Shown here: one piece after another, positions 1 to 64,000 of the stretch
Position numbering within the stretch: the stretch's first letter is position 1
Layout: each line of letters opens with the position of its first letter
NCBI GenBank assembly: GCA_024641005.1
Contig: JAHEDX010000005.1
Span: forward strand, 28,532 to 92,531
Length of the DNA: 64,000 nt
DNA from: Acidimicrobiaceae bacterium
GTDB lineage: Bacteria > Actinomycetota > Acidimicrobiia > Acidimicrobiales > Ilumatobacteraceae
Direction: 5' to 3'
The notes under the pieces: model-generated
Databases searched by the model: none
What the model saw: the letters and a program-made list of their open reading frames with translations, nothing else
Told to the model about the DNA's origin: nothing
Made by a program: the position numbers and the translations under genes

Positions 1-6
1 GCCTGC

Positions 7-1350
7 GTGGTCGTCAGGCGGATCATCGGAGCCGTACACAATCCAGCGCAGCTCGTGCTCGCAGCGTTCGTGATGTTGATCCTCGTCGGCACGCTCCTGC
101 TGCGTCTGCCGTTCGCCGTCGATTCCGGTCTTCGCCACCCAGGTTTGCTCGATTCGCTGTTCTGGGCGACATCGGCGACAACGGTCACCGGGCTCGGCAC
201 GGTCGACGTCTCGACGTTCTCGTTGTTCGGCGAACTCGTGCTACTCGCCCTGATCCAGCTCGGCGGCTTCGGCATCATGACGATCGGCTCGGTGCTGGCC
301 CTCGTCGCCTCCCGACGCCTGGGCCTGCGCCAACGAATGCTCGCCCAAGCCGAAATCGGAGCGGTCGACATCGGCGAGCTTCGATACCTCATCTCGGCGA
401 TCGCCAAGATCACGCTCCTGGTCGAATCGTCGATCGCTCTGATCTTGTTCATCCACCTCTCGACCACCGGCGACGACAGCCTCGGCAGAGCGGCCTACAG
501 CGCGATCTTCCATGCCGTGTCGGCGTTCAACAATGCCGGGATCTCGCTCTACTCCGACAGCCTGACCCGGTTCGCCGGCGACCCGTTGGTGGTGTTCCCG
601 ATCACGGCTGCGTTCGTGATCGGTGGGCTCGGCTTCCCGATCCTCGTCGAGTTCCGCAAACGGGTGCCACCGAGGAAATGGAGCCTGCACACCCGTATCA
701 CGCTCGGCGCCACGGTGGTCTTGCTGATCGCCGGACCGCTGCTGGTGCTGGTGTTCGAATGGACCAACGTCGCGACCCTCGGCCCGATGGGGGTCTGGGA
801 CAAGCTGCAGGCAGCCTGGTTCCAGGGCGTCACGCCACGAACGGCGGGTTTCAACACCATCGACATCGGCGCCCAGCGTGAACCGACGTTGAACATCATG
901 ACCGGCCTCATGTTCATCGGCGCCGGCCCGGCCTCCACCAGCGGCGGCATCAAGGTCACCACCTTCGCGGTGCTCGGCTTCGCGATGTGGTCGGAAGTGA
1001 GGGGCGACAACGACATCAACGTGTTCAACCGTCGCCTCCCGGTGCAAGTGGTGCGTCAGGCGATGACCGTCGCGTTGTTGTCGGTCGGCACCGTCTTTGC
1101 CGGGGCGATCGCACTCACCGCGATGTCGTCGTTCAGCTTCACCCAGACCCTGTTCGAAGCCACTTCGGCATTCGGCACCGTCGGGCTGTCGACCGGCATC
1201 ACCAACTCGCTCCCCGGCGCCGGACAGTTCCTGTTGGTGCTGATCATGCTCACCGGCCGTATCGGCCCCGTCACATTCGTCACTGCACTCGCGCTGCGAC
1301 AACGCAGTCGCGCCTACCGTTTCCCAGAAGAGCGACCGATCATCGGTTGA
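7..1350 (+). CDS. ktrB: Ktr/Trk-type potassium uptake channel subunit
   Basis: This membrane protein of 447 aa should carry K+ (possibly Na+-coupled) uptake across the cytoplasmic membrane. It shows the four-repeat pore organisation of the TrkH/KtrB family: selectivity-filter-like segments TTVTGLGT (about residue 58), NNAGIS (about 175), TPRTAGFNT (about 278) and SAFGTVGLSTG (about 387), each between hydrophobic helices. The length fits KtrB rather than the longer TrkH. The GTG at base 7 is the first start available, and the true start could lie upstream of the window. The RCK partner follows after 19 bp with a good AAGGAG ribosome site, so the two form an operon. Family call is secure; Ktr versus Trk naming is less certain. 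Confidence 0.9.
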   Translation: MVVRRIIGAVHNPAQLVLAAFVMLILVGTLLLRLPFAVDSGLRHPGLLDSLFWATSATTVTGLGTVDVSTFSLFGELVLLALIQLGGFGIMTIGSVLALVASRRLGLRQRMLAQAEIGAVDIGELRYLISAIAKITLLVESSIALILFIHLSTTGDDSLGRAAYSAIFHAVSAFNNAGISLYSDSLTRFAGDPLVVFPITAAFVIGGLGFPILVEFRKRVPPRKWSLHTRITLGATVVLLIAGPLLVLVFEWTNVATLGPMGVWDKLQAAWFQGVTPRTAGFNTIDIGAQREPTLNIMTGLMFIGAGPASTSGGIKVTTFAVLGFAMWSEVRGDNDINVFNRRLPVQVVRQAMTVALLSVGTVFAGAIALTAMSSFSFTQTLFEATSAFGTVGLSTGITNSLPGAGQFLLVLIMLTGRIGPVTFVTALALRQRSRAYRFPEERPIIG

Positions 1351-1369
1351 TCGGCCCAAGGAGCACAAG

Positions 1370-2080
1370 ATGTCCGACAAGATCATCCACACCATGCTGA
1401 GCGGGCTGACGTCCGACCGCATCGAACACCGAGGCGAGATCATCGTGATCGGTCTGGGCCGCTTCGGATCATCGCTCGCCAGCACCTTGACCGAGCTCGG
1501 CTACGAGGTCCTCGGCGTGGATTCGAGCGAGGACAAGGTGCAGGAGCACGCGGGGATGCTCACCCATGTCGTGCAGGCGGACACCACCAGCGAACGGGCG
1601 CTCAGGCAGATCGGAGCCGCAGACGCGATCACCGCTGTCGTGTGCATCGGAACCGGCATCGAGGCCAGCGTGCTCACCACCACCGCATTGGTCGACCTGG
1701 GAGTCAAGAACATCTGGGCCAAGGCGATCACCGACTCGCACGGCCGCATCCTGCAACGGGTGGGCGCACACCATGTCGTGTTCCCGGAAGCCGAGATGGG
1801 CAGCCGGGTCGCCCACCTCGTCACCGGCCAGATGCTCGAGTTCCTGGCGCTCGACGACAACTTCGTGATCGCCGAGTTGATCGCACCCGACGAGCTGATC
1901 GGCGTGCCCCTCGGCGAGTCGAATCTGCGCGCCACCTACAAGGTGACCGTCGTGTGCGTGAAGCCCGCCACCGGCCAGTTCACCTACGCTGATCGCGAGA
2001 CCATCTTGGACAAGAGCGACCTGATCGTGATCGCCGGCCACCGCGCCGATGTGGAACGCTTCACCGAAACCGACCACTGA
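1370..2080 (+). CDS. ktrA: Potassium uptake regulatory subunit (RCK/TrkA-N)
   Basis: Cytoplasmic regulatory subunit of 236 aa that gates the adjacent KtrB channel by binding nucleotide. The Rossmann motif IGLGRFGSSLA lies near residue 27, followed by an acidic residue at the end of strand 2 (VLGVDSS), as in RCK_N domains. The C-terminal part (about 145-230; IGVPLGESNLRATYKVTVVCVK) matches the RCK_C fold. A single RCK_N-RCK_C unit is the KtrA size; TrkA proper is a double-length tandem. The start is preceded by AAGGAG. A 36-bp gap separates its stop from the convergent VWA gene. Confidence 0.92.
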   Translation: MSDKIIHTMLSGLTSDRIEHRGEIIVIGLGRFGSSLASTLTELGYEVLGVDSSEDKVQEHAGMLTHVVQADTTSERALRQIGAADAITAVVCIGTGIEASVLTTTALVDLGVKNIWAKAITDSHGRILQRVGAHHVVFPEAEMGSRVAHLVTGQMLEFLALDDNFVIAELIAPDELIGVPLGESNLRATYKVTVVCVKPATGQFTYADRETILDKSDLIVIAGHRADVERFTETDH

Positions 2081-2116
2081 TCAGCCGTTGTTCGCGGCAG
2101 ATCGGACGACGTCGCA

Positions 2117-3322
2117 TCAGCGCCGTTCGAGCGCCTCTGCCAGCACCTCGGGGAACCGGTCGGGGGTGCATGCCATCACCGTGGCTCCGAGTGCGACGAG
2201 GTCTGCTGCGGCACGCTGATCGTGCACGGGTGCCCCCTCGTCGCTGAGCGCGAGCAAGCACAGCACCGTGACGCCCGACCGGATCAGCTGGGCGACCCGG
2301 GTGCGCATCAGCTCGGCATTGCCCCCCTCGAAGAGATCGCTGATCAAGACGAGCACGGTGTCGTCGGGACGGGTGACGAGTTGGCGGCAGTACCCCAATG
2401 CCTCAGCGATGTCGGTGCCTCCACCGAGCTGGACACCGAACAACACGTCGACCGGGTCGTGGAGCACCGGTGTCAGGTCGGTGATACTGGTGTCGAACGC
2501 GATCAACCTGGTCTGCAGCGCCGGGAGCTGGGCGAGCACGGCACCGAACAGCGACGCGTAGACCACGCTGTCGGCCATCGAACCCGACTGGTCGACGGCG
2601 ATCACGACGTCTTTGGCAAGGCTGCGTTGGCGGCGGCCGAAACCGACCAGGCGCTCGGGGATGACGGTGCGGTACTGCGGCTGGTAGTGGCGCAGGTTGG
2701 CATGCACCGTACGAAGCCAGTCGACGTCACCAGGACGTGGTCGCCTGGATCGGTTGGCTCGTGCCAGTGCACCGTGTACTGCGACACGAGTGCGATCGGT
2801 CAGTCGTTCTTCGAGTTGCTCGAGCACTCGAGCGATCACCTGGCGAGCTGTCGAACGGGTCTCGTCGGGCAGCAGGTGGTTCAACTCGACGAGCAAGGTC
2901 ACGAGGTGGATGTCGGGCTCGATCGACTCGAGCAACTCGGGTTCGAGCAGCAGCTGACGAAGGTCGAGCCGTTCGATCGCGTCGCGCTGCATCACCTGTA
3001 CGACCGGCTTGGGGAAGTAGGTGCGGATGTCACCGAGCCAACGCGCGACCCGTGGCGCCGAACGACCGAGCCCCCCTGCCTTGCCGCTGCCACGACCACC
3101 GGAGCGCTGCTGCGCCCCCTGCTGGTCGTACACCGCCGCCATCGTGGCGTCGATGTGCACATCGTCGCCGCCGAGCTCGCTGCCGGTTCCGTCGGCGTCG
3201 CCACCCCCGAGGACGAGCCTCCAACGCCGCAAGCGTTCTGCCTCGGACACGTGCAAGGCGCCCACGCCATCGGCCGGCGAGCGTTCGGAATCGGTCGGGC
3301 GAGCGCCGTCGACCGCACTCAT
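2117..3322 (-). CDS. VWA domain protein of the MoxR-associated cluster (YehP-like)
   Basis: A 401-aa protein whose C-terminal half (about 205-395) is a von Willebrand A domain. The metal-ion-dependent adhesion site is intact: DQSGS, the GGGTD loop and ISDLFEGG. The N-terminal half is helical and charged, with a glycine/glutamine-rich linker. VWA proteins next to MoxR ATPases are thought to act as metal-dependent adaptors presenting clients to the AAA+ ring. The ATG overlaps the stop of the DUF5682 gene (ATGA), so it is the third gene of a MoxR-DUF5682-VWA operon. The longer 936-codon reading frame upstream is a shadow of DUF5682. E. coli yehP is the comparison; its biological role is not known. 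Confidence 0.87.
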   Translation of the reverse strand: MSAVDGARPTDSERSPADGVGALHVSEAERLRRWRLVLGGGDADGTGSELGGDDVHIDATMAAVYDQQGAQQRSGGRGSGKAGGLGRSAPRVARWLGDIRTYFPKPVVQVMQRDAIERLDLRQLLLEPELLESIEPDIHLVTLLVELNHLLPDETRSTARQVIARVLEQLEERLTDRTRVAVHGALARANRSRRPRPGDVDWLRTVHANLRHYQPQYRTVIPERLVGFGRRQRSLAKDVVIAVDQSGSMADSVVYASLFGAVLAQLPALQTRLIAFDTSITDLTPVLHDPVDVLFGVQLGGGTDIAEALGYCRQLVTRPDDTVLVLISDLFEGGNAELMRTRVAQLIRSGVTVLCLLALSDEGAPVHDQRAAADLVALGATVMACTPDRFPEVLAEALERR

Positions 3323-5520
3323 GCCGCACCGCTGCGATCGTCGACGGCGAGACCCAGCATGTGTCGAACCGTGCGCAACGCAGCCGAGACCCGGGCGTCG
3401 TCGAGGCCCGGCCCGAACCCGACAGGCACCTCGCGTGCCTCGCCGGCGACCAAGCGTCCGATCTGGCGACGCTCGGCCGCTTCGAACGACCCGAACGTAC
3501 GCCGGAGCAACGGCACCGTCTCGTCGAACGCCTGTGGGTCGAGTGACGACAACCATCGATCGACCACCGCACGCAGGTCGGCGTCGTGCAGCAGGACGGT
3601 GCCGCTGCCGGCAAGGAACCCCTCGACGAACGCGGCGCCGACGGCCGGAGGGGTTCCCGACGACAGGGCGCGGCCCAGCCGGAGTTCGACGCGGCGTCCC
3701 TCCCACTGTCCGCTGTCGTGCAGGATGCGGGTCGCCCTGCCGTGGACCCGGCCGTGTCCGCCGCCTTCGCTGAGGCGTTCGAGCACCTCGGGGAAGGCGC
3801 GGCGGCGGGCCCGATGGTCGACGAGAGCGAGCGCGTGCTGCACCCCGCTGAGGCGCTCGACCATGACTGCCGCGGCGTCGTCGTCGAGCGAGGTGCATGC
3901 GGGCACGACACCGGCGAGCACCCTGACGACCAGCCCATCGAAGACCGACGCGACCACCTCGGCATCGGTGGCGCGTACGTCGCCATAGCGCTGGGCCTGA
4001 GCGAGCGGGCCGAGGGCCGACATCAACTGGCCGACATCGGGATCGTCGGCCGCTCGGGTGGCGAGTTGGTGAACGACCGGGTCGATCGCGTCGGGCAACG
4101 AGGCGAGCAACGCCAGGTCGAGCGTTGCAGCGATCTCGACGAGACTGCTGGCGACGCGTGAGCGTTCGACCAACCGATTGGTGGCCGCACGTTCGACCGT
4201 GGTGCCGTAGCCGGCGAACTCGATGATGCGGATCGACCACTCGGGCCGCCACGCCAGACTCCAGGTCTCGCGGAACGTGCCGCTGCTGCCCCGACCCTGT
4301 TCGAGCGTGCCCCATGGCACCCCGATCGCAGCGAGCTGGTGCAGCAGGTGCGACCGACGTAGGCCGTTCGGCGTACGCAGGTCGAGCTCGATCGACTGGT
4401 CGGCGGCGGCGGGCTTGAGACGGGCGGTTCGCTGACGCTTGGCGAGATCGCGTGCCAGCGGAACCTGGGGGGCATCGTCGGGCACCGCCCCGATCGCGGT
4501 ACCGACCACCAGCTGTCGACGAACCAGGGGAAGGCCGCCCATCACCGTGTCGGCGGCGTCGAGCACCTCGTCGAGGCCCGGGCGCGGTCGCCCCCGCATC
4601 GTCGCCAAGGTGTCGGCGATGCGGGTTGCCGCGATCAGGTGATCGGGCGACGCAGACATGTCGGCACGGCGCAGCACCCTGGCGGCATCGACGAAGAAGC
4701 GGGCCGTACCGTCTGGGCCTGGATGGCGGAACACGTGGTCGTACCAGCCGGGGCTGCGCACTCCGGCGCCGTATCCGCTGGCAGCAGCGAGTCGCTCGTG
4801 TGTCCAGGGCACCCAGCTGACAGCGACCTTGACCTTGGGGAGACCGCGCAACGTGGCTGCGTCGGCGGTCGCCGACGTCGCTGCGGCCGCCGTGACGTCG
4901 AGCGCAGGGACGTGCCACGCGCCACACACGACGACGATCGTGTCGTGACCCTCCTTGATCGCCGCCCTGATCCGCTTGCGCATGTGCGCCTCGCGGCGTT
5001 CCTCGCCGAGCGACGGCACCGTGCCTGATCGCAGCGCAGCCATCGCCTCACCCACGGCGTGGAACGCGGTGAGGCCGTCGCCGCGATGTTCGATCACGTC
5101 GTCCCACCACCGTTCGGCGTCGGGTTCGCCGGCCGCAGCGGCCAGTGCACCGAGCGGATCGACCGGCACGTCCGACTGGATCAGCGCCTGGTCGTCGCCG
5201 CCGTGGGCCAGGGTGTTCGCGAGCGGCAGATCGATCGCTTCGACCCGGACGCCTCGTTCGTTCGCCCAACGAACCGCCTGCCATTCGGGACTGAACGACG
5301 CGAGCGGAGCGAACACCGCCCGACGCGGGTCATCGACGACATGACCGAGCAGCGCCACGGGCGGGTCGAGGCCGAACTCGCCGATCCAACGGAAGGCCGC
5401 CGTGGTCTCGGCGGGCGACTCGACCAGCACGACTCCTGGTTGCAGCTGGTCGAGCGCTCCGACCACCGACCGCGCCGAACCAGGCCCGTGATGCCTGACG
5501 CCCAGCAGGTGCAGTTCCAT
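3319..5520 (-). CDS. DUF5682 family protein (YehM-like)
   Basis: A 733-aa protein beginning MELHLLGVRHHGPGSAR, the hallmark N-terminus of DUF5682 proteins that accompany MoxR and VWA genes. A second conserved patch, VVCGAWHVPALD, lies near residue 195. The paired histidines (VRHHGPGS, GAWHV) recall the TraB/ChaN/EreA-like hydrolase fold, but that is my inference and not an established activity. The remaining roughly 500 residues are helical. The start lies 4 nt after the MoxR stop and its stop overlaps the VWA start, so translation is probably coupled. No signal peptide or membrane segments are seen. Confidence 0.85.
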   Translation of the reverse strand: MELHLLGVRHHGPGSARSVVGALDQLQPGVVLVESPAETTAAFRWIGEFGLDPPVALLGHVVDDPRRAVFAPLASFSPEWQAVRWANERGVRVEAIDLPLANTLAHGGDDQALIQSDVPVDPLGALAAAAGEPDAERWWDDVIEHRGDGLTAFHAVGEAMAALRSGTVPSLGEERREAHMRKRIRAAIKEGHDTIVVVCGAWHVPALDVTAAAATSATADAATLRGLPKVKVAVSWVPWTHERLAAASGYGAGVRSPGWYDHVFRHPGPDGTARFFVDAARVLRRADMSASPDHLIAATRIADTLATMRGRPRPGLDEVLDAADTVMGGLPLVRRQLVVGTAIGAVPDDAPQVPLARDLAKRQRTARLKPAAADQSIELDLRTPNGLRRSHLLHQLAAIGVPWGTLEQGRGSSGTFRETWSLAWRPEWSIRIIEFAGYGTTVERAATNRLVERSRVASSLVEIAATLDLALLASLPDAIDPVVHQLATRAADDPDVGQLMSALGPLAQAQRYGDVRATDAEVVASVFDGLVVRVLAGVVPACTSLDDDAAAVMVERLSGVQHALALVDHRARRRAFPEVLERLSEGGGHGRVHGRATRILHDSGQWEGRRVELRLGRALSSGTPPAVGAAFVEGFLAGSGTVLLHDADLRAVVDRWLSSLDPQAFDETVPLLRRTFGSFEAAERRQIGRLVAGEAREVPVGFGPGLDDARVSAALRTVRHMLGLAVDDRSGAA

Positions 5521-5524
5521 GAGG

Positions 5525-6619
5525 TCAGTCGAGGGCGCGACACGCCTCGTAGAAGTCGCCCCACCCCTCGCGTCGGGCCACGACCGCCTCGAGGTACTCG
5601 CGCCAGGCAACACCGTCGTGCAGCGGGTCGCGGACGACGGCACCGACCACGCCGGCCGCGATGTCGTCGGGCGACAACGTTCCGTTGCCGAAATGCGTGG
5701 CGAGCGACAACCCGTTCGTGACGACCGAGATCGCCTCGGCCGTCGACAGCGTGCCGCTGGGGACCTTGAGGCTCGTACCACCGTCGGCCGTGACGCCGTC
5801 GCGCAGCTCTCGGAACACGGTGACGACCCGGCGGATCTCGTCAGCGGCCGGGGCGATCGGCGGCAACCGGAGCGCCGTGCCGAGCTCGTTGACCCGCTGC
5901 GCGACGATCGCCATCTCCTCGTCGGCGGAGTCGGGCAACGGGAGCACCACCGTGTTGAATCGGCGGCGCAACGCCGACGACAGGTCGTTGACGCCGCGGT
6001 CGCGGTCGTTGGCCGTGGCGATCACGTTGAACCCTCGGGTGGCAGCAACCTCGGAGTTCAGCTCGGGCACCGGCATCGACTTCTCGGACAACGCCGTGAC
6101 CAGCGCATCCTGCACGTCGGACGGCATGCGCGTGAGTTCTTCGACACGAGCGATCGAGCCGAGCTGCATCGCTCGGTAGATCGGACTCGGAACGAGCGCA
6201 GCCTCGCTGGGCCCCTCGGCCAGCAGGCGGGCGTAGTTCCACCCGTAACGGAGCGTCTCTTCCGTGGTGCCCGCCGTGCCCTGCACGAGCAGCGTCGAAT
6301 CGCCGCTGATCGCAGCGGCGAGGTGCTCGCTGACCCAGGTCTTGGCCGTGCCCGGCACACCGAGCAACAGCAGTGCCCGGTCGGTGGCCAGTGTGGCGAC
6401 GGCGATCTCCATCAGGCGTCGCTTGCCGACATATTTCGGCACGATCACCGTGCCGTCGGCGAGCGACCCACCGACGAGATAGTTGACCACCGCCCACGGC
6501 GACAACCGCCAGTTCGGTGGTCGCTCGCGATCGTCGGCCGCAGCGAGCGCCGCCAGTTCGGAGGCGTGCTGTACCTCCGCATGCGGCCTGAGAATCTCGG
6601 TGGCATCGGTCGAACCCAT
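5525..6619 (-). CDS. MoxR-family AAA+ ATPase (YehL-like)
   Basis: AAA+ ATPase of 364 aa leading the MoxR-DUF5682-VWA operon. Walker A is GVPGTAKTW (about 97-105), and sensor 1 lies in NVIATANDRDRGVNDLSSALRRRF, with the polar ANDRD and arginine-finger-like RRRF. MoxR ATPases form hexamers that remodel partner proteins together with VWA cofactors. I chose the ATG at 6619 over upstream in-frame codons because the homologous region begins there and TAACGT sits 8 nt upstream as a possible -10. The gene is divergent from an MmcQ/YjbR-like gene across 63 bp. Substrate is unknown. Confidence 0.88.
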   Translation of the reverse strand: MGSTDATEILRPHAEVQHASELAALAAADDRERPPNWRLSPWAVVNYLVGGSLADGTVIVPKYVGKRRLMEIAVATLATDRALLLLGVPGTAKTWVSEHLAAAISGDSTLLVQGTAGTTEETLRYGWNYARLLAEGPSEAALVPSPIYRAMQLGSIARVEELTRMPSDVQDALVTALSEKSMPVPELNSEVAATRGFNVIATANDRDRGVNDLSSALRRRFNTVVLPLPDSADEEMAIVAQRVNELGTALRLPPIAPAADEIRRVVTVFRELRDGVTADGGTSLKVPSGTLSTAEAISVVTNGLSLATHFGNGTLSPDDIAAGVVGAVVRDPLHDGVAWREYLEAVVARREGWGDFYEACRALD

Positions 6620-6682
6620 CGCGTCAGACGTTACCCACCGGGTGCAACAGTCCCCGATGGGTAGGCCGTGCATACTGTCGTG

Positions 6683-7075
6683 ATGGTGGGACGGCGGAGC
6701 ACCGATCACTCGTTCGTCGACGCACTCGTCGAGTTCGCGCTCTCGTTGCCGGAGGCGTGGCCCGACGCACCGTGGGGTGATCGTGTGACGAAGGTCGGCA
6801 AGAAGATCTTCCTGTTCGCCAGCGGGCCCGATTCAGACCGGCCGGTGATCACCACCAAGCTGCCGGAGTCGCGCGACCATGCGCTGAGCTATCCCGAGGC
6901 GTTTCCGACGCGCTACGGGCTGGGCAAACACGGGTGGGTGACGATCTTCGTCGACACCGTGCCCACCGAGGAGCGCGACGTCCTGTTCGACTTCGTCGAG
7001 GAGAGCTATCGGGCGGTCGCCCCGAAGACCCTCGTCAAACGCCTCGACACCGAACTCGCCGACGGCGCCCGCTGA
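6683..7075 (+). CDS. MmcQ/YjbR-like protein
   Basis: Small cytoplasmic protein of 130 aa resembling the MmcQ/YjbR family (CyaY-like fold, proposed to bind DNA). Typical elements are LPEAWPDAPWGDRVTKVGKKIF near the N-terminus, then ALSYPEAFPTRYGLGKHGWVTI and a C-terminal RAVAPKTLVKRL. I prefer the ATG at 6683 over the GTG at 6668 because CATACT followed by 6 nt precedes it, giving a leaderless start. Its stop codon falls within an inverted repeat that may terminate it. Function in this organism is unknown. Confidence 0.75.
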   Translation: MVGRRSTDHSFVDALVEFALSLPEAWPDAPWGDRVTKVGKKIFLFASGPDSDRPVITTKLPESRDHALSYPEAFPTRYGLGKHGWVTIFVDTVPTEERDVLFDFVEESYRAVAPKTLVKRLDTELADGAR

Positions 7076-7158
7076 ACAAACGGGCCCCACACAAGGGCTC
7101 GACCCGTTCTGTTCAGCACTCTGCCGCACCGTCCCAGCGAAACGCTGCACAGAACGGG
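7071..7158. repeat. Nested inverted repeat with three related arms
   Basis: Three related arms occur in 88 bp: GCTGAACAAACGGG (7071-7084), CCCGTTCTGTTCAGC (7103-7117) and GCTGCACAGAACGGG (7144-7158). The middle arm can pair with either neighbour, so two alternative hairpins are possible. The first arm contains the stop codon of the MmcQ-like gene. The third arm is the exact reverse complement of a 15-mer at 32863-32877 in another palindrome, so this is a dispersed element. It may act as a terminator for the upstream gene. Confidence 0.7.
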
Positions 7159-7329
7159 TGACTTGACGCGTGGGAGGACCGGTTTCACCGATCTCAGCGA
7201 GCTGGGGTCCCCGGCGAACCGCGTGAGGTGTCTCCCGACAGCTCGACGGACCGCCACTGGCTGCGACTGGGCACGATTCCTCGCTGGCCGACATGATCGC
7301 GAATCTGCGCTGCGTGCCATAGTGACGGG

Positions 7330-7869
7330 ATGATCGAACTGGTGCTGACCATCATCGGGCGCGACCGGGCAGGTGTCGTTGCTTCCCTGGCCGACGTGGT
7401 CCGCTTTCACGACGGCAACTGGAAGCGCAGCGAGTTGGCCGAGATCGCGGGAACGTTCGCCGGCGTCGTGGTGGTGGAGGTCGGCGACGACCGGGTCGAC
7501 GAACTGCTCACCAACCTGCTGGTATTGCGTGACCAGGGTCTGCACGTGACGGCCCAGCAGGTCGAGGAACCCACCGTTGCACCCGACGCCGACGAGGTGC
7601 GCCTGCGACTCACCGGTGATGACCGACCGGGCGTGGTGCATGAGATCTCCACCGCGATCAGCGAACACGGAATCAGCATCTCGCGTCTGGGCACGGTCAC
7701 CGACTTGCCAGGCAAGGATGGCGGCAAGGGGTTCGAGATCACCGTCCAGTTGACCGTGCCGGTCGGGGCCGACGTCGACGCTGCGCTCGATTCGATCGGC
7801 GAGCTCGCCGTCAGCTTGGGCATCACCCTGCACGTGGAAGACCTGACGGGCAACGACGGGGACGAATAG
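7330..7869 (+). CDS. Tandem ACT-domain protein (GcvR-like)
   Basis: A 179-aa protein made of two ACT domains: one near residues 3-80 (ELVLTIIGRDRAGVVASLADVV) and one near 89-170 (VRLRLTGDDRPGVVHEISTAI). The GRDRxGVV/GDDRPGVV motifs are the usual ligand-binding turns. Proteins of this design, such as GcvR, sense amino acids (glycine in GcvR) and regulate by protein contact; no DNA-binding domain is present. The start has CATAGT 6 nt upstream and no ribosome site, so it looks leaderless. It lies between the two halves of the MoxR/SWIM cluster, with no obvious functional link. Confidence 0.82.
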   Translation: MIELVLTIIGRDRAGVVASLADVVRFHDGNWKRSELAEIAGTFAGVVVVEVGDDRVDELLTNLLVLRDQGLHVTAQQVEEPTVAPDADEVRLRLTGDDRPGVVHEISTAISEHGISISRLGTVTDLPGKDGGKGFEITVQLTVPVGADVDAALDSIGELAVSLGITLHVEDLTGNDGDE

Positions 7870-7894
7870 CCGGAACCGCGCTTTCGCGGACCGG
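7870..7894 (+). terminator. Hairpin after the ACT gene
   Basis: CCGGAACCGCG-CTTT-CGCGGACCGG forms a stem (CCGCG/CGCGG plus an outer CCGG/CCGG) with a small internal loop, directly after the TAG at 7867-7869. There is no U tract, as is usual for terminators in high-GC actinobacteria. The next gene is convergent. Confidence 0.55.
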
Positions 7895-7926
7895 ACGAAC
7901 GTCGCTGACGCTCACTCGCAGGTGGG

Positions 7927-8715
7927 TCACACAGCGGCACCGAGTTCGGTGAGCATGCGGTGACGCAGGCTCGCGAGGTCGGCGAGCGCCACCGCCAGCC
8001 CGACGTGAGCCGTGCCGAAGGTCGCTGTCGCGTTCGGCAACACCTCAGGGCGACAACGGGCGAAGAGGTTCACCAGCACGGCCCGGTGGGGCGGGCCGAA
8101 CTCGCCGGCATCGAAACCCTGCGCCAACCGGCGCACGAAGATGTGGGCATCTGCCACCAGCAGCTCGGCCAGCTCGGGGGGCACCGGCAACTCGGGGAGG
8201 GTGGCCACCGACTCGGCCGACACGGTCTTGCCGGTCGTCGCGGCGAGCGACGGAACGTGATCGACGAGCCAACTGGCGAGAGGCCCACCCGCGAGAGCGA
8301 CCCGCGCCCGTCGCGTCGCGTCGTTGCGATGACGCTGGAGCAACTCGACCAGCCCGTCGGGAGGCACGCGCATCCCGCGCTGGACCACCGTGAGCACCCA
8401 TTCGTCTTCGAGCACTGGCCACTCGGCCACCAGCGTGCGCCAGGTGGCCACCGCGGCCGCGCTGCAGCACAGCCGCTGATCGGCCTCGGGCATCTGCAAC
8501 CGGGGGGCAGGTGGGCCGGCGACGAATGCCGCTCGACGCACAGCAGCGACTGCGCCGACGGCCGCCAACATGCGCGACGCCCCGTCGGGGCGAACCGTGT
8601 CGTCGACCAGATCGGCGATCGGCCCGGCAGGCGGCATCGGCGGTTCACGCCGATCGGTACCCAGCAGCGCCGCCGTGACCAGCTCGTGCCAATAGGCGTC
8701 GAGATCAGAATTCAC
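7927..8715 (-). CDS. DUF5691 family protein, MoxR/SWIM cluster partner
   Basis: A 262-aa protein of unknown function, beginning (GTG) VNSDLDAYWHELVTAALLGTDRREPP, the conserved opening of DUF5691 proteins that accompany SWIM-domain and MoxR/VWA genes. The body is leucine- and alanine-rich, apparently all-helical and repeat-like, without catalytic motifs I can name. GTG overlaps the stop of the upstream SWIM gene (GTGA at 8712-8715), so the two are translationally coupled. No signal peptide or membrane segment is visible. The longer upstream reading frame shadows the SWIM gene. Confidence 0.78.
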   Translation of the reverse strand: MNSDLDAYWHELVTAALLGTDRREPPMPPAGPIADLVDDTVRPDGASRMLAAVGAVAAVRRAAFVAGPPAPRLQMPEADQRLCCSAAAVATWRTLVAEWPVLEDEWVLTVVQRGMRVPPDGLVELLQRHRNDATRRARVALAGGPLASWLVDHVPSLAATTGKTVSAESVATLPELPVPPELAELLVADAHIFVRRLAQGFDAGEFGPPHRAVLVNLFARCRPEVLPNATATFGTAHVGLAVALADLASLRHRMLTELGAAV

Positions 8716-10148
8716 GACGCACCAACGAACGATGATTCGGCACGAGGACCGAGATCGAGCGCGCGGTCGGCGAGGTGCACCGTGAGCAGGCGAACACCCC
8801 ACGGCGTCCATTCGATCGTCATGTCGACGCCCGTGTCGTCGGGCGCTCCGGCGCATGCCCCCAGCAGCGCGCCGAGCGATCGGTCGTCGCCCTGCAGCGG
8901 CAGCGAGCCGGTGGCGTCGGTGAGCACCCAACGCCCGTCGAGCATCGACGGCGCCGCCCGCACCGTGGCCGGGTACCGCTCGAGCCAGGGCTCGGCGGCG
9001 ACGGCGCTGCCGATCGCGTCGCACGCCGCTGCGATGGTGGCGGCCGCCGGAGTGGTGAAGGGAAGCGGGTCGGCGTATCGACGCCCGGCCAGCGCTCTCA
9101 ACGATCCGCCGGGATATCGATGCAGATCGGCGTGCACCACCGTGCCGACGGTGAACGAGTCGTCGAGGCTCTGCTGATATGCCGCGAACGACAACAACAT
9201 CGCCCAGTTGCCGGACCGCACCCCGCGGACCCACAAGCGGCGAACCTCGATGCGATCCTCACGGGTGTCGCTGCGTCCGGCGATGAACCACTCGTCGGTC
9301 TCGGGCACGCCGCCGAGCACGTCGGCCTGGCGCACCTGCCACCCCGACGCGGTCGCAACCGCATCAGCCAGCGGGCCCGGCAGTGTCGGCAATCGGCGAC
9401 CAGCCTGAGCGATCAGGTGCAGCAGCCCCAGCTCGGCGAGCACCTCGGCATGCCAGTCGGGGCCGGCGCCGACGAGACCCGCGAGACGACGAACCCGGTT
9501 GGCCAGCGAGCCCGCACGCGCGTCGACCAGGCGGGCAGCGAGCGCGTCCCACGTGCCATACCGGGCCAGTGCCGGGTCGGCCAGACCGGTGCGCATGCGG
9601 TCTTCGAGCCATCGGTCGAGTTCGGTCAATCCTTCCATCATGCGAGCGACGCGTTCGTCGCGTGACCGATCGAGTTCGTCACGATCGGTTGGCCGGGCCT
9701 CGTCGGGAGCGCCGCCCGGTCCATCACCGGCCGAACCCGGTGAGACACCGTCGGCGGCATCGCTCGAGCCTGCGCCGGCGGCCACGTCTGCTGCATCGTC
9801 AGCCGTACGGGAACGACGGTCGCGGCGGGTGATCCACGACCCGACCGACTCGGGTCGCAACGCGTCAGGCACGCCACCGCGCACCCACAGCAGCAGCAGC
9901 GCCAGCGCGTGCTTGCAGGGATGCTTGCGACTGGGGCACGTGCAGCGCCATGCGACCTCGACGTGATCGACGGCCGTGTCGTAGGGCTCGGCGCCCGAGC
10001 CGCGACAACGACCCCACAGCGCACGCTCGTCGGCTCCCGATGCCGACCACTGGCCGACGTCTGCCAGCGGTTCGGCAGCCGCGACCGAGCGGGGCGACGG
10101 GGCGACCGCGACCACCTGTTCGACGGTCCATCGCTTCACCTCGGCCAC
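8712..10148 (-). CDS. SWIM zinc-finger protein (YehQ-like)
   Basis: A 478-aa protein with a SWIM zinc finger of the CxCx(n)CxH type, CTCPSRKHPCKHALALLLLW (around residues 70-90), preceded by the conserved opening VKRWTVEQVVAVAPSPRSVAAAEPL. A long Asp/Gly-rich linker follows, then a large C-terminal region of unknown fold. SWIM fingers bind DNA or proteins. In E. coli, yehQ sits with yehL, yehM and yehP, matching the other members here. I chose GTG 10148 rather than TTG 10178 because homologous sequence begins there. First gene of a SWIM-DUF5691 operon. Confidence 0.82.
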   Translation of the reverse strand: MAEVKRWTVEQVVAVAPSPRSVAAAEPLADVGQWSASGADERALWGRCRGSGAEPYDTAVDHVEVAWRCTCPSRKHPCKHALALLLLWVRGGVPDALRPESVGSWITRRDRRSRTADDAADVAAGAGSSDAADGVSPGSAGDGPGGAPDEARPTDRDELDRSRDERVARMMEGLTELDRWLEDRMRTGLADPALARYGTWDALAARLVDARAGSLANRVRRLAGLVGAGPDWHAEVLAELGLLHLIAQAGRRLPTLPGPLADAVATASGWQVRQADVLGGVPETDEWFIAGRSDTREDRIEVRRLWVRGVRSGNWAMLLSFAAYQQSLDDSFTVGTVVHADLHRYPGGSLRALAGRRYADPLPFTTPAAATIAAACDAIGSAVAAEPWLERYPATVRAAPSMLDGRWVLTDATGSLPLQGDDRSLGALLGACAGAPDDTGVDMTIEWTPWGVRLLTVHLADRALDLGPRAESSFVGAS

Positions 10149-10206
10149 GAGGGCAACGGTAGCGAGCGGGTGTTCCAACGTTCACTCACCGGTACCGTCA
10201 CGTGTC

Positions 10207-10641
10207 ATGAACGAACGAGTGGTATCCGTCTCCCGACTCATCAAGGCCTCCCCCGAGGCGATCTTCGACGTGCTGGCCGACCCGGCCCGCCATGGCGAGA
10301 TCGACGGGTCCGGCATGGTTCAGAACGTGCGCGGGGAATCGAAACGCCTCGAACTCGGTTCCAAGTTCGGCATGGACATGAAGATGGGGATCCTCCCGTA
10401 CCGCATCACGAGCACCGTCAAGGAGTTCGACGAGAATCGACTGATCGCGTGGGCCCACGCCGGCAAGCACCGCTGGCGTTACGAGCTCGAGCCGGTCGAG
10501 GGCGGCACGAAGGTGACCGAGAGCTTCGACTGGTCCACGTCCCCGATTCCCAAGGCGATCGAGATGATGGGGTACCCCAAGAAGCACCCCGCGAACATGG
10601 AGGCGACGCTCGAGCGGCTCGCCGACGTGGTCGAGGCCTGA
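10207..10641 (+). CDS. SRPBCC (START-like) family protein
   Basis: A 144-aa protein matching the polyketide cyclase/dehydrase branch of the SRPBCC superfamily: VVSVSRLIKASPEAIFDVLADPARHGEIDGSG at the N-terminus, a beta-rich middle (ITSTVKEFDENRLIAWAHAGKHRWRYELEP) and the final long helix near 125-143. These proteins bind small hydrophobic ligands; the ligand here cannot be inferred. TACCGT lies 8 nt upstream and may be a -10. The glutaredoxin-like gene follows after 17 bp, so co-transcription is likely. Confidence 0.82.
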   Translation: MNERVVSVSRLIKASPEAIFDVLADPARHGEIDGSGMVQNVRGESKRLELGSKFGMDMKMGILPYRITSTVKEFDENRLIAWAHAGKHRWRYELEPVEGGTKVTESFDWSTSPIPKAIEMMGYPKKHPANMEATLERLADVVEA

Positions 10642-10658
10642 CTCGCACGAGGCTCGCA

Positions 10659-10973
10659 ATGCCCACCGACACCGTTCACTTCTACTGGCGCCCGGGTTGT
10701 GGCTTCTGTTCGAGGCTGCGCCGCGGCCTCGACGATGCCGGAATCGAGACCGTCGAGCACAACATCTGGGACGTCCCCGAGGACGCGGCCACGGTGCGCT
10801 TCTACGCGAACGGCAACGAGACGGTTCCAACCGTGGTGATCGGCGAGGTCGGCATGGTGAACCCGTCGGCCAAGCAGGTCGCCCAGTACCTCGAGCACAA
10901 CGCGCCGCACCTGCTGCCGGACGGCTACGAACCGGCCGAGCCAGGTTTCATCGGCCGTCTGCTCGGTGGCTGA
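10659..10973 (+). CDS. Glutaredoxin-like thiol protein
   Basis: A 104-aa thioredoxin-fold protein of the actinobacterial glutaredoxin-like (mycoredoxin-related) type. The active site is WRPGCGFCSRL near residues 10-18, a CxxC motif, and the cis-proline region is TVPTVVIG (about 54). In actinobacteria such proteins reduce mycothiol mixed disulfides; this is family knowledge, not shown here. The C-terminal tail (HLLPDGYEPAEPGFIGRLLGG) is short and polar. I used the ATG at 10659; the 354-codon frame upstream is not coding. Confidence 0.82.
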   Translation: MPTDTVHFYWRPGCGFCSRLRRGLDDAGIETVEHNIWDVPEDAATVRFYANGNETVPTVVIGEVGMVNPSAKQVAQYLEHNAPHLLPDGYEPAEPGFIGRLLGG

Positions 10974-11067
10974 TTTCTCGATTCGGTTCGCCTCGGGCGA
11001 CGTCTCGCACGACGGTGGCGAACGGACCAGTCGCCGCCGTGGTCGACGCTGATCTGCACCCCCGACG

Positions 11068-11520
11068 TCATGGTGTGCAGGTCGCGCACGTGCCGTAGAT
11101 GTCGACTGCGTGGTGGAGCGGAGCGAAACCCAGAGCGGTGGCCACCTCGTCGAAGGTGCGATCCATCGCCGCTTCGACGCGATCGGGCAGCGTGACGTCG
11201 ACGACGGTGCCGCACGACTCGCAGATCAGATGGTGGTGATGCTCGGTCAGATGCTCGGCCAACTCGAACAATGCATGGTCGCCCACGTGCACCAATCGTC
11301 GGACCACGCCGACGTCGATCAGTACCGAGAGGCTGCGATAGGCCGAACTCTGTGCGAGCGATTCGTCGACCGCCAGCAGATCGGGCAGCGTGATCGGCGC
11401 CCCGGCTCGCGCCAACGCATCCACGACCGCTCGGCGATTGGCGGTGTAGTGCTGGCCGTGTTCGGCGAGGCGCGCCGCGATCGACCGGTGCAGATCGATG
11501 TCGGGAAGATCAGCGCCCAT
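11068..11520 (-). CDS. zur: Zinc uptake regulator, FUR family
   Basis: A 150-aa FUR-family repressor. The N-terminal winged helix spans about 1-80 (TANRRAVVDAL, SSAYRSLSVLIDVGVV). The metal-binding domain has the histidine run EHHHHLICESC with one CxxC and a second CxxC (CATC) at the extreme C-terminus, forming the structural zinc site. It overlaps the 3' end of the ZnuC gene by 11 nt and sits in a complete zinc-uptake locus, which supports Zur rather than Fur. It should bind the Zur-like boxes at 12340-12380 and so repress its own operon and znuAB when zinc is sufficient. Confidence 0.87.
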   Translation of the reverse strand: MGADLPDIDLHRSIAARLAEHGQHYTANRRAVVDALARAGAPITLPDLLAVDESLAQSSAYRSLSVLIDVGVVRRLVHVGDHALFELAEHLTEHHHHLICESCGTVVDVTLPDRVEAAMDRTFDEVATALGFAPLHHAVDIYGTCATCTP

Positions 11521-12340
11521 GGTCGTGGAGATGCTCGTGTGCGTGACGATGGGCGTCGTGGTGGGGCACCAGTTCGGGCGCGTGCGGCTCGCCATGATCA
11601 TGTCCGTGATCGTCGACCACGATCGACATCCCGTCGTCGCGGATCAGCCGACCACCGAACGCCTCGGCCAGCAGCGTCGGGACCAGCACTTCATCGGGCG
11701 GCCCGTCGGCGAGCACGCACCCGGCCATCAACATCACGCGATCGGACCGTCGCGCCTCCGCGAGGTGGTGGGTCGAGAAGACGACGGTGCCACCGGATGC
11801 GGCGTGCTGCGCGATCACCTCGAGGATCCTGAGCTGGCTGGGCAGATCGAGGCCGGTGATCGGTTCGTCGAGCAACAACAGGTCGGGCCTCGCGGCCAAC
11901 GCCTGGGCCACGAGCACTCGCTGCTGTTGACCACCCGACAGCTCGCCGAACGAACGCCGACGCAGACCGGTCACCTCGAGCAGCTCTGCCGACCAGTCGA
12001 TGCACTCGCGATCCTCGCGGCGTAGCGGACCGAGCAGGCCCCGATGCTGGTAGCGCCCCATCCGCAGCACCTCGTCGACCGACAGGGGCATCCAGCGATG
12101 ATGCTCGCGATGCTGCGTCACCATCGCCACGCTGCCGTTCACCGCGACCGTGCCCTCCTCAGGTGTGACGAGCCCGGCGAGCAGCGACAGCATCGACGTC
12201 TTCCCGCTGCCGTTCGAACCCACCAACGCGACGATGGCGCCGCGATCGAGTTCGAACGATGTCGGGGCGAGCGCGACCACCGGCCCGTAGTGCACGCACA
12301 CGTCGTGTGCGCTCACGAGATGATGACTGCTGGTTGGCAT
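11510..12340 (-). CDS. znuC: Zinc ABC transporter ATP-binding protein
   Basis: ATPase subunit (276 aa) of a zinc/manganese-type ABC importer. Walker A is VGSNGSGKTS (about 37), the signature is LSGGQQQR, Walker B is LLLLDEP, and the switch histidine lies in FSTHHL. The C-terminus is unusually histidine-rich (HGHDHGEPHAPELVPHHDAHRHAHEHLHDHGR), likely a zinc-binding tail. The start at 12340 lies 24 bp from the divergent znuA start and has no Shine-Dalgarno; GAGAAT ends 7 nt upstream, suggesting a leaderless transcript. Zur is encoded downstream with overlap. Confidence 0.92.
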   Translation of the reverse strand: MPTSSHHLVSAHDVCVHYGPVVALAPTSFELDRGAIVALVGSNGSGKTSMLSLLAGLVTPEEGTVAVNGSVAMVTQHREHHRWMPLSVDEVLRMGRYQHRGLLGPLRREDRECIDWSAELLEVTGLRRRSFGELSGGQQQRVLVAQALAARPDLLLLDEPITGLDLPSQLRILEVIAQHAASGGTVVFSTHHLAEARRSDRVMLMAGCVLADGPPDEVLVPTLLAEAFGGRLIRDDGMSIVVDDHGHDHGEPHAPELVPHHDAHRHAHEHLHDHGR

Positions 12341-12380
12341 GAGAGTGATTCTCACTCTAGCATCATGAGAATGGTTCCCA
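12334..12380. promoter_or_regulatory. Divergent znu promoter with two Zur-like boxes
   Basis: Forward promoter: TTGGCA (12334-12339), 18-bp spacer, TAGCAT (12358-12363), then 7 nt to an ATG at 12371. The spacer holds TGAGAGTGATTCTCA (12340-12354), a 15-bp inverted repeat like actinobacterial Zur boxes (TGAAAATNATTTTCA). A second weaker copy, TGAGAATGGTTCCCA (12366-12380), overlaps the znuA start. On the minus strand GAGAAT lies 7 nt before the znuC ATG. One Zur dimer on the first box would block both directions. Confidence 0.72.
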
Positions 12381-13252
12381 GTCGTCGATCAGCGGTTGCG
12401 CTGGCCGGGTGCAGCACGCTCGTCGTCGCCGCGTGCGGGGGCGGCGGATCAGCGACCGAATCGACGACGCCGCTGATGGCGACCACCACCATCTGGGCCG
12501 ACATCACCTCGCAGATCGTGTGCGGCGACCCGGTGCCGGCGTTGGTCCCGGCCGGGGCCGACCCACACACGTTCGAGCCCTCGCTGCGGGACCGTTCTCG
12601 ACTCGACAGTGCGACGGCGGTCATCGCCAATGGTGGCGGGCTCGAGGGCAGCCTGGTGGATCTACTCGATGTCGCCGCATCGAATGGTGCCGACGTGGTC
12701 GAGATGATGCCGCTCGCCCGCCCGGTCTCCGACGATCCTCACGTCTGGCAGGACCCGACGCGGGTCAGCGACGTGATCGACGACATCGCGGCGATGGCGG
12801 TCGACGCCGGCTTCGATGCCGACACCGTCGCAGCGTGTGCCGACGACTACCGAACCGAGCTCGCCGCGCTCGACGCCGAGATCGCCGGGCTCCTCGCTCC
12901 GCTCCCGGTCGAGAACCGCCGGATGGTCACCAGCCACGATTCGCTCGAGTACTTCGCCGATCGGTACGGCCTCGACATCGTCGGTACCGTCATCCCGTCG
13001 ACCAATACGCTCGCCGAGTCGAACGCAGCAGATCTCGCGGCGCTTGCCGGCCAGATCGAAACGCTGGGGGTTCCTGCAGTGTTCACCGAGCAACTCGAGT
13101 CGAGCACCGACGCCGACCGACTCGCCGACCGGCTCGGCGTGGAGGTCGTTCCCCTCGTCACCGACGCGCTCACCAGCGATCCCGCTACCGACACCTACGT
13201 CGAGATGATGCGGTCGAACGCCGCTGCGATCGCGGAGGCGCTGGCGCCGTGA
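12365..13252 (+). CDS. znuA: Zinc ABC transporter substrate-binding lipoprotein
   Basis: A 295-aa lipoprotein: signal peptide with lipobox LVVAAC (about residue 22-27), then a ZnuA/TroA-like metal-binding fold. Likely zinc ligands lie in GADPHTFEPS, DDPHVWQDPT and VTSHDSLEYFADRYG, and an acidic residue in FTEQLESS. The usual His-rich loop between the first two is absent. The ATG at 12371 is an alternative start fitting the leaderless promoter (TAGCAT plus 7 nt). The stop overlaps the znuB start (GTGA). It should capture zinc outside the membrane for ZnuB. Confidence 0.9.
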   Translation: MRMVPSRRSAVALAGCSTLVVAACGGGGSATESTTPLMATTTIWADITSQIVCGDPVPALVPAGADPHTFEPSLRDRSRLDSATAVIANGGGLEGSLVDLLDVAASNGADVVEMMPLARPVSDDPHVWQDPTRVSDVIDDIAAMAVDAGFDADTVAACADDYRTELAALDAEIAGLLAPLPVENRRMVTSHDSLEYFADRYGLDIVGTVIPSTNTLAESNAADLAALAGQIETLGVPAVFTEQLESSTDADRLADRLGVEVVPLVTDALTSDPATDTYVEMMRSNAAAIAEALAP

Positions 13253-14100
13253 CCTGGCTGCTGCACCCGGTCGACTGGTGGATCTCGCCATTCACCGACA
13301 ATCCGTTCCTGCGCGACGCGCTCTGGGCAGCGCTGCTCACCGTGGTCTGCACCAGCGTGATCGGCACATGGGTCGTCCTTCGGGGCCTCAGCTTCCTCGG
13401 CGACGCCCTGGCACACGGGGTGCTGCCCGGCATCGCGATCGCGTTCGTGCTCGGCCACAACACCACGGTCGGTGCCCTCATCGCGGCGCTGGCGATGGTC
13501 GGCGGCGTGCAGCTGATCCGCAACGCATCGCCGCTTCCCGACGACGCGTCGATCGGCGTGCTGTTCGTCGGATTCCTCGCGCTCGCGGTGGTCGTGATGT
13601 CCGCCCAGCAGGGCCGGGGTGCGGGCGACCTGACCCGATTCCTGTTCGGCTCGATCAACGCCGTCGACGCCGGCGACCTGCGGACGCTGTTGACCGTCGC
13701 CGTCATCACCGTGGGCGGTGTGATCGTGCTGCATCGGGCGTTGCTGGTGAGCACCTTCGATGCGACGCAGGCCAAGCTGATCGGGTTCCGTCCGCAGCTG
13801 ACCCACTTCGTGCTGCTGGTACTGCTTGCCCTGTCGATCGTCGCCTCGTTCGAGACCGTCGGCAGCCTGCTCGTGTTCGCCTTCTTGATCGCCCCACCGG
13901 CTACGGCGTCTTTGCTCGTGAAACGGGTGCCCTCGATCATGGTCACGGCGGTCGCGATCGGTGCGCTGAGCGCAGTGATCGGCCTGCTGATCAGCTATCA
14001 CCATGCCACGGCGACCGGTGCCACGATGGCGCTGGTCACCGTGATCGCCTTCATCGCGGTCCTGCTCGGCAAACGGCTCGTCGAGATCGTCCGAGCCTGA
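13249..14100 (+). CDS. znuB: Zinc ABC transporter permease
   Basis: Integral membrane permease of 283 aa in the ABC-3 family (ZnuB/TroC). At least seven hydrophobic segments are visible, starting with LRDALWAALLTVVCTSVIGTWVVLRGLSFLGDALAHGVLPG, a characteristic ABC-3 opening. GTG overlaps the znuA stop (GTGA at 13249-13252), showing coupling. It forms the zinc channel with ZnuC, encoded divergently. The first ~280 codons of the longer ORF are a shadow of znuA. Confidence 0.92.
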   Translation: MTWLLHPVDWWISPFTDNPFLRDALWAALLTVVCTSVIGTWVVLRGLSFLGDALAHGVLPGIAIAFVLGHNTTVGALIAALAMVGGVQLIRNASPLPDDASIGVLFVGFLALAVVVMSAQQGRGAGDLTRFLFGSINAVDAGDLRTLLTVAVITVGGVIVLHRALLVSTFDATQAKLIGFRPQLTHFVLLVLLALSIVASFETVGSLLVFAFLIAPPATASLLVKRVPSIMVTAVAIGALSAVIGLLISYHHATATGATMALVTVIAFIAVLLGKRLVEIVRA

Positions 14101-14107
14101 CGCGTAG

Positions 14108-14563
14108 CTAACCGGCCCGCAGGATCAACAGGTACTGGCCGCCGCCCGATTCGATCTCGGCGATCAGGGCCAGATCGGGCTCGAGGCGCGAGACCCGGTC
14201 GACCAGCCAGTCCGCCGCCGCCTGCGCATCCTCGCGATTCGGGCATCGGGCCATCACCTCACGACCGCCTTTGCGTTGCAGGCGTTCGACGCTGGTGATG
14301 ATCACCGCCGGGTCGGCGACGAACAGGTCGTCCGCCCAGGCGACGACCGGTTTCACCGACCCCTTACCGGTATTGCATCCACGATGGGCGAGACGGTCGG
14401 GAGCTTCTGACTTGCCCTTGTTCTTCTTGGCCCTGCGGTCGGTGATGCGCGTGTCGATGCTCGGCCCACGAGGGTCGTTGACCGACATCTCGCGATCGAC
14501 CGGCTCGTCACACAACCAGCATCGCCAACCGTCCCGGTCACCGATCACATCGAGCCTGCTCAT
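14108..14563 (-). CDS. HNH-like zinc-binding protein
   Basis: A 151-aa protein whose N-terminal ~70 residues resemble an HNH nuclease fold: CWLC near residue 15-18, then APDRLAHRGCNTGKGS, like the conserved 'LAHxxCNxxKG' end of HNH domains. The usual catalytic DH is not evident (SIDTRITDRRAKK instead), so nuclease activity is doubtful. The C-terminal half (ARCPNREDAQAAADWLVDRV) is a separate small domain of unknown type. TACGGT lies 7 nt upstream of the ATG inside a palindrome shared with the divergent cbs gene. Confidence 0.65.
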   Translation of the reverse strand: MSRLDVIGDRDGWRCWLCDEPVDREMSVNDPRGPSIDTRITDRRAKKNKGKSEAPDRLAHRGCNTGKGSVKPVVAWADDLFVADPAVIITSVERLQRKGGREVMARCPNREDAQAAADWLVDRVSRLEPDLALIAEIESGGGQYLLILRAG

Positions 14564-14571
14564 GCCCCGCA

Positions 14572-14608
14572 CCGTAACGGAATGGTGCCGGCAGCATTCC
14601 GTTACGCT
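14572..14608. promoter_or_regulatory. Palindrome carrying both divergent -10-like hexamers
   Basis: CGTAACGGAATGGTGCC (14573-14589) is followed directly by GGCAGCATTCCGTTACG (14590-14606); the arms match at 16 of 17 positions. On the plus strand TACGCT (14603-14608) lies 6 nt before the cbs ATG. On the minus strand TACGGT (rc of 14571-14576) lies 7 nt before the HNH-like ATG. The palindrome thus spans both promoters and could be an operator or a dispersed repeat. Related arms recur at 17202-17236. Confidence 0.6.
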
Positions 14609-14614
14609 CGGCGC

Positions 14615-16012
14615 ATGGCTGACGCACGGCTCGCGGGAACCCAGATCGCCGATTCGGTGATCGATCTGTTCGGGGGCACCCCGCTCGTGAGAATGAAACG
14701 GATCATGGAGGTCGAGCAACTCCCGGCGGTCCTCGCCATGAAGATGGAGACGACCAATCCAGGCGGCTCGTCGAAGGATCGACCAGCACTCGAGATGATC
14801 ATCGCGGCCGAGCGTGACGGACTGCTGCAACCGGGGGGCACGATCGTCGAGCCGACCAGCGGCAACACCGGGGTCGGCCTGGCCATCGTCGCGGCACAAC
14901 GCGGATACAACTGCGTGTTCGTCATGACCGACAAGGTCGCGCCCGAGAAGGTCTCGCTGTTGCAGGCCTACGGGGCAGAGGTCGTCGTGTGCCCCGTCGC
15001 CGTCGCCCCCGAGGACCCACGCAGCTACTACAGCGTGGCCGAACGTCTCACGACCGAGCGCAACGCCTTCCGGCCCAACCAATACGCGAACCCGAACAAT
15101 CCGCTCGCCCACTACAAGACGACCGGCCCGGAGCTGTGGGAGCAGACCGCCGGCCGGATCACCCACTTCGTCGCCGGCGCCGGAACATGCGGGTCGATCA
15201 CCGGGACGGCCCGCTACCTCAAGGAACAGAACCCGAACATCAAGATCATCGCTGCCGACCCCGAGGGTTCGGTGTTCTCGGGAGGCTCAGGGCGTCCCTA
15301 TCTGGTCGAGGGTGTCGGCGAGGACTTCTTCCCGGCCGCTTGGGCGCCCGAGTTGTACGACGAGACGATCGCGATCAGCGACGCCGAGAGTTTCCGGACG
15401 GCCAGATACGTCAGCCAGGTCGAAGGGATCCTGATCGGAGGATCGGGAGGTCTCGCCGTGGCAGCGGCGATCCAGGTCGCCAAGAGCGCCGGACCCGACG
15501 ACATCGTGGTGATCTTCAACCCCGATTCCGGGCGCGGATACCTGTCGCGCGTGTTCGACGATGACTGGATGGCCAACTACGGCTTCCTCACCGAGTGCGA
15601 CCAGTCCGTCGGCTCGGTACTCGAGACACGGAACGCGACACTCGACAGCCTCCTGTACGTGAACCCCCACGAGACGGTCCGCGCCGCGATCGAGCGAATG
15701 CGCGCCAACGGCGTCAGCCAGCTACCCGTGTGCAAGAACACTCCACCCTTTGCGGCCGCCGAGGTGAGCGGGTCGGTCGACGAGCTCGAGTTGATGGAGG
15801 CGATCTCCGCCGACGGCAGCGTGTTGGACACCCAGGTCGAGGACGTGATGGGCAAGCATCTCCCCACGATCGGCGTCGGCCAGAAGCTCGAACGGGCGGT
15901 CGAGATGTTGCACACCGCACCCGCCCTGCTGGTGCTGTCGGGCGGGCGACCGCTGAGCGTGCTCACGCGCACCGACATCCTCTCCTACTTCGACGCCCAG
16001 GCGCAGGCCTGA
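14615..16012 (+). CDS. cbs: Cystathionine beta-synthase
   Basis: PLP enzyme of 465 aa that condenses serine with homocysteine to cystathionine (transsulfuration). The PLP lysine is K54 in PGGSSKDRPALEM; the phosphate-binding loop is in EPTSGNTGVGLAI and GAGTCGSITGTARYLKE. The catalytic domain ends near residue 320 (PDSGRGYLSRVFDDDW), and the last ~120 residues contain a pair of CBS motifs, making it full-length CBS rather than cysteine synthase. TACGCT 6 nt upstream suggests a leaderless transcript. It is followed after 36 bp by a cystathionine gamma-synthase/lyase. Confidence 0.92.
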   Translation: MADARLAGTQIADSVIDLFGGTPLVRMKRIMEVEQLPAVLAMKMETTNPGGSSKDRPALEMIIAAERDGLLQPGGTIVEPTSGNTGVGLAIVAAQRGYNCVFVMTDKVAPEKVSLLQAYGAEVVVCPVAVAPEDPRSYYSVAERLTTERNAFRPNQYANPNNPLAHYKTTGPELWEQTAGRITHFVAGAGTCGSITGTARYLKEQNPNIKIIAADPEGSVFSGGSGRPYLVEGVGEDFFPAAWAPELYDETIAISDAESFRTARYVSQVEGILIGGSGGLAVAAAIQVAKSAGPDDIVVIFNPDSGRGYLSRVFDDDWMANYGFLTECDQSVGSVLETRNATLDSLLYVNPHETVRAAIERMRANGVSQLPVCKNTPPFAAAEVSGSVDELELMEAISADGSVLDTQVEDVMGKHLPTIGVGQKLERAVEMLHTAPALLVLSGGRPLSVLTRTDILSYFDAQAQA

Positions 16013-16048
16013 GCGTCCCGACCAGCGCGCCGAACGGAAGGAACACCA

Positions 16049-17206
16049 ATGGGTGAAGAGCAGCAACAGCTGGGGTGGGCGTTCGAGACGCTCGCCATCC
16101 ATGCCGGCCAGGAACCGGACGCCGCCAGCGGTGCAGTGGTACCGCCGATCTCGCTGTCGACCACGTTCGCGCAGAGCGAGGTCGGGGTGCACAAGGGGTA
16201 CGAGTACTCGCGTTCGGGCAACCCGACTCGCACTGCGATGGAGACACAGATCGCGGCGCTGGAAGCGGCACGGCACGGCCTGGCCTTCGCGAGTGGCCTC
16301 GCTGCGGAAGACAATGTGATGCGTCTGTTGCAGCAGGGCCAGCGGGTGCTGTTGGGCAACGACGCCTACGGCGGTACGTTCCGGCTGATCTCGAAGGTCT
16401 GGTCGCCACTCGGCTTTCCGTGGACCGCGGTCGATCTCAGCGATCTCGATCGTCTCGTCGCCAACTGGCCGGACGACACGGGCCTCGTCTGGCTCGAGTC
16501 GCCCACCAATCCCCTGCTCACATGCTTCGACATCGAGGCGATCTGCGAGATCGCCCACGCGCGTGGAGCGATGGTGGTCGTCGACAACACCTTCGCCACT
16601 CCGTATCTGCAGCAGCCGATCACGCTCGGGGCCGACATCACGCTGCACTCGGCGACGAAGTACCTCGGGGGCCACAGCGATGTCGTGGGCGGCTTCCTCG
16701 CGGTGGACGATGACGAGATCGCAGATCGGCTGCGGTTCACGCAGAATGCCGCCGGGGCGGTGCCGTCACCGTTCGACTGCTACCTCGTGCTGCGCGGCGC
16801 CAAGACGCTCGGCGTACGCATGGACCGCCACTGCGAGAACGCTCGTGCCATCGTCGACCTGCTCGTGTCACACCCCACGGTCGAGCGGGTGCTGTATCCG
16901 CAGTTGCCCGATCATCCGGGCCACGCGGCCGCCGCCAAGCAGATGCGCGACTACGGCGGCATGGTCAGCTTCACCGTGAAGGGCGGCGAAGCTGCTGCCC
17001 GCCGCATCGCCGCCGCCACCGAGTTGTTCACCCTCGCCGAGTCACTCGGAGCGGTCGAGAGCCTGATCGAACACCCGGGGGCGATGACCCATGCGTCGGC
17101 GGCCGGTTCGCCTTTGGAGGTGCCGGACAACCTGGTACGCCTGTCGGTCGGCATCGAGCACGCCGGCGACCTCGTCGCCGACCTAGCCCAAGCCCTCGAG
17201 CCGTAA
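16049..17206 (+). CDS. metB: Cystathionine gamma-synthase/lyase family enzyme
   Basis: PLP enzyme of 385 aa of the Cys/Met metabolism family. PLP lysine K204 lies in LHSATKYLGGHSDVVGG; the tyrosine/arginine pair is in YEYSRSGNPTR (about 51-61). Next to cbs it most likely acts as cystathionine gamma-lyase in reverse transsulfuration, releasing cysteine, though a synthase role cannot be excluded from sequence. It has a strong ribosome site (GGAAGGA). Its TAA lies within the palindrome at 17202-17236. Confidence 0.9.
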   Translation: MGEEQQQLGWAFETLAIHAGQEPDAASGAVVPPISLSTTFAQSEVGVHKGYEYSRSGNPTRTAMETQIAALEAARHGLAFASGLAAEDNVMRLLQQGQRVLLGNDAYGGTFRLISKVWSPLGFPWTAVDLSDLDRLVANWPDDTGLVWLESPTNPLLTCFDIEAICEIAHARGAMVVVDNTFATPYLQQPITLGADITLHSATKYLGGHSDVVGGFLAVDDDEIADRLRFTQNAAGAVPSPFDCYLVLRGAKTLGVRMDRHCENARAIVDLLVSHPTVERVLYPQLPDHPGHAAAAKQMRDYGGMVSFTVKGGEAAARRIAAATELFTLAESLGAVESLIEHPGAMTHASAAGSPLEVPDNLVRLSVGIEHAGDLVADLAQALEP

Positions 17207-17236
17207 CGGAAGGGCGCCTGGCACCGTTTCGTTACG
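17202..17236. repeat. Palindrome holding both convergent stop codons
   Basis: CGTAACGGAAGGGCGCC, a central T, then GGCACCGTTTCGTTACG; 14 of 17 arm positions pair. The TAA of the plus-strand metB-like gene (17204-17206) and the TAA of the minus-strand LLM gene (rc of 17232-17234) occupy symmetrical places in the two arms. Probably a bidirectional terminator. Arms CGTAACGGAA match the palindrome at 14573. Confidence 0.72.
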
Positions 17237-18158
17237 CGCCGGCAAGCGCTTCCACGACCGGAGCGAAGCCGTCCGGGTCGCGCACGACGAAGTGGCTGAC
17301 GCCGAGTTCCTCGCGCAGGAGCTCGATCTTGTCGACGACCTGCTCGAGTGAACCGAACAGGGCGAAAGGAGTTCGCTCGATCACGTCGGCGTCGAGATGG
17401 AACCGGTCGGTCAGGTCGGAGGCCACCGGCGCGTCTGGCCCAACCGAGACGAACTGCACCAGCACCGATCGCTCGATGGCCACATCACGATCGCCCGCGG
17501 CAGCCGACAGCCAGCGACCACGCTCGATCACCTGGTCGATGGCAAATCCTCCCCCACTCGGTGTGCCGTCTGCAGCGTGGGTCAACCCGGTGAACTGGAA
17601 GATGTCCGCGTACCGAGCGGCGAGACCGACGACGCGACGACCGTTCCCACCGATCAGGAACGGCACCCGGTGCTGCGTCGGCCGAACACCGAGATCGCCG
17701 ACGTGGACCGATGCGTGGTCACCGTCGTGGTCGACGCCACCGGTATCGAGCAGCGACCGCAACACGGCGAGCGATTCACCGAATCGCGTCACCCTCGACC
17801 CGACCGCCCGGATCGGCGAGCCGATCGACTCGTGTTCGGCCTCTGCGTAACCCGTGCCCATTCCCAGCACGAGCCGGCCACCCGACATGCGGTCGACGGT
17901 GGCCGCGGTACGCGCGAGCAACACCGGATTGTGGAACTCGTTGTTGAGCACCAACGGGCCGACCCGCAGGCGCGTGGTCGCTGCGGCCGCCGTGACGAGG
18001 GGCACGAACGGGTCGACCGCGCCGACATGGTCGTACGAGTAGAGCTCGTCGTAGCCGAGCGACTCGACCTGTCGAGCATGGTCGGCGAGGGCGGCCGGGT
18101 CGTCGAACGGACCACCCTGCACGGCAAAACGGAAAGGCCTGGCAACCCGGTTCGTCAC
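17232..18158 (-). CDS. LLM-class F420-dependent oxidoreductase
   Basis: A 308-aa luciferase-like (TIM-barrel) oxidoreductase. Features: RFAVQGGPFDDPAALADHARQVESLGYDELYSYDHV at the N-terminus, LVLNNEFHNPVLLARTAATVDRMSGGRLVLGMGTGYAEAEH in the core, and a glycine-rich RVPFLIGGNGRRVV cofactor-binding stretch. Such actinobacterial proteins usually use F420; CofC, needed to make F420, is encoded 7 kb away. Substrate unknown. It ends inside the 17202-17236 palindrome, convergent with the metB-like gene. Confidence 0.85.
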   Translation of the reverse strand: MTNRVARPFRFAVQGGPFDDPAALADHARQVESLGYDELYSYDHVGAVDPFVPLVTAAAATTRLRVGPLVLNNEFHNPVLLARTAATVDRMSGGRLVLGMGTGYAEAEHESIGSPIRAVGSRVTRFGESLAVLRSLLDTGGVDHDGDHASVHVGDLGVRPTQHRVPFLIGGNGRRVVGLAARYADIFQFTGLTHAADGTPSGGGFAIDQVIERGRWLSAAAGDRDVAIERSVLVQFVSVGPDAPVASDLTDRFHLDADVIERTPFALFGSLEQVVDKIELLREELGVSHFVVRDPDGFAPVVEALAGA

Positions 18159-18217
18159 ATGATGATGTTAGGCAGGCAGACGACGAGCACGTTGTGGCTC
18201 GCTCGACCGCAACTGTC

Positions 18218-18586
18218 TCAGTCCGCGGGCATGTGCCTCATCGACTCGCGCAACCTGCGGTTGTTGCGCGGCTCCGTGCGGTTCTTCGCATCGGTGAGCT
18301 GCCTGATCATCTCGTCGCGCACCTCGTTGAGGCCCTGCGGCAAGCTGCTCGACGACGACTTGGCGACCAGGGGCTTGAATCCCCCGATCTGCACGTCGAG
18401 CGTGATGTGCTGACTCGGGGTGTCCCGATCGTTGACGTGGAGATCCAGATCGATCGTGCGGTCGCGAAACGACTGCAATCGTTGATCGAGTTTGGCCCAG
18501 TGATCGACGAGGTCGGTCACCTCATGGGTCGCAAGATTTCCGTGGACTCGCAAGGAGTCGGCAATGATCGGGGGGTGGTCTGACAT
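18218..18586 (-). CDS. HPF/RaiA-like ribosome hibernation protein
   Basis: A 122-aa protein with the pattern of the sigma-54 modulation/HPF family: a first strand-helix unit (IIADSLRVHGNLATHEVTDLVDHWAKLDQRLQSF), central beta strands (TIDLDLHVNDRDTPSQHITLDVQIGG) and a final helix (LNEVRDEMIRQLTDAKNR) with the RQL seen in HPF. These bind the 30S decoding centre and silence ribosomes in stasis. It lacks the C-terminal dimerisation domain of long HPF. Similarity is moderate. A GAGG site lies about 7 nt before the ATG. Confidence 0.6.
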   Translation of the reverse strand: MSDHPPIIADSLRVHGNLATHEVTDLVDHWAKLDQRLQSFRDRTIDLDLHVNDRDTPSQHITLDVQIGGFKPLVAKSSSSSLPQGLNEVRDEMIRQLTDAKNRTEPRNNRRLRESMRHMPAD

Positions 18587-18644
18587 GGCGTGCCTCGGTT
18601 CTGTGGAGACTTCGCTGACACCATTCATACAACCCCCGGCCGGG

Positions 18645-18662
18645 CCGACCCGGAAGGGTCGG
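18645..18662 (-). terminator. Hairpin downstream of RNase HII
   Basis: CCGACCC-GGAA-GGGTCGG, a perfect 7-bp stem with a 4-nt loop, 15 bp beyond the rnhB stop on the minus strand and upstream of the HPF-like gene. No U tract. Confidence 0.5.
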
Positions 18663-18676
18663 AGGTCCTGCCAGAT

Positions 18677-19354
18677 TCAGAAAAGGGTCGGTTGTTCAGG
18701 GCGAAAAGTGCGCGGACACCCTGGCCAGGGCACATAGTTGTCCATGAACACCCATGTCCGGCGATGGATCGCGGAGGGGCCGTATCCCTGCAGCGCGTAC
18801 TTGTGGACCGGGCACGGATACCCCTTGTTGGTGTCGAACGACCAGTGTGGATAGCTCTCGGCGAGTTCACGCATCTGTCGGTCGCGAACGACCTTGGCGA
18901 GGATGCTGGCAGCCGCGACGCTGAGGCAATCACGGTCGGCCTTGACCCTCATCTCGACGTGCTCGACGATCGGGGACACGAAGTCCCACTTGCCGTCGCT
19001 GACTGCGATGTCGGGCGTGATGCCCAGCCCGTCGACGGCACGGCGGCAGGCCAGCCGCTGCGCGTCGGCCATGCCCAGCTCGTCGCACTCGTCTTGGCTG
19101 GCAGCGCCGACCGACCACGCGACACACCACGCAGCGATTCGGTCGAAGATCGCTTCGCGGTCGCGCTCGGTGAGCATCTTCGAGTCGCGGACACCGAGCA
19201 CGCGCTTGCCGCGCGGCAAGACCGCAGCACCGACCATCAACGGCCCCGCCCAGGCCCCCCGCCCCACCTCGTCGATCCCGACGATCGTCTCGAAGCCCTG
19301 CGCCCACAATTCCTGTTCGATCTTGCGAGTGGGCGCCCGGCCGCGTGCTGCCAT
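18677..19354 (-). CDS. rnhB: Ribonuclease HII
   Basis: A 225-aa enzyme that cleaves the RNA strand of RNA-DNA hybrids, including single ribonucleotides in DNA. The catalytic acidic residues are in IVGIDEVGRGAWAGPL (about 25-40), GVRDSKMLTERDREA and VKADRDCLSVAAASILAKVVRD, all typical of RNase HII. The ATG at 19354 follows TAGCGT by 8 nt. The C-terminus (HRRTWVFMDNYVPWPGCPRTFRPEQPTLF) is slightly longer than the catalytic core. It stands alone, divergent from a decayed sulfotransferase. Confidence 0.92.
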   Translation of the reverse strand: MAARGRAPTRKIEQELWAQGFETIVGIDEVGRGAWAGPLMVGAAVLPRGKRVLGVRDSKMLTERDREAIFDRIAAWCVAWSVGAASQDECDELGMADAQRLACRRAVDGLGITPDIAVSDGKWDFVSPIVEHVEMRVKADRDCLSVAAASILAKVVRDRQMRELAESYPHWSFDTNKGYPCPVHKYALQGYGPSAIHRRTWVFMDNYVPWPGCPRTFRPEQPTLF

Positions 19355-19380
19355 CGGGCACGACGCTACCCCGACCCGGC

Positions 19381-19875
19381 CACGTGCATGCCGAGGTATG
19401 GCATCGGGCAGCACTCGGGGATCCACCGGACCGGGGTCGGCTGTTCGAGCGAGACGCGGCCGGCGTCGACTGGCCGCTGGCACCGTTGCGAGACCTTCGC
19501 CGATGCCTACCCGGATGCGATCATTCTGTTGTCGACGCGCTCCGATGCATCGACATGGTGTCGAAGTGCTCAGTCGACGATCTTTCGCATCGGTCCAGCA
19601 GAGCACGAATCAGCCGCGACGACAGACGTGGCAGACGATCTCGAGCTGACATCTGACGGTTCGTACCGCGACGAGGCAATCGCGATCGCGGGCTACGACC
19701 GCAACCATGCTCATGTCCTGGCCTCCGACCCAGCGACCGACCGGTCCATTATCAGCCGGGCGACGGTTGGGTACCTCTGTGTGAAGTGCTGGGAGTGTCG
19801 GTTCCCGGCGAGCGGTTCGCGCACGCCAACACGACAGATCAGTTCCGTCGGCGGGCCGGTCTCGGCGACGTCTGA
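19381..19875 (+). pseudogene. Decayed sulfotransferase (Sulfotransfer_4-like)
   Basis: Pieces of a P-loop sulfotransferase can be read in order but in changing frames. Frame 1 gives WHRAALGDPPDRGRLFERDAAGVDWPLAP; frame 2 continues ETFADAYPDAIILLSTRSDASTW to NHAHVLASDPATDR; frame 1 resumes with VHYQPGDGWVPLCEVLGVSV and ERFAHANTTDQFRR to a TGA at 19873. At least two frameshifts are needed, and the N-terminal P-loop that binds PAPS is missing, so the gene is dead. It fills the only stretch over 300 bp without an intact gene. The 617-codon ORF covering it is a chance frame. Confidence 0.72.
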
Positions 19876-20898
19876 TCAGCGCAGGGTGACGCCCGGCTCG
19901 CCGGGCTCGATCTCGCCGACGCGCCAGAAGCCGTCGGCGAGCAACGCGTCGGCCGCCTCGGGGGCGACGGCCGCGAGCAGGCCCCCCGACGTCTGTGGAT
20001 CGAAGCACAACGCCTCGGCCCCCGGGGACGCCGCCGAGTCGAGATGGCCGGTGAGGTACTCGCGGTTGCGAGGGTCGCCGCCGGTGCGCTTGCCGGCATC
20101 AGCCGCCTCGAGTGCACCCGGGTACGCCACGATCGAGCCAGTGTCGATGACGGCGCGAACGGCACTGCGCTCGGCCATCTCCCAGCTGTGCCCGGCCAGG
20201 CCGTACCCGGTCACGTCGGTGACAGCGTGCACTGCATCTCCCAAAGCCTTCAGCGACTCCGCAGCCGCACGGTTGAGGGTCTTCATTCCGGCGATCGCCG
20301 CCGCCTTGTCGTCGTCGGTGCCTGCCGCCAGCGTGAGTCCGGTACCGATCGGTTTGGACAACACGAGCACGTCGCCTGCGATCGCACCCGACTTACGGAA
20401 GATGCGGTCGGGGTGGACGACGCCCTGCACCGCGAGCCCGTAGATCGGTTCCGGATTGCGGATCGTGTGACCACCGGCCACGGCACCGCCTGCATCGGCG
20501 ACGGCGCGGGCGCCCGCCTCGAAGATCGCCACGATCGCCTCGCGTGGAAAGTGCTCGGGGAAGGCGGCGATGTTGACCGCCATCACGACCTGGCCGCCCA
20601 TCGCGAACACGTCGCTGCACGCGTTCGCAGCGGCGATCGCTCCGAAGTCGGCCGGATCGTCGACCAGGGGCGGGAAGAAGTCGGTCGTCGACACGATCGC
20701 AACGTCCGGGCTGACCTGGTAGATCGCCGCATCGTCGAAGGGGGCCAGCCCGACCAGGAGCGACGGGTCGGTCGCCACGGGGAAGTCGGCCACGAGATCC
20801 TTCAGCAGCGAGGCGCCCCATTTCGCTGCGCACCCGCCACACGAGGTCCACTCGGTCAGCTTGAGTCCATCGAGAGCCGGTATGTCTGCGAGCGCCAT
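19876..20898 (-). CDS. selD: Selenide, water dikinase
   Basis: A 340-aa enzyme making selenophosphate from selenide and ATP, the selenium donor for selenocysteine and selenouridine. The active-site segment is TSCGGCAAKWG: Cys at about 20 and 23, with Lys26. Position 23 is Cys, not Sec. Other PurM-like motifs are STTDFFPPLVDDPADFGAIAAANACSDVFAMGG and HTIRNPEPIYG. The start follows TAGGCT by 6 nt, so it looks leaderless. No selA, selB or tRNA-Sec is in the window, so the downstream use is unknown. Confidence 0.92.
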   Translation of the reverse strand: MALADIPALDGLKLTEWTSCGGCAAKWGASLLKDLVADFPVATDPSLLVGLAPFDDAAIYQVSPDVAIVSTTDFFPPLVDDPADFGAIAAANACSDVFAMGGQVVMAVNIAAFPEHFPREAIVAIFEAGARAVADAGGAVAGGHTIRNPEPIYGLAVQGVVHPDRIFRKSGAIAGDVLVLSKPIGTGLTLAAGTDDDKAAAIAGMKTLNRAAAESLKALGDAVHAVTDVTGYGLAGHSWEMAERSAVRAVIDTGSIVAYPGALEAADAGKRTGGDPRNREYLTGHLDSAASPGAEALCFDPQTSGGLLAAVAPEAADALLADGFWRVGEIEPGEPGVTLR

Positions 20899-21089
20899 GC
20901 GCCGAGCCTATTCGTCACTCTCAAAGATGGCTCGGCGAACAACGAGCCGACAATCGGCGACAACATGCGCTCCGCGTCGGTGGGAGACATCAACAGATCA
21001 GGGCTTTGGTCCCTATATTTCTATAGTTCTAGACTCAATGATTAGGAGACAAACCCCTGGAGCGATGGCCGGCCACGAGGAGGCACCAC
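20899..21089 (+). promoter_or_regulatory. AT-rich promoter region of the NirK-like gene
   Basis: This 191-bp gap between divergent selD and nirK contains the most AT-rich stretch nearby (CCCTATATTTCTATAGTTCTAGACTC, about 21011-21036), with -10-like TATATT (21014-21019) and TATAGT (21022-21027). I cannot place a convincing -35. A good ribosome site (GAGGAGG) precedes the ATG at 21090. TTCTAGACTC has slight likeness to the repeat at the Rrf2 start. Confidence 0.45.
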
Positions 21090-22487
21090 ATGAATATCCG
21101 ATCGACAGCCACGTTGGCAGCGGTGGCACTGCTGTCGTTCGCAACCGTGAGTTGCGCCGATGACGGCGCGACCGGTTCTCCGATGGCAGCCCGGAGCGCC
21201 GGGTTCGTCAGCGCAGCGGGCGCCACGATCCAACCCGGCGACACCGTCGAGTTCGTGACCACCGAGTTTGCGTTCAGCCCCAACACCACCGTCGCCGAAC
21301 CGGGCGACTACCACGGCGTCCTCGTCAACAACGGCACGATGACACACGACATCAAGTTCGCCAACGGTGAGGCGATCCAGGCGGCTGCCGGCGAACGTGT
21401 CGAGTTCGACTTCACCGTGCCGGCCGACGGCGTCACCTTCAGCTGCACGATCGCGGGCCATGCCGAAGCGGGCATGACCGGCACGATCGACACGCCGGCG
21501 TCCGCTGCCGCGGCGGCGGCCGGCGGCCATCCGACGTCGGGCGAACCCGACGTGGTCGAAGCGAATCCCGACGCGGCACCGTACGTGTTGCACGACCCGC
21601 GAGTGCCGGCGCGTGGCGAGGGTGACGGCGTCACGCTGATCGTCGGCGGCGCACCCGACGGCGGTGACCTGATCGAGGTCGAGATGGTGGTCGAGGAGAA
21701 GTTGATGACCGTCGCCGAGGGGTTCGAGCAGATGGTGTGGACGTTCAACGGCACCGTGCCGGGCCCCGTCATCCACACCGAGGTCGGCGACACGGTCAGG
21801 GTCCATCTCGTGAACCCCGCCACATCCTCTGTCGCCCACTCGGTCGACTTCCACGCCTCACAGGTGGCCTGGAACGACGAGATGCGCTCGATCGAGCCGG
21901 GAGAGGACCTGATCTACGAGTTCACGACCGACTATGCGGGCGTCTGGATGTACCACTGCGGCACCAATCCCGTCCTCCACCACATCGCCAACGGCATGTT
22001 CGGCATGGTGATCACCGAACCCGAGGGTGGCCTCCCGCCGGTCGACGACGAGTTCTTCCTCGTGCAGAACGAGTGGTATCTCGGCCCACAGGGTGAGGTC
22101 TCGTCGTTCGCCAAGGCCAATCAGGCGGCGCCGGCGCCCGACTTCGTGATGTTCAACGGCGTGGCGTTCCAGTACAAGGACCACCCGATCGAGGTGGCCA
22201 CCGGCGCCGATGTGCGCCTCTACGTGCTCGACGTCGGCCCCTCCATCGACTCGTCGTTCCACATCGTCGGCACGATCTTCAACGACGTGTGGAAGGAAGG
22301 CGTCCATCTCGCGCAGGACAACGACGGCAACTGGGGCTCGCAGGCCGTCGACCTGTCACCCGCCCAAGGCGCCGTCATCGAGCTCAGCCCGCAGGAGGAC
22401 GGCCTGTATCCGATCGTCACCCACGCCTTCAACTTCCCGGGCCGAGGTGCGCTCGGCCTGCTCCAGGCCGGCGACGGCGAGCCCTGA
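21090..22487 (+). CDS. nirK: Cupredoxin-fused copper nitrite reductase (NirK-like)
   Basis: A 465-aa exported multicopper protein that should reduce nitrite to nitric oxide. A lipobox (FATVSC, Cys22) suggests membrane anchoring. Residues ~45-135 form an extra N-terminal cupredoxin with type-1 ligands H86, C119, H124, M129. The NirK core follows: type-1 ligands H250, C290, H298, M303; type-2 ligands H255, H289 and the His of VTHAFNFPG; catalytic D253 and the His of SSFHIVG. All key residues are present. The fused cupredoxin may serve as an internal electron relay. An NsrR-like gene is convergent downstream. Confidence 0.85.
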   Translation: MNIRSTATLAAVALLSFATVSCADDGATGSPMAARSAGFVSAAGATIQPGDTVEFVTTEFAFSPNTTVAEPGDYHGVLVNNGTMTHDIKFANGEAIQAAAGERVEFDFTVPADGVTFSCTIAGHAEAGMTGTIDTPASAAAAAAGGHPTSGEPDVVEANPDAAPYVLHDPRVPARGEGDGVTLIVGGAPDGGDLIEVEMVVEEKLMTVAEGFEQMVWTFNGTVPGPVIHTEVGDTVRVHLVNPATSSVAHSVDFHASQVAWNDEMRSIEPGEDLIYEFTTDYAGVWMYHCGTNPVLHHIANGMFGMVITEPEGGLPPVDDEFFLVQNEWYLGPQGEVSSFAKANQAAPAPDFVMFNGVAFQYKDHPIEVATGADVRLYVLDVGPSIDSSFHIVGTIFNDVWKEGVHLAQDNDGNWGSQAVDLSPAQGAVIELSPQEDGLYPIVTHAFNFPGRGALGLLQAGDGEP

Positions 22488-22519
22488 TACGCCTCCGCCG
22501 CCGAACACGGGTCACAGGA

Positions 22520-22558
22520 CGAGGTGACCGCCCGGCATTCGGCCGGGCGGTCACCTCG
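22520..22558. terminator. Strong bidirectional hairpin
   Basis: CGAGGTGACCGCCCGGC (22520-22536), a 5-nt loop, and GCCGGGCGGTCACCTCG (22542-22558) form a perfect 17-bp stem between the convergent nirK-like and Rrf2 genes. It can terminate both. There is no long U tract. Confidence 0.8.
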
Positions 22559-22567
22559 CGTCGACGG

Positions 22568-22981
22568 TCAGCACGTGTGGTGGGCGACCGATACTTCTGC
22601 GATCGACGTTCGGTGCAACTCGCCGAGCAGCAGTGCTCGCGCCCTCGTCCACGGCTCGTGGAGCGCACACGGGCCGGTCTGCGAACAGGGCCGATCTGCA
22701 AGCACGCAGCGACCCGACTCGGTAGGCCCTTCGACGGCCTCGATCACCTGCAGCATCGAGAGGTGGGTCAGATCGACGATCAGCGCATAGCCACCGGTCG
22801 GTCCCGGATCCGACCGCACCCATCCGGCACGCACCAGCGGCGTGATGACCTGCGGCACGAAGCCGACCGTGCTCCCGACGAGTTCCGCGAGTTCAGGCCC
22901 CTTGATCCGATCATCACGCTCGCCGAGCACCTTCAGGATCTGTACCGCCAGATCACTCTTCCGGGTTACCTCTAGTCGCAT
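22568..22981 (-). CDS. Rrf2-family regulator, NsrR-like
   Basis: A 137-aa repressor with an N-terminal winged helix (RLEVTRKSDLAVQILKVLGE; PTGGYAL wing near residue 61) and three cysteines, C92, C99 and C105, spaced as in [Fe-S]-binding NsrR/IscR (C-x6-C-x5-C). Placement beside a nitrite reductase favours an NO-sensing NsrR role, i.e. derepression when the cluster is nitrosylated; this is inference. A perfect inverted repeat at 22968-22998 overlaps its start codon, suggesting autoregulation. Confidence 0.78.
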   Translation of the reverse strand: MRLEVTRKSDLAVQILKVLGERDDRIKGPELAELVGSTVGFVPQVITPLVRAGWVRSDPGPTGGYALIVDLTHLSMLQVIEAVEGPTESGRCVLADRPCSQTGPCALHEPWTRARALLLGELHRTSIAEVSVAHHTC

Positions 22982-22998
22982 ACTGCAAGACTAGAGGT
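22968..22998. promoter_or_regulatory. Inverted repeat at the Rrf2 start, probable operator
   Basis: ACCTCTAGTC (22968-22977) and GACTAGAGGT (22989-22998) are perfect 10-bp arms with an 11-bp spacer, centres two helical turns apart. The repeat straddles the ATG (22981), the usual place for an autoregulatory operator. Confidence 0.6.
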
Positions 22999-23074
22999 AC
23001 AGCCCGACCAGACCGCAACGACGGTGACCGGGACCCCTGAGTTCGAGCCTCTACTCGGTGAGGGTTTCGGCAGG

Positions 23075-24244
23075 TCAGGCGAACGAGACGTCCGCCACCT
23101 GCGGCGGCGGCCACAGCGTCTCGCCCTTCTCGTCGGAGGTGCTCCACCCCGGAGCGACCGATGGAGCAGTCAGCTCGATCGGGCCTCCCGCCTGCTCCCA
23201 CAGCACCGCAGGGCGTTCGCCGTGCCAGCGAAGCGCAAACGCGACCGATGTGGTGTCACCCGTCGGCACCCCGTACACCTCGACCGGCTGTCCCAGCCAC
23301 GAAGACGGCAGCCCATCGGGCAGCAGCGCACCCTGGTCCGCCAGCTGCGATTCGAGCCACGCCACGGCGCGCACTCCCGAGGGCGGTTGGTCCGGGGCGG
23401 CCGACCGGGTGCGGCCGACCATGATCCGCTCGAGGTCACGCCGGGCGCGGGTCTCGCCTGCCGCGGCCAACACCCGGCACGACGCCGCGAGTGCGACATC
23501 GGCATCCCAGTCGGCCTGCGGGCCGAGTCGCTCGACCGCGTCGACCAACTCAGGGATCCAGTGGTCCGGCCGCTCGCCCATCCTCACGAGTTCGCCGAGC
23601 GCCAGAGCGAAGCCTGCCGGGTCATCGTCGCAGCGAGGGATCGATCCCAGCGCCAGTTCGCAGCGTTCGGCCGTGACGGCCTCGGCCAACGAGGCACCGC
23701 GCTCTCCGTCGGGCAGGACAAAGCGGCTGGCCCGCTCGGTCAGCGACAGCCAACCGCGCACGACCTGCATCGCCGTCGCGGCCCCGGCGGGTACCGGGCC
23801 CGAACGCTGGACACCGTGAACGATCGCGACCCGAAGCATCGCCTTGTGCCCGAGCGGCAACACGAATGCACCAGGTGGCAGTTCGATCCCCTCGATCGGC
23901 ACGCCTGCCACCGGCCGCTCGGTCAGCACATCCCTGCGATCGAACGCGACGGCCACCGGCATCGTCGACTCGTTCTCGATCTCGACGATCGTGAGACCGC
24001 CGGCATCGGCAACGCTGTAGACGCGCTGCACCACATCGCCATTGGGCACTCGCAGGCGGGTCTCGACCACCGCCGTGCCCTCGACACGCTGCTGGCGAAC
24101 CGCCGCCTCGTCGGATGGAATGTGCCAACGGTCGTCGGCAGCGACGAACCAGTTCAACGCGGGAGTCCCGCCCCACGGTTCGATCGAACCCCAGGGGGTG
24201 ATCGAGGCGCGCCAGGGTTGTCCGGTGACTCCGGTCGTGATCAT
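23075..24244 (-). CDS. Conserved protein of unknown function downstream of gpsA
   Basis: A 389-aa protein without a family I can name. It begins MITTGVTGQPWRASITPWGSIEPWGGTPALNWFVAADDRWHIP, continues with a beta-rich region (EIENESTMPVAVAFDRRDVL) and an alpha-helical middle (HWIPELVDAVERLGPQADWDADVALAASCRVLAA), and ends with a short beta-rich part (VAFALRWHGERPAVLWEQ). The layout loosely recalls glycoside-hydrolase-like (alpha/alpha) proteins, but no catalytic residues are recognisable. No signal peptide. It starts 7 nt after the gpsA stop, so it is co-transcribed. Confidence 0.7.
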   Translation of the reverse strand: MITTGVTGQPWRASITPWGSIEPWGGTPALNWFVAADDRWHIPSDEAAVRQQRVEGTAVVETRLRVPNGDVVQRVYSVADAGGLTIVEIENESTMPVAVAFDRRDVLTERPVAGVPIEGIELPPGAFVLPLGHKAMLRVAIVHGVQRSGPVPAGAATAMQVVRGWLSLTERASRFVLPDGERGASLAEAVTAERCELALGSIPRCDDDPAGFALALGELVRMGERPDHWIPELVDAVERLGPQADWDADVALAASCRVLAAAGETRARRDLERIMVGRTRSAAPDQPPSGVRAVAWLESQLADQGALLPDGLPSSWLGQPVEVYGVPTGDTTSVAFALRWHGERPAVLWEQAGGPIELTAPSVAPGWSTSDEKGETLWPPPQVADVSFA

Positions 24245-24251
24245 CGAACGG

Positions 24252-25259
24252 TCAGCCCAGTTCGCTCTTGTTCGACCGTGACATCAACGAGGCGAGCGCC
24301 TCGCGGGCGTTGTGACCGTGATGACACACGGCGACGACCTGTTCGGTGATGGGCATCTCGACACCGTACCGAGCCGCCAGGTCGAGCACACTGGGCGAGC
24401 TCTTGACCCCTTCGGCGACCATGGTCATCGACGCCAGGATCTCCTCGATCGACTGGCCCCGGCCCAGCGCCAAACCGACGGAGTTGTTGCGGCTCTGCTT
24501 CGAGGAACAGGTCGCGATCAGGTCTCCCATACCGGCAAGGCCGGCGAACGTGAGCGGATCGCCTCCCATCTCGACACCCAGCCTCGACATCTCGGCGAGG
24601 CCCCTGGTGATCAGGGTCGCACGGGTGTTGTCGCCGAACTCCATGCCTTCGGCCATGCCGGCGGCGATGGCGATCACGTTCTTCACCACACCGGCAACCT
24701 CGCAACCGACGACATCGGGATTGGTGTACACGCGCAGGCTCGGTCGGGTGAGGATCCGCTGCAACTCGAGGGCGATCGTGGTGTCGGGGATCGCGACCAC
24801 GCTGGCAGCCGGCTGCCCGGCCATGATCTCCTTGGCGAGGTTCGGGCCCGTCATCACCCCGACCGGATGCCCCGGCATCTCCTCGGCCGCGACCTCGGTC
24901 ATCCGCATCAAGGTCTCGCGCTCGATGCCTTTCGTCAGGCTGACGACCGGCACCCATGGCCGCAGGTGTCGGGCGACCTCACGAGCGACATCGCGAAAGC
25001 CGTGCGATGGAACCGCCATCACCACCACGTCGGCACCGGAGATGGCTTCGTCCATGCTCGCCGTCGCCTTCAGCTGGGTGGGCAGCGCGAACGACGGCAG
25101 GTAATCGGGGTTCACTCTCGCCGCGTTGATGTGCTCGGCCAACTCTCCCCGGCGCGCCCACAGGACGGTGGGCGTGTTGACGCTGGCGAGCGCGGCCACA
25201 GTGGTACCCCACGACCCGGCCCCCACCACTGCCACTCGAATCTCGGACGAACGCGACAT
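24252..25259 (-). CDS. gpsA: Glycerol-3-phosphate dehydrogenase [NAD(P)+]
   Basis: A 335-aa cytoplasmic enzyme reducing dihydroxyacetone phosphate to sn-glycerol-3-phosphate for phospholipid synthesis. The N-terminal Rossmann motif is VAVVGAGSWGTTVAAL. The catalytic lysine is in EVAGVVKNVIAIAAG, and the substrate-binding region includes GDNTRATLITRGLAEM and AGLAGMGDLIATCSS. Full length for the family. The ATG at 25259 has TACGCT 8 nt upstream. First gene of a two-gene operon. Confidence 0.93.
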   Translation of the reverse strand: MSRSSEIRVAVVGAGSWGTTVAALASVNTPTVLWARRGELAEHINAARVNPDYLPSFALPTQLKATASMDEAISGADVVVMAVPSHGFRDVAREVARHLRPWVPVVSLTKGIERETLMRMTEVAAEEMPGHPVGVMTGPNLAKEIMAGQPAASVVAIPDTTIALELQRILTRPSLRVYTNPDVVGCEVAGVVKNVIAIAAGMAEGMEFGDNTRATLITRGLAEMSRLGVEMGGDPLTFAGLAGMGDLIATCSSKQSRNNSVGLALGRGQSIEEILASMTMVAEGVKSSPSVLDLAARYGVEMPITEQVVAVCHHGHNAREALASLMSRSNKSELG

Positions 25260-25327
25260 GCACGAGCAGCGTACGCGCATCGCACTGACACGGCCAGATC
25301 GCATCGACACGACCTAGTGTGCTGCTC

Positions 25328-25927
25328 GTGGAGACGGCGGTGCTCATCCCGATCAAAGCGCTCCGTGCTGCGAAGGGCCGACTGACCGGATGGCTTCCCG
25401 ACACCGACCGGGAACGCCTCGCGCGTTGGATGGCCGAGCGGGTCGTCGCCGCAGCTCAGCCGTTGCCGATCTTTGTCGCCTGCGACGACGACGAGATCGC
25501 GGTGTGGGCCGAACGACTCGGTGCCCACGTCTTGTGGAGCCCTGGGCTCGGGTTGAACGGCGCGATCGACCAAGGGGTCGACCTGATCGCCGGCAAGGGC
25601 GCCGAACACGTGATCATCTCGCACGGCGACCTGCCGCTCGCACACGATCTCGCCGCCGTAGCACGAGCAGGCCACGTCGTGTTGGTGCCCGATCGTCGCC
25701 GCGACGGTACGAACGTGCTGAGCCGCCCGTGCGATGTGAGTTTGCCGGCGTCCTACGGCGCGGGCAGTTTCCTCGCCCATCTCGGTGCTGCGCTCGCCAC
25801 CGGCGCTCCGGTCACGGTTGTCATCGACTCCCGTCTCTCGATCGACATCGACACCATCGACGACTGCCGGCATCCACTCGTCGCGCCGGTGCTGCGACCG
25901 ATCCTCGGTGAGGCAATGCCGAGATGA
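25328..25927 (+). CDS. cofC: 2-phospho-L-lactate / phosphoenolpyruvate guanylyltransferase
   Basis: A 199-aa nucleotidyltransferase in coenzyme F420 biosynthesis, activating 2-phospholactate or PEP with GTP for CofD/FbiA. The N-terminus AVLIPIKALRAAKGRL is the GT-A-like nucleotide-binding signature; ISHGDLPLAHDL has the metal-binding acidic residue. I prefer GTG 25328, preceded by TAGTGT and 7 nt (leaderless pattern), over GTG 25319 of the ORF track. The stop overlaps the PIG-L start (ATGA). In actinobacteria this enzyme is also called FbiD. Confidence 0.85.
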   Translation: METAVLIPIKALRAAKGRLTGWLPDTDRERLARWMAERVVAAAQPLPIFVACDDDEIAVWAERLGAHVLWSPGLGLNGAIDQGVDLIAGKGAEHVIISHGDLPLAHDLAAVARAGHVVLVPDRRRDGTNVLSRPCDVSLPASYGAGSFLAHLGAALATGAPVTVVIDSRLSIDIDTIDDCRHPLVAPVLRPILGEAMPR

Positions 25928-26697
25928 ACGCCAACGAACCGGGCCAGCCTGCCGAGTCGGCAACGACATCGATCACCAGCCGCGACCTGCCGGTGCCGAA
26001 CGTCGCACTGGCCATCGGGGCCCATCCCGATGATGTCGAGTTCGGGTGCGGAGCGACCCTTGCGAAATGGGCGGCCGCTGGGTGCACGGTGCACCACCTG
26101 GTCTGCACCGATGGGTCGAAGGGCACCTGGGACCCCTCCGCTGACGTCGATGCCCTCGTGGCTCGACGCCAGGCCGAGCAGCGCGAGGCGGCACGGCGTC
26201 TCGCAGGGGACCACGCCGGCGAGGTGGTGTTCCTCGGATATGTCGACGGCGAGCTCACCAGCGACCTCGAGGCTCGCGGTCGCGTGGCGCTGGCGATACG
26301 CCAACTTCGGCCCGACATCGTGCTGGGCCACGACCCCTGGAAGCGATACCGACTCCACCCTGATCACCGTCACGCGGGGCTCCTCGCCTGCGAAGGCATC
26401 GTCGCCGCCCGCGACCCCCACTTCTTCCCCGAGCACGACATCGCGCACCACCGACCACAACACCTGATGTTGTTCGAGGCCGACGAGGCCGACCATCTCG
26501 AAGACGTCGCCGACTGGATCGATGCGAAGCTCGCGGCGCTCGAAGCTCACGAGAGCCAGTTCGAGTCGACGATGAAGGCCATCGACAAGTCCCAGCTCGA
26601 CGCATTCCGCGATCGGATCAGTGCTCGACTGATCGGGCTCGGCGCAGCGCACGGAACCGGCGCAGCCGAGTTGTTCAAGCTGATCAGCGACCTGTAG
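25924..26697 (+). CDS. PIG-L family zinc deacetylase
   Basis: A 257-aa amidohydrolase with the PIG-L/LmbE signature GAHPDDVEFGCG (about 38-49; zinc ligands HPDD) and the third zinc ligand in HPDHRHAG. Relatives deacetylate GlcNAc-inositol (MshB) or cleave mycothiol conjugates (Mca). It overlaps the cofC stop by 4 nt, a coupling with no obvious biochemical reason. Which substrate is used cannot be told. A perfect hairpin follows 6 bp after the stop. Confidence 0.85.
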   Translation: MNANEPGQPAESATTSITSRDLPVPNVALAIGAHPDDVEFGCGATLAKWAAAGCTVHHLVCTDGSKGTWDPSADVDALVARRQAEQREAARRLAGDHAGEVVFLGYVDGELTSDLEARGRVALAIRQLRPDIVLGHDPWKRYRLHPDHRHAGLLACEGIVAARDPHFFPEHDIAHHRPQHLMLFEADEADHLEDVADWIDAKLAALEAHESQFESTMKAIDKSQLDAFRDRISARLIGLGAAHGTGAAELFKLISDL

Positions 26698-26703
26698 ACG
26701 CGA

Positions 26704-26736
26704 CGATGGGGCGAGGTCGCTGACCTCGCCCCATCG
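26704..26736. terminator. Perfect bidirectional hairpin
   Basis: CGATGGGGCGAGGTC-GCT-GACCTCGCCCCATCG, a 15-bp perfect stem with a 3-nt loop between the convergent PIG-L gene and the HU/tail operon. It lacks a U tract. Confidence 0.8.
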
Positions 26737-26760
26737 AACAGATCGTCCGATCCCGAGGGA

Positions 26761-26868
26761 TCAGCGCTTGGCCGGAGCCTTCTTGGCCGGAGCCTTCTTG
26801 GCCGGAGCCTTCTTGGCCGGAGCCTTCTTGGCCGGAGCCTTCTTGGCCGGAGCCTTCTTGACAGCCAT
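26761..26868 (-). CDS. 35-aa APAKK-repeat peptide, detached HU tail
   Basis: Small ORF too short for the ORF track: MAVKK followed by six 5-residue repeats (five APAKK and a final APAKR). It is almost pure Lys/Ala/Pro, like the C-terminal DNA-binding tails of actinobacterial HU (HupB) and histone-H1-like proteins. It begins 7 nt after the HU stop, with GGAAG (the last HU codons) 10 nt upstream as possible ribosome site. The frame stays open back across the HU stop in +1: AAG-UGA-C could be slipped as in prfB to give an HU-tail fusion. A one-base sequencing error is the dull alternative. Confidence 0.7.
26764..26859. repeat. 15-bp tandem repeat encoding APAKK
   Basis: About six near-identical 15-bp units (GGCCGGAGCCTTCTT on the plus strand) lie head to tail. 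Codons are identical in every unit, so the array is recent or homogenised and could change length by slippage. The antisense frame gives the spurious AGAFL-repeat ORF. Confidence 0.85.
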
Positions 26869-26875
26869 CAGTCGG

Positions 26876-27160
26876 TCACTTCCGGTTCGGGTTGAGCGCG
26901 GACTTGAGGGTCGAGCTCGCCGAGAACTTCATCGCGGTCGATGCCGAGATCTTGACGGGAGCGCCGGTCTGCGGGTTGCGACCGGTACGAGCGGGACGCT
27001 TCGTGGTGCTGAACGAGCCGAAGCCCGGCCATGCGACCTTCTCGCCCTTCGACGTCTTGGCGACGACGGTGTCGAAGAAGGCACCGACGGTGCGCTCGGC
27101 ATCGGCCTTGGACACGCCGGCGGCTTCAGCAACAGCGTCGATCAGTTCTGCCTTGGTCAT
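26876..27160 (-). CDS. hup: HU-family DNA-binding protein
   Basis: A 94-aa nucleoid protein, complete for bacterial [34 protein letters not shown], then [29 protein letters not shown] with the proline-bearing DNA-clasping arm (RNPQTG). It ends NPNRK without the lysine-rich tail normally fused in actinobacteria; that tail is encoded just downstream. The ribosome site AGGAAA lies close to the ATG. The upstream 166 bp (27161-27326) is relatively AT-rich, consistent with a strong promoter, though I could not fix the hexamers. Confidence 0.93.
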
Positions 27161-27326
27161 AAAATTTCCTTTGCATCACGGTGTATGAGGCGGGTTGTCC
27201 ACGCCTCTTCGCCCCACGGGCTGATTGCCATCAAACGCAGCAAACTACAGCGATGCAACTATCAATCTATTTGCATTTGCAATCAAGGGCAGTCCGAAGC
27301 CTTGAAATACAACGGTCTGCGGTAGG

Positions 27327-27806
27327 TCAATCGATATGAATCGGGTCGAGAACGCGACGCAACCGGTCGGCGAAGACATCCTCGAGTCCGTCCGTGTACT
27401 TCTCGCGCGGCCAGAAGAACCCGCGCAGTCCGTCACCCTTGCGACGTGGAACGACGTGCACGTGGAGGTGGGCGACGCTCTGGCTGATCACGTTGTTGTT
27501 GGCGACGAACGTCCCTCCGGCGTCCAACGCCTCGGGCATCGCCCTGGCGATCAACTGCACCCGCGTGAAGAACGGGCCGATCTCGTCGGTTTCGAGATCG
27601 GCCAGGGTGACCACGTGCCGCCGCGGTATCACCAGCGTGTGCCCCAGAAACAACGGCGAACGGTCGAGGAAGGCGATCGCCGTGTCGTCCGACCACACCA
27701 CATGAGCCGACCTCGTGCCGGCGACGATGTCACAGAACACACACCCCGGAGCGGGCTGTAGCGGGTCCGTTCCCACCGAGCCGGCGTCGCTGCGTTCGGC
27801 GGTCAT
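27327..27806 (-). CDS. HIT-family nucleotide hydrolase/transferase
   Basis: A 159-aa histidine-triad protein. The catalytic motif is AHLHVHVVPR (about 112-121), and the N-terminus has CVFCDIVAG with a zinc-binding-type CxxC. Family members hydrolyse purine phosphoramidates or dinucleoside polyphosphates. The start follows TAGGGT by 6 nt (leaderless pattern). HU lies downstream in the same direction but has its own 166-bp upstream region. Confidence 0.87.
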   Translation of the reverse strand: MTAERSDAGSVGTDPLQPAPGCVFCDIVAGTRSAHVVWSDDTAIAFLDRSPLFLGHTLVIPRRHVVTLADLETDEIGPFFTRVQLIARAMPEALDAGGTFVANNNVISQSVAHLHVHVVPRRKGDGLRGFFWPREKYTDGLEDVFADRLRRVLDPIHID

Positions 27807-27957
27807 GCCACAACCCTACGGGTCGGCCGCCCGCACACCGGCGAACTCACCATCCACCACGGCAGCAGTGCGGTCGGATACAAATTGCATCGTTGTTGTC
27901 AGGCAGGCGAAACACCTTCCAGGAATCACTGGATCACACCATCGATCAGGGGTGAAC

Positions 27958-29352
27958 GTGACAGATCTCTCCACGTCAGACCGAGTGCGCTCTCTCGAGA
28001 GCGCCGATGTCCAACGAAGGGAGGGAGCTGCCGACACGCTGTCAGCCACGAGAATTGTGGTCGACACCTCGGTGTTGATCGCCGACCCGCACTGCGTGAA
28101 GACATTCGGTCGCGCGGCATTGATCATTCCGCTCACCGTGGTCGAAGAGCTCGACAGCCTCAAGACCCGGCCCGACGATGTCGGCCGAGCCGCCCGCACG
28201 GCGCTCCGGGCAATCGAAGAACTCCGCGTGCAACACGGCGGGTCGCTCGCCGATCCCGTTCCGGTCGGGGACGGCACCGTGCAGATCGAGATCAACGGTA
28301 TCCAGAAGCACCTCTTGCTCGAACACGGACTCGATGTGGCGGTGCCCGACAACCGCATCATCGGAGCGGCGCTCGGCCAGGCCGGCAAGGGCCGCACGGT
28401 GATGCTGTCCAACGATGCCGCTCTTCGCATCAAGGCCGCCCATCTCGGCCTCGATGCCTCCGAGCACCAGCCCACCAAAGCAGCCCGTTCCGACCACGCC
28501 GTCGGTTGGTCGGTCATCGACACCAGCCACGAGGTCATCGACTGCCTGTACGCGGCCGGAGCGGTGGATGCCGGCGCAGTGGCAGACGCAAACGACCTCA
28601 ACGAGAACGAGTTCGCCGTGCTCCGTTCTGGCTCACAGTCAGCGCTCACCCGTCTGGTCGCTGACGATCTGGTCCTGCTCTCGCAGGCGCTCCCCGAGCC
28701 ATGGGGCCTGCGACCCCGCAACAAAGAACAACGGTTCGCACTCGAGCTGCTCCTCGATCCGGACATCGCGGTGGTCGCGCTCGACGGTCGGGCGGGTACC
28801 GGCAAGACGATCCTGGCGATCGCTGCCGCGCTCGAACAGGTCGTCGAGCAGCCGCTGTACGAACGGGTCGCCGTGTACCGGCCGCTCGTGCCGGTCGGAC
28901 GGGCCGACGTCGGCTTCCTGCCCGGCGGGCTCGAGGAGAAGCTCGACCCATGGATGTCCGCGATCCATGACGCGATCGTGGCCCTCACCGACCGCAACAG
29001 CAGCCACGATGCCCGCCGCCTCATCGAAGAACTCACCGCAAGGGGCCAGCTCTCGCTCGAGAGTGTCACGTTCTTGCGTGGGCGCTCACTTCATCGCCAG
29101 ATCGTGGTCATCGACGAAGCTCAGAATCTCGAGCCCACCACGCTGCGGACGATCCTCACCCGCATCGGCGACGGCACCAAGGTGATCTTCACCGGCGATA
29201 CCAGCCAAATCGATGCGCCGTACCTGGGCGAGTCCAACAATGCGCTCGCGGTGCTCACCAACGCATTCAGCGGCCAGCCGTGTTTCGGGCACATCACGCT
29301 CACGGCGTGCGAACGCAGTGACGTCGCCAGCCTCGCCGCCGAGCTGCTCTGA
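27958..29352 (+). CDS. PIN-PhoH ATPase (PhoH2-like)
   Basis: A 464-aa protein combining an N-terminal PIN ribonuclease domain (about 32-165; VVDTSVLIADP, VVEELDSLK, acidic residues intact) with a C-terminal PhoH ATPase domain (about 250-464; Walker A LDGRAGTGKT, Walker B IVVIDEAQN, then VIFTGDTSQIDAP). PhoH2 proteins act as RNA helicases/nucleases. I chose GTG 27958, with AGGGG 5 nt upstream; the longer N-terminus in the ORF track is non-coding. Divergent from the HIT gene. Confidence 0.88.
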   Translation: MTDLSTSDRVRSLESADVQRREGAADTLSATRIVVDTSVLIADPHCVKTFGRAALIIPLTVVEELDSLKTRPDDVGRAARTALRAIEELRVQHGGSLADPVPVGDGTVQIEINGIQKHLLLEHGLDVAVPDNRIIGAALGQAGKGRTVMLSNDAALRIKAAHLGLDASEHQPTKAARSDHAVGWSVIDTSHEVIDCLYAAGAVDAGAVADANDLNENEFAVLRSGSQSALTRLVADDLVLLSQALPEPWGLRPRNKEQRFALELLLDPDIAVVALDGRAGTGKTILAIAAALEQVVEQPLYERVAVYRPLVPVGRADVGFLPGGLEEKLDPWMSAIHDAIVALTDRNSSHDARRLIEELTARGQLSLESVTFLRGRSLHRQIVVIDEAQNLEPTTLRTILTRIGDGTKVIFTGDTSQIDAPYLGESNNALAVLTNAFSGQPCFGHITLTACERSDVASLAAELL

Positions 29353-29440
29353 ACCCCTGCCCGTGCCGGTGATCGAACCGTCGACCGGTGACCGGTGGCG
29401 CCCACGCCACCTGTGACACCGGCCGTCTAGGTTGATCAGC

Positions 29441-30049
29441 ATGGAGCACGACGCCGACGCAGCGAGCACGACGCCGCGCGACCAAACCGACCAGCTCCCA
29501 CGTTTCGCCGTCGTCGACATCGAGACATCGGGGCTGTCGACGAGGCGACATCGCATCCTCCAGGTCGCGGTCGTCACCGTCGAGCACGGAGAGGTGACCG
29601 ACGAATGGTCGTCGCTGCTCAAGCTCACCTGGCCGCTGCAACGGGTCGGCCCGAGGCGGGTGCACGGCCTCGACCGCAAGGTGTTGCGCAGCGCGCCGCC
29701 CCGCGGCCAGGTCATCAGCGAGCTGCTCGAGCGGATCGATGGTGCGGTGTTCACCGCGCACAACGTGAGGTTCGACTGGCCGTTCATCGAACGCGCCGCG
29801 GCCAAGGCCGGCATCGAAGCCGTGCCACCTCGCCGGCTCTGCACCCTGCAGCTCTCGCGTCAACTCGATCCGGATCGCCTGCTGTCACACCGGCTGGCCG
29901 ATGTGTGCACCCGATACGGCGTCACCAACGAACACCCGCACGACGCCATCTATGATGCGCGCGCGACCGCCGCGATCCTCCCCCATCTGCTTCAGGCCCA
30001 CGGCGTCACCTCGGCGGTCGATCTCGAGACGCTCTACGAGCGTCGATAG
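29441..30049 (+). CDS. DnaQ-like 3'-5' exonuclease
   Basis: A 202-aa DEDDh exonuclease similar to the epsilon subunit of DNA polymerase III. Motifs: ExoI VVDIETSGL, ExoII AHNVRFDWPFI, ExoIII HPHDAIYDARATA. The ATG is preceded by TAGGTT and 7 nt, a leaderless layout. Its 3' end overlaps the convergent pafC-like gene by 16 bp. It may act in repair rather than replication. Confidence 0.87.
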   Translation: MEHDADAASTTPRDQTDQLPRFAVVDIETSGLSTRRHRILQVAVVTVEHGEVTDEWSSLLKLTWPLQRVGPRRVHGLDRKVLRSAPPRGQVISELLERIDGAVFTAHNVRFDWPFIERAAAKAGIEAVPPRRLCTLQLSRQLDPDRLLSHRLADVCTRYGVTNEHPHDAIYDARATAAILPHLLQAHGVTSAVDLETLYERR

Positions 30050-30990
30050 CGATCGAGCAGCTTCGCCGCCGTCTCGACCCCGATCTCACGCCAGTGAGCC
30101 GGTTCGAGCAGCTCGACTCCAGCGCCGAGCCGCACCAGCGTGCACCGCAACCAGTGTTCGCTGGCGACCGGCAGTCGCACCGTCGCCCACCCCAGCGCGT
30201 CCGGTTCGGAGACCTCATCCACCGGGTACCGCTCGATGACCCAGCGCGCCGACGGGGCCAACCGCAGCGTGGCCCGAGGCACAGAGCCATCGGCGAACCA
30301 GGACCCCGGCGTCGGAAGCGGACCGTCGGCTGCCGGCACGGTCCGACCGGTGGGATCGACCGACTCGATCCGATCGATACGGAACGTCCGCACTTCGCCC
30401 GTGCGATCGTCGTCGGCGCTCACGTACCACTGGCCGCGATCGGTGAATACCTGGCGAGGAACGATCACACGGTCGGTGGCGTCGTCGCGAGCGGGGCTGC
30501 GATAACGAATCCGCATCTCGGAGCCTGACCGCACCGCATCGGCGAGGACATCGGTCAGTTCGGGTCGGTCGAGATCGATCCGTACGCCGGTCGTATCGTC
30601 CTCCCCGAGTGCCGAAGCGAGCTTGGCGAGCCCGCGCCCCAGCGGGCCATCGGGTTCGGCCCCGGGCAGTTCCATCGCGGCTCGGCCGGCGGCCAGCAGC
30701 TCCCATGCCTCGACCGAGTTGAGTCGCAGCGGTCGCGTGAACAATCGCGGCACCCCGACCGAGATCACGCCCTCGTCGATGAACACATCGATCAGCTCGT
30801 CGACGAACGGTGGCAGCCCACACATCGCCACCAGCTCGAGGTCTTTGACGACCTCGGGCTCGGTCAGATCGAATCGTGCGGCAGCCTCGGCGACCGGCAC
30901 CTCGCCACGCTCCATCAACCACGGCAGCATCACGAGCAGCCGCCGCAAACGTTCCTCGGCCGGGCGCGGCCCGCGACGGGTCGCGCTCAC
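30034..30990 (-). CDS. pafC: WYL-domain regulator PafC
   Basis: A 318-aa regulator with an N-terminal winged-helix region (RRLLVMLPWLMERGEVPVAEAAARFDLTEPEVVKDLEL) and a central WYL domain (VIVPRQVFTDRGQWYVSADDDRTGEVRTFRIDRIESV). With PafB it forms the heterodimer controlling the RecA-independent DNA-damage response in mycobacteria. GTG overlaps the pafB stop (GTGA). The long upstream ORF is a pafB shadow. No Dop/PafA genes lie in the window. Confidence 0.87.
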   Translation of the reverse strand: MSATRRGPRPAEERLRRLLVMLPWLMERGEVPVAEAAARFDLTEPEVVKDLELVAMCGLPPFVDELIDVFIDEGVISVGVPRLFTRPLRLNSVEAWELLAAGRAAMELPGAEPDGPLGRGLAKLASALGEDDTTGVRIDLDRPELTDVLADAVRSGSEMRIRYRSPARDDATDRVIVPRQVFTDRGQWYVSADDDRTGEVRTFRIDRIESVDPTGRTVPAADGPLPTPGSWFADGSVPRATLRLAPSARWVIERYPVDEVSEPDALGWATVRLPVASEHWLRCTLVRLGAGVELLEPAHWREIGVETAAKLLDRYRRS

Positions 30991-31919
30991 GAGAGCATCC
31001 CTTCCAGCCAGCCGATCACGTCGGCCCGGACTTCGTCGGGTGCCAGTACCTCGGCGTGCTCGACATAGCCGAACAACCATGAACGGAACGCCGGCAGATT
31101 CGCACACGGCACGTCGATCTCGATCGAGCCATCGGTATGGCGGGCGCGAACGCGATCCTCCCCGACCTCGGCCGATGCCGAGGCAGCTCGTGGGGCATCG
31201 ACCAGCACCCGTGCATCCGGGACGGCCTCGTCGGCCCCGATCAGCTTCGGGTCGTCGGGGAATGCATCCCTCGGATCGAATCCGACCGGACGCTCGAACG
31301 AGCCGCCGGCGACCAGTTCGACCGAGCCCTCGATGCGGTCGATGCGGTAGGTACGGCGTGCCGCGCGGCCGTGATCGAACCCGATCAGGTACCAGAAGCC
31401 GTCGCGCAGCAGCAGACCCCAGGGATCGACGGTTCGCTCGACACCCCGATACTCGAACGCGACAGATCTCCGCGTCGACACCGCCTCGCGCAGGGTCGGC
31501 AACGACACCATGTCGGGCATGATCGCGGCGATCGGAGCCGCACCGTCGAGCATGCCGGCCCCCAGCTTCCACATCGCCTCCTGACCGGACGCCGAACCCG
31601 GGCGCGTGGCAGCCATCGCCACCTGCAGAGCGCGCATCTCGTCGTCGTCGAGCCGGAGGTCGTCGAGTTCGTATCGAGCCCGGTCGATCCAGTACCGGGT
31701 CTGGCCCGCGTACTCGCCTCCCGGCACGATCTCCTGATCGATCGGTACACCGATCTCGCGCAGCGCCGCCTTGTCCCGCTCGAATGCTGCCCGCCGCGCC
31801 GTCTGCGAGTCGGGGTACTGGTCCCGCAGTTCGCCGGCGATCTCGACGAGGCTCAGCGGCTCGCTGGTCTCGAGCAACAGCGCCAGCAGGTTGGTGAGAC
31901 GTTCGACGCGGTCGGCCAT
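30987..31919 (-). CDS. pafB: WYL-domain regulator PafB
   Basis: A 310-aa transcription regulator: N-terminal helix-turn-helix (MADRVERLTNLLALLLETSEPLSLVEIAGEL), then a WYL domain around DPWGLLLRDGFWYLIGFDHGRAARRTYRIDRIEG, which senses single-stranded DNA in the PafBC complex. Upstream partner of pafC with a 4-nt overlap. Part of the actinobacterial DNA-damage response according to work in mycobacteria; local control is not visible. Confidence 0.87.
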   Translation of the reverse strand: MADRVERLTNLLALLLETSEPLSLVEIAGELRDQYPDSQTARRAAFERDKAALREIGVPIDQEIVPGGEYAGQTRYWIDRARYELDDLRLDDDEMRALQVAMAATRPGSASGQEAMWKLGAGMLDGAAPIAAIMPDMVSLPTLREAVSTRRSVAFEYRGVERTVDPWGLLLRDGFWYLIGFDHGRAARRTYRIDRIEGSVELVAGGSFERPVGFDPRDAFPDDPKLIGADEAVPDARVLVDAPRAASASAEVGEDRVRARHTDGSIEIDVPCANLPAFRSWLFGYVEHAEVLAPDEVRADVIGWLEGMLS

Positions 31920-31941
31920 TCAGGATGCTCCGTCGCTCGGA

Positions 31942-32817
31942 TCAGCGTTGGTAGTCGTAGAAGCCACGCCCGGTCTTGCGACCGAGCAGACCTGCATCGA
32001 CCATGCGCGACAACAACGGCGGCGGAGCGTAGAGCGGCTCCTTGAACTCCTCGTACAAGCTCTCGGCCACCGCCAAGGTGGTATCGAGACCGATCAGGTC
32101 GGTCAATCGCAGCGGCCCCATCGGGTGGCTGCAACCCTCGACCATGCCGGTGTCGATGTCGTCGGCCGACGCGAACCCTGACTCCATCATGCGGATCGCG
32201 GACAGCAGGTACGGGATCAGCAGTGCGTTCACGACGAAACCAGCCCGGTCCTGGCTGCGGATCACCCGCTTGTGCAGGACGTTCGCCGCGAATGCATCGG
32301 AACGAGCGGTGGTGTCGTCGCTCGTCATCAGGCTGGTCACCAACTCGACCAACTTGAGGACCGGCACCGGGTTGAAGAAGTGGATGCCGATCACCTGCTC
32401 GGGCCGCCGGGTGGCGGTGCCGAGCTTCATGATCGGGATCGAGCTGGTGTTGCTGGCCAGGATCGCCCCGTCGGCGGTCACCACCTGATCGAGCTGCTTG
32501 AAGATGTCGACTTTCATCGCCGCATCCTCGACCACGGCCTCGACGACCAGCTGGCGGTCTGCCAGATCCGCGATGTCGGTGGTGAAGTTCAGACGAGCCA
32601 CTGCGGCGTCGCGCTCGTCCTCGTTCATCTTGCCGGCGGTGAATCCGCGGTCGAGCGACTTCACGAGACGGGCACGGCCCGATTCGGCGGCCGCTTCGTT
32701 GACCTCGCGGATCATCACGTCGAGGCCGGCGCGGGCGCAGACCTCGGCGATGCCCGAGCCCATCAGGCCACAGCCCACGACGCCGACTCGTTGGATGGTC
32801 AATGCGTTGTCACTCAT
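31942..32817 (-). CDS. 3-hydroxyacyl-CoA (3-hydroxybutyryl-CoA) dehydrogenase
   Basis: A 291-aa NAD-dependent dehydrogenase. Rossmann motif VGVVGCGLMGSGIAEVCARAG near residue 11; catalytic His in IGIHFFNPVPVLKLVELV; C-terminal helical domain with DRAGFVVNALLIPYLLSAIRMMESG and the terminal GRGFYDY. Length and architecture fit the stand-alone FadB2/Hbd enzymes of fatty-acid or PHB metabolism. It lies 22 bp upstream of pafB, perhaps co-transcribed. Confidence 0.9.
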   Translation of the reverse strand: MSDNALTIQRVGVVGCGLMGSGIAEVCARAGLDVMIREVNEAAAESGRARLVKSLDRGFTAGKMNEDERDAAVARLNFTTDIADLADRQLVVEAVVEDAAMKVDIFKQLDQVVTADGAILASNTSSIPIMKLGTATRRPEQVIGIHFFNPVPVLKLVELVTSLMTSDDTTARSDAFAANVLHKRVIRSQDRAGFVVNALLIPYLLSAIRMMESGFASADDIDTGMVEGCSHPMGPLRLTDLIGLDTTLAVAESLYEEFKEPLYAPPPLLSRMVDAGLLGRKTGRGFYDYQR

Positions 32818-32862
32818 AGATCAGTGATTCTGCCCCATATCGAGCCGCCGACCCACGATCAC

Positions 32863-32914
32863 CCCGTTCTGTGCAGCGAATGGCAGGCCCGGGCCTGCCA
32901 TTCGCCGCACAGAA
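32863..32914. repeat. 48-bp near-perfect palindrome
   Basis: TTCTGTGCAGCGAATGGCAGGCCC (32867-32890) is followed directly by its reverse complement (32891-32914) with one mismatch in 24. It begins with the 15-mer CCCGTTCTGTGCAGC (32863-32877), which recurs inverted at 7144-7158. It sits between divergent fadB2-like and glgX genes, about 40 bp before the glgX start. Confidence 0.8.
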
Positions 32915-32953
32915 GGAAGTTGGGGCCGGGCCCTTGCCCGGCAGACTGTGCGG

Positions 32954-35152
32954 ATGTCCGAGCCCGGCTCCAAACACCTGCCCCGCCGCTGGTTGGGCAC
33001 CCCGTATCCACTTGGCGCCTCCTACGACGGCACGGGGACCAACTTCTCGATCTTCTCGAGCGTCGCCGAAGGCGTCGAACTGTGCCTGCTCGGCGACGCC
33101 ACCGCGCAAGGGCGACGCGACGAGGTTCGCATCGACGTCACCGAGGTCGACGGCCACATCTGGCACGTCTATCTGCCTGACGTACGCCCCGGCCAGCACT
33201 ACGGCTGGCGGGTACACGGCCGCTGGGAACCCAGCGCCGGCATCTGGTGCAACTCGTCCAAGCTCCTACTCGACCCGTACGCCAAGGCGATCGAGGGAGT
33301 GATCGATTGGACGCCGGCCTGCTTCGGGTATGACTTCGCCGACCACGACAAACCCAACTTCGACGACAGCGCCCCCCACGTGCAGCTCGCCGTGGTGAGC
33401 GACCCGTTCTTCGAGTGGGGTAACGACCGGCCGCCGGCGACGGCGATGCACGACACCGTCATCTACGAAGCGCACGTGCGTGGTTTGACGATGCGTCACC
33501 CCGGCGTCCCTGACGAGTTGCGCGGCACCTACGCCGGCATCGCCCACCCCGCTGTCCTGAATCACCTCACCGACCTCGGCATCACGGCGATCGAGTTGAT
33601 GCCCGTCCATCAGTTCGTCCACGACCACCGCTTGCGCGAGATGGGTCTCCGCAACTACTGGGGCTACAACTCGATCGCCTACCTGTCGCCCCACAACGGG
33701 TACAGCTCACGCGGGGCGATGGGCGCCGCGCAGGAATTCAAAGCGATGGTGAAGGCGCTCCACGAGGCCGGGATCGAGGTCATTCTCGATGTCGTGTACA
33801 ACCACACCGGCGAGGGCAATCACCTGGGTCCGACGTTGTCGATGCGGGGTATCGACAACGCCGCCTACTACCGGCTCGTCGACGGCGACGAGCGCCATTA
33901 CCTCGACTTCACGGGGACGGGCAACAGCATGAACATGCGCCACCCGCACGTGCTGCAGCTGATCATGGACAGCCTTCGCTACTGGTACCTGGAGATGCAC
34001 GTCGACGGTTTCCGGTTCGACCTCGCCTCTGCGTTGGCCCGCGAGCTGTACGAGGTCGACCGGCTCTCGGCGTTCTTCGACATCATCCAACAAGACCCGG
34101 TGATCTCACAGTGCAAGTTGATCGCCGAGCCGTGGGACGTCGGCGAAGGCGGCTACCAGGTCGGCAAGTTCCCGCCGCACTGGTCGGAATGGAACGGTAA
34201 GTACCGCGACACGATCCGCGACTTCTGGCGCGGCGAGCCGGCGGCGTTGGCCGAGTTCGGTTATCGCTTCACCGGGAGCTCCGACCTGTACGAGGCCGAC
34301 ACCCGCAAGCCGACCGCCTCGATCAACTTCATCACCTGCCACGACGGCTTCCCCCTCGCCGACCTGGTGTCGTACAACGACAAGCACAACGAGGCCAACG
34401 GCGAAGGCAACCGAGACGGTGAGTCGCACAACCGCTCATGGAATCACGGAGTCGAGGGCCCGACCGACGACCCGGCGATCAACGAACTGCGAGCCCGTCA
34501 GAAGCGCAACCTGATCGCGACCCTGCTGCTGTCACAAGGCGTGCCGATGATCTCGGGCGGCGACGAGATCGGCCATACCCAGGGCGGTAACAACAACGCC
34601 TACTGCCAAGACTCCGAGCTCACCTGGCACGACTGGGAACACGTCGACGAGGAGCTGTTCGACTGGGTGAAACGCTTGGTCCACATCCAACGCCAGCATC
34701 CGGTGTTCCGGAGGCGGCGCTGGTTCCAGGGCCGACAGATCCGCGGCATGGACGACATGGCGTGGTTGAAGCCCGACGGCAACGAGATGGACAACGACGA
34801 CTGGGACTCGGGCTTCGCCAAGTCGGTCGGGGTCTTCCTCAACGGCCAGGGGATCCATGCCACCGACTCATTCGGTGGCCGAATCGTCGACGACACCTTC
34901 CTGATCCTGTTCAACGCCAGCGAGCTCGATCTCGACTGGAAGATTCCGGGTGCTCGGTTCGGCGCGAGATGGGTGTTCGTGCTCGACAGCACCCGACCGG
35001 ACGTCGGCACGCCCGAGGTCGGATCGGAGTACGTCGAAGCCGGCGCGGTCGTCCCGGTGACGAGTCGCTCGCTGATGTTGATGCGCCTGACGGATGCCGG
35101 GCCGTCGGTGGGGCACCCCTCGACCGGGCGACCGGCTACTGCTGCGTCCTGA
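32954..35152 (+). CDS. glgX: Glycogen debranching enzyme
   Basis: A 732-aa GH13 isoamylase-type enzyme (GlgX/TreX) hydrolysing alpha-1,6 branches of glycogen. Domains: N-terminal CBM48 (about 12-130), catalytic barrel with VDGFRFDLASAL (nucleophile Asp), LIAEPWDVGEGGYQVG (acid/base Glu) and FITCHDGFPLADLVSY (third Asp), and a C-terminal beta domain. CAGACT 6 nt upstream of ATG 32954 suggests a leaderless mRNA. It overlaps treZ by 1 nt (TGATG) and supplies linear chains to TreY. Confidence 0.93.
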   Translation: MSEPGSKHLPRRWLGTPYPLGASYDGTGTNFSIFSSVAEGVELCLLGDATAQGRRDEVRIDVTEVDGHIWHVYLPDVRPGQHYGWRVHGRWEPSAGIWCNSSKLLLDPYAKAIEGVIDWTPACFGYDFADHDKPNFDDSAPHVQLAVVSDPFFEWGNDRPPATAMHDTVIYEAHVRGLTMRHPGVPDELRGTYAGIAHPAVLNHLTDLGITAIELMPVHQFVHDHRLREMGLRNYWGYNSIAYLSPHNGYSSRGAMGAAQEFKAMVKALHEAGIEVILDVVYNHTGEGNHLGPTLSMRGIDNAAYYRLVDGDERHYLDFTGTGNSMNMRHPHVLQLIMDSLRYWYLEMHVDGFRFDLASALARELYEVDRLSAFFDIIQQDPVISQCKLIAEPWDVGEGGYQVGKFPPHWSEWNGKYRDTIRDFWRGEPAALAEFGYRFTGSSDLYEADTRKPTASINFITCHDGFPLADLVSYNDKHNEANGEGNRDGESHNRSWNHGVEGPTDDPAINELRARQKRNLIATLLLSQGVPMISGGDEIGHTQGGNNNAYCQDSELTWHDWEHVDEELFDWVKRLVHIQRQHPVFRRRRWFQGRQIRGMDDMAWLKPDGNEMDNDDWDSGFAKSVGVFLNGQGIHATDSFGGRIVDDTFLILFNASELDLDWKIPGARFGARWVFVLDSTRPDVGTPEVGSEYVEAGAVVPVTSRSLMLMRLTDAGPSVGHPSTGRPATAAS

Positions 35153-36936
35153 TGGCAGAGTCGCCAGGCGCTCACGTCGACGCGACCGGCACGACCTTCG
35201 TGCTGTGGGCCCCATTCGCAGCGGACGTGGCGGTGGTGATCGGTGATCAACGACGGGACCTCGAGCCGATCGGCGAGGGGTACTGGCGACTGGTCGTCGA
35301 CGACGCCGGCGACGGCGACACGTACCGCTACTCGATCGACGGTGGTGACCCGCTGCCCGACCCGGCCTCGGCGCTGCAGTCCGACGGTGTACACGGCGCG
35401 TCATCGATCGTCGATCCCCGGCAGTTCGAATGGAACGACCACGAGTGGCGCGGGCGCGGTCTCGCCGGAACCGTCCTCTACGAACTACACGTCGGCACGT
35501 TCACACCGGCCGGCACGTTCGATGCTGCGATCCTCGAACTCCCGAGACTCCGCGAACTCGGAGTCACCACGATCGAGTTGATGCCCGTCAACGCCTTCCC
35601 CGGCCGCCGCAACTGGGGCTACGACGGTGTGTTCGCCTACGCGGTGCAGGACCACTACGGCGGACCGGCCGCGCTCGCCCGGTTTGTCGACGCCGCCCAC
35701 GCCAACGGCCTCGCCGTCATCCTCGACGTGGTCTACAACCATCTCGGGCCGGAGGGCAATTACCTGCCCCGGTTCGGCCCGTACTTCACCGACGAGTTCC
35801 GGACACCGTGGGGGCCGGCGATCAACGTCAGCGGTCGCGACAGCGACGGTGTGCGCCACTTCTACATCGAGAATGCAGTCAGGTGGATCCGGGACTTCCA
35901 CGTCGACGGATTCCGTTTCGATGCTGTCCACGCGATCGTCGACACCACCGCCAACCAATTCTGGAGCGAGGTGTGCGCGATGGCGCGGGCGGCCGCCGCG
36001 AGAGCGCGACGCGCGATCGTGCTGATCGGCGAATCATCCGACAACGATCCACGACAGCTGCACGCGATCGAGCATGACGGCATCGGTTTCGATGCCGTGT
36101 GGTGCGACGACGTTCACCACAACCTCCGGGTGGCGATGACAGGAGATCGACGCACGTACTACGCCGATTACGACGGCACATCCGCCGAGCTGGCCGAGAC
36201 GATCACCCATCGCTGGAAGTTCCGGGGTCAGTATTCGATCGCTCGCGGCCGCCGGCACGGGCGACCGGTCGACGACGTGGCCGCCCACCGGTTCGTCGCC
36301 TGTTCACAGAATCATGACCAGGTCGGCAACCGCCCGGCCGGAGATCGGCCCGACCATCACATCAGCGCCGCGCAGCGCCGGTTCGCTCCGGCGGCGGTGC
36401 TGTTGTCGCCGTACACACCGCTGTTGTTCATGGGCGAGGAGTACGGCGAGCGGGCACCGTTTCCATTCTTCGTCGACCACACCGATCCGGCGGTGCTGCA
36501 GGCCACCAACGACGGGCGACGGGCCGAGTTCGAGGGCGCCGACTGGACCGTCGGAGTCCCCGAACCGGGGGATCTGGCGACGTTCGAGGCGGCGATCATC
36601 GATCCGACGGTGGTCGAACGCGACGAACGTGCGGCCCGGCTGCTGGCGATGTACACCGAGCTGCTACGCGTTCGGCGAGAGGTTGCCGCCATCGCGTCGG
36701 CCCTGGCGACGCAACGGGTCGAACTGATCGAGGAGTGCGTCGTGATCACACGAACGTTGGGCGAGCCGACGAGCCATGTCGTGATCAACGAATCCGATGC
36801 GGCGGTCGAGTTGCCGCTGACGGGCACGTTGACGTTCGCCAGCGATGACACCCGCTGGGGCGGGGACGGCACGACGAGGGTGCTCCCCGATCAGCTGACG
36901 ATCGCCGCCTGGACGGTCGCCGTCGTCACGAGCTGA
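35152..36936 (+). CDS. treZ: Malto-oligosyltrehalose trehalohydrolase
   Basis: A 594-aa GH13 enzyme releasing trehalose from maltooligosyl-trehalose. N-terminal CBM48-like domain (TTFVLWAPFAADVAVVI), then VYNHLGPEGNYLPRFGPYF, VDGFRFDAVHAIVD (nucleophile), VLIGESSDNDPR (acid/base) and CSQNHDQVGNR. Start overlaps the glgX stop. Together with GlgX and TreY it forms the TreY/Z route from glycogen to trehalose, an osmolyte. Confidence 0.93.
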   Translation: MAESPGAHVDATGTTFVLWAPFAADVAVVIGDQRRDLEPIGEGYWRLVVDDAGDGDTYRYSIDGGDPLPDPASALQSDGVHGASSIVDPRQFEWNDHEWRGRGLAGTVLYELHVGTFTPAGTFDAAILELPRLRELGVTTIELMPVNAFPGRRNWGYDGVFAYAVQDHYGGPAALARFVDAAHANGLAVILDVVYNHLGPEGNYLPRFGPYFTDEFRTPWGPAINVSGRDSDGVRHFYIENAVRWIRDFHVDGFRFDAVHAIVDTTANQFWSEVCAMARAAAARARRAIVLIGESSDNDPRQLHAIEHDGIGFDAVWCDDVHHNLRVAMTGDRRTYYADYDGTSAELAETITHRWKFRGQYSIARGRRHGRPVDDVAAHRFVACSQNHDQVGNRPAGDRPDHHISAAQRRFAPAAVLLSPYTPLLFMGEEYGERAPFPFFVDHTDPAVLQATNDGRRAEFEGADWTVGVPEPGDLATFEAAIIDPTVVERDERAARLLAMYTELLRVRREVAAIASALATQRVELIEECVVITRTLGEPTSHVVINESDAAVELPLTGTLTFASDDTRWGGDGTTRVLPDQLTIAAWTVAVVTS

Positions 36937-37067
36937 ACGATCGAATCGCGCCCGATCCGGGCCACGCCCGCGTCGAACACGTGGCCACCCTGTCGGCTTC
37001 AGACCCGGCGACGAGGGCATCGGGGCATCACACGCCTCGGTGGCTCGCATGACCGCCGGGCACAGCC

Positions 37068-39371
37068 TCAGTCGCGTTCGAAGACCGCCACCGGCAACGT
37101 TTGCTCGGCACCGCTCCCCACGACCGACGACGCCGTGACCGTACCCGACAGCGAGGGGGCCTCGATGTCGAGCACGTCGTACCAGGTGCCGGCCGGAAAC
37201 GTGAGCGATCCGGTCACCTCAGCCGCGCCACGTCGTACCGCAACGACCACGTCGTCGCCCCGGGCGTAACAGATCGCGCCCTGCGACACCTCGATCGGGG
37301 CGTACGTGCCACTCGGGCCGAACGAGTCGGGTCGACGTCGGCGCAGCGCCAGCATCTCGCGCACGAGCACCGTCTTGACGGCCGGATCGTTCTCGGCCCA
37401 GAGCGCCGCGACCGTCCGCTCGTCGGCGGCGAACCGTGCCACCGTGTCCCAGTCGGGTGGCACCCGGTTGTCGGGGTCGACGAGCTGGAAGACCACAGCC
37501 TCCGACCCCTGGTACAGGTCGGGCACGCCGGGCGACGTCAGCCGTAGAGCGGTCGCAGCGAGCGAGATACCCGGCGCGATCGTGTCGAGGCCGAGTCGTG
37601 ACTCGGGGTCGACCGAGGTGGCGAGCACGGCCAGCTCGGCAAGGCGACGTTCGAAGTCGTCGTCCGGACGTTCCCAGTCGGTGCGCGTCGATGCTTCGCG
37701 ACACGCCTTGACCAGGTAGTCGTTGAGCCGAGCGGCGTCGAGGCCTGGTGTGGTGATCACGGTCTGAGCGGCGAGCGAAGCGGTCGCCGCATCCACACCG
37801 GTGCGACCTGCCAACTCGACGATCCACCCCGTCAGGAAGCCGATCGTGCGGTCGGGCTCGGCATCGGCCAGCCAGGTCAGGGCGGCCGATCTGGCGCGCA
37901 CGTCCTCGGAACGTTTCGTGTCGTGGGTCGACGACGCCAGCATCGCGAGCGGCCATGTCGCCAGTCGCCGCTGGTTGTCGGTGTGGAATTCGTCGACCGT
38001 GATGCCGAACCGCCCTGGATCGCCTCCGACCTCACACAGCGAAGCCAGTCGGAGATACCGATAGAACGAACGGTCCTCGGCACCTTTCGCCATCACCGGG
38101 CCGGTGAGCTGCTGCCACCGGCGGCGCATCTCGACCTGGTCGACGCCTCGAGGGTCGAGCAGGGCGCGGGCCACCGGTCCACGCGAGATCGCGTCGATCA
38201 GCCGCTCGGCGTCCGGGTCATCGGGCAGATATGTGCGGTAGCGAGGCAATCTCGTCGTGAGTTGCCCGACTTCGTCCCGTAGGTCCGCCTCGCACACGCC
38301 GAGCCCGCGCGCGGCGATCCGGAGCAACCGACCGAACCCGGGTGCGAGCGCTTCGTCGACGACTTCCTGGCGCGCGATCACCTCGAGTTCGTGGGCGGTG
38401 TGACCGTCCGAGCCGCATTCGGCCCACAGCTCGTCGAACACGGTCTCGGCACCGGCCGCCAGTAACACGTGATCGACGGACCGGATGAACTCGTACCCGG
38501 TCGTGCCGTCGACCGGCCAGGAGTCCGGCAACCACTCCCCCGGCGCCACGATCTTCTCGACGTACAACAGCGCGGCGTCACCGATCCGGCGTCGCAAACC
38601 CGTGAGATAGCCGAGCGGGTCTGCGAGTCCATCGACGTGGTCGACGCGGACCCCTCCGAAACCGTCGTGGTCGGCGTAGCGAGCCGGCAAGGTGTCGACG
38701 ACCTCGGCCACGTGCTCGTGCTCGACGCGCACGGCCACCAGATCATCGATCGTGAAGAACCGCCGCACATTGCGGGCAGGGTTTCGCCAGTGCTGCAGGA
38801 GATAGTGCTGCGCCGCCAGCATCTCGGCGAGCGGAAGGTCCTCGGTACCCGGCGCCAGCGGCAGCCGACGATCGCCGTAGACGACGAGCGCGTCGCCCTC
38901 GACCGCGATCGCGCTCTGCTCGATCGCCTGCTCGCGGGGCGCTCCGAGGACCGGCAGGATGACGCGTCCGTCGGTGAGTTCCCAGTCGACGTCGAACCAT
39001 GCATCGGCCGCTGAGCCCGGGCCATCGCGCAGCAGCGCCCACCATGTCGGATTGAGGTCGGGTCGTGTGGCGGCGACGTGGTTGGGGACGTGGTCGAAGA
39101 TCACGGCCATTCGTAGGGCCGCGACGGCGTCCAACAACCGCTCGAACGCCGAGGCGCCTCCGAACTCGCCGCGCACGGCGGTGTGATCGACCACGTCGTA
39201 TCCGTGCGACGAGTCGGGCACCGCCTGGCTGATCGGCGAGAGGTACAGATGGCTGACACCGAGCCGGTGGATGTGCCCGAGCAGGCCGATCGCGGCATCG
39301 AAACCGAACTCGGGCGTGAGCTGGAGTCGGTAGGTCGCAACCGGTTCGACGATCGGCCCCGAGCGCGCCAT
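37068..39371 (-). CDS. treY: Malto-oligosyltrehalose synthase
   Basis: A 767-aa GH13 enzyme converting the reducing end of maltodextrins to an alpha,alpha-1,1 trehalose linkage. Motifs: VATYRLQLTPEFGFDAA at the N-terminus, GVRVDHVDGLADP (nucleophile), LLYVEKIVAPGE (acid/base), LASSTHDTKRSEDVRAR. It starts 1 nt after the pgi stop, so pgi and treY form an operon, convergent to glgX-treZ across 131 bp (36937-37067) in which I see no clear terminator. Confidence 0.93.
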   Translation of the reverse strand: MARSGPIVEPVATYRLQLTPEFGFDAAIGLLGHIHRLGVSHLYLSPISQAVPDSSHGYDVVDHTAVRGEFGGASAFERLLDAVAALRMAVIFDHVPNHVAATRPDLNPTWWALLRDGPGSAADAWFDVDWELTDGRVILPVLGAPREQAIEQSAIAVEGDALVVYGDRRLPLAPGTEDLPLAEMLAAQHYLLQHWRNPARNVRRFFTIDDLVAVRVEHEHVAEVVDTLPARYADHDGFGGVRVDHVDGLADPLGYLTGLRRRIGDAALLYVEKIVAPGEWLPDSWPVDGTTGYEFIRSVDHVLLAAGAETVFDELWAECGSDGHTAHELEVIARQEVVDEALAPGFGRLLRIAARGLGVCEADLRDEVGQLTTRLPRYRTYLPDDPDAERLIDAISRGPVARALLDPRGVDQVEMRRRWQQLTGPVMAKGAEDRSFYRYLRLASLCEVGGDPGRFGITVDEFHTDNQRRLATWPLAMLASSTHDTKRSEDVRARSAALTWLADAEPDRTIGFLTGWIVELAGRTGVDAATASLAAQTVITTPGLDAARLNDYLVKACREASTRTDWERPDDDFERRLAELAVLATSVDPESRLGLDTIAPGISLAATALRLTSPGVPDLYQGSEAVVFQLVDPDNRVPPDWDTVARFAADERTVAALWAENDPAVKTVLVREMLALRRRRPDSFGPSGTYAPIEVSQGAICYARGDDVVVAVRRGAAEVTGSLTFPAGTWYDVLDIEAPSLSGTVTASSVVGSGAEQTLPVAVFERD

Positions 39372-39372
39372 G

Positions 39373-40905
39373 TCAGCGACGATCCCGGTACCAGGCGATG
39401 GCAGCATTCGTCGACGAGTCGTGCATCGCCGGGTCGGGCAGGTCGGTGAGTTCCGGGGTGATGCGGTTGGCGAGTTCCTTGCCGAGCTCGACCCCCCACT
39501 GATCGAAGCTGTTGATCCCCCACACCGCACCCTGTACGAACACGATGTGTTCGTACAGCGCGATCAGTTGGCCGAGCACCGAGGGCGTCAAGCGATCGGC
39601 GAGGATCAGCGTGCTGGGACGGTCACCAGGAAAGTGACGGTGAGGCTCTGCCGGGTTCGGCCGCCCGAATGCGAGCGCCTCGGCCTGGGCAAACAGGTTC
39701 GACATGAGGAGGTCGTGGTGATGTCGATATGGATGGTTCGGCGTCGCGAACCCGATGAAGTCTGCCGGTACCACGCGCGTGCCCTGGTGCAGCAGTTGGT
39801 AGAACGCGTGCTGACCGTTGGTGCCCGGCTCGCCCCACACGATCGGGCCGGTGTCACCGTCGACCGGTGAGCCGTCGAGCCGCACCCGTTTGCCGTTGGA
39901 CTCCATGTCGAGCTGTTGCAGGTATGCGGGAAACCGCGCGAGTTCCTGTGCATACGGCAGCACCACCTTCGTGTCGCGTCCCAGCACGTCCGAGTGGAGG
40001 ATGCCGATCATGCCCAGCAACACCGGGGCGTTGGCATCCAACGGTGAGGTACGGAAATGCTCATCGATCGTGTGGAAGCCGCCGAGGAACTCGCTGAATG
40101 CGTCGGGTCCGATGAGGATCATCAGCGACAACCCGATCGCCGAGTCGATCGAGTAGCGGCCGCCGACCCAGTCCCAGAACCCGAACATATTGGTCGTCTC
40201 GATCCCGAACGCAGCGACCCGCTCGGCATTGGTCGACACCGCGACGAAGTGATCCGCGACTGCGGCTTCGCCGAGTTCGTCGACGAGCCACGTGCGTGCG
40301 GTGTGAGCATTCGTCAACGTCTCGATCGTGCCGAAAGTCTTTGACGCCACGATGAACAGCGTCGAGGCCGGATCGAGCCGTTGCAAGGTGGCGTGCACGT
40401 CTGCACCATCGACGTTCGACACGAAGTGGGCACGCAGCCGTGGATGGCCGAATGCAGCGAGCGCCCGGGCCGCCATCGCCGGGCCGAGGTCGGAACCGCC
40501 GATCCCGATGTTGACCACGTCGGTGATGAGGTCATCGGCACGGATCCGGTCGGCGAACGTCCTCATTGCGTCGAGCACGGCGTGCACGTCGGGCACGACA
40601 TCCACACCGTCGGCCTCGATCACGGCGTCCCGTGGAGCCCTGAGGGCCGTGTGGAGCACCGCTCGATCCTCGGTCACGTTGATGTGCGCTCCGGCGAACA
40701 TCGCATCTCGTCGCGACACGACACCGGCGGCCTCGGCCTGGTCGAGGAGCATGGCGAGGATGTCGTCGTCGACCGGATGTTTCGAGTAGTCGATGCGGAG
40801 ATCACCGGCAACGACGACATACCTGTCGCTGCGGCCCGGATCGACCTCGAAGAGTTCAGCGAGGGTACGGACGGAGGCGGGACTGAGACCGGGCACGATC
40901 ACCAC
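39373..40905 (-). CDS. pgi: Glucose-6-phosphate isomerase
   Basis: A 510-aa enzyme interconverting glucose-6-P and fructose-6-P. Signatures: [43 protein letters not shown] and [24 protein letters not shown], with [16 protein letters not shown] near the end. It is somewhat shorter at the N-terminus than many homologues; I used GTG 40905 because upstream sequence in frame offers no clear family match. The next upstream gene ends 14 bp away. Linked to trehalose/glycogen flux through its operon partner treY. Confidence 0.9.
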
Positions 40906-40919
40906 GCTAGTGATTGCCG

Positions 40920-41522
40920 TCAGTCCGCGGTCCCAGCCGTCGCGTGCCGATCGTGCATCGACCGGCCCAGCCGGTCGGTGGTCAGAGCAGCGACGGCACC
41001 GGCGGCAAAGCCTCCGCCGACGTCCAACGGCAGGTGAGCGCCCGTGTACATCCGGCTGCACCCCACGATTGCAGCGACCGCGAGCCCGCCGACCCGCCAT
41101 CGCGCCGACCTGGCACCGGCGAGGGCGAGCGCCATCGACACCGCCGCATGGCCGGAGGGGTACCCCAGCCCGCGCTGCGTACGCCCACGCACCACCACAT
41201 CGTCGAGCACGTCGGCCGGCCGGCCACGACCGACCAGCGGCTTGAGCACCTTGGCCAGACCCCACGCCCCGATGCCCGAGACAAGCAGCCGCACCGAGCG
41301 CCGACGGTCACCAAAGATCCGCTCGGCACCGGCCGCGACGAACACCGCGCCGAGCGCTCCCGACTGCATCGCGACCCATGCAGGCCATTCGACGACATCG
41401 GTGGCACGGTTGACGGAACGGAAGGGAATCGCCTCGCAGTCGGTCACCTCGTGCTGTCGCGCTGCGTGGGCCGACCACGCGACCGCTGCGCCTGCACAGC
41501 CGAGCGGCACCCAGGAGCGCAT
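40920..41522 (-). CDS. PAP2-family membrane phosphatase
   Basis: A 200-aa membrane protein with a complete acid-phosphatase signature: [27 protein letters not shown] and [16 protein letters not shown] (catalytic His in PSGH and in GAHLPLD). About four to five hydrophobic segments. It probably dephosphorylates a lipid phosphate such as undecaprenyl- or phosphatidyl-phosphate. Its ATG overlaps the stop of the upstream lipoprotein (ATGA), third gene of an operon with a PAP2-kinase fusion. Confidence 0.85.
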
Positions 41523-42082
41523 CAGAGTTCCTCGTCGAGGAAGAACTCACGGACACCGTCGTTGACGGACTCGCGCGAGACGAGCACCAGTACATCGCCG
41601 ATCACCACCGACTCCGTGGCGGTGGCGCCGTCGTCGAAGTCGAAGTACCACGAGACACACCCTCCAGGAAACGTGTAGTAGCGATGCGCGCGGAACCCCG
41701 GTGACAGTCGCTCGATGTCATCGAATCGGCTGGCGGGGTACAAGTCGCTCGGCGCTGCCACGGCATTCGACACATCACACGTCATTTCGAACCGGAGCGT
41801 CGCTGCGTTGTCGCCGGCACGATCCGAGTCGAGTCGCACCAACGTTCGATCCTGGTTCACGCTCACCGATGCCACCACCCAGCCCTCGGGAAGAGGGTCC
41901 AGGCAAGGGATCTGCGTCGCGCTCGGCACCGACTGGGCCTCGATCAGGCTCGAGCCTCCGTCGATGCACGATGGGGCGGGCATGGTCTCTTCGGTTGCAC
42001 AGGACGCGGTCGCCAGCACGGCGGTCATCGCCGCGACGACACCACCGGCCAGCCGACGAGAGATGCGACCTGCGGACCTCAT
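41522..42082 (-). CDS. Putative lipoprotein between PAP2 genes
   Basis: A 186-aa exported protein: Arg-rich N-terminus, hydrophobic stretch, lipobox VLATASC (Cys about 27). The mature part has cysteines (SCIDGGSS, IPCLDPLP, MTCDVS, GGCVSWYFDF) likely forming disulfides, and ends in a short acidic tail. I do not recognise a family. Overlaps both neighbours by 4 nt (ATGA), implying a joint role in the envelope with the PAP2-kinase and PAP2 phosphatase. Confidence 0.72.
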   Translation of the reverse strand: MRSAGRISRRLAGGVVAAMTAVLATASCATEETMPAPSCIDGGSSLIEAQSVPSATQIPCLDPLPEGWVVASVSVNQDRTLVRLDSDRAGDNAATLRFEMTCDVSNAVAAPSDLYPASRFDDIERLSPGFRAHRYYTFPGGCVSWYFDFDDGATATESVVIGDVLVLVSRESVNDGVREFFLDEEL

Positions 42083-43722
42083 CGCAACCCGATGTCCTGG
42101 AGATTCAGGACGAACACGGCTGCCACAGCGACCGTGATCGTGAGCATCCACACCATCAGCCCGAGACGCCGCCACGACCACCGCTGGATCGCAACGGGCG
42201 GACGCGGCGGAGCGAGCGCACGGAACTGTTGCAGCAGGAGTCGACCGTCCCGACGTACGTCCTTGCGGAGCTGCGACGGCAGCGTCACGCCACGTGACGC
42301 TGCGAACGCCTCTGATATCTCGTCGTCGCTGAACCGTAGCCGAGCCCGCTCATACACGGATTCGGGATCGGTCCGCAGCGCCAGGACGAGCATCATGTTC
42401 GCCAGATCGACCGCCTGGCGCCAGGGCGACGGTCGGATCTCGGCAAACGAGACATCGACGAGTCGCATGTGTCCGTCCTGGATCATCACGTTCGCCGGCT
42501 TGATGTCCCGGTGAGCGAGCCCCGAGCGCCAGAGCCGGTCCACGATCGACAGGCCCTCGTCGATCAGGTCCTGGGTGACAACACTCTCACCGGCCTCGGC
42601 TGCGCCGCCGAGGAACTCGGTCACCATGAGATATTCACGGTCAGGTGTGATCTCGACGATACCGAACGGTGCGGGGCACGGAATCCCGACGCGACGCATG
42701 ACGTGGAGCATGTAGTCCTCATGCTGGACCAGTCGGCGAACCGAGGTGAAACGCTGCTCGTCCTCGAGTCGCCCGTACAACAAGGTGCGACCCAGTTTGT
42801 ACGAGCGATCCGAGCGGAGATGGCTGTGGGCGTACAGTTTGGCGAAGTAGGTCTCGCCGTTTGCGGTATCGATTCGGAGCGGTGTCGAACCAGCCGAACT
42901 CTCGAGCGCTACCGGTGTGATCTCGAGTACTTCGAGCCCGAGCTGTCCGCCGATCCCTGCGCGTATGGCGTCGCCGCGAACCCCGGTGACATCGAGGTGT
43001 GCAGCCCTTCCGCCGCCGTAGTGCACCGGGAAGACGGCTTCCGGTGCGATCGTTCGGAACAGCACGAGCGTTATCGCTACGCCAACGGTCGCGCCGGCGA
43101 GCACATCGGTCGGGTGATCGACACCGGTGTACACCTGAGCGACACCCACCACCGTCAGCGCTGTCCCGATGCACCAATAGCACCCGCCCCGGCTGGGACG
43201 AGGCACCAGTGCAAGCGTCGCAGCGACGAGGGCGGCGGCAAGCAGCGCGACCGGTCGCGACGGCTGGGCAAAGCCTTCCCAATCTCCGATCCGCGTGATG
43301 CCCAGTGGCCGCGGTCTGCCGATCCTGACGGCCACGACCGTCACCGCGCCGGCGACGACCGACAACGACGCGACCACGAGCAATGCGAGCCGGACCCGTC
43401 GGGTCCAGAGCGCGCCGAGCAATGCGCACCACCCGACGACCGGTGTCGCCCAATGCGTGCCGATCTCGTTCACCGACTGCATCGTCGGGGTCAACCAGTC
43501 GACTCGGTGGTCGACGATCGGCGCCATCATCTCGAGGTCGCGTTCGGTGATCCAGATCGCCGGCGCGTCCGAGACGAAGATCCAGACCCAGAGGACGGCC
43601 CAGAAAGCGAACGCCACGACCCAGCCGATCGCAGCGCGATTCAGCTCACGTGGAAGCGGTGGCGGCTCCCCGCTCGGGCGGCGACGAGGCCGCCCGGCTG
43701 ACGTGTCGAGGCCGGCGTCCAT
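42079..43722 (-). CDS. PAP2-like membrane domain fused to a protein-kinase-like domain
   Basis: A 547-aa fusion. Residues ~28-230 form a PAP2-like membrane domain with RIGRPRP (~133-139) and YTGVDHPTDVLAG (~198-210), but the PSGH motif is replaced by QPSRPV, losing the catalytic His, so phosphatase activity is doubtful. Residues ~250-510 resemble a RIO/ABC1-type kinase: TYFAKLYAHSHLR (Lys), HRDIKPANVMIQDG and LVDVSFAE in place of DFG. One more membrane helix closes the protein (LGLMVWMLTITVAVAAVFVL). Similar PAP2-kinase modules occur in actinobacterial membrane proteins with a flippase domain, absent here. Confidence 0.75.
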   Translation of the reverse strand: MDAGLDTSAGRPRRRPSGEPPPLPRELNRAAIGWVVAFAFWAVLWVWIFVSDAPAIWITERDLEMMAPIVDHRVDWLTPTMQSVNEIGTHWATPVVGWCALLGALWTRRVRLALLVVASLSVVAGAVTVVAVRIGRPRPLGITRIGDWEGFAQPSRPVALLAAALVAATLALVPRPSRGGCYWCIGTALTVVGVAQVYTGVDHPTDVLAGATVGVAITLVLFRTIAPEAVFPVHYGGGRAAHLDVTGVRGDAIRAGIGGQLGLEVLEITPVALESSAGSTPLRIDTANGETYFAKLYAHSHLRSDRSYKLGRTLLYGRLEDEQRFTSVRRLVQHEDYMLHVMRRVGIPCPAPFGIVEITPDREYLMVTEFLGGAAEAGESVVTQDLIDEGLSIVDRLWRSGLAHRDIKPANVMIQDGHMRLVDVSFAEIRPSPWRQAVDLANMMLVLALRTDPESVYERARLRFSDDEISEAFAASRGVTLPSQLRKDVRRDGRLLLQQFRALAPPRPPVAIQRWSWRRLGLMVWMLTITVAVAAVFVLNLQDIGLR

Positions 43723-43757
43723 GTTCCACCTACCGGATTCCGCGCCAGACTGGAGGC

Positions 43758-44648
43758 GTGAGCAAGACGAAGTGGCTTGCCGGCGTGATCGCCCTCTCGG
43801 TCCTGATGTCCTGTGGTGGGACCGACTCCGTTTCGACCAGCGATCGAGCGTCCGACTCGATACGCATCGCAAGCTTCGATTTCACCGAGAGCCAACTCGT
43901 GGCCGAGTTGTACGCACAGGTGCTCGAGGCGAATGGCTTCGAGGTCACCAGGCTGGGCGCGGTCGGCCCCCGCGAGGTCGTGGCGCCGGCGATGGAGCAG
44001 GGCCACATCGATCTGGTGCCAGAGTATGCGGGAACAGCCGGGGACCATTTCGGCGCTCGCGTCGACATCCCGACAGGTCTCGCCGACGCACTCGAACCCC
44101 GCGGTCTGCTCCCGCTCGAGCCTGCGCCGGCCGTCGATGTCAACGTGTTCGTCGTGACCGAGGCCACGGCGCGCGAGCACGGGTTGTCGTCGATCAGCGA
44201 TCTCAAAGGCGTGGCGACGACGTTGAGGGTCGGGGGTCCGGCTGAGTGTCCCGACCGGCCGTTGTGTCTGCTCGGCCTCCGATCGACATACGAGCTGGAG
44301 TTCGCAGAGTTCGTCCCCCACCGAAACCTGGCCGTCACCGCCGAAGCGCTGATTCGCGACGAGATCGATGTCGGTGTGATGTTCTCGACTGCTGCAGAGG
44401 TGGCGACCGGCCCATTCGTGGTACTCGATGACGATCTCGGCTTGCAGCCTGCCGACAATGTCGTGCCGGTCATCAGGCGCGCCGCCCTCGACCGCTGGGG
44501 CACTGACGTCGCCGACGCGCTCAACGCCATGTCAAGTCGGCTGACCACGATCGCGCTCCAGCTGATGAATCGAAGCATCCAGGACGGATCCGAGATCCGC
44601 GACGTCGCCGCGATCTGGCTTGCCGCCGTCGGTGTCATCGAGAGCTGA
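43758..44648 (+). CDS. Orphan OpuAC-like substrate-binding lipoprotein
   Basis: A 296-aa lipoprotein (lipobox LSVLMSC) resembling the substrate-binding part of glycine-betaine/choline ABC importers (OpuAC type): IRIASFDFTESQLVAELYAQVLEANGFEV, DLVPEYAGTAGDHFG, and NVVPVIRRAALDRWG near the end. No matching permease or ATPase is adjacent, and the next genes are an FtsX-type system. GTG 43758 follows CAGACT plus 6 nt; the GGAGG there is too close to be a ribosome site. Divergent from the PAP2-kinase gene by 35 bp. Confidence 0.8.
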   Translation: MSKTKWLAGVIALSVLMSCGGTDSVSTSDRASDSIRIASFDFTESQLVAELYAQVLEANGFEVTRLGAVGPREVVAPAMEQGHIDLVPEYAGTAGDHFGARVDIPTGLADALEPRGLLPLEPAPAVDVNVFVVTEATAREHGLSSISDLKGVATTLRVGGPAECPDRPLCLLGLRSTYELEFAEFVPHRNLAVTAEALIRDEIDVGVMFSTAAEVATGPFVVLDDDLGLQPADNVVPVIRRAALDRWGTDVADALNAMSSRLTTIALQLMNRSIQDGSEIRDVAAIWLAAVGVIES

Positions 44649-44743
44649 ACCTGGTTCGTCTCCGAACGAGACCGACTCGTCAGCCGTGTTGATCGGTCGT
44701 CGACACCACATCGGGATCTCCTTCCGACTCCACGGTGCTGACG

Positions 44744-44768
44744 TTCGGCCCTAGTGCCAAGGGCCGAA
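44744..44768. promoter_or_regulatory. Inverted repeat upstream of the ABC exporter genes
   Basis: TTCGGCCCT-AGTGCCA-AGGGCCGAA, perfect 9-bp arms, lies about 45 bp before the ABC ATPase start in the 163-bp gap 44649-44811. It could be an operator; GGGCCGAAGGTC slightly resembles DevR/DosR-type boxes, but it may equally be a terminator for the upstream gene. Confidence 0.45.
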
Positions 44769-44811
44769 GGTCGGGTTTTCTGGAAGGCAGGTCAAGACGT
44801 TAGGAGTGATC

Positions 44812-45591
44812 ATGTCCGACGTGCTCGATTCGCGTTCCGCTGCCACAACTGCGCATGCGCAATCGGCCCGTATGGCCGCGCAGGCCAGCGGGCTGACCAA
44901 GATCTACGGTGCCGGCAACACGCGGGTGGTCGCTCTCGACCACGTCGATGTCGGGTTCGAAGCAGGAAGGCTCACAGCGATCATGGGGCCTTCCGGCTCC
45001 GGAAAATCGACGCTGCTGCACTGTATGGCAGGGCTCGATGCGGTCACCGACGGCGAGACCCGGGTTGGCGACACGCTGATTTCGGAACTCTCCGACAAGG
45101 ACCTGACCCTGCTGCGCAGGAGACGACTGGGCTTCATCTTCCAGGCGTTCAACCTGGTACCTACGCTGACGGCCGAAGAGAATATCATGCTGCCGTTGAT
45201 GCTCGGCGGCCGGGATGCCGACGAAGCGTGGGCGAGCGAGGTGATCGGAAGCCTCCAACTCGGCGATCGCCTGCAGCACCGTCCCGACGAGCTGTCGGGC
45301 GGCCAGCAACAGCGGGTGGCTGTGGCCCGCGCACTGGTCTCCCGACCCGACATCATCTTCGCCGATGAGCCGACCGGCAATCTCGACTCGAAGAGCGGCC
45401 ACGAGGTGCTCGGCTTCCTGCGCCGCGCCGTCGACGACTGGAACCAGACCGTTGTGATGGTCACACATGATCCGGGGGCGGCGTCCTATGCCGACGTCGT
45501 CGTGTTCTTGCGAGACGGCAAACTGGTCGGAGAGCTGAAGTCCCCGACCACCGATCAGGTCATCGATCGGATCAAGGGGCTCGAGGCATGA
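44812..45591 (+). CDS. LolD/MacB-type ABC ATPase
   Basis: A 259-aa ATPase of the FtsE/LolD/MacB class. Walker A MGPSGSGKST (about 57), LSGGQQQRVAVARAL signature, Walker B IIFADEPTGNLDSKSG, switch His in VTHDPG. The loop FQAFNLVPTLTAEENIMLPL is characteristic of this class. ATG 44812 has AGGAG 7 nt upstream, so it is a leadered gene. The permease follows 1 nt after the stop. Such pairs perform transmembrane mechanotransmission rather than simple import. Confidence 0.9.
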   Translation: MSDVLDSRSAATTAHAQSARMAAQASGLTKIYGAGNTRVVALDHVDVGFEAGRLTAIMGPSGSGKSTLLHCMAGLDAVTDGETRVGDTLISELSDKDLTLLRRRRLGFIFQAFNLVPTLTAEENIMLPLMLGGRDADEAWASEVIGSLQLGDRLQHRPDELSGGQQQRVAVARALVSRPDIIFADEPTGNLDSKSGHEVLGFLRRAVDDWNQTVVMVTHDPGAASYADVVVFLRDGKLVGELKSPTTDQVIDRIKGLEA

Positions 45592-45592
45592 C

Positions 45593-48145
45593 ATGCGCGC
45601 AATGCTCAAACTCAGCTTCCGGAGCCTGACGAGCAACAAGCTCCGCTTCTCTCTCACGACATTCGCCGTCGTCCTCGGGGTCAGCTTCGTCGTGGCCTCG
45701 TTCGTGCTCACCGACGGCCTGGTACGCACGTTCAACACCATCATCGAGGACGCCAACGCAGAGGTCGACGTGGAGGTCAGGTCGAAGGATGAGTTCTCCG
45801 AGGTCTCCCTCGGCAGCCGCCCGATCGACGAGGACCTGCTCGGCATCATCATGGGCGTCGACGGCGTCGACGAGATCTCCGCAGGCATGCAGAGCACGAA
45901 GATCGTTCCGATCAAGGCTGACGGAGGCCCGATCGAGACGATGGGCGCGCCGATCCTGTCGTTCAACTGGGGAGATTCCGGCCTGAATCCGCTGACGATC
46001 GTGGCCGGCACGGCACCGACCGCGCCGGGTGAGTTCGCGATCGACGAAGGGACCGCCGATCGTGACGGCTTCGTTGTCGGGGACGGTTACGACGTGGTCG
46101 GCGCTGCGGGTCGCGAACCGTTCACCCTGGTCGGGCTCACCCGGTTCGGCAATGAGAACGCCCTGGCAGGCGCCGTGCTCGTGTCGTTCACCCTCGACGA
46201 GATCCAGCGGCTCGACGGAAGCGGCAACACGGTCCAGTGGATCGATATCGCCGCTGCGCCCGGCGTCGAACCGGACACGCTGATCCAACGGCTCGACCAA
46301 GTATTGCCGACCGATATCGAGGCGGTTCCCGGCAGTGTCGTCGTCGACGAGAATCAGGACGACTTCACGAGCGTCGTCAACATCTTCGGCAACGTGCTGC
46401 TCGCATTCGCGCTGGTTGCCGTCTTCGTGAGCACGTTCATCATCAGCAACACGTTCAACATCCTGCTCGGCCAACGCGTCCGCCAGCTGGCGCTGCTGCG
46501 AGCGCTCGGGGCGAGTTCGGCCCAGGTGCGGTTCAGCGCGATGCTCGAATCGCTGATCGTCGGAGTGGTCGCATCGATCGTGGGGCTCGGCGGCGGCGTA
46601 CTCCTGGCACTCGGCCTTCGCGGCTTGATGAGCAGCCTCGGTATGACCCTGCCGAGCATGGACATCATCATCTCGCCGCGTACGATCGTCGCCGCGCTGA
46701 TCGTCGGTATCGGTGTCACCCTGCTCGCCTCGCTGACACCGGCGAGGCGCGCAGCCAAAGTGCCGCCGATCGCCGCGATGCGAGCCGGTTTCCGATTCGG
46801 GTCGGGCGAAGGAACACGCCGCACGATCATCGCGATCGTCCTGTCGGTGGTGGGCATCGCCGCCATGGTGTACGGGATCTTCGGCGGAGCCTCAACGGGC
46901 TTGCTGCTCATCTCCCTGGGTCTCGGCGCGGTGCTCGTGTTCGTCGCTGTGTCGATGTACGCCCCACTGTTCTCCAGCCCAACCGCATCATTCCTCGGCG
47001 CCCCGCTCGAGCATCTGCCCGGCGACCGCGTCACTGGCCACCTCGCACGCCAGAACGCCGCTCGCAACAACAAGCGCACGGCTTCGACGGCGGCCGGCCT
47101 GATGATCGGCTTGGCATTGATCGCCATGGCCAGCGTCGTCGCCGAGTCGCTCAAGGCGTCGTTCAAGTCGGAGCTGGGCTCCACGATGATCGCCGATTAC
47201 GTGATCACGGCGAATGGCGACTTCGACTTCACCGGTGAACTCGCACAACAGATCGAGACGCTGCCCGAGTTCGGCCCCGTCTCGTCGGTGCGGTACGGCA
47301 ATATTCGCATCGACGGTGCCGAAAAGAACGTCGTCGGCGCAGATCTGGGCGTCCTCACCGACCTGATGGCGGTCGACGTCCAGGCGGGCGACCCTGCCGC
47401 GAGCGCCAACCCCGACAGCATCATCCTGACCCAGACCGCGGCCGATGACCTCGGCGTCGTGGTCGGGGATCGACTCGACGTCGAATTCGCCGCTGCCGGC
47501 GTGCAGACGCTCACCATTGGGGCCGTCTATGGCAACGAGTTCCTCGTGGGCCACTACATGATCGATCTGTCCGGATGGGATGCGTACTTCGATTCGAACA
47601 ACGACAGCGTCATCTCTGCCGCCATCGCTGCGGATGTCGATCCTGCCGCGGCGGACGCCGCCCTGACGCCGCTCGAGCAAGAGTTCCCGCAGCTTCAGTT
47701 CGAGACCCGGGCGGAGTTCAGCAAGCGGTTGGAGAGCCAACTCGACTCGCTGCTCATCATCATCAACGTGTTGTTGCTCTTGGCGATCGTCATCGCGTTG
47801 CTCGGCATCACCAACACCATGGCGTTGTCCGTGCTGGAGCGCACCCAGGAGATCGGCCTGATGCGTGCGGTGGGTATGACCCGCCGTCAGACGCGAGGCA
47901 TGATCCGACGCGAAGCCGCTGTCGTTTCACTGTTCGGAGCGATGCTCGGCGTCGTCGTCGGTCTGGGGTTCGGCTGGCTGGCCGTCATCGCCATCCCGGC
48001 CACGATCATCAACCAACTCGCCATCCCGACCGTGATGCTCGTGATCTATATCGTGATCGCCACGGCCGCCGGTTGGGCAGCAGCTTCGTTCCCGGCGCGG
48101 CGGGCCGCCCGCCTCAACGTGCTCGACGCCATCGCTCACGAGTGA
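45593..48145 (+). CDS. FtsX-like ABC permease (MacB/LolC type)
   Basis: An 850-aa membrane protein with duplicated FtsX units, as in the single-polypeptide actinobacterial type. First TM near 20-40 (FSLTTFAVVLGVSFVVASFV), a large extracytoplasmic domain to ~265, three TMs ~265-400, two TMs ~415-460, another TM ~505 (ASTAAGLMIGLALIAMASVV), a second extracytoplasmic domain, then three TMs to the C-terminus (ITNTMALSVLERTQEIGLMRAVGMTRRQ). Substrate unknown; relatives handle lipoproteins, peptides or cell-wall hydrolases. Confidence 0.88.
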   Translation: MRAMLKLSFRSLTSNKLRFSLTTFAVVLGVSFVVASFVLTDGLVRTFNTIIEDANAEVDVEVRSKDEFSEVSLGSRPIDEDLLGIIMGVDGVDEISAGMQSTKIVPIKADGGPIETMGAPILSFNWGDSGLNPLTIVAGTAPTAPGEFAIDEGTADRDGFVVGDGYDVVGAAGREPFTLVGLTRFGNENALAGAVLVSFTLDEIQRLDGSGNTVQWIDIAAAPGVEPDTLIQRLDQVLPTDIEAVPGSVVVDENQDDFTSVVNIFGNVLLAFALVAVFVSTFIISNTFNILLGQRVRQLALLRALGASSAQVRFSAMLESLIVGVVASIVGLGGGVLLALGLRGLMSSLGMTLPSMDIIISPRTIVAALIVGIGVTLLASLTPARRAAKVPPIAAMRAGFRFGSGEGTRRTIIAIVLSVVGIAAMVYGIFGGASTGLLLISLGLGAVLVFVAVSMYAPLFSSPTASFLGAPLEHLPGDRVTGHLARQNAARNNKRTASTAAGLMIGLALIAMASVVAESLKASFKSELGSTMIADYVITANGDFDFTGELAQQIETLPEFGPVSSVRYGNIRIDGAEKNVVGADLGVLTDLMAVDVQAGDPAASANPDSIILTQTAADDLGVVVGDRLDVEFAAAGVQTLTIGAVYGNEFLVGHYMIDLSGWDAYFDSNNDSVISAAIAADVDPAAADAALTPLEQEFPQLQFETRAEFSKRLESQLDSLLIIINVLLLLAIVIALLGITNTMALSVLERTQEIGLMRAVGMTRRQTRGMIRREAAVVSLFGAMLGVVVGLGFGWLAVIAIPATIINQLAIPTVMLVIYIVIATAAGWAAASFPARRAARLNVLDAIAHE

Positions 48146-48171
48146 GCCGACCGACCCGGTGGCCGACCGTG

Positions 48172-48858
48172 TCACGTCGGCAGATCGAACTCGGCGTCGA
48201 CCGGATGCAGGATCGCAACACCGGGCGCGGCGGCCTGGTCGACGAACACCCACGTGTCGGTGCGCCTGAGCGCCGTCGCAGGGATCGTCGGGTCGGCGAG
48301 CAGCCAGCGCTCGACCATCGGACGTTTGGTGTCGCCGGACGTGAGCACGACCCGGCTGCGGGCTCGGTTGACCACGCGGCTCGTGAGCGTCAGGCGGGGC
48401 CAGCCGTTGAACGACTCGACGACCTCGACCGACCTGGGTGATTCGCGTACGGTCACGTCGCCGGGTGGCCACGACGCCATGTGCCCGTCGGCGCCCAGCC
48501 CCAGATGCACGATGTCGAACCGATCGGGCAGCGACGCGGAGTAACGGCGCGCCGCTGCCCGTAGATCGAGCGAGGCCACCGCCATCAGATGCACCTTCGC
48601 CACGGTCGACAGTTCGTGAAGCTGGTTCGCGTTCCGCGCCTCGTGGCCGTCCGGGGCGACCCGTTCGTCGACCTGCCAGACCTCGACCCGCTCCCATGGA
48701 ACGTCCATCGAGATCAGTGCGTCGAGCATCGCAGGTGCCGAACTTCCCCCGCTCAGCGCCGCCGATGCAGCGCCCCGGCGACGCACCGAGTCGCGAAGAC
48801 GACGTGCGACCCAGGCGGCTGCTCGTTCGGCTGGATCGGGTCCGACGCGGATGTCCAC
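48172..48858 (-). CDS. pgl: 6-phosphogluconolactonase
   Basis: A 228-aa enzyme of the SugarP_isomerase/6PGL family hydrolysing 6-phosphogluconolactone in the pentose phosphate pathway: SAALSGGSSAPAMLDAL, WERVEVWQVDERVAPDGHEARNANQL, DIVHLGLGADGHMASWPPG. The GTG at 48858 (VDIRVGPDPAERAA) fits the family start and has CAGACT 6 nt upstream; the track's longer version (to 48930) adds 24 unlikely residues. No zwf or gnd is adjacent. Confidence 0.82.
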   Translation of the reverse strand: MDIRVGPDPAERAAAWVARRLRDSVRRRGAASAALSGGSSAPAMLDALISMDVPWERVEVWQVDERVAPDGHEARNANQLHELSTVAKVHLMAVASLDLRAAARRYSASLPDRFDIVHLGLGADGHMASWPPGDVTVRESPRSVEVVESFNGWPRLTLTSRVVNRARSRVVLTSGDTKRPMVERWLLADPTIPATALRRTDTWVFVDQAAAPGVAILHPVDAEFDLPT

Positions 48859-48954
48859 TCCGAGAGTCTGGAAGGCAGCGGCGCTCTGGACAAGTCCCGA
48901 CCGCCCAGTGGACAACACGCGTTCGTCCACGCTCGGCCGTAGCGTGCACCACCG

Positions 48955-49863
48955 ATGGACGGTGAACAGCTTCGTGGTGTGCAGGCGGCGGTCGTCGCCT
49001 ACGTGCTGTGGGGGTTGCTCACGATCTACTGGAAGCAGCTCAGCGGTCTCGACGCGATCGAGCTGATCGGATGGCGGATCACGTCGGCAAGTCTGTTCAT
49101 GGCAATCGTCGTCTCGGTGACGGGTCGCTGGACGCCCGTGTCGGACGCTCTGCGAACGCCGGCTCTCGTCTCCCGCATCTGTCTGGCGTCACTGCTGCTG
49201 AGCCTCAACTGGACGACCTACGTGTGGGCCGTCGTGAACGACCACGTCATCGAGACGGCGCTCGGCTACTTCCTGGCACCGCTGGGAACCATGGCACTCG
49301 GGGTGTTCGTGCTCGGTGAGCGGCTCACGCCGATGAAACGAGCCTCGATCGCATTCGCGCTCGCCGCCGTGGTCATGCTCACGGTGTCGTACGGGCGCAT
49401 GCCGTGGGTCGCGTTGCTGCTCGCCGGCAGCTGGTCGTGGTACGGGCTGACGAAGCGACGAGTCCCCCTCGATCCGGTTGCCAGCCTCAGCAGCGAACTG
49501 TTCGTCCTCGCCCTTCCGGCGTTCGTCGTCGTAGTCGTCGGATTCCTCCGCACCGACGGCATCCCATCCCAGGCGAGCGGGGCCGACTGGCCCCTGCTCG
49601 TCGGGACAGGGGCGATCACCGCGATCCCGCTGCTGCTGTTCGCGTTCGCGGCCAAACGCGTGCCCTTCACGATCCTCGGGCCGACGAATTACCTCGTGCC
49701 GATCATCAATTTCCTGCTGGGCTGGCTCGTGTTCGACGAGACCCTGCCTGCCAGCCGAGTCGTCGGGTTCGTGCTCGTGTGGGTGGCCTTGACCCTGGTG
49801 ACCGTCGACCTGGTCCGCGAGCACACCACCCGTCCGGCCAGAGAGATGGTTCCGGTCCGGTGA
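48955..49863 (+). CDS. rarD: RarD/EamA-family transporter
   Basis: A 302-aa membrane protein of the drug/metabolite transporter superfamily with about ten TM helices. The opening GVQAAVVAYVLWGLLTIYWKQLSGLDAIELIGWRITSA is typical of RarD, and the second half includes FTILGPTNYLVPIINFLLGWLVFDE. Substrate unknown (RarD homologues are often just called chloramphenicol-sensitivity protein). TAGCGT 9 nt upstream may be the -10. Confidence 0.88.
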   Translation: MDGEQLRGVQAAVVAYVLWGLLTIYWKQLSGLDAIELIGWRITSASLFMAIVVSVTGRWTPVSDALRTPALVSRICLASLLLSLNWTTYVWAVVNDHVIETALGYFLAPLGTMALGVFVLGERLTPMKRASIAFALAAVVMLTVSYGRMPWVALLLAGSWSWYGLTKRRVPLDPVASLSSELFVLALPAFVVVVVGFLRTDGIPSQASGADWPLLVGTGAITAIPLLLFAFAAKRVPFTILGPTNYLVPIINFLLGWLVFDETLPASRVVGFVLVWVALTLVTVDLVREHTTRPAREMVPVR

Positions 49864-50035
49864 GTCCTCGGCCAGGCGACCGACTCCGAGTCCACCCGCC
49901 CCGCAGTGGCGACGAGCTGTGACGGTCAGGGCGCACATCCAGGGTGACGACCGTGCCTCACGACGATCTGAGAGAGTTCCGAGAGGTGGAGCCCATCGAT
50001 TTCCACCTTTGCACCACACGACGACAAGGACCCCC

Positions 50036-50473
50036 ATGCGTTCACGACTCATCTTCCCGGTAGTAGCAGCGGCAGCGGTGCTGCTGCTCGGCGCGTGTGG
50101 GGGCGGAAGCGACAGCTCCCATACCGAAGTCGTCGATCAACTCATGGCCTCAGCGGATGCTGCGGGCCTCGTGCTCGACCGGAGCTGTGTCGAGGACATC
50201 GCCGCCAAACTCAGCGATGACGATTCGAAGAGGATCATCGAGGCCGGCCCCGACACGCAACCGGTCCTGAGCGACGAGGGCGAAGCCCTGGGTACCGAGC
50301 TCTTCGGCTGTGTCAGCACCGATTCTCTCGTCGACTCGATCATCGCCGACATGGGCGACGAGAATGTCGACGTCACATGCATGAAGGACGCCCTCAAGGG
50401 CCTCGATACCGACACGCTGGCGGCGGGAGATCTGCCGGACAGCGTCTTGCAGTGCTTCAAGACCGACGGCTGA
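50036..50473 (+). CDS. Small putative lipoprotein
   Basis: A 145-aa exported protein: MRSRLIFPVVAAAAVLLLGACGGG with a clear lipobox (LLGAC). The mature part is acidic and has four cysteines (RSCVEDIAAKL, GCVSTDSL, CMKDAL, LQCFKTDG), likely two disulfides. It has a repeat-like pattern of short helices seen in small actinobacterial lipoproteins of unknown function. The longer upstream ORF is not used. Confidence 0.72.
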   Translation: MRSRLIFPVVAAAAVLLLGACGGGSDSSHTEVVDQLMASADAAGLVLDRSCVEDIAAKLSDDDSKRIIEAGPDTQPVLSDEGEALGTELFGCVSTDSLVDSIIADMGDENVDVTCMKDALKGLDTDTLAAGDLPDSVLQCFKTDG

Positions 50474-50561
50474 CGAGGACTGTTGGCGTGGCGTCCGTGA
50501 TCAGACGAACATCATCACCGACATTGCACGTTGCAGCTCGCGCAGTGCGCCACGGATCCGG

Positions 50562-51191
50562 TCACGAACGAACCGACACCAGCGAGCCGTCGAAGAACCG
50601 TTCGAGCACCTCGACAGCCGCCGTGTAGCGCTTCGGGTCACCGGCCGCGGCCGACATGCGAGCCAGCCCGCTGAGGACGGCGCCGAGCAGATCTGCCAGT
50701 GCCCGCTGATCGACGTCGGCCTGGAGTTCACCACGCTCAGCGGCCGCTTCGACGAGGCCGGTGAAGAAGCGCGAATGGCGACCACGCTGGGGAGACAGCA
50801 GCGCCAGCAAGTCGGGATGCCTCTGCGTCTCCTGCGCAACGGCCACGATGAACCCGGTGATCGACGGATCGTTCATCTGGAGGTCACACGCCCGTTCGAG
50901 CACCGCAGAGAACTGGGCCAGCAGATGCCGCTCGCCGGCGACGACCCGCTCGAAGTCGGTGTACACGTGATCGACCGTGTCGCAGTACACAGCCGCGTAC
51001 AGCTCGGCCTTCGACTCGACATAGTGATAGATCGCGCCCGGCGTGATGCCGACATCATCGGCGATCAGTCGGTTGGTCGTGGCTCGGTAACCGTCGCGGG
51101 CAAACCTGATGCGCGCCGCATGCAGAATCCGCCGACGCGTCTCGGCCGAATCACCCGCCGGTGGCCGCCCGACGCGGCCTGTGCTCCCCAT
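50562..51191 (-). CDS. TetR-family transcription regulator
   Basis: A 209-aa regulator with the TetR N-terminal domain: RRRILHAARIRFARDGYRATTNRLIADDVGITPGAIYHYVESKAELYAAV (about 18-68). The C-terminal ligand domain is of unknown specificity. The ATG at 51191 is preceded by TACCTT and 6 nt. Divergent from a DUF305 gene with an 81-bp gap, which it may control. Confidence 0.87.
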   Translation of the reverse strand: MGSTGRVGRPPAGDSAETRRRILHAARIRFARDGYRATTNRLIADDVGITPGAIYHYVESKAELYAAVYCDTVDHVYTDFERVVAGERHLLAQFSAVLERACDLQMNDPSITGFIVAVAQETQRHPDLLALLSPQRGRHSRFFTGLVEAAAERGELQADVDQRALADLLGAVLSGLARMSAAAGDPKRYTAAVEVLERFFDGSLVSVRS

Positions 51192-51272
51192 GTGCCGAAG
51201 GTATCGCTCTGGGCGCCGAGTGATCGCACCGTGCGACGCCCAACCCGCGTGTGCCGATGGCAGACTGTTTCG

Positions 51273-52001
51273 ATGGCCGCCCCCGCCGACGAATCCGCCG
51301 ACCTCTCCTTCGACCAGATCATCGAACTCGAGCGTCGGGCCGACGAGCGTGAAGCCGAGGCGAATGTCGCTGCCGGCGGCGGGATCTACGGAGCGAGCGA
51401 CGACACGATCGTGTTGCCGTGGTGGCAACACCCGGTGAACATCATCACGCTGGTGGTCACCGCTGCGATCCTCGCCGGAATGGTCGGCTGGATGGTCGGC
51501 GACAGTGGGTCCCGCATCGAACACAACGAGGTCGACACGGGCTTTCTCCAGGACATGCGAGAGCACCACGAGCAGGCGGTACTGATGGCGTTCATCTATC
51601 GCGGCCTTCCCGACACGCGCCCAGGCCTTCGCACGGTCGCTGCCGGCATCGCCCGGGGCCAGAGCATCGAGGTCGGTCGGATGATCCAACTGCTGCGCGA
51701 CTACGGAGAGACCGAGTCGAACGAATCAGATTCAGCGATGACCTGGATGGGGATGTCGGCCGAGGTGGGTCAGATGCCCGGCATGGCGAGCGAGGCCGAA
51801 CTCGACGAACTCGGACGTCTGTCCGGCGACGCGGCCGACCGGATGTTCGTCTCGCTGATGACCGCGCATCACTTGGGCGGCATCGAGATGGCAGATTTCG
51901 CCGCGACGAACGCCGCGACCAGCGAGGTTCGGGACATGGCCGCGGCGATGGCGCATGCCCAGCGCGGCGAGATCATCGAGATGGAAAACGAACTCGACTG
52001 A
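51273..52001 (+). CDS. DUF305 membrane-anchored protein
   Basis: A 242-aa protein with one membrane helix near 55-75 (IITLVVTAAILAGMVGWMVG) followed by an extracytoplasmic DUF305 domain. His/Met motifs are intact: MREHHEQAVLMA, and VSLMTAHHLGGIEMADFA, plus methionine-rich TWMGMSAEVGQMPGM. DUF305 proteins are often linked to copper; the methionine clusters agree with that but do not prove it. CAGACT lies 6 nt before the ATG (leaderless). Divergent TetR gene upstream. Confidence 0.8.
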   Translation: MAAPADESADLSFDQIIELERRADEREAEANVAAGGGIYGASDDTIVLPWWQHPVNIITLVVTAAILAGMVGWMVGDSGSRIEHNEVDTGFLQDMREHHEQAVLMAFIYRGLPDTRPGLRTVAAGIARGQSIEVGRMIQLLRDYGETESNESDSAMTWMGMSAEVGQMPGMASEAELDELGRLSGDAADRMFVSLMTAHHLGGIEMADFAATNAATSEVRDMAAAMAHAQRGEIIEMENELD

Positions 52002-52055
52002 GTCGAGCGCCGGGTGATCTGACGCACGGACCGACCACCCATACACTTGCTGGTG

Positions 52056-53660
52056 ATGCCGATTCGGCCGCGTCCCCCTGCCGGCCGTCCGTTGTACCGG
52101 GCGGTCGCCGTGATGGTGCTGGGAGCGGCCGCGCTCGTCGCCTGCGGGACCGACCCCGGTGTCATCACCTTGTCGGCCTCACCGACGCCCATTCCCAGCA
52201 CCATCCCGCCGATCACCACGTCGACCGCGCCGGCGAGCACCGACCAGCCCGGAGACGAATCCCCCGCCGACGAAGCAAGCGCGGACGCCGCCCTGCCGAC
52301 GATCGTCGAGCCCGAACTCCGCGTCTCGATGTCATTGTCCGACGTCGTGAACATCGATGACAACAAGCCGCCGCGCGACCACGACGAGCTCGTCGCCGTG
52401 GCGTTCTCCGACATCCAACGTTGGTGGGGTGAGATCTATCCGACCATCTACGGCGAGCCCTACGAGCCGCTCGCGGGCGGCGTATACGCCGGATATCCCG
52501 AGCGCGCCACGCCGATCCCCGGCTGCGGCGAGCCCACGACCGACTACGCGGATCTCCAGCTGTTCGTCGCGTTCTACTGCGAGTTCGGCGATTTCATGGC
52601 GTACGACGACGGGGACGGGCGCGACAGCCTGCTCACACCGCTCGCCGACGCCTATGGGCCGGCCGTGATGGGCATCGTGTTGGCCCACGAGTACGGGCAC
52701 GCCATCCAGTCCCGGATCGGCGCCCTCGACAGGTTCCTGGCGACGATCGTCACCGAGCAACAGGCCGATTGTTTCGCCGGCGCCTGGACCGGACAGGCAT
52801 ATCGGGGCGAATCGCCCCTGATCCGGCTGGGCGACGCCGATGTGCGCGCCGGACTGCTCGCCATGCTCGAGGTTCGTGACCCCGTCGGTACCGACCAGTT
52901 CGTCGCGGGCGGCCACGGCTCGGCGTTCGACCGGGTCGGCGCCTTCCAGGAGGGCTTCATCGAGGGGCCGGCGCGCTGCGCCGAACTGCTCGACAATCCG
53001 CTCCCGTTGATGCCGAACCAGTTTCAACGCCAAGACGACTACTTCAGGGGCGGCAACGCTTCCTACGACTGCAGCGACGTCGCAGCGGCCGATTGCCGAC
53101 CGGCCCCCGATTTTCTGGCGGAAGATCTCAACGACTTCTGGACGACGGCACTCGGCCCCGGATTTGCTGCGGCGACACCGCGTGCCATCTCCGACAACTT
53201 CGACACGATCTCGTGCCAGAGCCGTGTCGATCTGGCAGCGGAGGTAGCCCTGTGCTCATCCGACCGGATCGTGATCTTCGACGAGCCTGCGGTTCGCGAT
53301 CTCTACGACCAGTTCGGGGACTTCAGCCTCGGCTACTTCTACGGCATCGCCTGGTCAGAACTCGCGCAAGAGTTCCTCGACAGTCCGCTCGTCGGTGAAC
53401 AACGAGCGCTCTTGAACGACTGCTTCACCGGAGCGTGGGTTCGCGACATCACTCCCGACGCGGCGGGGCAGACAGGGCGCACCGCCACGAACGTATCGGT
53501 GTCGCCAGGAGACCTCGACGAGGCGATCAGGATGGCCATCCTCGTGGGTGACCCCGGCAGCAACGTCGACGTCGTGGGTAGTCCGTTCGAGAAGATCGGC
53601 AGTTTTCGGGCGGGTGTACTCGGCGGCCTGGACGCCTGCCAGTCCCAGCTACCCGGCTGA
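52056..53660 (+). CDS. Neutral zinc metallopeptidase lipoprotein
   Basis: A 534-aa exported lipoprotein (lipobox ALVAC, Cys about 25) with a Thr/Pro-rich linker to about 75. The zinc motif is VLAHEYGHAIQSRIG (HExxH) with the third acidic ligand in EQQADCFAGAWTG, as in the YpfJ/neutral zinc metallopeptidase family. A long C-terminal region with further cysteines follows. TACACT precedes the start by 5-8 nt; GTG 52053 and TTG 52047 are alternative starts. The stop is followed by the 120-bp repeat region. Confidence 0.8.
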   Translation: MPIRPRPPAGRPLYRAVAVMVLGAAALVACGTDPGVITLSASPTPIPSTIPPITTSTAPASTDQPGDESPADEASADAALPTIVEPELRVSMSLSDVVNIDDNKPPRDHDELVAVAFSDIQRWWGEIYPTIYGEPYEPLAGGVYAGYPERATPIPGCGEPTTDYADLQLFVAFYCEFGDFMAYDDGDGRDSLLTPLADAYGPAVMGIVLAHEYGHAIQSRIGALDRFLATIVTEQQADCFAGAWTGQAYRGESPLIRLGDADVRAGLLAMLEVRDPVGTDQFVAGGHGSAFDRVGAFQEGFIEGPARCAELLDNPLPLMPNQFQRQDDYFRGGNASYDCSDVAAADCRPAPDFLAEDLNDFWTTALGPGFAAATPRAISDNFDTISCQSRVDLAAEVALCSSDRIVIFDEPAVRDLYDQFGDFSLGYFYGIAWSELAQEFLDSPLVGEQRALLNDCFTGAWVRDITPDAAGQTGRTATNVSVSPGDLDEAIRMAILVGDPGSNVDVVGSPFEKIGSFRAGVLGGLDACQSQLPG

Positions 53661-53685
53661 CCCAGCCCCGCCGGGCCACGACGAA

Positions 53686-53907
53686 CTCGTCGCCGGCGTG
53701 CCGGATGATCACACACCGTCAGACCACACGACAACAGCCACGCCAACCCGCTCGACGAACCGGCGTGCCGGATGATCACAAACCGTCAGACCACACGACA
53801 ACCCGCTCGTCGCCGGCGTGCCGGATGATCACACACCGTCAGACCACACGACAACAGCCACGCCAACCCGCTCGACGAACCGGCGTGCCGGATGATCACA
53901 AACCGTC
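53686..53907. repeat. 120-bp tandem duplication with a four-fold subunit
   Basis: Bases 53686-53787 recur identically at 53806-53907 (102 bp, 120-bp period). Each copy has two subunits starting CCGGCGTGCCGGATGATCACA, so the subunit occurs four times (53693, 53760, 53813, 53880; spacing 67/53/67). The last copy contains the final codons and stop of the L,D-transpeptidase gene (minus strand), and earlier copies repeat that gene end downstream. CCGG-CGTG-CCGG and TGATCA are palindromic. Confidence 0.9.
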
Positions 53908-55050
53908 GGACGGCACGACCGTGGTCGGTGCCGGCGTCGTGGTCGACGTAGTGGTCGTCGGGCTGGTGGTGGTAGTGGCAGGCGGCGGCTTGACCGTGGT
54001 CGTAGGCGCCACCGTGGTCGTCGTCGTGGTGGTCGACGTCGTGGTCGTCGCGTTGGGATCGGGGCGGTCGAACGACGGCAACGACTCGCGCTCGGTCACG
54101 TCTTCGGGCTCTTTGTCACCGTTCCAGACCAGGATTCGCTCGCCGACCTCGACGAGTGACTGGAAGTAGGCGGAGATGTGCAGCGGAAGGCGGACACACC
54201 CGTGAGATTGCGGACTGTTGGGCACCTCGTAGGCACCGTGCACTGCGATGCCGTAGTTGAAGTACACCGGATCGAACATGCCGCCGAGCGGACTGACGCG
54301 CTTGCCCTCGACCATGCGGGTGAACTTGAACACGCCTCCAGGCGTTTTCGACTCGGCGCACACCGCCTTGGTCACCGGCGGGTCGAGCGTCTGTCCGTAC
54401 TCGTCGGTGTCGTAGGTCGCTGTCTCGCAGTACTCCTTCGGCTGCCCGTTCTCGTCGAGCTGACCCGAGCTGATGTGGGAAACGAGTGCCGGAACGTCGG
54501 CGTGGAACACGATCAGTACCTGTTCGGGCAGGTACACCTCGGTGTGGTCGGCGAGCCCGGCGGTCGGTCGCCGCGGCCGGATGGTGATCGAATCCTGCAT
54601 GTGGTCCCACAACTCAGGGCTCACCTGACCGGTGGCCTGCTCGCGCGGGACGCCCATCACCAGTTTCTCGAATGCCCACACCGCTTGCTTGGTCATCAGA
54701 CCGTAGACGCCGTCGACCGGCCCCGGATCGAACGCCAGGTCGACCAGGCGCTGTTGCACACGAGCGACGTCGTCACCGACGACACCATCGCCGAGGGTCC
54801 GCTCGAGTGGCACCTTCGACGGGGCGACTTGGGTCTCTACCTGATCGCTGGCATGCACCGTCACGATCGGCTCGCTGGTCGCCGGTGCGCTGATCGAGGC
54901 GATCGAAGTGCTCGGAGCCCCGGTCGAGTCACCACCCCCACCACCACCGCTGATGACCCCTGCGACGACGACCGCCGCGAGCAACCCGCCGGCAGCGCCC
55001 ACGGGGAGCCATTTGGCGACATTGTTCTGAGGGCGGGGGCGGGAGTTCAC
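53896..55050 (-). CDS. L,D-transpeptidase with Thr-rich tail
   Basis: A 384-aa envelope enzyme: N-terminal TM/signal anchor (WLPVGAAGGLLAAVVVAGVISG), a peptidoglycan-binding domain (about 85-155; VARVQQRLVDLAFDPGPVDGVYGLMTKQAVWAFEKL), a YkuD domain (about 170-320) with the catalytic motif HGAYEVPNSPQSHGCVRLP, and a C-terminal Thr/Pro tail of about 50 residues (TTTTSTTTT, VAPTTTVKPPP). It makes 3-3 crosslinks in peptidoglycan. Start is GTG 55050; a small ATTGCGT/ACGCAAT repeat lies upstream. Confidence 0.87.
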   Translation of the reverse strand: MNSRPRPQNNVAKWLPVGAAGGLLAAVVVAGVISGGGGGGDSTGAPSTSIASISAPATSEPIVTVHASDQVETQVAPSKVPLERTLGDGVVGDDVARVQQRLVDLAFDPGPVDGVYGLMTKQAVWAFEKLVMGVPREQATGQVSPELWDHMQDSITIRPRRPTAGLADHTEVYLPEQVLIVFHADVPALVSHISSGQLDENGQPKEYCETATYDTDEYGQTLDPPVTKAVCAESKTPGGVFKFTRMVEGKRVSPLGGMFDPVYFNYGIAVHGAYEVPNSPQSHGCVRLPLHISAYFQSLVEVGERILVWNGDKEPEDVTERESLPSFDRPDPNATTTTSTTTTTTTVAPTTTVKPPPATTTTSPTTTTSTTTPAPTTVVPSDGL

Positions 55051-55186
55051 GGCTGGGTTCCGATATTGCGTCGTGGATCACGCAATCGTGGAACCACGCT
55101 ACCAATGGGAGACTCGCCACATTCCGCGGCCCTTCCCGAATTTTCGGCCAATTCGGGGCCAACAATCCGGCAACGACCGGAATTCG

Positions 55187-55945
55187 TCAACGAACCTTCT
55201 GGATACCTTTCAGGTCGCCGCGCAGCGACCACATCTCCTTGAGGATCGTCAGGATCACTCCAGGCGAGCTCAGTGACGACTCGCCGCGTGTACGCGGGAA
55301 ATAGTCGACGCCCATCTGCATGATCTCGTATCCGAGCCGTGTCGACCGGATCACCAGTTCGGCGTCGATGAACGACCCCTCGCTCTTCAGCTCGACATGC
55401 TCGAACACCCGGCTCCGGCAGAGCTTGAACGCAAAGTTGATGTCGCGGACCTTCACGCCGAACAACGCCTTGATCAATCCGTTGTAGACCCAGGTGTACA
55501 CGCCACGCAGCAGCCCCTCGCCGGTGCGGTCGAATCGATAGGCGCTGATGATGTCGACGTCGTATTCACGCAGCAACCGGACTGCACGGGGCAGTTCGGC
55601 CATGTCGAAGGGCAGATCGGCGTCGGTGTACAGCACCAGATCACCGGTCGCGGCCGCGAATCCGGTCTTCATCGACCCGCCGAGCTTGCGGTTGCGCTCG
55701 TGATGGATCACCCGGATGTGAGGGTCGGCCGCCGCCAGTTCGTCGGCGATCGCGCCGGTTCGATCGGTCGACTTGTCGTCGACGACGATCAACTCGTAAT
55801 CAGCGATGTCGCCCCGCCCGATCAGGTCGTCGCAGGCACGCGCGCCGAACGCGAGCGCGCGTTCGATGTAGGCCTCCTCGTTCCACATCGGGTAGAAGAC
55901 CGACAGCTTCTGGAAGGTCTCGGTCGGGGTTCGTGCATCCGCCAT
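55187..55945 (-). CDS. Family 2 glycosyltransferase
   Basis: A 252-aa soluble GT2 enzyme of the polyprenyl-phosphate hexose synthase type: KLSVFYPMWNEEAYIERAL, LIVVDDKSTDRTGAIADEL, DLVLYTDADLPFD (DxD), and an amphipathic region VYTWVYNGLIKALFGVKVRDINFAFKLCR. No C-terminal TM helices. It may transfer a sugar to a lipid carrier. The L,D-transpeptidase gene follows in the same direction after 136 bp. Confidence 0.85.
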   Translation of the reverse strand: MADARTPTETFQKLSVFYPMWNEEAYIERALAFGARACDDLIGRGDIADYELIVVDDKSTDRTGAIADELAAADPHIRVIHHERNRKLGGSMKTGFAAATGDLVLYTDADLPFDMAELPRAVRLLREYDVDIISAYRFDRTGEGLLRGVYTWVYNGLIKALFGVKVRDINFAFKLCRSRVFEHVELKSEGSFIDAELVIRSTRLGYEIMQMGVDYFPRTRGESSLSSPGVILTILKEMWSLRGDLKGIQKVR

Positions 55946-56003
55946 CGACGGCGAGGGTAGCCGCGGGGCACGTCCGAGCGGTGACGGCTCTAGAGTCGAC
56001 GCC

Positions 56004-57939
<1,936 letters not shown>

Positions 57940-58067
57940 CCGAGCTCGCGGCCCGATTCAGCGACGGCTGATCACGGTCGCGACCCCGAACACCTCGATG
58001 GTCTCGGCCGCGGCCGCCGTGCGCTCGTCCGGCATGGCGGCGCCGGTGCCGCGTCGATCATCAAAGT

Positions 58068-59141
58068 TCACAGCAGCTTCCTCAGAATCCCTGCGAGCAG
58101 GTCGACGCGGCCGGGCATGGTGTCGACGACGACGTGTTCGTGATCGGCGTGCGCGCCTGCGCCCACAGCGCCGAGGCCATCGAGCGTCGGGACCCCCAAC
58201 GCGGCGGTGAAGTTGCCATCGCTCCCGCCGCCGACTGCGACACCGGCGATTCCCGGCATGGCCTCCTGGGCGAGCGGGAACAGCGTCGCCGAGGCCGACT
58301 CGGGCATCGGGGGCCTACCGATCGACCCGGCCACCTCGATCGACGCCTCGCCGTCGACCGGCGTGAGCGACGACATCAGTGACTCGATCCGGGTCTTCTC
58401 GCCGGCGTTCGTGACGCGCACATCGACCTTGATCCGTGTTTCGGCCGGCACGACATTGTCGGCCGTGCCCGATCGGGCCATGGTGGGGGTGACGGTCGTG
58501 CCAGCCGACACATCGGCGAACTCGGCGATCTGCAGAACCTGACGTGATGCTTCGATCAGTGAGTTGACACCCTTTTCGGGTTCGAGCCCAGCGTGTGATG
58601 CCCGACCCCGCACCACGACCTCGAACGTGCCCGTTCCCTTGCGGCCGGTCTTGACGGCGCCACCATCGGCGCTCGGTTCGAGTACGAGCACATTGCCGCA
58701 GGCCTGTGCACGTTCCTCGAGCAGCGCTCGCGACGAGCCCGAACCGACCTCCTCGTCGGCGGTGAACAACATCTCGACCCCGGACGCATCGTCGAGCGCA
58801 GCGACGGCGTGCACCGCCTGCACGATGCCGGCCTTCATGTCGAAGACGCCTGGTCCGGTCGCCATGCCGTCAGCGACCGCGAACGGTCGCTCGGCCAGCG
58901 TGCCGAGCGGGAAGACGGTGTCGTGATGCCCGAGGATCAGGACGCGGGGTGTTCCGCCACCGGACCAGTGGACGTGTGGGCCGGCGGGCCCGGCGACGAG
59001 CGTGGCGGCTGTCCCCGTGCGTTCGGAGATCAGTGACACCAGGTTGACAGCCGACCGTGTGAGTGCCTCGACATCGAGCGAGGGCGATTCCACCTCGACC
59101 AGCCGCCGGAGGTCGGACACGAGGATCTCGAGGTCTGCCAC
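58068..59141 (-). CDS. M20-family metallopeptidase
   Basis: A 357-aa zinc hydrolase of the ArgE/DapE/CPG2 class. Metal ligands appear in VLILGHHDTVFPLGT (His, Asp), GPGVFDMKAGIVQAV (bridging Asp), LFTADEEVGSGSSR (catalytic Glu pair). The dimerisation lid spans about 165-265. It most resembles glutamate carboxypeptidase-type enzymes. TACGGT 6 nt upstream of GTG 59141 suggests leaderless expression. A 162-bp gap (59142-59303) separates it from the next, divergent gene; I see nothing else there. Confidence 0.87.
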   Translation of the reverse strand: MADLEILVSDLRRLVEVESPSLDVEALTRSAVNLVSLISERTGTAATLVAGPAGPHVHWSGGGTPRVLILGHHDTVFPLGTLAERPFAVADGMATGPGVFDMKAGIVQAVHAVAALDDASGVEMLFTADEEVGSGSSRALLEERAQACGNVLVLEPSADGGAVKTGRKGTGTFEVVVRGRASHAGLEPEKGVNSLIEASRQVLQIAEFADVSAGTTVTPTMARSGTADNVVPAETRIKVDVRVTNAGEKTRIESLMSSLTPVDGEASIEVAGSIGRPPMPESASATLFPLAQEAMPGIAGVAVGGGSDGNFTAALGVPTLDGLGAVGAGAHADHEHVVVDTMPGRVDLLAGILRKLL

Positions 59142-59303
59142 GGCGACACCGTACCGGTCACACGACCCGCCGATCGGACTGCAGGAGGTCGCGGACGGGC
59201 GACCGGCGGACGGACAACCCTGTATGGGCCGGTCTACCGTTTGTGCCGGGTGCCCTAGCGCGCGAACTTTTCGTCACAAGGGTCGGGCTGCAACCATGGC
59301 CTA

Positions 59304-61592
59304 GTGCGACAGTCGAGAACTCTCCCCCTGCTCGTCATCGCCGCTCTGACGATCGCTGCTTGCGCGAGCGACGACACGGCCGGCGCCCGACCGGAGGCCA
59401 CCGATCCTCCCGGCACCGCATCGTCGGTTGCCGAGCCCACCGATGATGCGCCCCCCTCGCCAACGACACAGACACAGCCGTCGGAAGCATTCGAACCGGC
59501 GACGTTCGCGGTGTCGCCGGGCACCGAGCAGGTGACGATCACGGGCGCCGAGCCCGGCGATGACCTGCTGCTCGTCGGTCAGGACGGAGACGTGATCACC
59601 GCCGGCGTGGCCGACGAAAACGGAGCCCTCGTGTTCCGTCGAGTCGAGGCGGGCACGATCGCAGTGGTCAGGAACGCCGGCTCGGTGAGTGACCCGGTCA
59701 CCGTGATGAGCCGCGACGATGTCCCTGCGCAGTCGTTGTACGCCGAGCAGCGCCTCCCGACCGAGGGGCTCGGGTACATCGCCACCCGGGATGGCACGAC
59801 GCTGTCGGCGAGCGTGTGGCTCCCCGGTCCTGTCGAGGATGGGCCGTACCCCACCGTCGTCGAGTACTCGGGGTACTCGCCCAGCAATCCCGATTCGCAG
59901 GGCTTCCCCGACATCTTCACCAATCTCGGATACGCGTACGTCGGCGTCAACATCCGCGGTACGGGTTGCAGCGGCGGTTCGTTCCGGTACTTCGAGTACA
60001 CGCAGAGTCTCGATGGTTACGACGCGATCGAAACCGTCGCGGCCCAGCCGTGGGTGCAGAACCACCGCGTCGGGATGGTAGGGGTGTCGTACCCGGGTAT
60101 CAGCCAGCTGTTCGTCGCCCAGACCCAGCCACCGAGCTTGGCCGCAATCACACCGTTCAGCGTGCTCGACGACAGTGCGATCGCCACGCTCTATCCGGGT
60201 GGCATCCTCAACACCGGGTTCGCGGTGGCGTGGACCGAGGAACGCATGAGCGAAGCCCGTCCGGCAGGCCAACAATGGGCTGCCGATCAGATCGCTGCCG
60301 GTGACGAACAGTGTGACGCCAACCAAGGGCTTCGCCTCCAGAACCCTGACCTGCTCGCCGAGATCACCGCCAATCAGTTCTGGACCGACGACGTGGCAGG
60401 CGAGATCGCGCCCCGCCTGTTCGTCGATCGGATCACGGTGCCCACATTCGTCGCCGGCGCCTGGCAGGACGAGCAGACCGGCGGGCACTTCCCGACGATG
60501 CTCGACCGGTTCACGAACACGGATCATCTGTACGCAACGCTGATGAACGGCCTCCACACCGAGTCGATCGGACCGGCGGTACTCCCCCGTCTGGTCGAGT
60601 TCCTCGATCTGTATGTCGGTGAACGCACCCCGTCGTTGGCGGTGGCACGCTCGATTGCTCCGCTGCTCGGCTCATCGATCTTCGGAACGGCCGACGTGGC
60701 TCTGCCGACAGATGACCGATTCGCAGGGATGACCTACGAACAGGCGCTCGCAGCGTTCGAGAGCGAGCCACCGATCAGGGTGCTGTTCGAGGAAGGGGCG
60801 GCCGACGGATTCCCTGCACGCTCCCCGATGCCGCGTTTCGAAGCAGACTTCGCTTCGTGGCCGGTACCGGACGCGGTCGCAACCGCGTGGTACCTGACGG
60901 GAGACGGCGCACTGGCCGAGGCTCCGGTCGACGACTCGACCACCACCAGCTATCTGGCGCTCCCCGACGCGATCCCACCAACCTGGTACGAGGGTTCGTC
61001 GTCAGGCATCTGGTCGGTCGACGTCACCTATGACTGGCAGGAAGGCGGGGCCGGCACGTTCGCTGCGTGGGCGACGGCGCCGCTCGTGAACGAGACGGTA
61101 GTGGTCGGATCCGGGTCGGTCGATCTGTATCTCCAATCCAATCTCGGCGACACCGATCTCGAGGTGACGATCACCGAGATCCGGCCCGACGGTCAGGAGA
61201 TGTATGTCCAGAGTGGCTGGCTGCGGGCGTCGCACCGGGCCCTCGACGAGGGGGCGTCCACCGAGCTGCGACCGGTCCACACCCATCGCGAGGAGGACGC
61301 CGCGCCGCTGCCCGACGGCGATTTCGAACTCGTGCGGGTGGAGATCTTCCCGTTCGCGCATGTGTTCCGGGCCGGGTCGCGGATCCGGCTCAGCGTCGAT
61401 GCTCCAGGTGGCAATCGCCCGGTCTGGGAGTTCGACACGATCGCCGGCGGTGAGCAGGTGACCATCGCCGCGGACCCGGTGATGGCATCGCGGATCGTGC
61501 TGCCCGTGGTGCCCGGTATCGACGCCCCCGACGCGTACCCCGAATGCGGTGCGCTTCGAGGCCAACCCTGCCGCGCCTACACCGGCCCCTGA
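59304..61592 (+). CDS. CocE/NonD-type alpha/beta hydrolase lipoprotein
   Basis: A 762-aa exported hydrolase. Lipobox LTIAAC (Cys 20), a Thr/Pro linker and a small beta domain (to about 130) precede the alpha/beta-hydrolase core: VGVNIRGTGCSGGSFRYF, nucleophile Ser in VGMVGVSYPGISQLF, then the C-terminal galactose-binding-like X-Pro dipeptidyl-peptidase domain (about 550-740). Substrate could be a peptide or ester. It is followed by a perfect palindrome at 61609. Confidence 0.85.
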   Translation: MRQSRTLPLLVIAALTIAACASDDTAGARPEATDPPGTASSVAEPTDDAPPSPTTQTQPSEAFEPATFAVSPGTEQVTITGAEPGDDLLLVGQDGDVITAGVADENGALVFRRVEAGTIAVVRNAGSVSDPVTVMSRDDVPAQSLYAEQRLPTEGLGYIATRDGTTLSASVWLPGPVEDGPYPTVVEYSGYSPSNPDSQGFPDIFTNLGYAYVGVNIRGTGCSGGSFRYFEYTQSLDGYDAIETVAAQPWVQNHRVGMVGVSYPGISQLFVAQTQPPSLAAITPFSVLDDSAIATLYPGGILNTGFAVAWTEERMSEARPAGQQWAADQIAAGDEQCDANQGLRLQNPDLLAEITANQFWTDDVAGEIAPRLFVDRITVPTFVAGAWQDEQTGGHFPTMLDRFTNTDHLYATLMNGLHTESIGPAVLPRLVEFLDLYVGERTPSLAVARSIAPLLGSSIFGTADVALPTDDRFAGMTYEQALAAFESEPPIRVLFEEGAADGFPARSPMPRFEADFASWPVPDAVATAWYLTGDGALAEAPVDDSTTTSYLALPDAIPPTWYEGSSSGIWSVDVTYDWQEGGAGTFAAWATAPLVNETVVVGSGSVDLYLQSNLGDTDLEVTITEIRPDGQEMYVQSGWLRASHRALDEGASTELRPVHTHREEDAAPLPDGDFELVRVEIFPFAHVFRAGSRIRLSVDAPGGNRPVWEFDTIAGGEQVTIAADPVMASRIVLPVVPGIDAPDAYPECGALRGQPCRAYTGP

Positions 61593-61608
61593 GCCCCGCG
61601 CCACCACT

Positions 61609-61639
61609 GTTCGGTTTGGTGCCTGGCACCAAACCGAAC
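61609..61639. repeat. Perfect 31-bp palindrome
   Basis: GTTCGGTTTGGTGCC, central T, GGCACCAAACCGAAC: perfect 15-bp arms. It lies 16 bp after the hydrolase stop and 20 bp before the regulator start. The GGTGCC-T-GGCACC core also appears, slightly altered, in the palindrome at 17202. Possible terminator or dispersed repeat. Confidence 0.85.
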
Positions 61640-61659
61640 GATGTGGTCGACTTGCCACG

Positions 61660-62481
61660 ATGGATCATCGAGCCGAGCTCGGGGAGTTCTTGCGTGCCCG
61701 TCGCGACGCGGTCGCGCCCGAACAGGTGGGGTTGCCGCGTGGTGGTTCGCGACGCCGTACGCCCGGGCTGCGACGCGAGGAGGTCGCGATGCTCGCCGGC
61801 GTGTCGATCACTTGGTACACGTGGCTCGAACAAGGGCGCCGGATCAACGCCTCGCCAGATGTTCTGAGCGCGATCGGTCGGGCCCTGCGGCTCGACGAGG
61901 CGGGTATCGACCATCTGCTCGGGTTGGCCCAACCGTCGTCGAATTCGATCGAGGCACCGCGAGAGGCTCCGAGCGCGCTCGTGAGATTGATCGAGTCGAT
62001 GGAGCCGGCACCCGCCTACGTACTCAGCCCGACTTGGGATTTCCTGGCATGGAACGCCGCACAAGCGCGCTTGTATCCGCGCGTTGCGACGCTCGCCGGT
62101 ATCGAACGCAACCTGCTGTGGGTGCTCTTCGCCGATCCGTTCACACGTGAGTTGATCGTCGATTGGGACATCCACGCCCGGCAGGCTCTCGCCGAGTTCC
62201 GGGCCGGCACGACCTCGTTTCGCGCTGATCAAAGCTTCGTCGAACTGGTGGGTGAACTCTCGAACGTGAGCGATGAGTTCGCGGCGTGGTGGCCCGAGCA
62301 TGACGTGTCACAGTTCGAGACCCGCATCCGCCGCTTCCGCCACCCAACTGCGGGTTTGCTGACGTTCGAGTACCAGCAACTCGCCCCCGTCGAGTGGCCC
62401 GGTCTGCGGGTGGCCTGTCAGCTCCCCGTCCCCGGCGACGACAGCGCCGAGCGATTGGCCGTCCGCCACTACCTCGTATGA
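61660..62481 (+). CDS. XRE-family regulator with MmyB-like domain
   Basis: A 273-aa regulator: N-terminal helix-turn-helix (LRRTPGLRREEVAMLAGVSITWYTWLEQGRRINASPDVLSAIGRAL, about 30-85) followed by an MmyB-like ligand-binding domain (about 100-270; YVLSPTWDFLAWNAAQARLYP, NLLWVLFADPFTRELIVDW). This class is very common in actinobacteria and often regulates a neighbouring oxidoreductase; no such neighbour is here. The start codon is 20 bp beyond the palindrome. Confidence 0.87.
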   Translation: MDHRAELGEFLRARRDAVAPEQVGLPRGGSRRRTPGLRREEVAMLAGVSITWYTWLEQGRRINASPDVLSAIGRALRLDEAGIDHLLGLAQPSSNSIEAPREAPSALVRLIESMEPAPAYVLSPTWDFLAWNAAQARLYPRVATLAGIERNLLWVLFADPFTRELIVDWDIHARQALAEFRAGTTSFRADQSFVELVGELSNVSDEFAAWWPEHDVSQFETRIRRFRHPTAGLLTFEYQQLAPVEWPGLRVACQLPVPGDDSAERLAVRHYLV

Positions 62482-62627
62482 CGCGACACTGGCGTGCGAC
62501 AGGGTGACCCGTCCGGCGGATCCCTGAGATGCGCTATCAGTGGACAAGCGACGGACTATCCTGCTGCAGCTTGGTCCGTTGCCGGGCCAGAACACATGCA
62601 GCGCCCAACCGTCTAACTTTGGGAAAT

Positions 62628-63008
62628 ATGGGTATCGCCACATTCCTGAAGTCCGTCATAAACGTGACCGACCTCGACGACGGTCTACGGTTCTGGTCAG
62701 AGGTGAGCGGTCTCGATCCGGGCTACGTCGACCCCGCTGGCCGATTCGCGGGCCTCGGTCAGCATCAGGTGGAAGGAGCGCCGTCCAGCGTGATCCTGCT
62801 CCAACTCGTCAGCGACGTCGAGCCGAACGGCGGCACCCATCTCGACTTCACCGCCCCCGACATCGAAGTGGCGATCGACGAAATCATCGCCATAGGAGGC
62901 GAATGCGTGCGGTCGCTCGGCAGCTACCCCGAGGATCAACCGCTGCTGGAGTGGGCAGTGATGAGCGATCCGTGGGGGAATCACTTCTGCCTTGTCCGGG
63001 ACGTGTAA
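62628..63008 (+). CDS. VOC (glyoxalase/dioxygenase-fold) protein
   Basis: A 126-aa protein with the two beta-alpha-beta units of the VOC fold: KSVINVTDLDDGLRFWSEVSGLDPGYV and GTHLDFTAPDIEVAIDEIIAIGGECV, ending EWAVMSDPWGNHFCLVRDV. The usual metal ligands (first His/Gln, Glu near the end) are only partly evident, so an active enzyme is uncertain. GGGAAAT precedes the ATG. It sits in a small accessory-looking segment with a toxin-antitoxin pair. Confidence 0.82.
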   Translation: MGIATFLKSVINVTDLDDGLRFWSEVSGLDPGYVDPAGRFAGLGQHQVEGAPSSVILLQLVSDVEPNGGTHLDFTAPDIEVAIDEIIAIGGECVRSLGSYPEDQPLLEWAVMSDPWGNHFCLVRDV

Positions 63009-63200
63009 GACCGACCGTCTCCTCAGGCGTACTTACGCGATGCTGGCTTACACCGCGCTGCTGTTTCGTGTCCCCTATCCGGCGTTCTGGGGCACCCTGC
63101 CGAACCTTCTCGCTGCGCGTTATGGAACGCTCCGCCGCTCGCGTAGGTGCCGATCTCGCGCAGTGATTCCGGGAGTTCGCGGCGGATGTTCTGAGCGATG

Positions 63201-63229
63201 TTGACAACAGTTGATAGCAAGAGCAGACT
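63201..63229 (+). promoter_or_regulatory. Promoter of the ParD-ParE-like operon
   Basis: TTGACA (63201-63206), a 17-bp spacer and CAGACT (63224-63229), then 7 nt to the GTG at 63237. This is the best -35 in the window and the CAGACT seen before several other genes. The preceding 63009-63200 holds no supported gene. Confidence 0.6.
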
Positions 63230-63236
63230 GGAGTCC

Positions 63237-63488
63237 GTGAGTCGAAACACGATGAGCTTCGCCCTCCCCGAGAACATGCGCGACTACATCGACACGCGCG
63301 TTCGCGACGGAAGCTACGGCAACACGAGCGAGTACCTGCGCGAGTTGATCCGCCGCGACCAGCACGAGCAGGCAGCCCAACGCCTTCGTGATCTGATTGC
63401 CGACGGCCTTGCGTCAGGTGAGGGACGCGAAGCAACCGAGGACGTGCTTGCCGAGCTGCGCGATCGAGCGCTCGGCTCTGAAACGTGA
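63237..63488 (+). CDS. ParD-like antitoxin
   Basis: An 83-aa type II antitoxin: MSFALPENMRDYIDTRVRDGSYGNTSEYLRELIRRDQ is a ribbon-helix-helix DNA-binding domain, and the acidic C-terminal half (ATEDVLAELRDRALG) would wrap the toxin. GTG 63237 gives the common N-terminus SRNTMSFALP; ATG 63252 is an alternative. Its stop overlaps the toxin start (GTGA). The protein should repress its own promoter. Confidence 0.82.
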   Translation: MSRNTMSFALPENMRDYIDTRVRDGSYGNTSEYLRELIRRDQHEQAAQRLRDLIADGLASGEGREATEDVLAELRDRALGSET

Positions 63489-63808
63489 CCCGCCCGATAC
63501 TTCGACCTCAAGCCGAGCTCGATCTCATCAAGCGGACACGTCACTACCGGCGCGAGGGTGGCGACGAGCTCGGCGAACGCTTCTTCGACGCAGCCGTCAG
63601 TGCGCTCGACGCGATCAGCCGGATGCCTGGCGCTGGATCGCCGCACGCGGGCGAGTTGTGCGGAATCGAAGGGCTGCGTGTCCGCCGCATTGTGAACTTC
63701 CCCTGCGGCTGGTTCTACTTCGCGCACGACGATCGTGTCGACGTCGTTCGCCTCCTCGCCGATGCCCAAGACATCGCAATCGTCCTCGCGGATATCGAGC
63801 ACCAGTAG
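63485..63808 (+). CDS. ParE/RelE-like toxin
   Basis: A 107-aa toxin of the ParE/RelE superfamily: LRPQAELDLIKRTRHYRREGGDELGERFFDAAVSALDAISRMPGAGSPH at the N-terminus, then GLRVRRIVNFPCGWFYFAHDDRVDVVRLLADAQDI. Starts with GTG overlapping the antitoxin stop, so translation is coupled. ParE toxins poison gyrase; RelE toxins cleave mRNA; sequence favours ParE because of its ParD partner. Confidence 0.85.
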   Translation: MTRPILRPQAELDLIKRTRHYRREGGDELGERFFDAAVSALDAISRMPGAGSPHAGELCGIEGLRVRRIVNFPCGWFYFAHDDRVDVVRLLADAQDIAIVLADIEHQ

Positions 63809-64000
63809 CGCTCGCTGTCGTGCCGCTATCGAGCGGGTTGGCCGCACCGTGGTGTCTGTTGATATGGGTGCCCTCCAACGGCACTTTGGGGACGGACCAT
63901 CGTGCGAGGAGTGTGGGGTCGACGCGCCCGTCGAATGAGGCAGTCAACGCCCCGCAAGGAACGTTGGGCGGGTGTCGGTGTGCTGGATGGGTGCGCGTGA
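63809..64000. other. Window end, no supported gene
   Basis: The last 192 bp contain only a short ORF without recognisable features. The sequence is slightly less GC-rich than the rest. I see no terminator or complete gene; a gene may begin beyond the edge. Confidence 0.5.

Follow-up and report, generated by a model that had tools for sequence, protein, structure and literature searches.

A conserved SWIM-DUF5691-MoxR-DUF5682-VWA operon, interrupted in one genus of the Ilumatobacteraceae, and a predicted TraB/Tiki-like domain in DUF5682

Five genes encoded in a 64,000-nucleotide stretch of an Acidimicrobiaceae bacterium genome (contig JAHEDX010000005.1; hereafter the window) lie there as two groups, MoxR-DUF5682-VWA and SWIM-DUF5691, and these are the parts of one operon with the order SWIM-DUF5691-MoxR-DUF5682-VWA that was later interrupted in the genus to which the window belongs. 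On balance we favor the interpretation that their products form one conserved machine, in which MoxR and VWA proteins would control a Tiki-type hydrolase, DUF5682, with SWIM and DUF5691 as a recognition unit. The system is conserved and apparently functionally undescribed, and its MoxR subfamily is already known (PMC3893208); what we add is its history as a single operon, the existence of two layouts, and the Tiki-like domain. The features of the window locus are as follows.

2117-3322, minus strand: VWA gene, VWA_CoxE-type adaptor of 401 aa (Pfam VWA_CoxE, E 8e-54)
2579-2593, minus strand: VWA MIDAS motif DQSGS, with T303 and D329 further along
3319-5520, minus strand: DUF5682 gene, 733 aa (Pfam DUF5682, PF18934, E 4.5e-230, 766 bits)
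4801-5520, minus strand: predicted TraB/Tiki-superfamily domain, DUF5682 residues 1-240
5491-5493, 5419-5421 and 4912-4914, minus strand: DUF5682 candidate active-site residues H10, E34 and H203 respectively
5525-6619, minus strand: MoxR gene, AAA+ ATPase of the YehL type, 364 aa (Pfam AAA_5, E 8e-38)
6338-6361, minus strand: MoxR Walker A, GVPGTAKT
6128-6148, minus strand: MoxR Walker B region, RVEELTR, in which E-E replaces the usual D-E
6668-7075, plus strand: YjbR/MmcQ-like gene (Pfam YjbR), inserted between the operon halves
7330-7869, plus strand: double-ACT (GcvR-like) gene (Pfam ACT_6), inserted
7927-8715, minus strand: DUF5691 gene, short form of ~262 aa (Pfam E 3e-18)
8712-10148, minus strand: SWIM zinc-finger gene, 478 aa, GTG start, heading the ancestral operon (Pfam SWIM, E 1e-6)
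9909-9944, minus strand: SWIM motif C69-x-C71-x6-C78-x-H80 (CxCx6CxH)

Pfam matches and coordinates bear out the first-pass annotation in naming these five genes, placing all of them on the minus strand, and recognizing plus-strand MmcQ-like (YjbR) and ACT genes between them. The ATGA/GTGA overlaps that it described inside each operon are present at the DUF5682/VWA junction (a 4-bp ATGA overlap, 3319-3322) and the SWIM/DUF5691 junction (a 4-bp GTGA overlap, 8712-8715), but MoxR and DUF5682 are separated by 4 bp and do not overlap. A promoter scan gave no signal above chance. A Fur-family regulator and an ABC transporter are encoded ~1 kb from the window operon, and the loci closest to the window DUF5682 (79-86% identity) are in Ilumatobacter and related genomes.

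The defining motifs of the ATPase and its VWA partner are complete. The Walker A and B, sensor 1, and arginine motifs of MoxR are all present and are invariant or nearly so among 39 family members; the G, P, G, T, A and K of Walker A are found in 39/39 and its last T in 32/39, and both E160 and E161 of Walker B are universal (39/39). Each MIDAS residue of the VWA protein (D, S, S, T and D) is conserved in all 40 sequences of the family alignment. The SWIM protein belongs to a 24-sequence conserved family, with C69, C71 and H80 present in 30/30 family members and C78 in 29/30. The window DUF5691 matches its Pfam family (PF18944) with 66.9 bits (cut-off 27) over only positions 1-152 of 491, and it retains both ends of the family while lacking the middle ~230 residues.

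The five genes are linked far beyond chance. Three independent searches, for DUF5682, DUF5691, and the SWIM family, were performed on the same 247 Actinomycetota genomes, with SWIM-family members accepted at E < 1e-90 and DUF5691 counted above its cut-off. DUF5682 is present in 19 genomes, whereas DUF5691 occurs in 17 and so does the SWIM family; these are the identical 17 genomes, all of which also have DUF5682, and the genes are always linked within a few kb (Fisher p ~2e-24). In the two genomes with only DUF5682 (G125 and G205), the copies are divergent and lie near DUF4132 as linked genes. The co-occurrence of the families across actinobacteria, which the first-pass annotation had put forward as a check, is thus clear, and neither random neighborhoods nor separate occurrence of the two gene groups was found. 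Of the 76 good genomes of Ilumatobacteraceae, 34 encode DUF5682; among those listed, the genomes lacking it are mostly 1.5-2.6 Mb and those containing it are mostly larger.

The order SWIM-DUF5691-MoxR-DUF5682-VWA, with all genes on a single strand, recurs across the Actinomycetota at loci found through DUF5682 and in whole-genome regions, and extends to other phyla. It is kept in Rhizobium and Methylosinus (Alphaproteobacteria), the latter with a broken VWA frame; in Deinococcus taeanensis, with an extra gene of 79 codons between MoxR and DUF5682; in Hymenobacter (Bacteroidota), with other genes interposed between MoxR, DUF5682 and VWA; and in Verrucomicrobiaceae (Verrucomicrobiota), with DUF4132 interposed between MoxR and DUF5682. 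In Hymenobacter sp. UV11 and HDW8, SWIM and DUF5691 are fused as a single protein. Because the genes are contiguous and on one strand elsewhere, the split arrangement of the window is derived, and the two separate modules described in the first-pass annotation do not reflect the general organization, which is either one operon or, in a streptomycete-like genus (g39), a SWIM-DUF5691 pair that is divergent from the MoxR-DUF5682-VWA part yet adjoins it. The 39 loci compared were chosen by the presence of DUF5682, which biases linkage among them, and co-occurrence was therefore judged from the independent genome searches.

The interruption can be located within the family. DUF5682 and DUF5691 are 2.05-9.3 kb apart in seven measured genomes of the window genus and no more than 1.45 kb apart (approximately one MoxR gene) in 31/39 genomes of other genera of the family. 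YjbR occupies the gap in three genus relatives (L044, L006 and L004), is farther from MoxR in relative L005, and persists as a 26-residue remnant in L002; it was not found in the examined loci of other genera, and the ACT gene was not found in the locus of any examined relative. The YjbR and ACT genes are insertions and lie outside the system. That two unrelated operons became neighbors by accident could be read from the unrelated plus-strand genes that separate the pair in the window, and from the divergent transcription in the streptomycete-like group; we regard it as scarcely credible given the co-occurrence in 17 of 17 genomes and the contiguity of the genes both in other phyla and in the majority of the family's genera.

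A second layout is illustrated by Escherichia coli, in which the gene order is yehI (DUF4132)-yehK-yehL-yehM-yehP-yehQ. The order of YehL, YehM and YehP is the same as that of MoxR, DUF5682 and VWA in the window, and the proteins are 41% (over the full length), 27%, and 37% identical to their respective counterparts; YehM matches Pfam DUF5682 at E 2e-98. E. coli bit scores from one profile set are inflated by its E. coli members, and homology here rests on the Pfam and pairwise comparisons. The yeh cluster differs in having DUF4132-type genes (yehF/H/I) upstream and yehQ downstream, and in lacking DUF5691, which was not found in the E. coli control genomes, including K-12. The first-pass annotation held that yehL, yehM, yehP and yehQ represent the same families; the first three encode true homologues, whereas YehQ shares the SWIM motif only and was rejected as an orthologue of the window SWIM protein (no BLAST match; hhalign E 0.29). 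Homology was not detected between DUF5691 and DUF4132. Related arrangements include DUF4132-MoxR-DUF5682-VWA-SWIM on an Iodobacter plasmid, MoxR-DUF5682-DUF4132-VWA-SWIM in Sinorhizobium, and a second DUF5682 copy near DUF4132 in several actinobacterial genomes; DUF5682 and DUF4132 co-occur with Fisher p ~6e-10. These DUF4132-linked layouts, together with the homology of YehL, YehM and YehP, thus identify MoxR-DUF5682-VWA as a common core, accompanied by either SWIM-DUF5691 or DUF4132-SWIM.

E. coli K-12 has two MoxR proteins, of which YehL is one, and YehL represents one of seven MoxR subfamilies (PMC3893208). No functional study of the yehL operon was found in the literature searched, nor was a functional paper on DUF5682 or DUF5691, in agreement with the earlier view of the system as conserved and functionally undescribed.

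The combination of MoxR, vWA and a large third component raises the question of a biological-conflict or anti-phage system akin to the MoxR-vWA ternary systems (Kaur et al. 2020). The window MoxR has a weak match to Pfam bpMoxR (22.6 bits; cut-off 27), the MoxR of a distant relative (L100) passes that cut-off with 31.8 bits, some copies are on plasmids, and the distribution across Actinomycetota is patchy. Of 5426 complete E. coli genomes, however, 5305 (98%) contain the yehLM stretch, nearly always on the chromosome, which argues against a sporadic defense system. PADLOC gave no meaningful match, the composition of the system is stable across phyla, the window VWA protein stops at the end of the VWA domain without a swapped effector (Pfam), and neither 'YehL' nor 'DUF56..' is in the text of Kaur et al. 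2020 (PMC7159879); a conflict role is therefore improbable. The L100 copy is labeled 'phage' (MT835988, an unverified metagenome scaffold), but it resembles bacterial operon sequence and was excluded as evidence of mobility.

The N-terminal ~240 residues of DUF5682 probably adopt a TraB/Tiki-superfamily fold, as judged from structural models and motif order. An AlphaFold2 model built with 37 sequences (mean pLDDT 83.7) has alpha/beta structure in residues 1-240 followed mostly by helices, and the N-domain modeled separately has a pLDDT of 84.6. Its motifs are, in order, GVRHHGPG (after strand 1), VLVESPAE (strand 2), AIDLP, REAHMR and VVCGAWHVPA (after a later strand), such that the GxxH...E...GxxH order of TraB/Tiki proteins is conserved across 57 DUF5682 homologues. 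H10, H11, E34, E79, D97, E144, R164, R176 and E177 are identical in 57/57, H203 is identical in all 55 homologues having a residue there, and H10, E34 and H203 are invariant between the window protein and YehM.

Sequence comparisons with Tiki-clan families give faint matches that agree with this assignment. Pfam TraB_PrgY_gumN has weak matches to 7/28 DUF5682 members (best E 0.0014), none of which is above the curated cut-off of a Tiki-clan sequence family in Pfam; the window protein itself scores 13.7 bits against a cut-off of 26.8. Pfam ChaN ('Tiki superfamily') weakly matches two distant DUF4132-associated members (E 0.12-0.15). Alignment of DUF5682 with a nine-sequence YbaP-family profile using hhalign gave E 0.002, with both motifs aligned in order (the first via a second segment) and a score of 31.3 as compared to a maximum of 22.6 among 180 shuffled decoys; the power of this test is low, as the same thin profiles missed an accepted TraB-Ere pair used as a positive control.

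In structural comparisons with viral models, Foldseek gave one significant match of the N-domain, to a TraB family protein from a marseillevirus (probability 1.00, E 1.8e-5, TM 0.31-0.34), and TM-scores to TraB-like structures are low throughout (0.31-0.37). No match to the PDB reached E 0.001; ranks 1, 3 and 8 of that non-significant list all fall on the same subunit of complex IV from Tetrahymena. A TraB-family subunit is reported for this complex (PMC10060162), and the TraB identity of the matched chain is presumed. Rank 17, also non-significant, is BcR135 from the Ere group, which has served as a reference for Tiki proteins (PMC6254334). Full-length DUF5682 mainly recovered ARM/HEAT-like helical repeats from the PDB, through its C-terminal part and never at E <= 0.001, and no relative emerged when PDB sequences were searched with the DUF5682, SWIM and TraB profiles. 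A histidine-phosphatase fold was also considered from the resemblance of RHHG to RHG and several weak Foldseek matches; the second-site GxxH, the invariance of E34 and the one significant match, to TraB, favor Tiki instead.

The catalytic set of active Tiki enzymes is 2His/2Glu, and some superfamily members (PMT) lack the catalytic motif (PMC6254334). We consider it somewhat more likely than not that the DUF5682 site is active, with E79, E144 or E177 as the candidate second Glu. A different reading is that MoxR and VWA constitute a NorQD/CoxD-like maturation chaperone that remodels a client for metal insertion or complex activation, with DUF5682 as a non-catalytic client or scaffold and its Tiki fold non-enzymatic. 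MoxR-VWA pairs of known function act in this way (PMC13036017; PMC3893208), the window VWA is of the CoxE type, and the nearby Fur-family regulator and ABC transporter would fit. Unlike in nor or cox clusters, no client enzyme or cofactor gene recurs beside the operon beyond near relatives, and the putative active-site residues are kept across the 57 homologues despite pairwise identities below 30%; we consider a chaperone of this kind rather unlikely.

From the computed linkage, layouts, motif conservation, and fold resemblance we infer how a complex controlled by MoxR and VWA may form, what it may catalyze and on which substrate, and the role that each subunit would have. A YehL-type MoxR AAA+ hexamer and its VWA partner would be motor and adaptor, as NorQ is with NorD; in NorQD the MoxR-VWA coupling is established, with a finger of the VWA protein entering the MoxR pore (PMC13036017). 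The motor would act on DUF5682, which may be both enzyme and platform, its Tiki hydrolase domain being carried on a helical body, with a peptide or ester bond as the predicted target. SWIM-DUF5691 may form a distinct unit that recruits the substrate, by recognition or as a scaffold, and the gene linkage suggests that it contacts the MoxR-VWA core; where the layout is that of E. coli, its place would be filled by DUF4132 together with YehQ, which is a different SWIM protein. ATP hydrolysis could either deliver a remodeled substrate to the Tiki site or act on the site itself, switching or maturing it (metal loading is one example). YjbR later interrupted the operon in the window genus, as did ACT in this species, and the parts nonetheless stayed together. 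The earlier proposal of an AAA+/VWA machine with a DNA- or protein-binding SWIM component agrees with the linkage and the complete ATPase and VWA motifs; no sign of DNA binding was found.

MoxR-VWA pairs are widespread, and many are without a known job. Three core genes are common to the E. coli and actinobacterial clusters, accompanied by one of two alternative modules with a putative recognition role, and the candidate active site in DUF5682/YehM makes function directly testable in E. coli by mutating a few residues. More tentatively, the system, which occurs in nearly every E. coli and in at least six phyla, could represent an unrecognized class of protease or hydrolase under AAA+ control, in which a MoxR-VWA motor feeds or switches the DUF5682 Tiki site and the recognition modules (SWIM-DUF5691 or DUF4132-YehQ) are interchangeable.

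Among known systems, NorQ-NorD and RavA-ViaA pair a MoxR ATPase with a VWA partner as in the window, but lack DUF5682, SWIM and DUF5691. Their clients are known, namely NO reductase and respiratory complexes. The MoxR-vWA ternary conflict systems share with the window operon the association of MoxR, vWA and a third component (PMC7159879); in these the third component is VMAP, iSTAND, FtsH or a beta-propeller and the vWA protein has variable effectors (PMC7159879), neither of which was seen in the window operon by Pfam or PADLOC. The YehL subfamily, with whose founding member the window MoxR shares the full-length identity given above, is listed in PMC3893208, the available part of which does not describe the DUF5691 and SWIM partners or the Tiki-like domain. 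With TraB/PrgY/GumN (YbaP) and the wider Tiki superfamily (Ere, ChaN and Tiki), DUF5682 shares the motif order, the alpha/beta core and one fold match to a TraB model, at a sequence similarity below the family cut-offs; it differs from these families in adding ~480 mostly helical residues and in its location within a MoxR-VWA operon.

The DUF5691 proteins of the Ilumatobacteraceae lack the middle ~230 residues but not the two ends (alignment A3; window copy at 7927-8715), and the C-terminal L..R..M..EL signature is retained in the same alignment. Among the genomes listed for this family, those without the SWIM-DUF5691-MoxR-DUF5682-VWA operon are mostly 1.5-2.6 Mb and those with it are mostly larger; within the family, presence of the system seems to track genome size.

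The following genes flank the operon in the window:

7-1350, plus strand: TrkH, potassium uptake (Pfam)
1370-2080, plus strand: TrkA, potassium uptake (Pfam)
11068-12355, minus strand: Fur-family regulator and ABC-transporter ATPase, genes overlapping

The TrkH/TrkA pair adjoins the VWA gene and is convergent with it. About 1 kb separates the Fur-family/ATPase pair from SWIM. This pair appears to be a locus for metal uptake; its regulator is possibly Zur, and the ATPase has a tail rich in His/Asp.

In a Methylosinus plasmid (L096) the VWA gene (10220-11388) is spread across several frames and is apparently a broken copy, adjoining an intact SWIM-DUF5691-MoxR-DUF5682 segment. MoxR-DUF5682-VWA also opens scaffold MT835988 (L100, 253-4879), which carries the unverified deposit label 'Bacteriophage sp.' and is probably a fragment of bacterial origin.

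A further, third DUF5682 paralogue, distant at 99-108 bits, is present in other actinobacteria (loci L058, 5806-13264, and L059, 5515-10863). No SWIM, DUF5691 or DUF4132 (a partner in the E. coli yeh-type layout) was detected near it at these loci, and it has its own MoxR and VWA, in the order VWA-MoxR-DUF5682.
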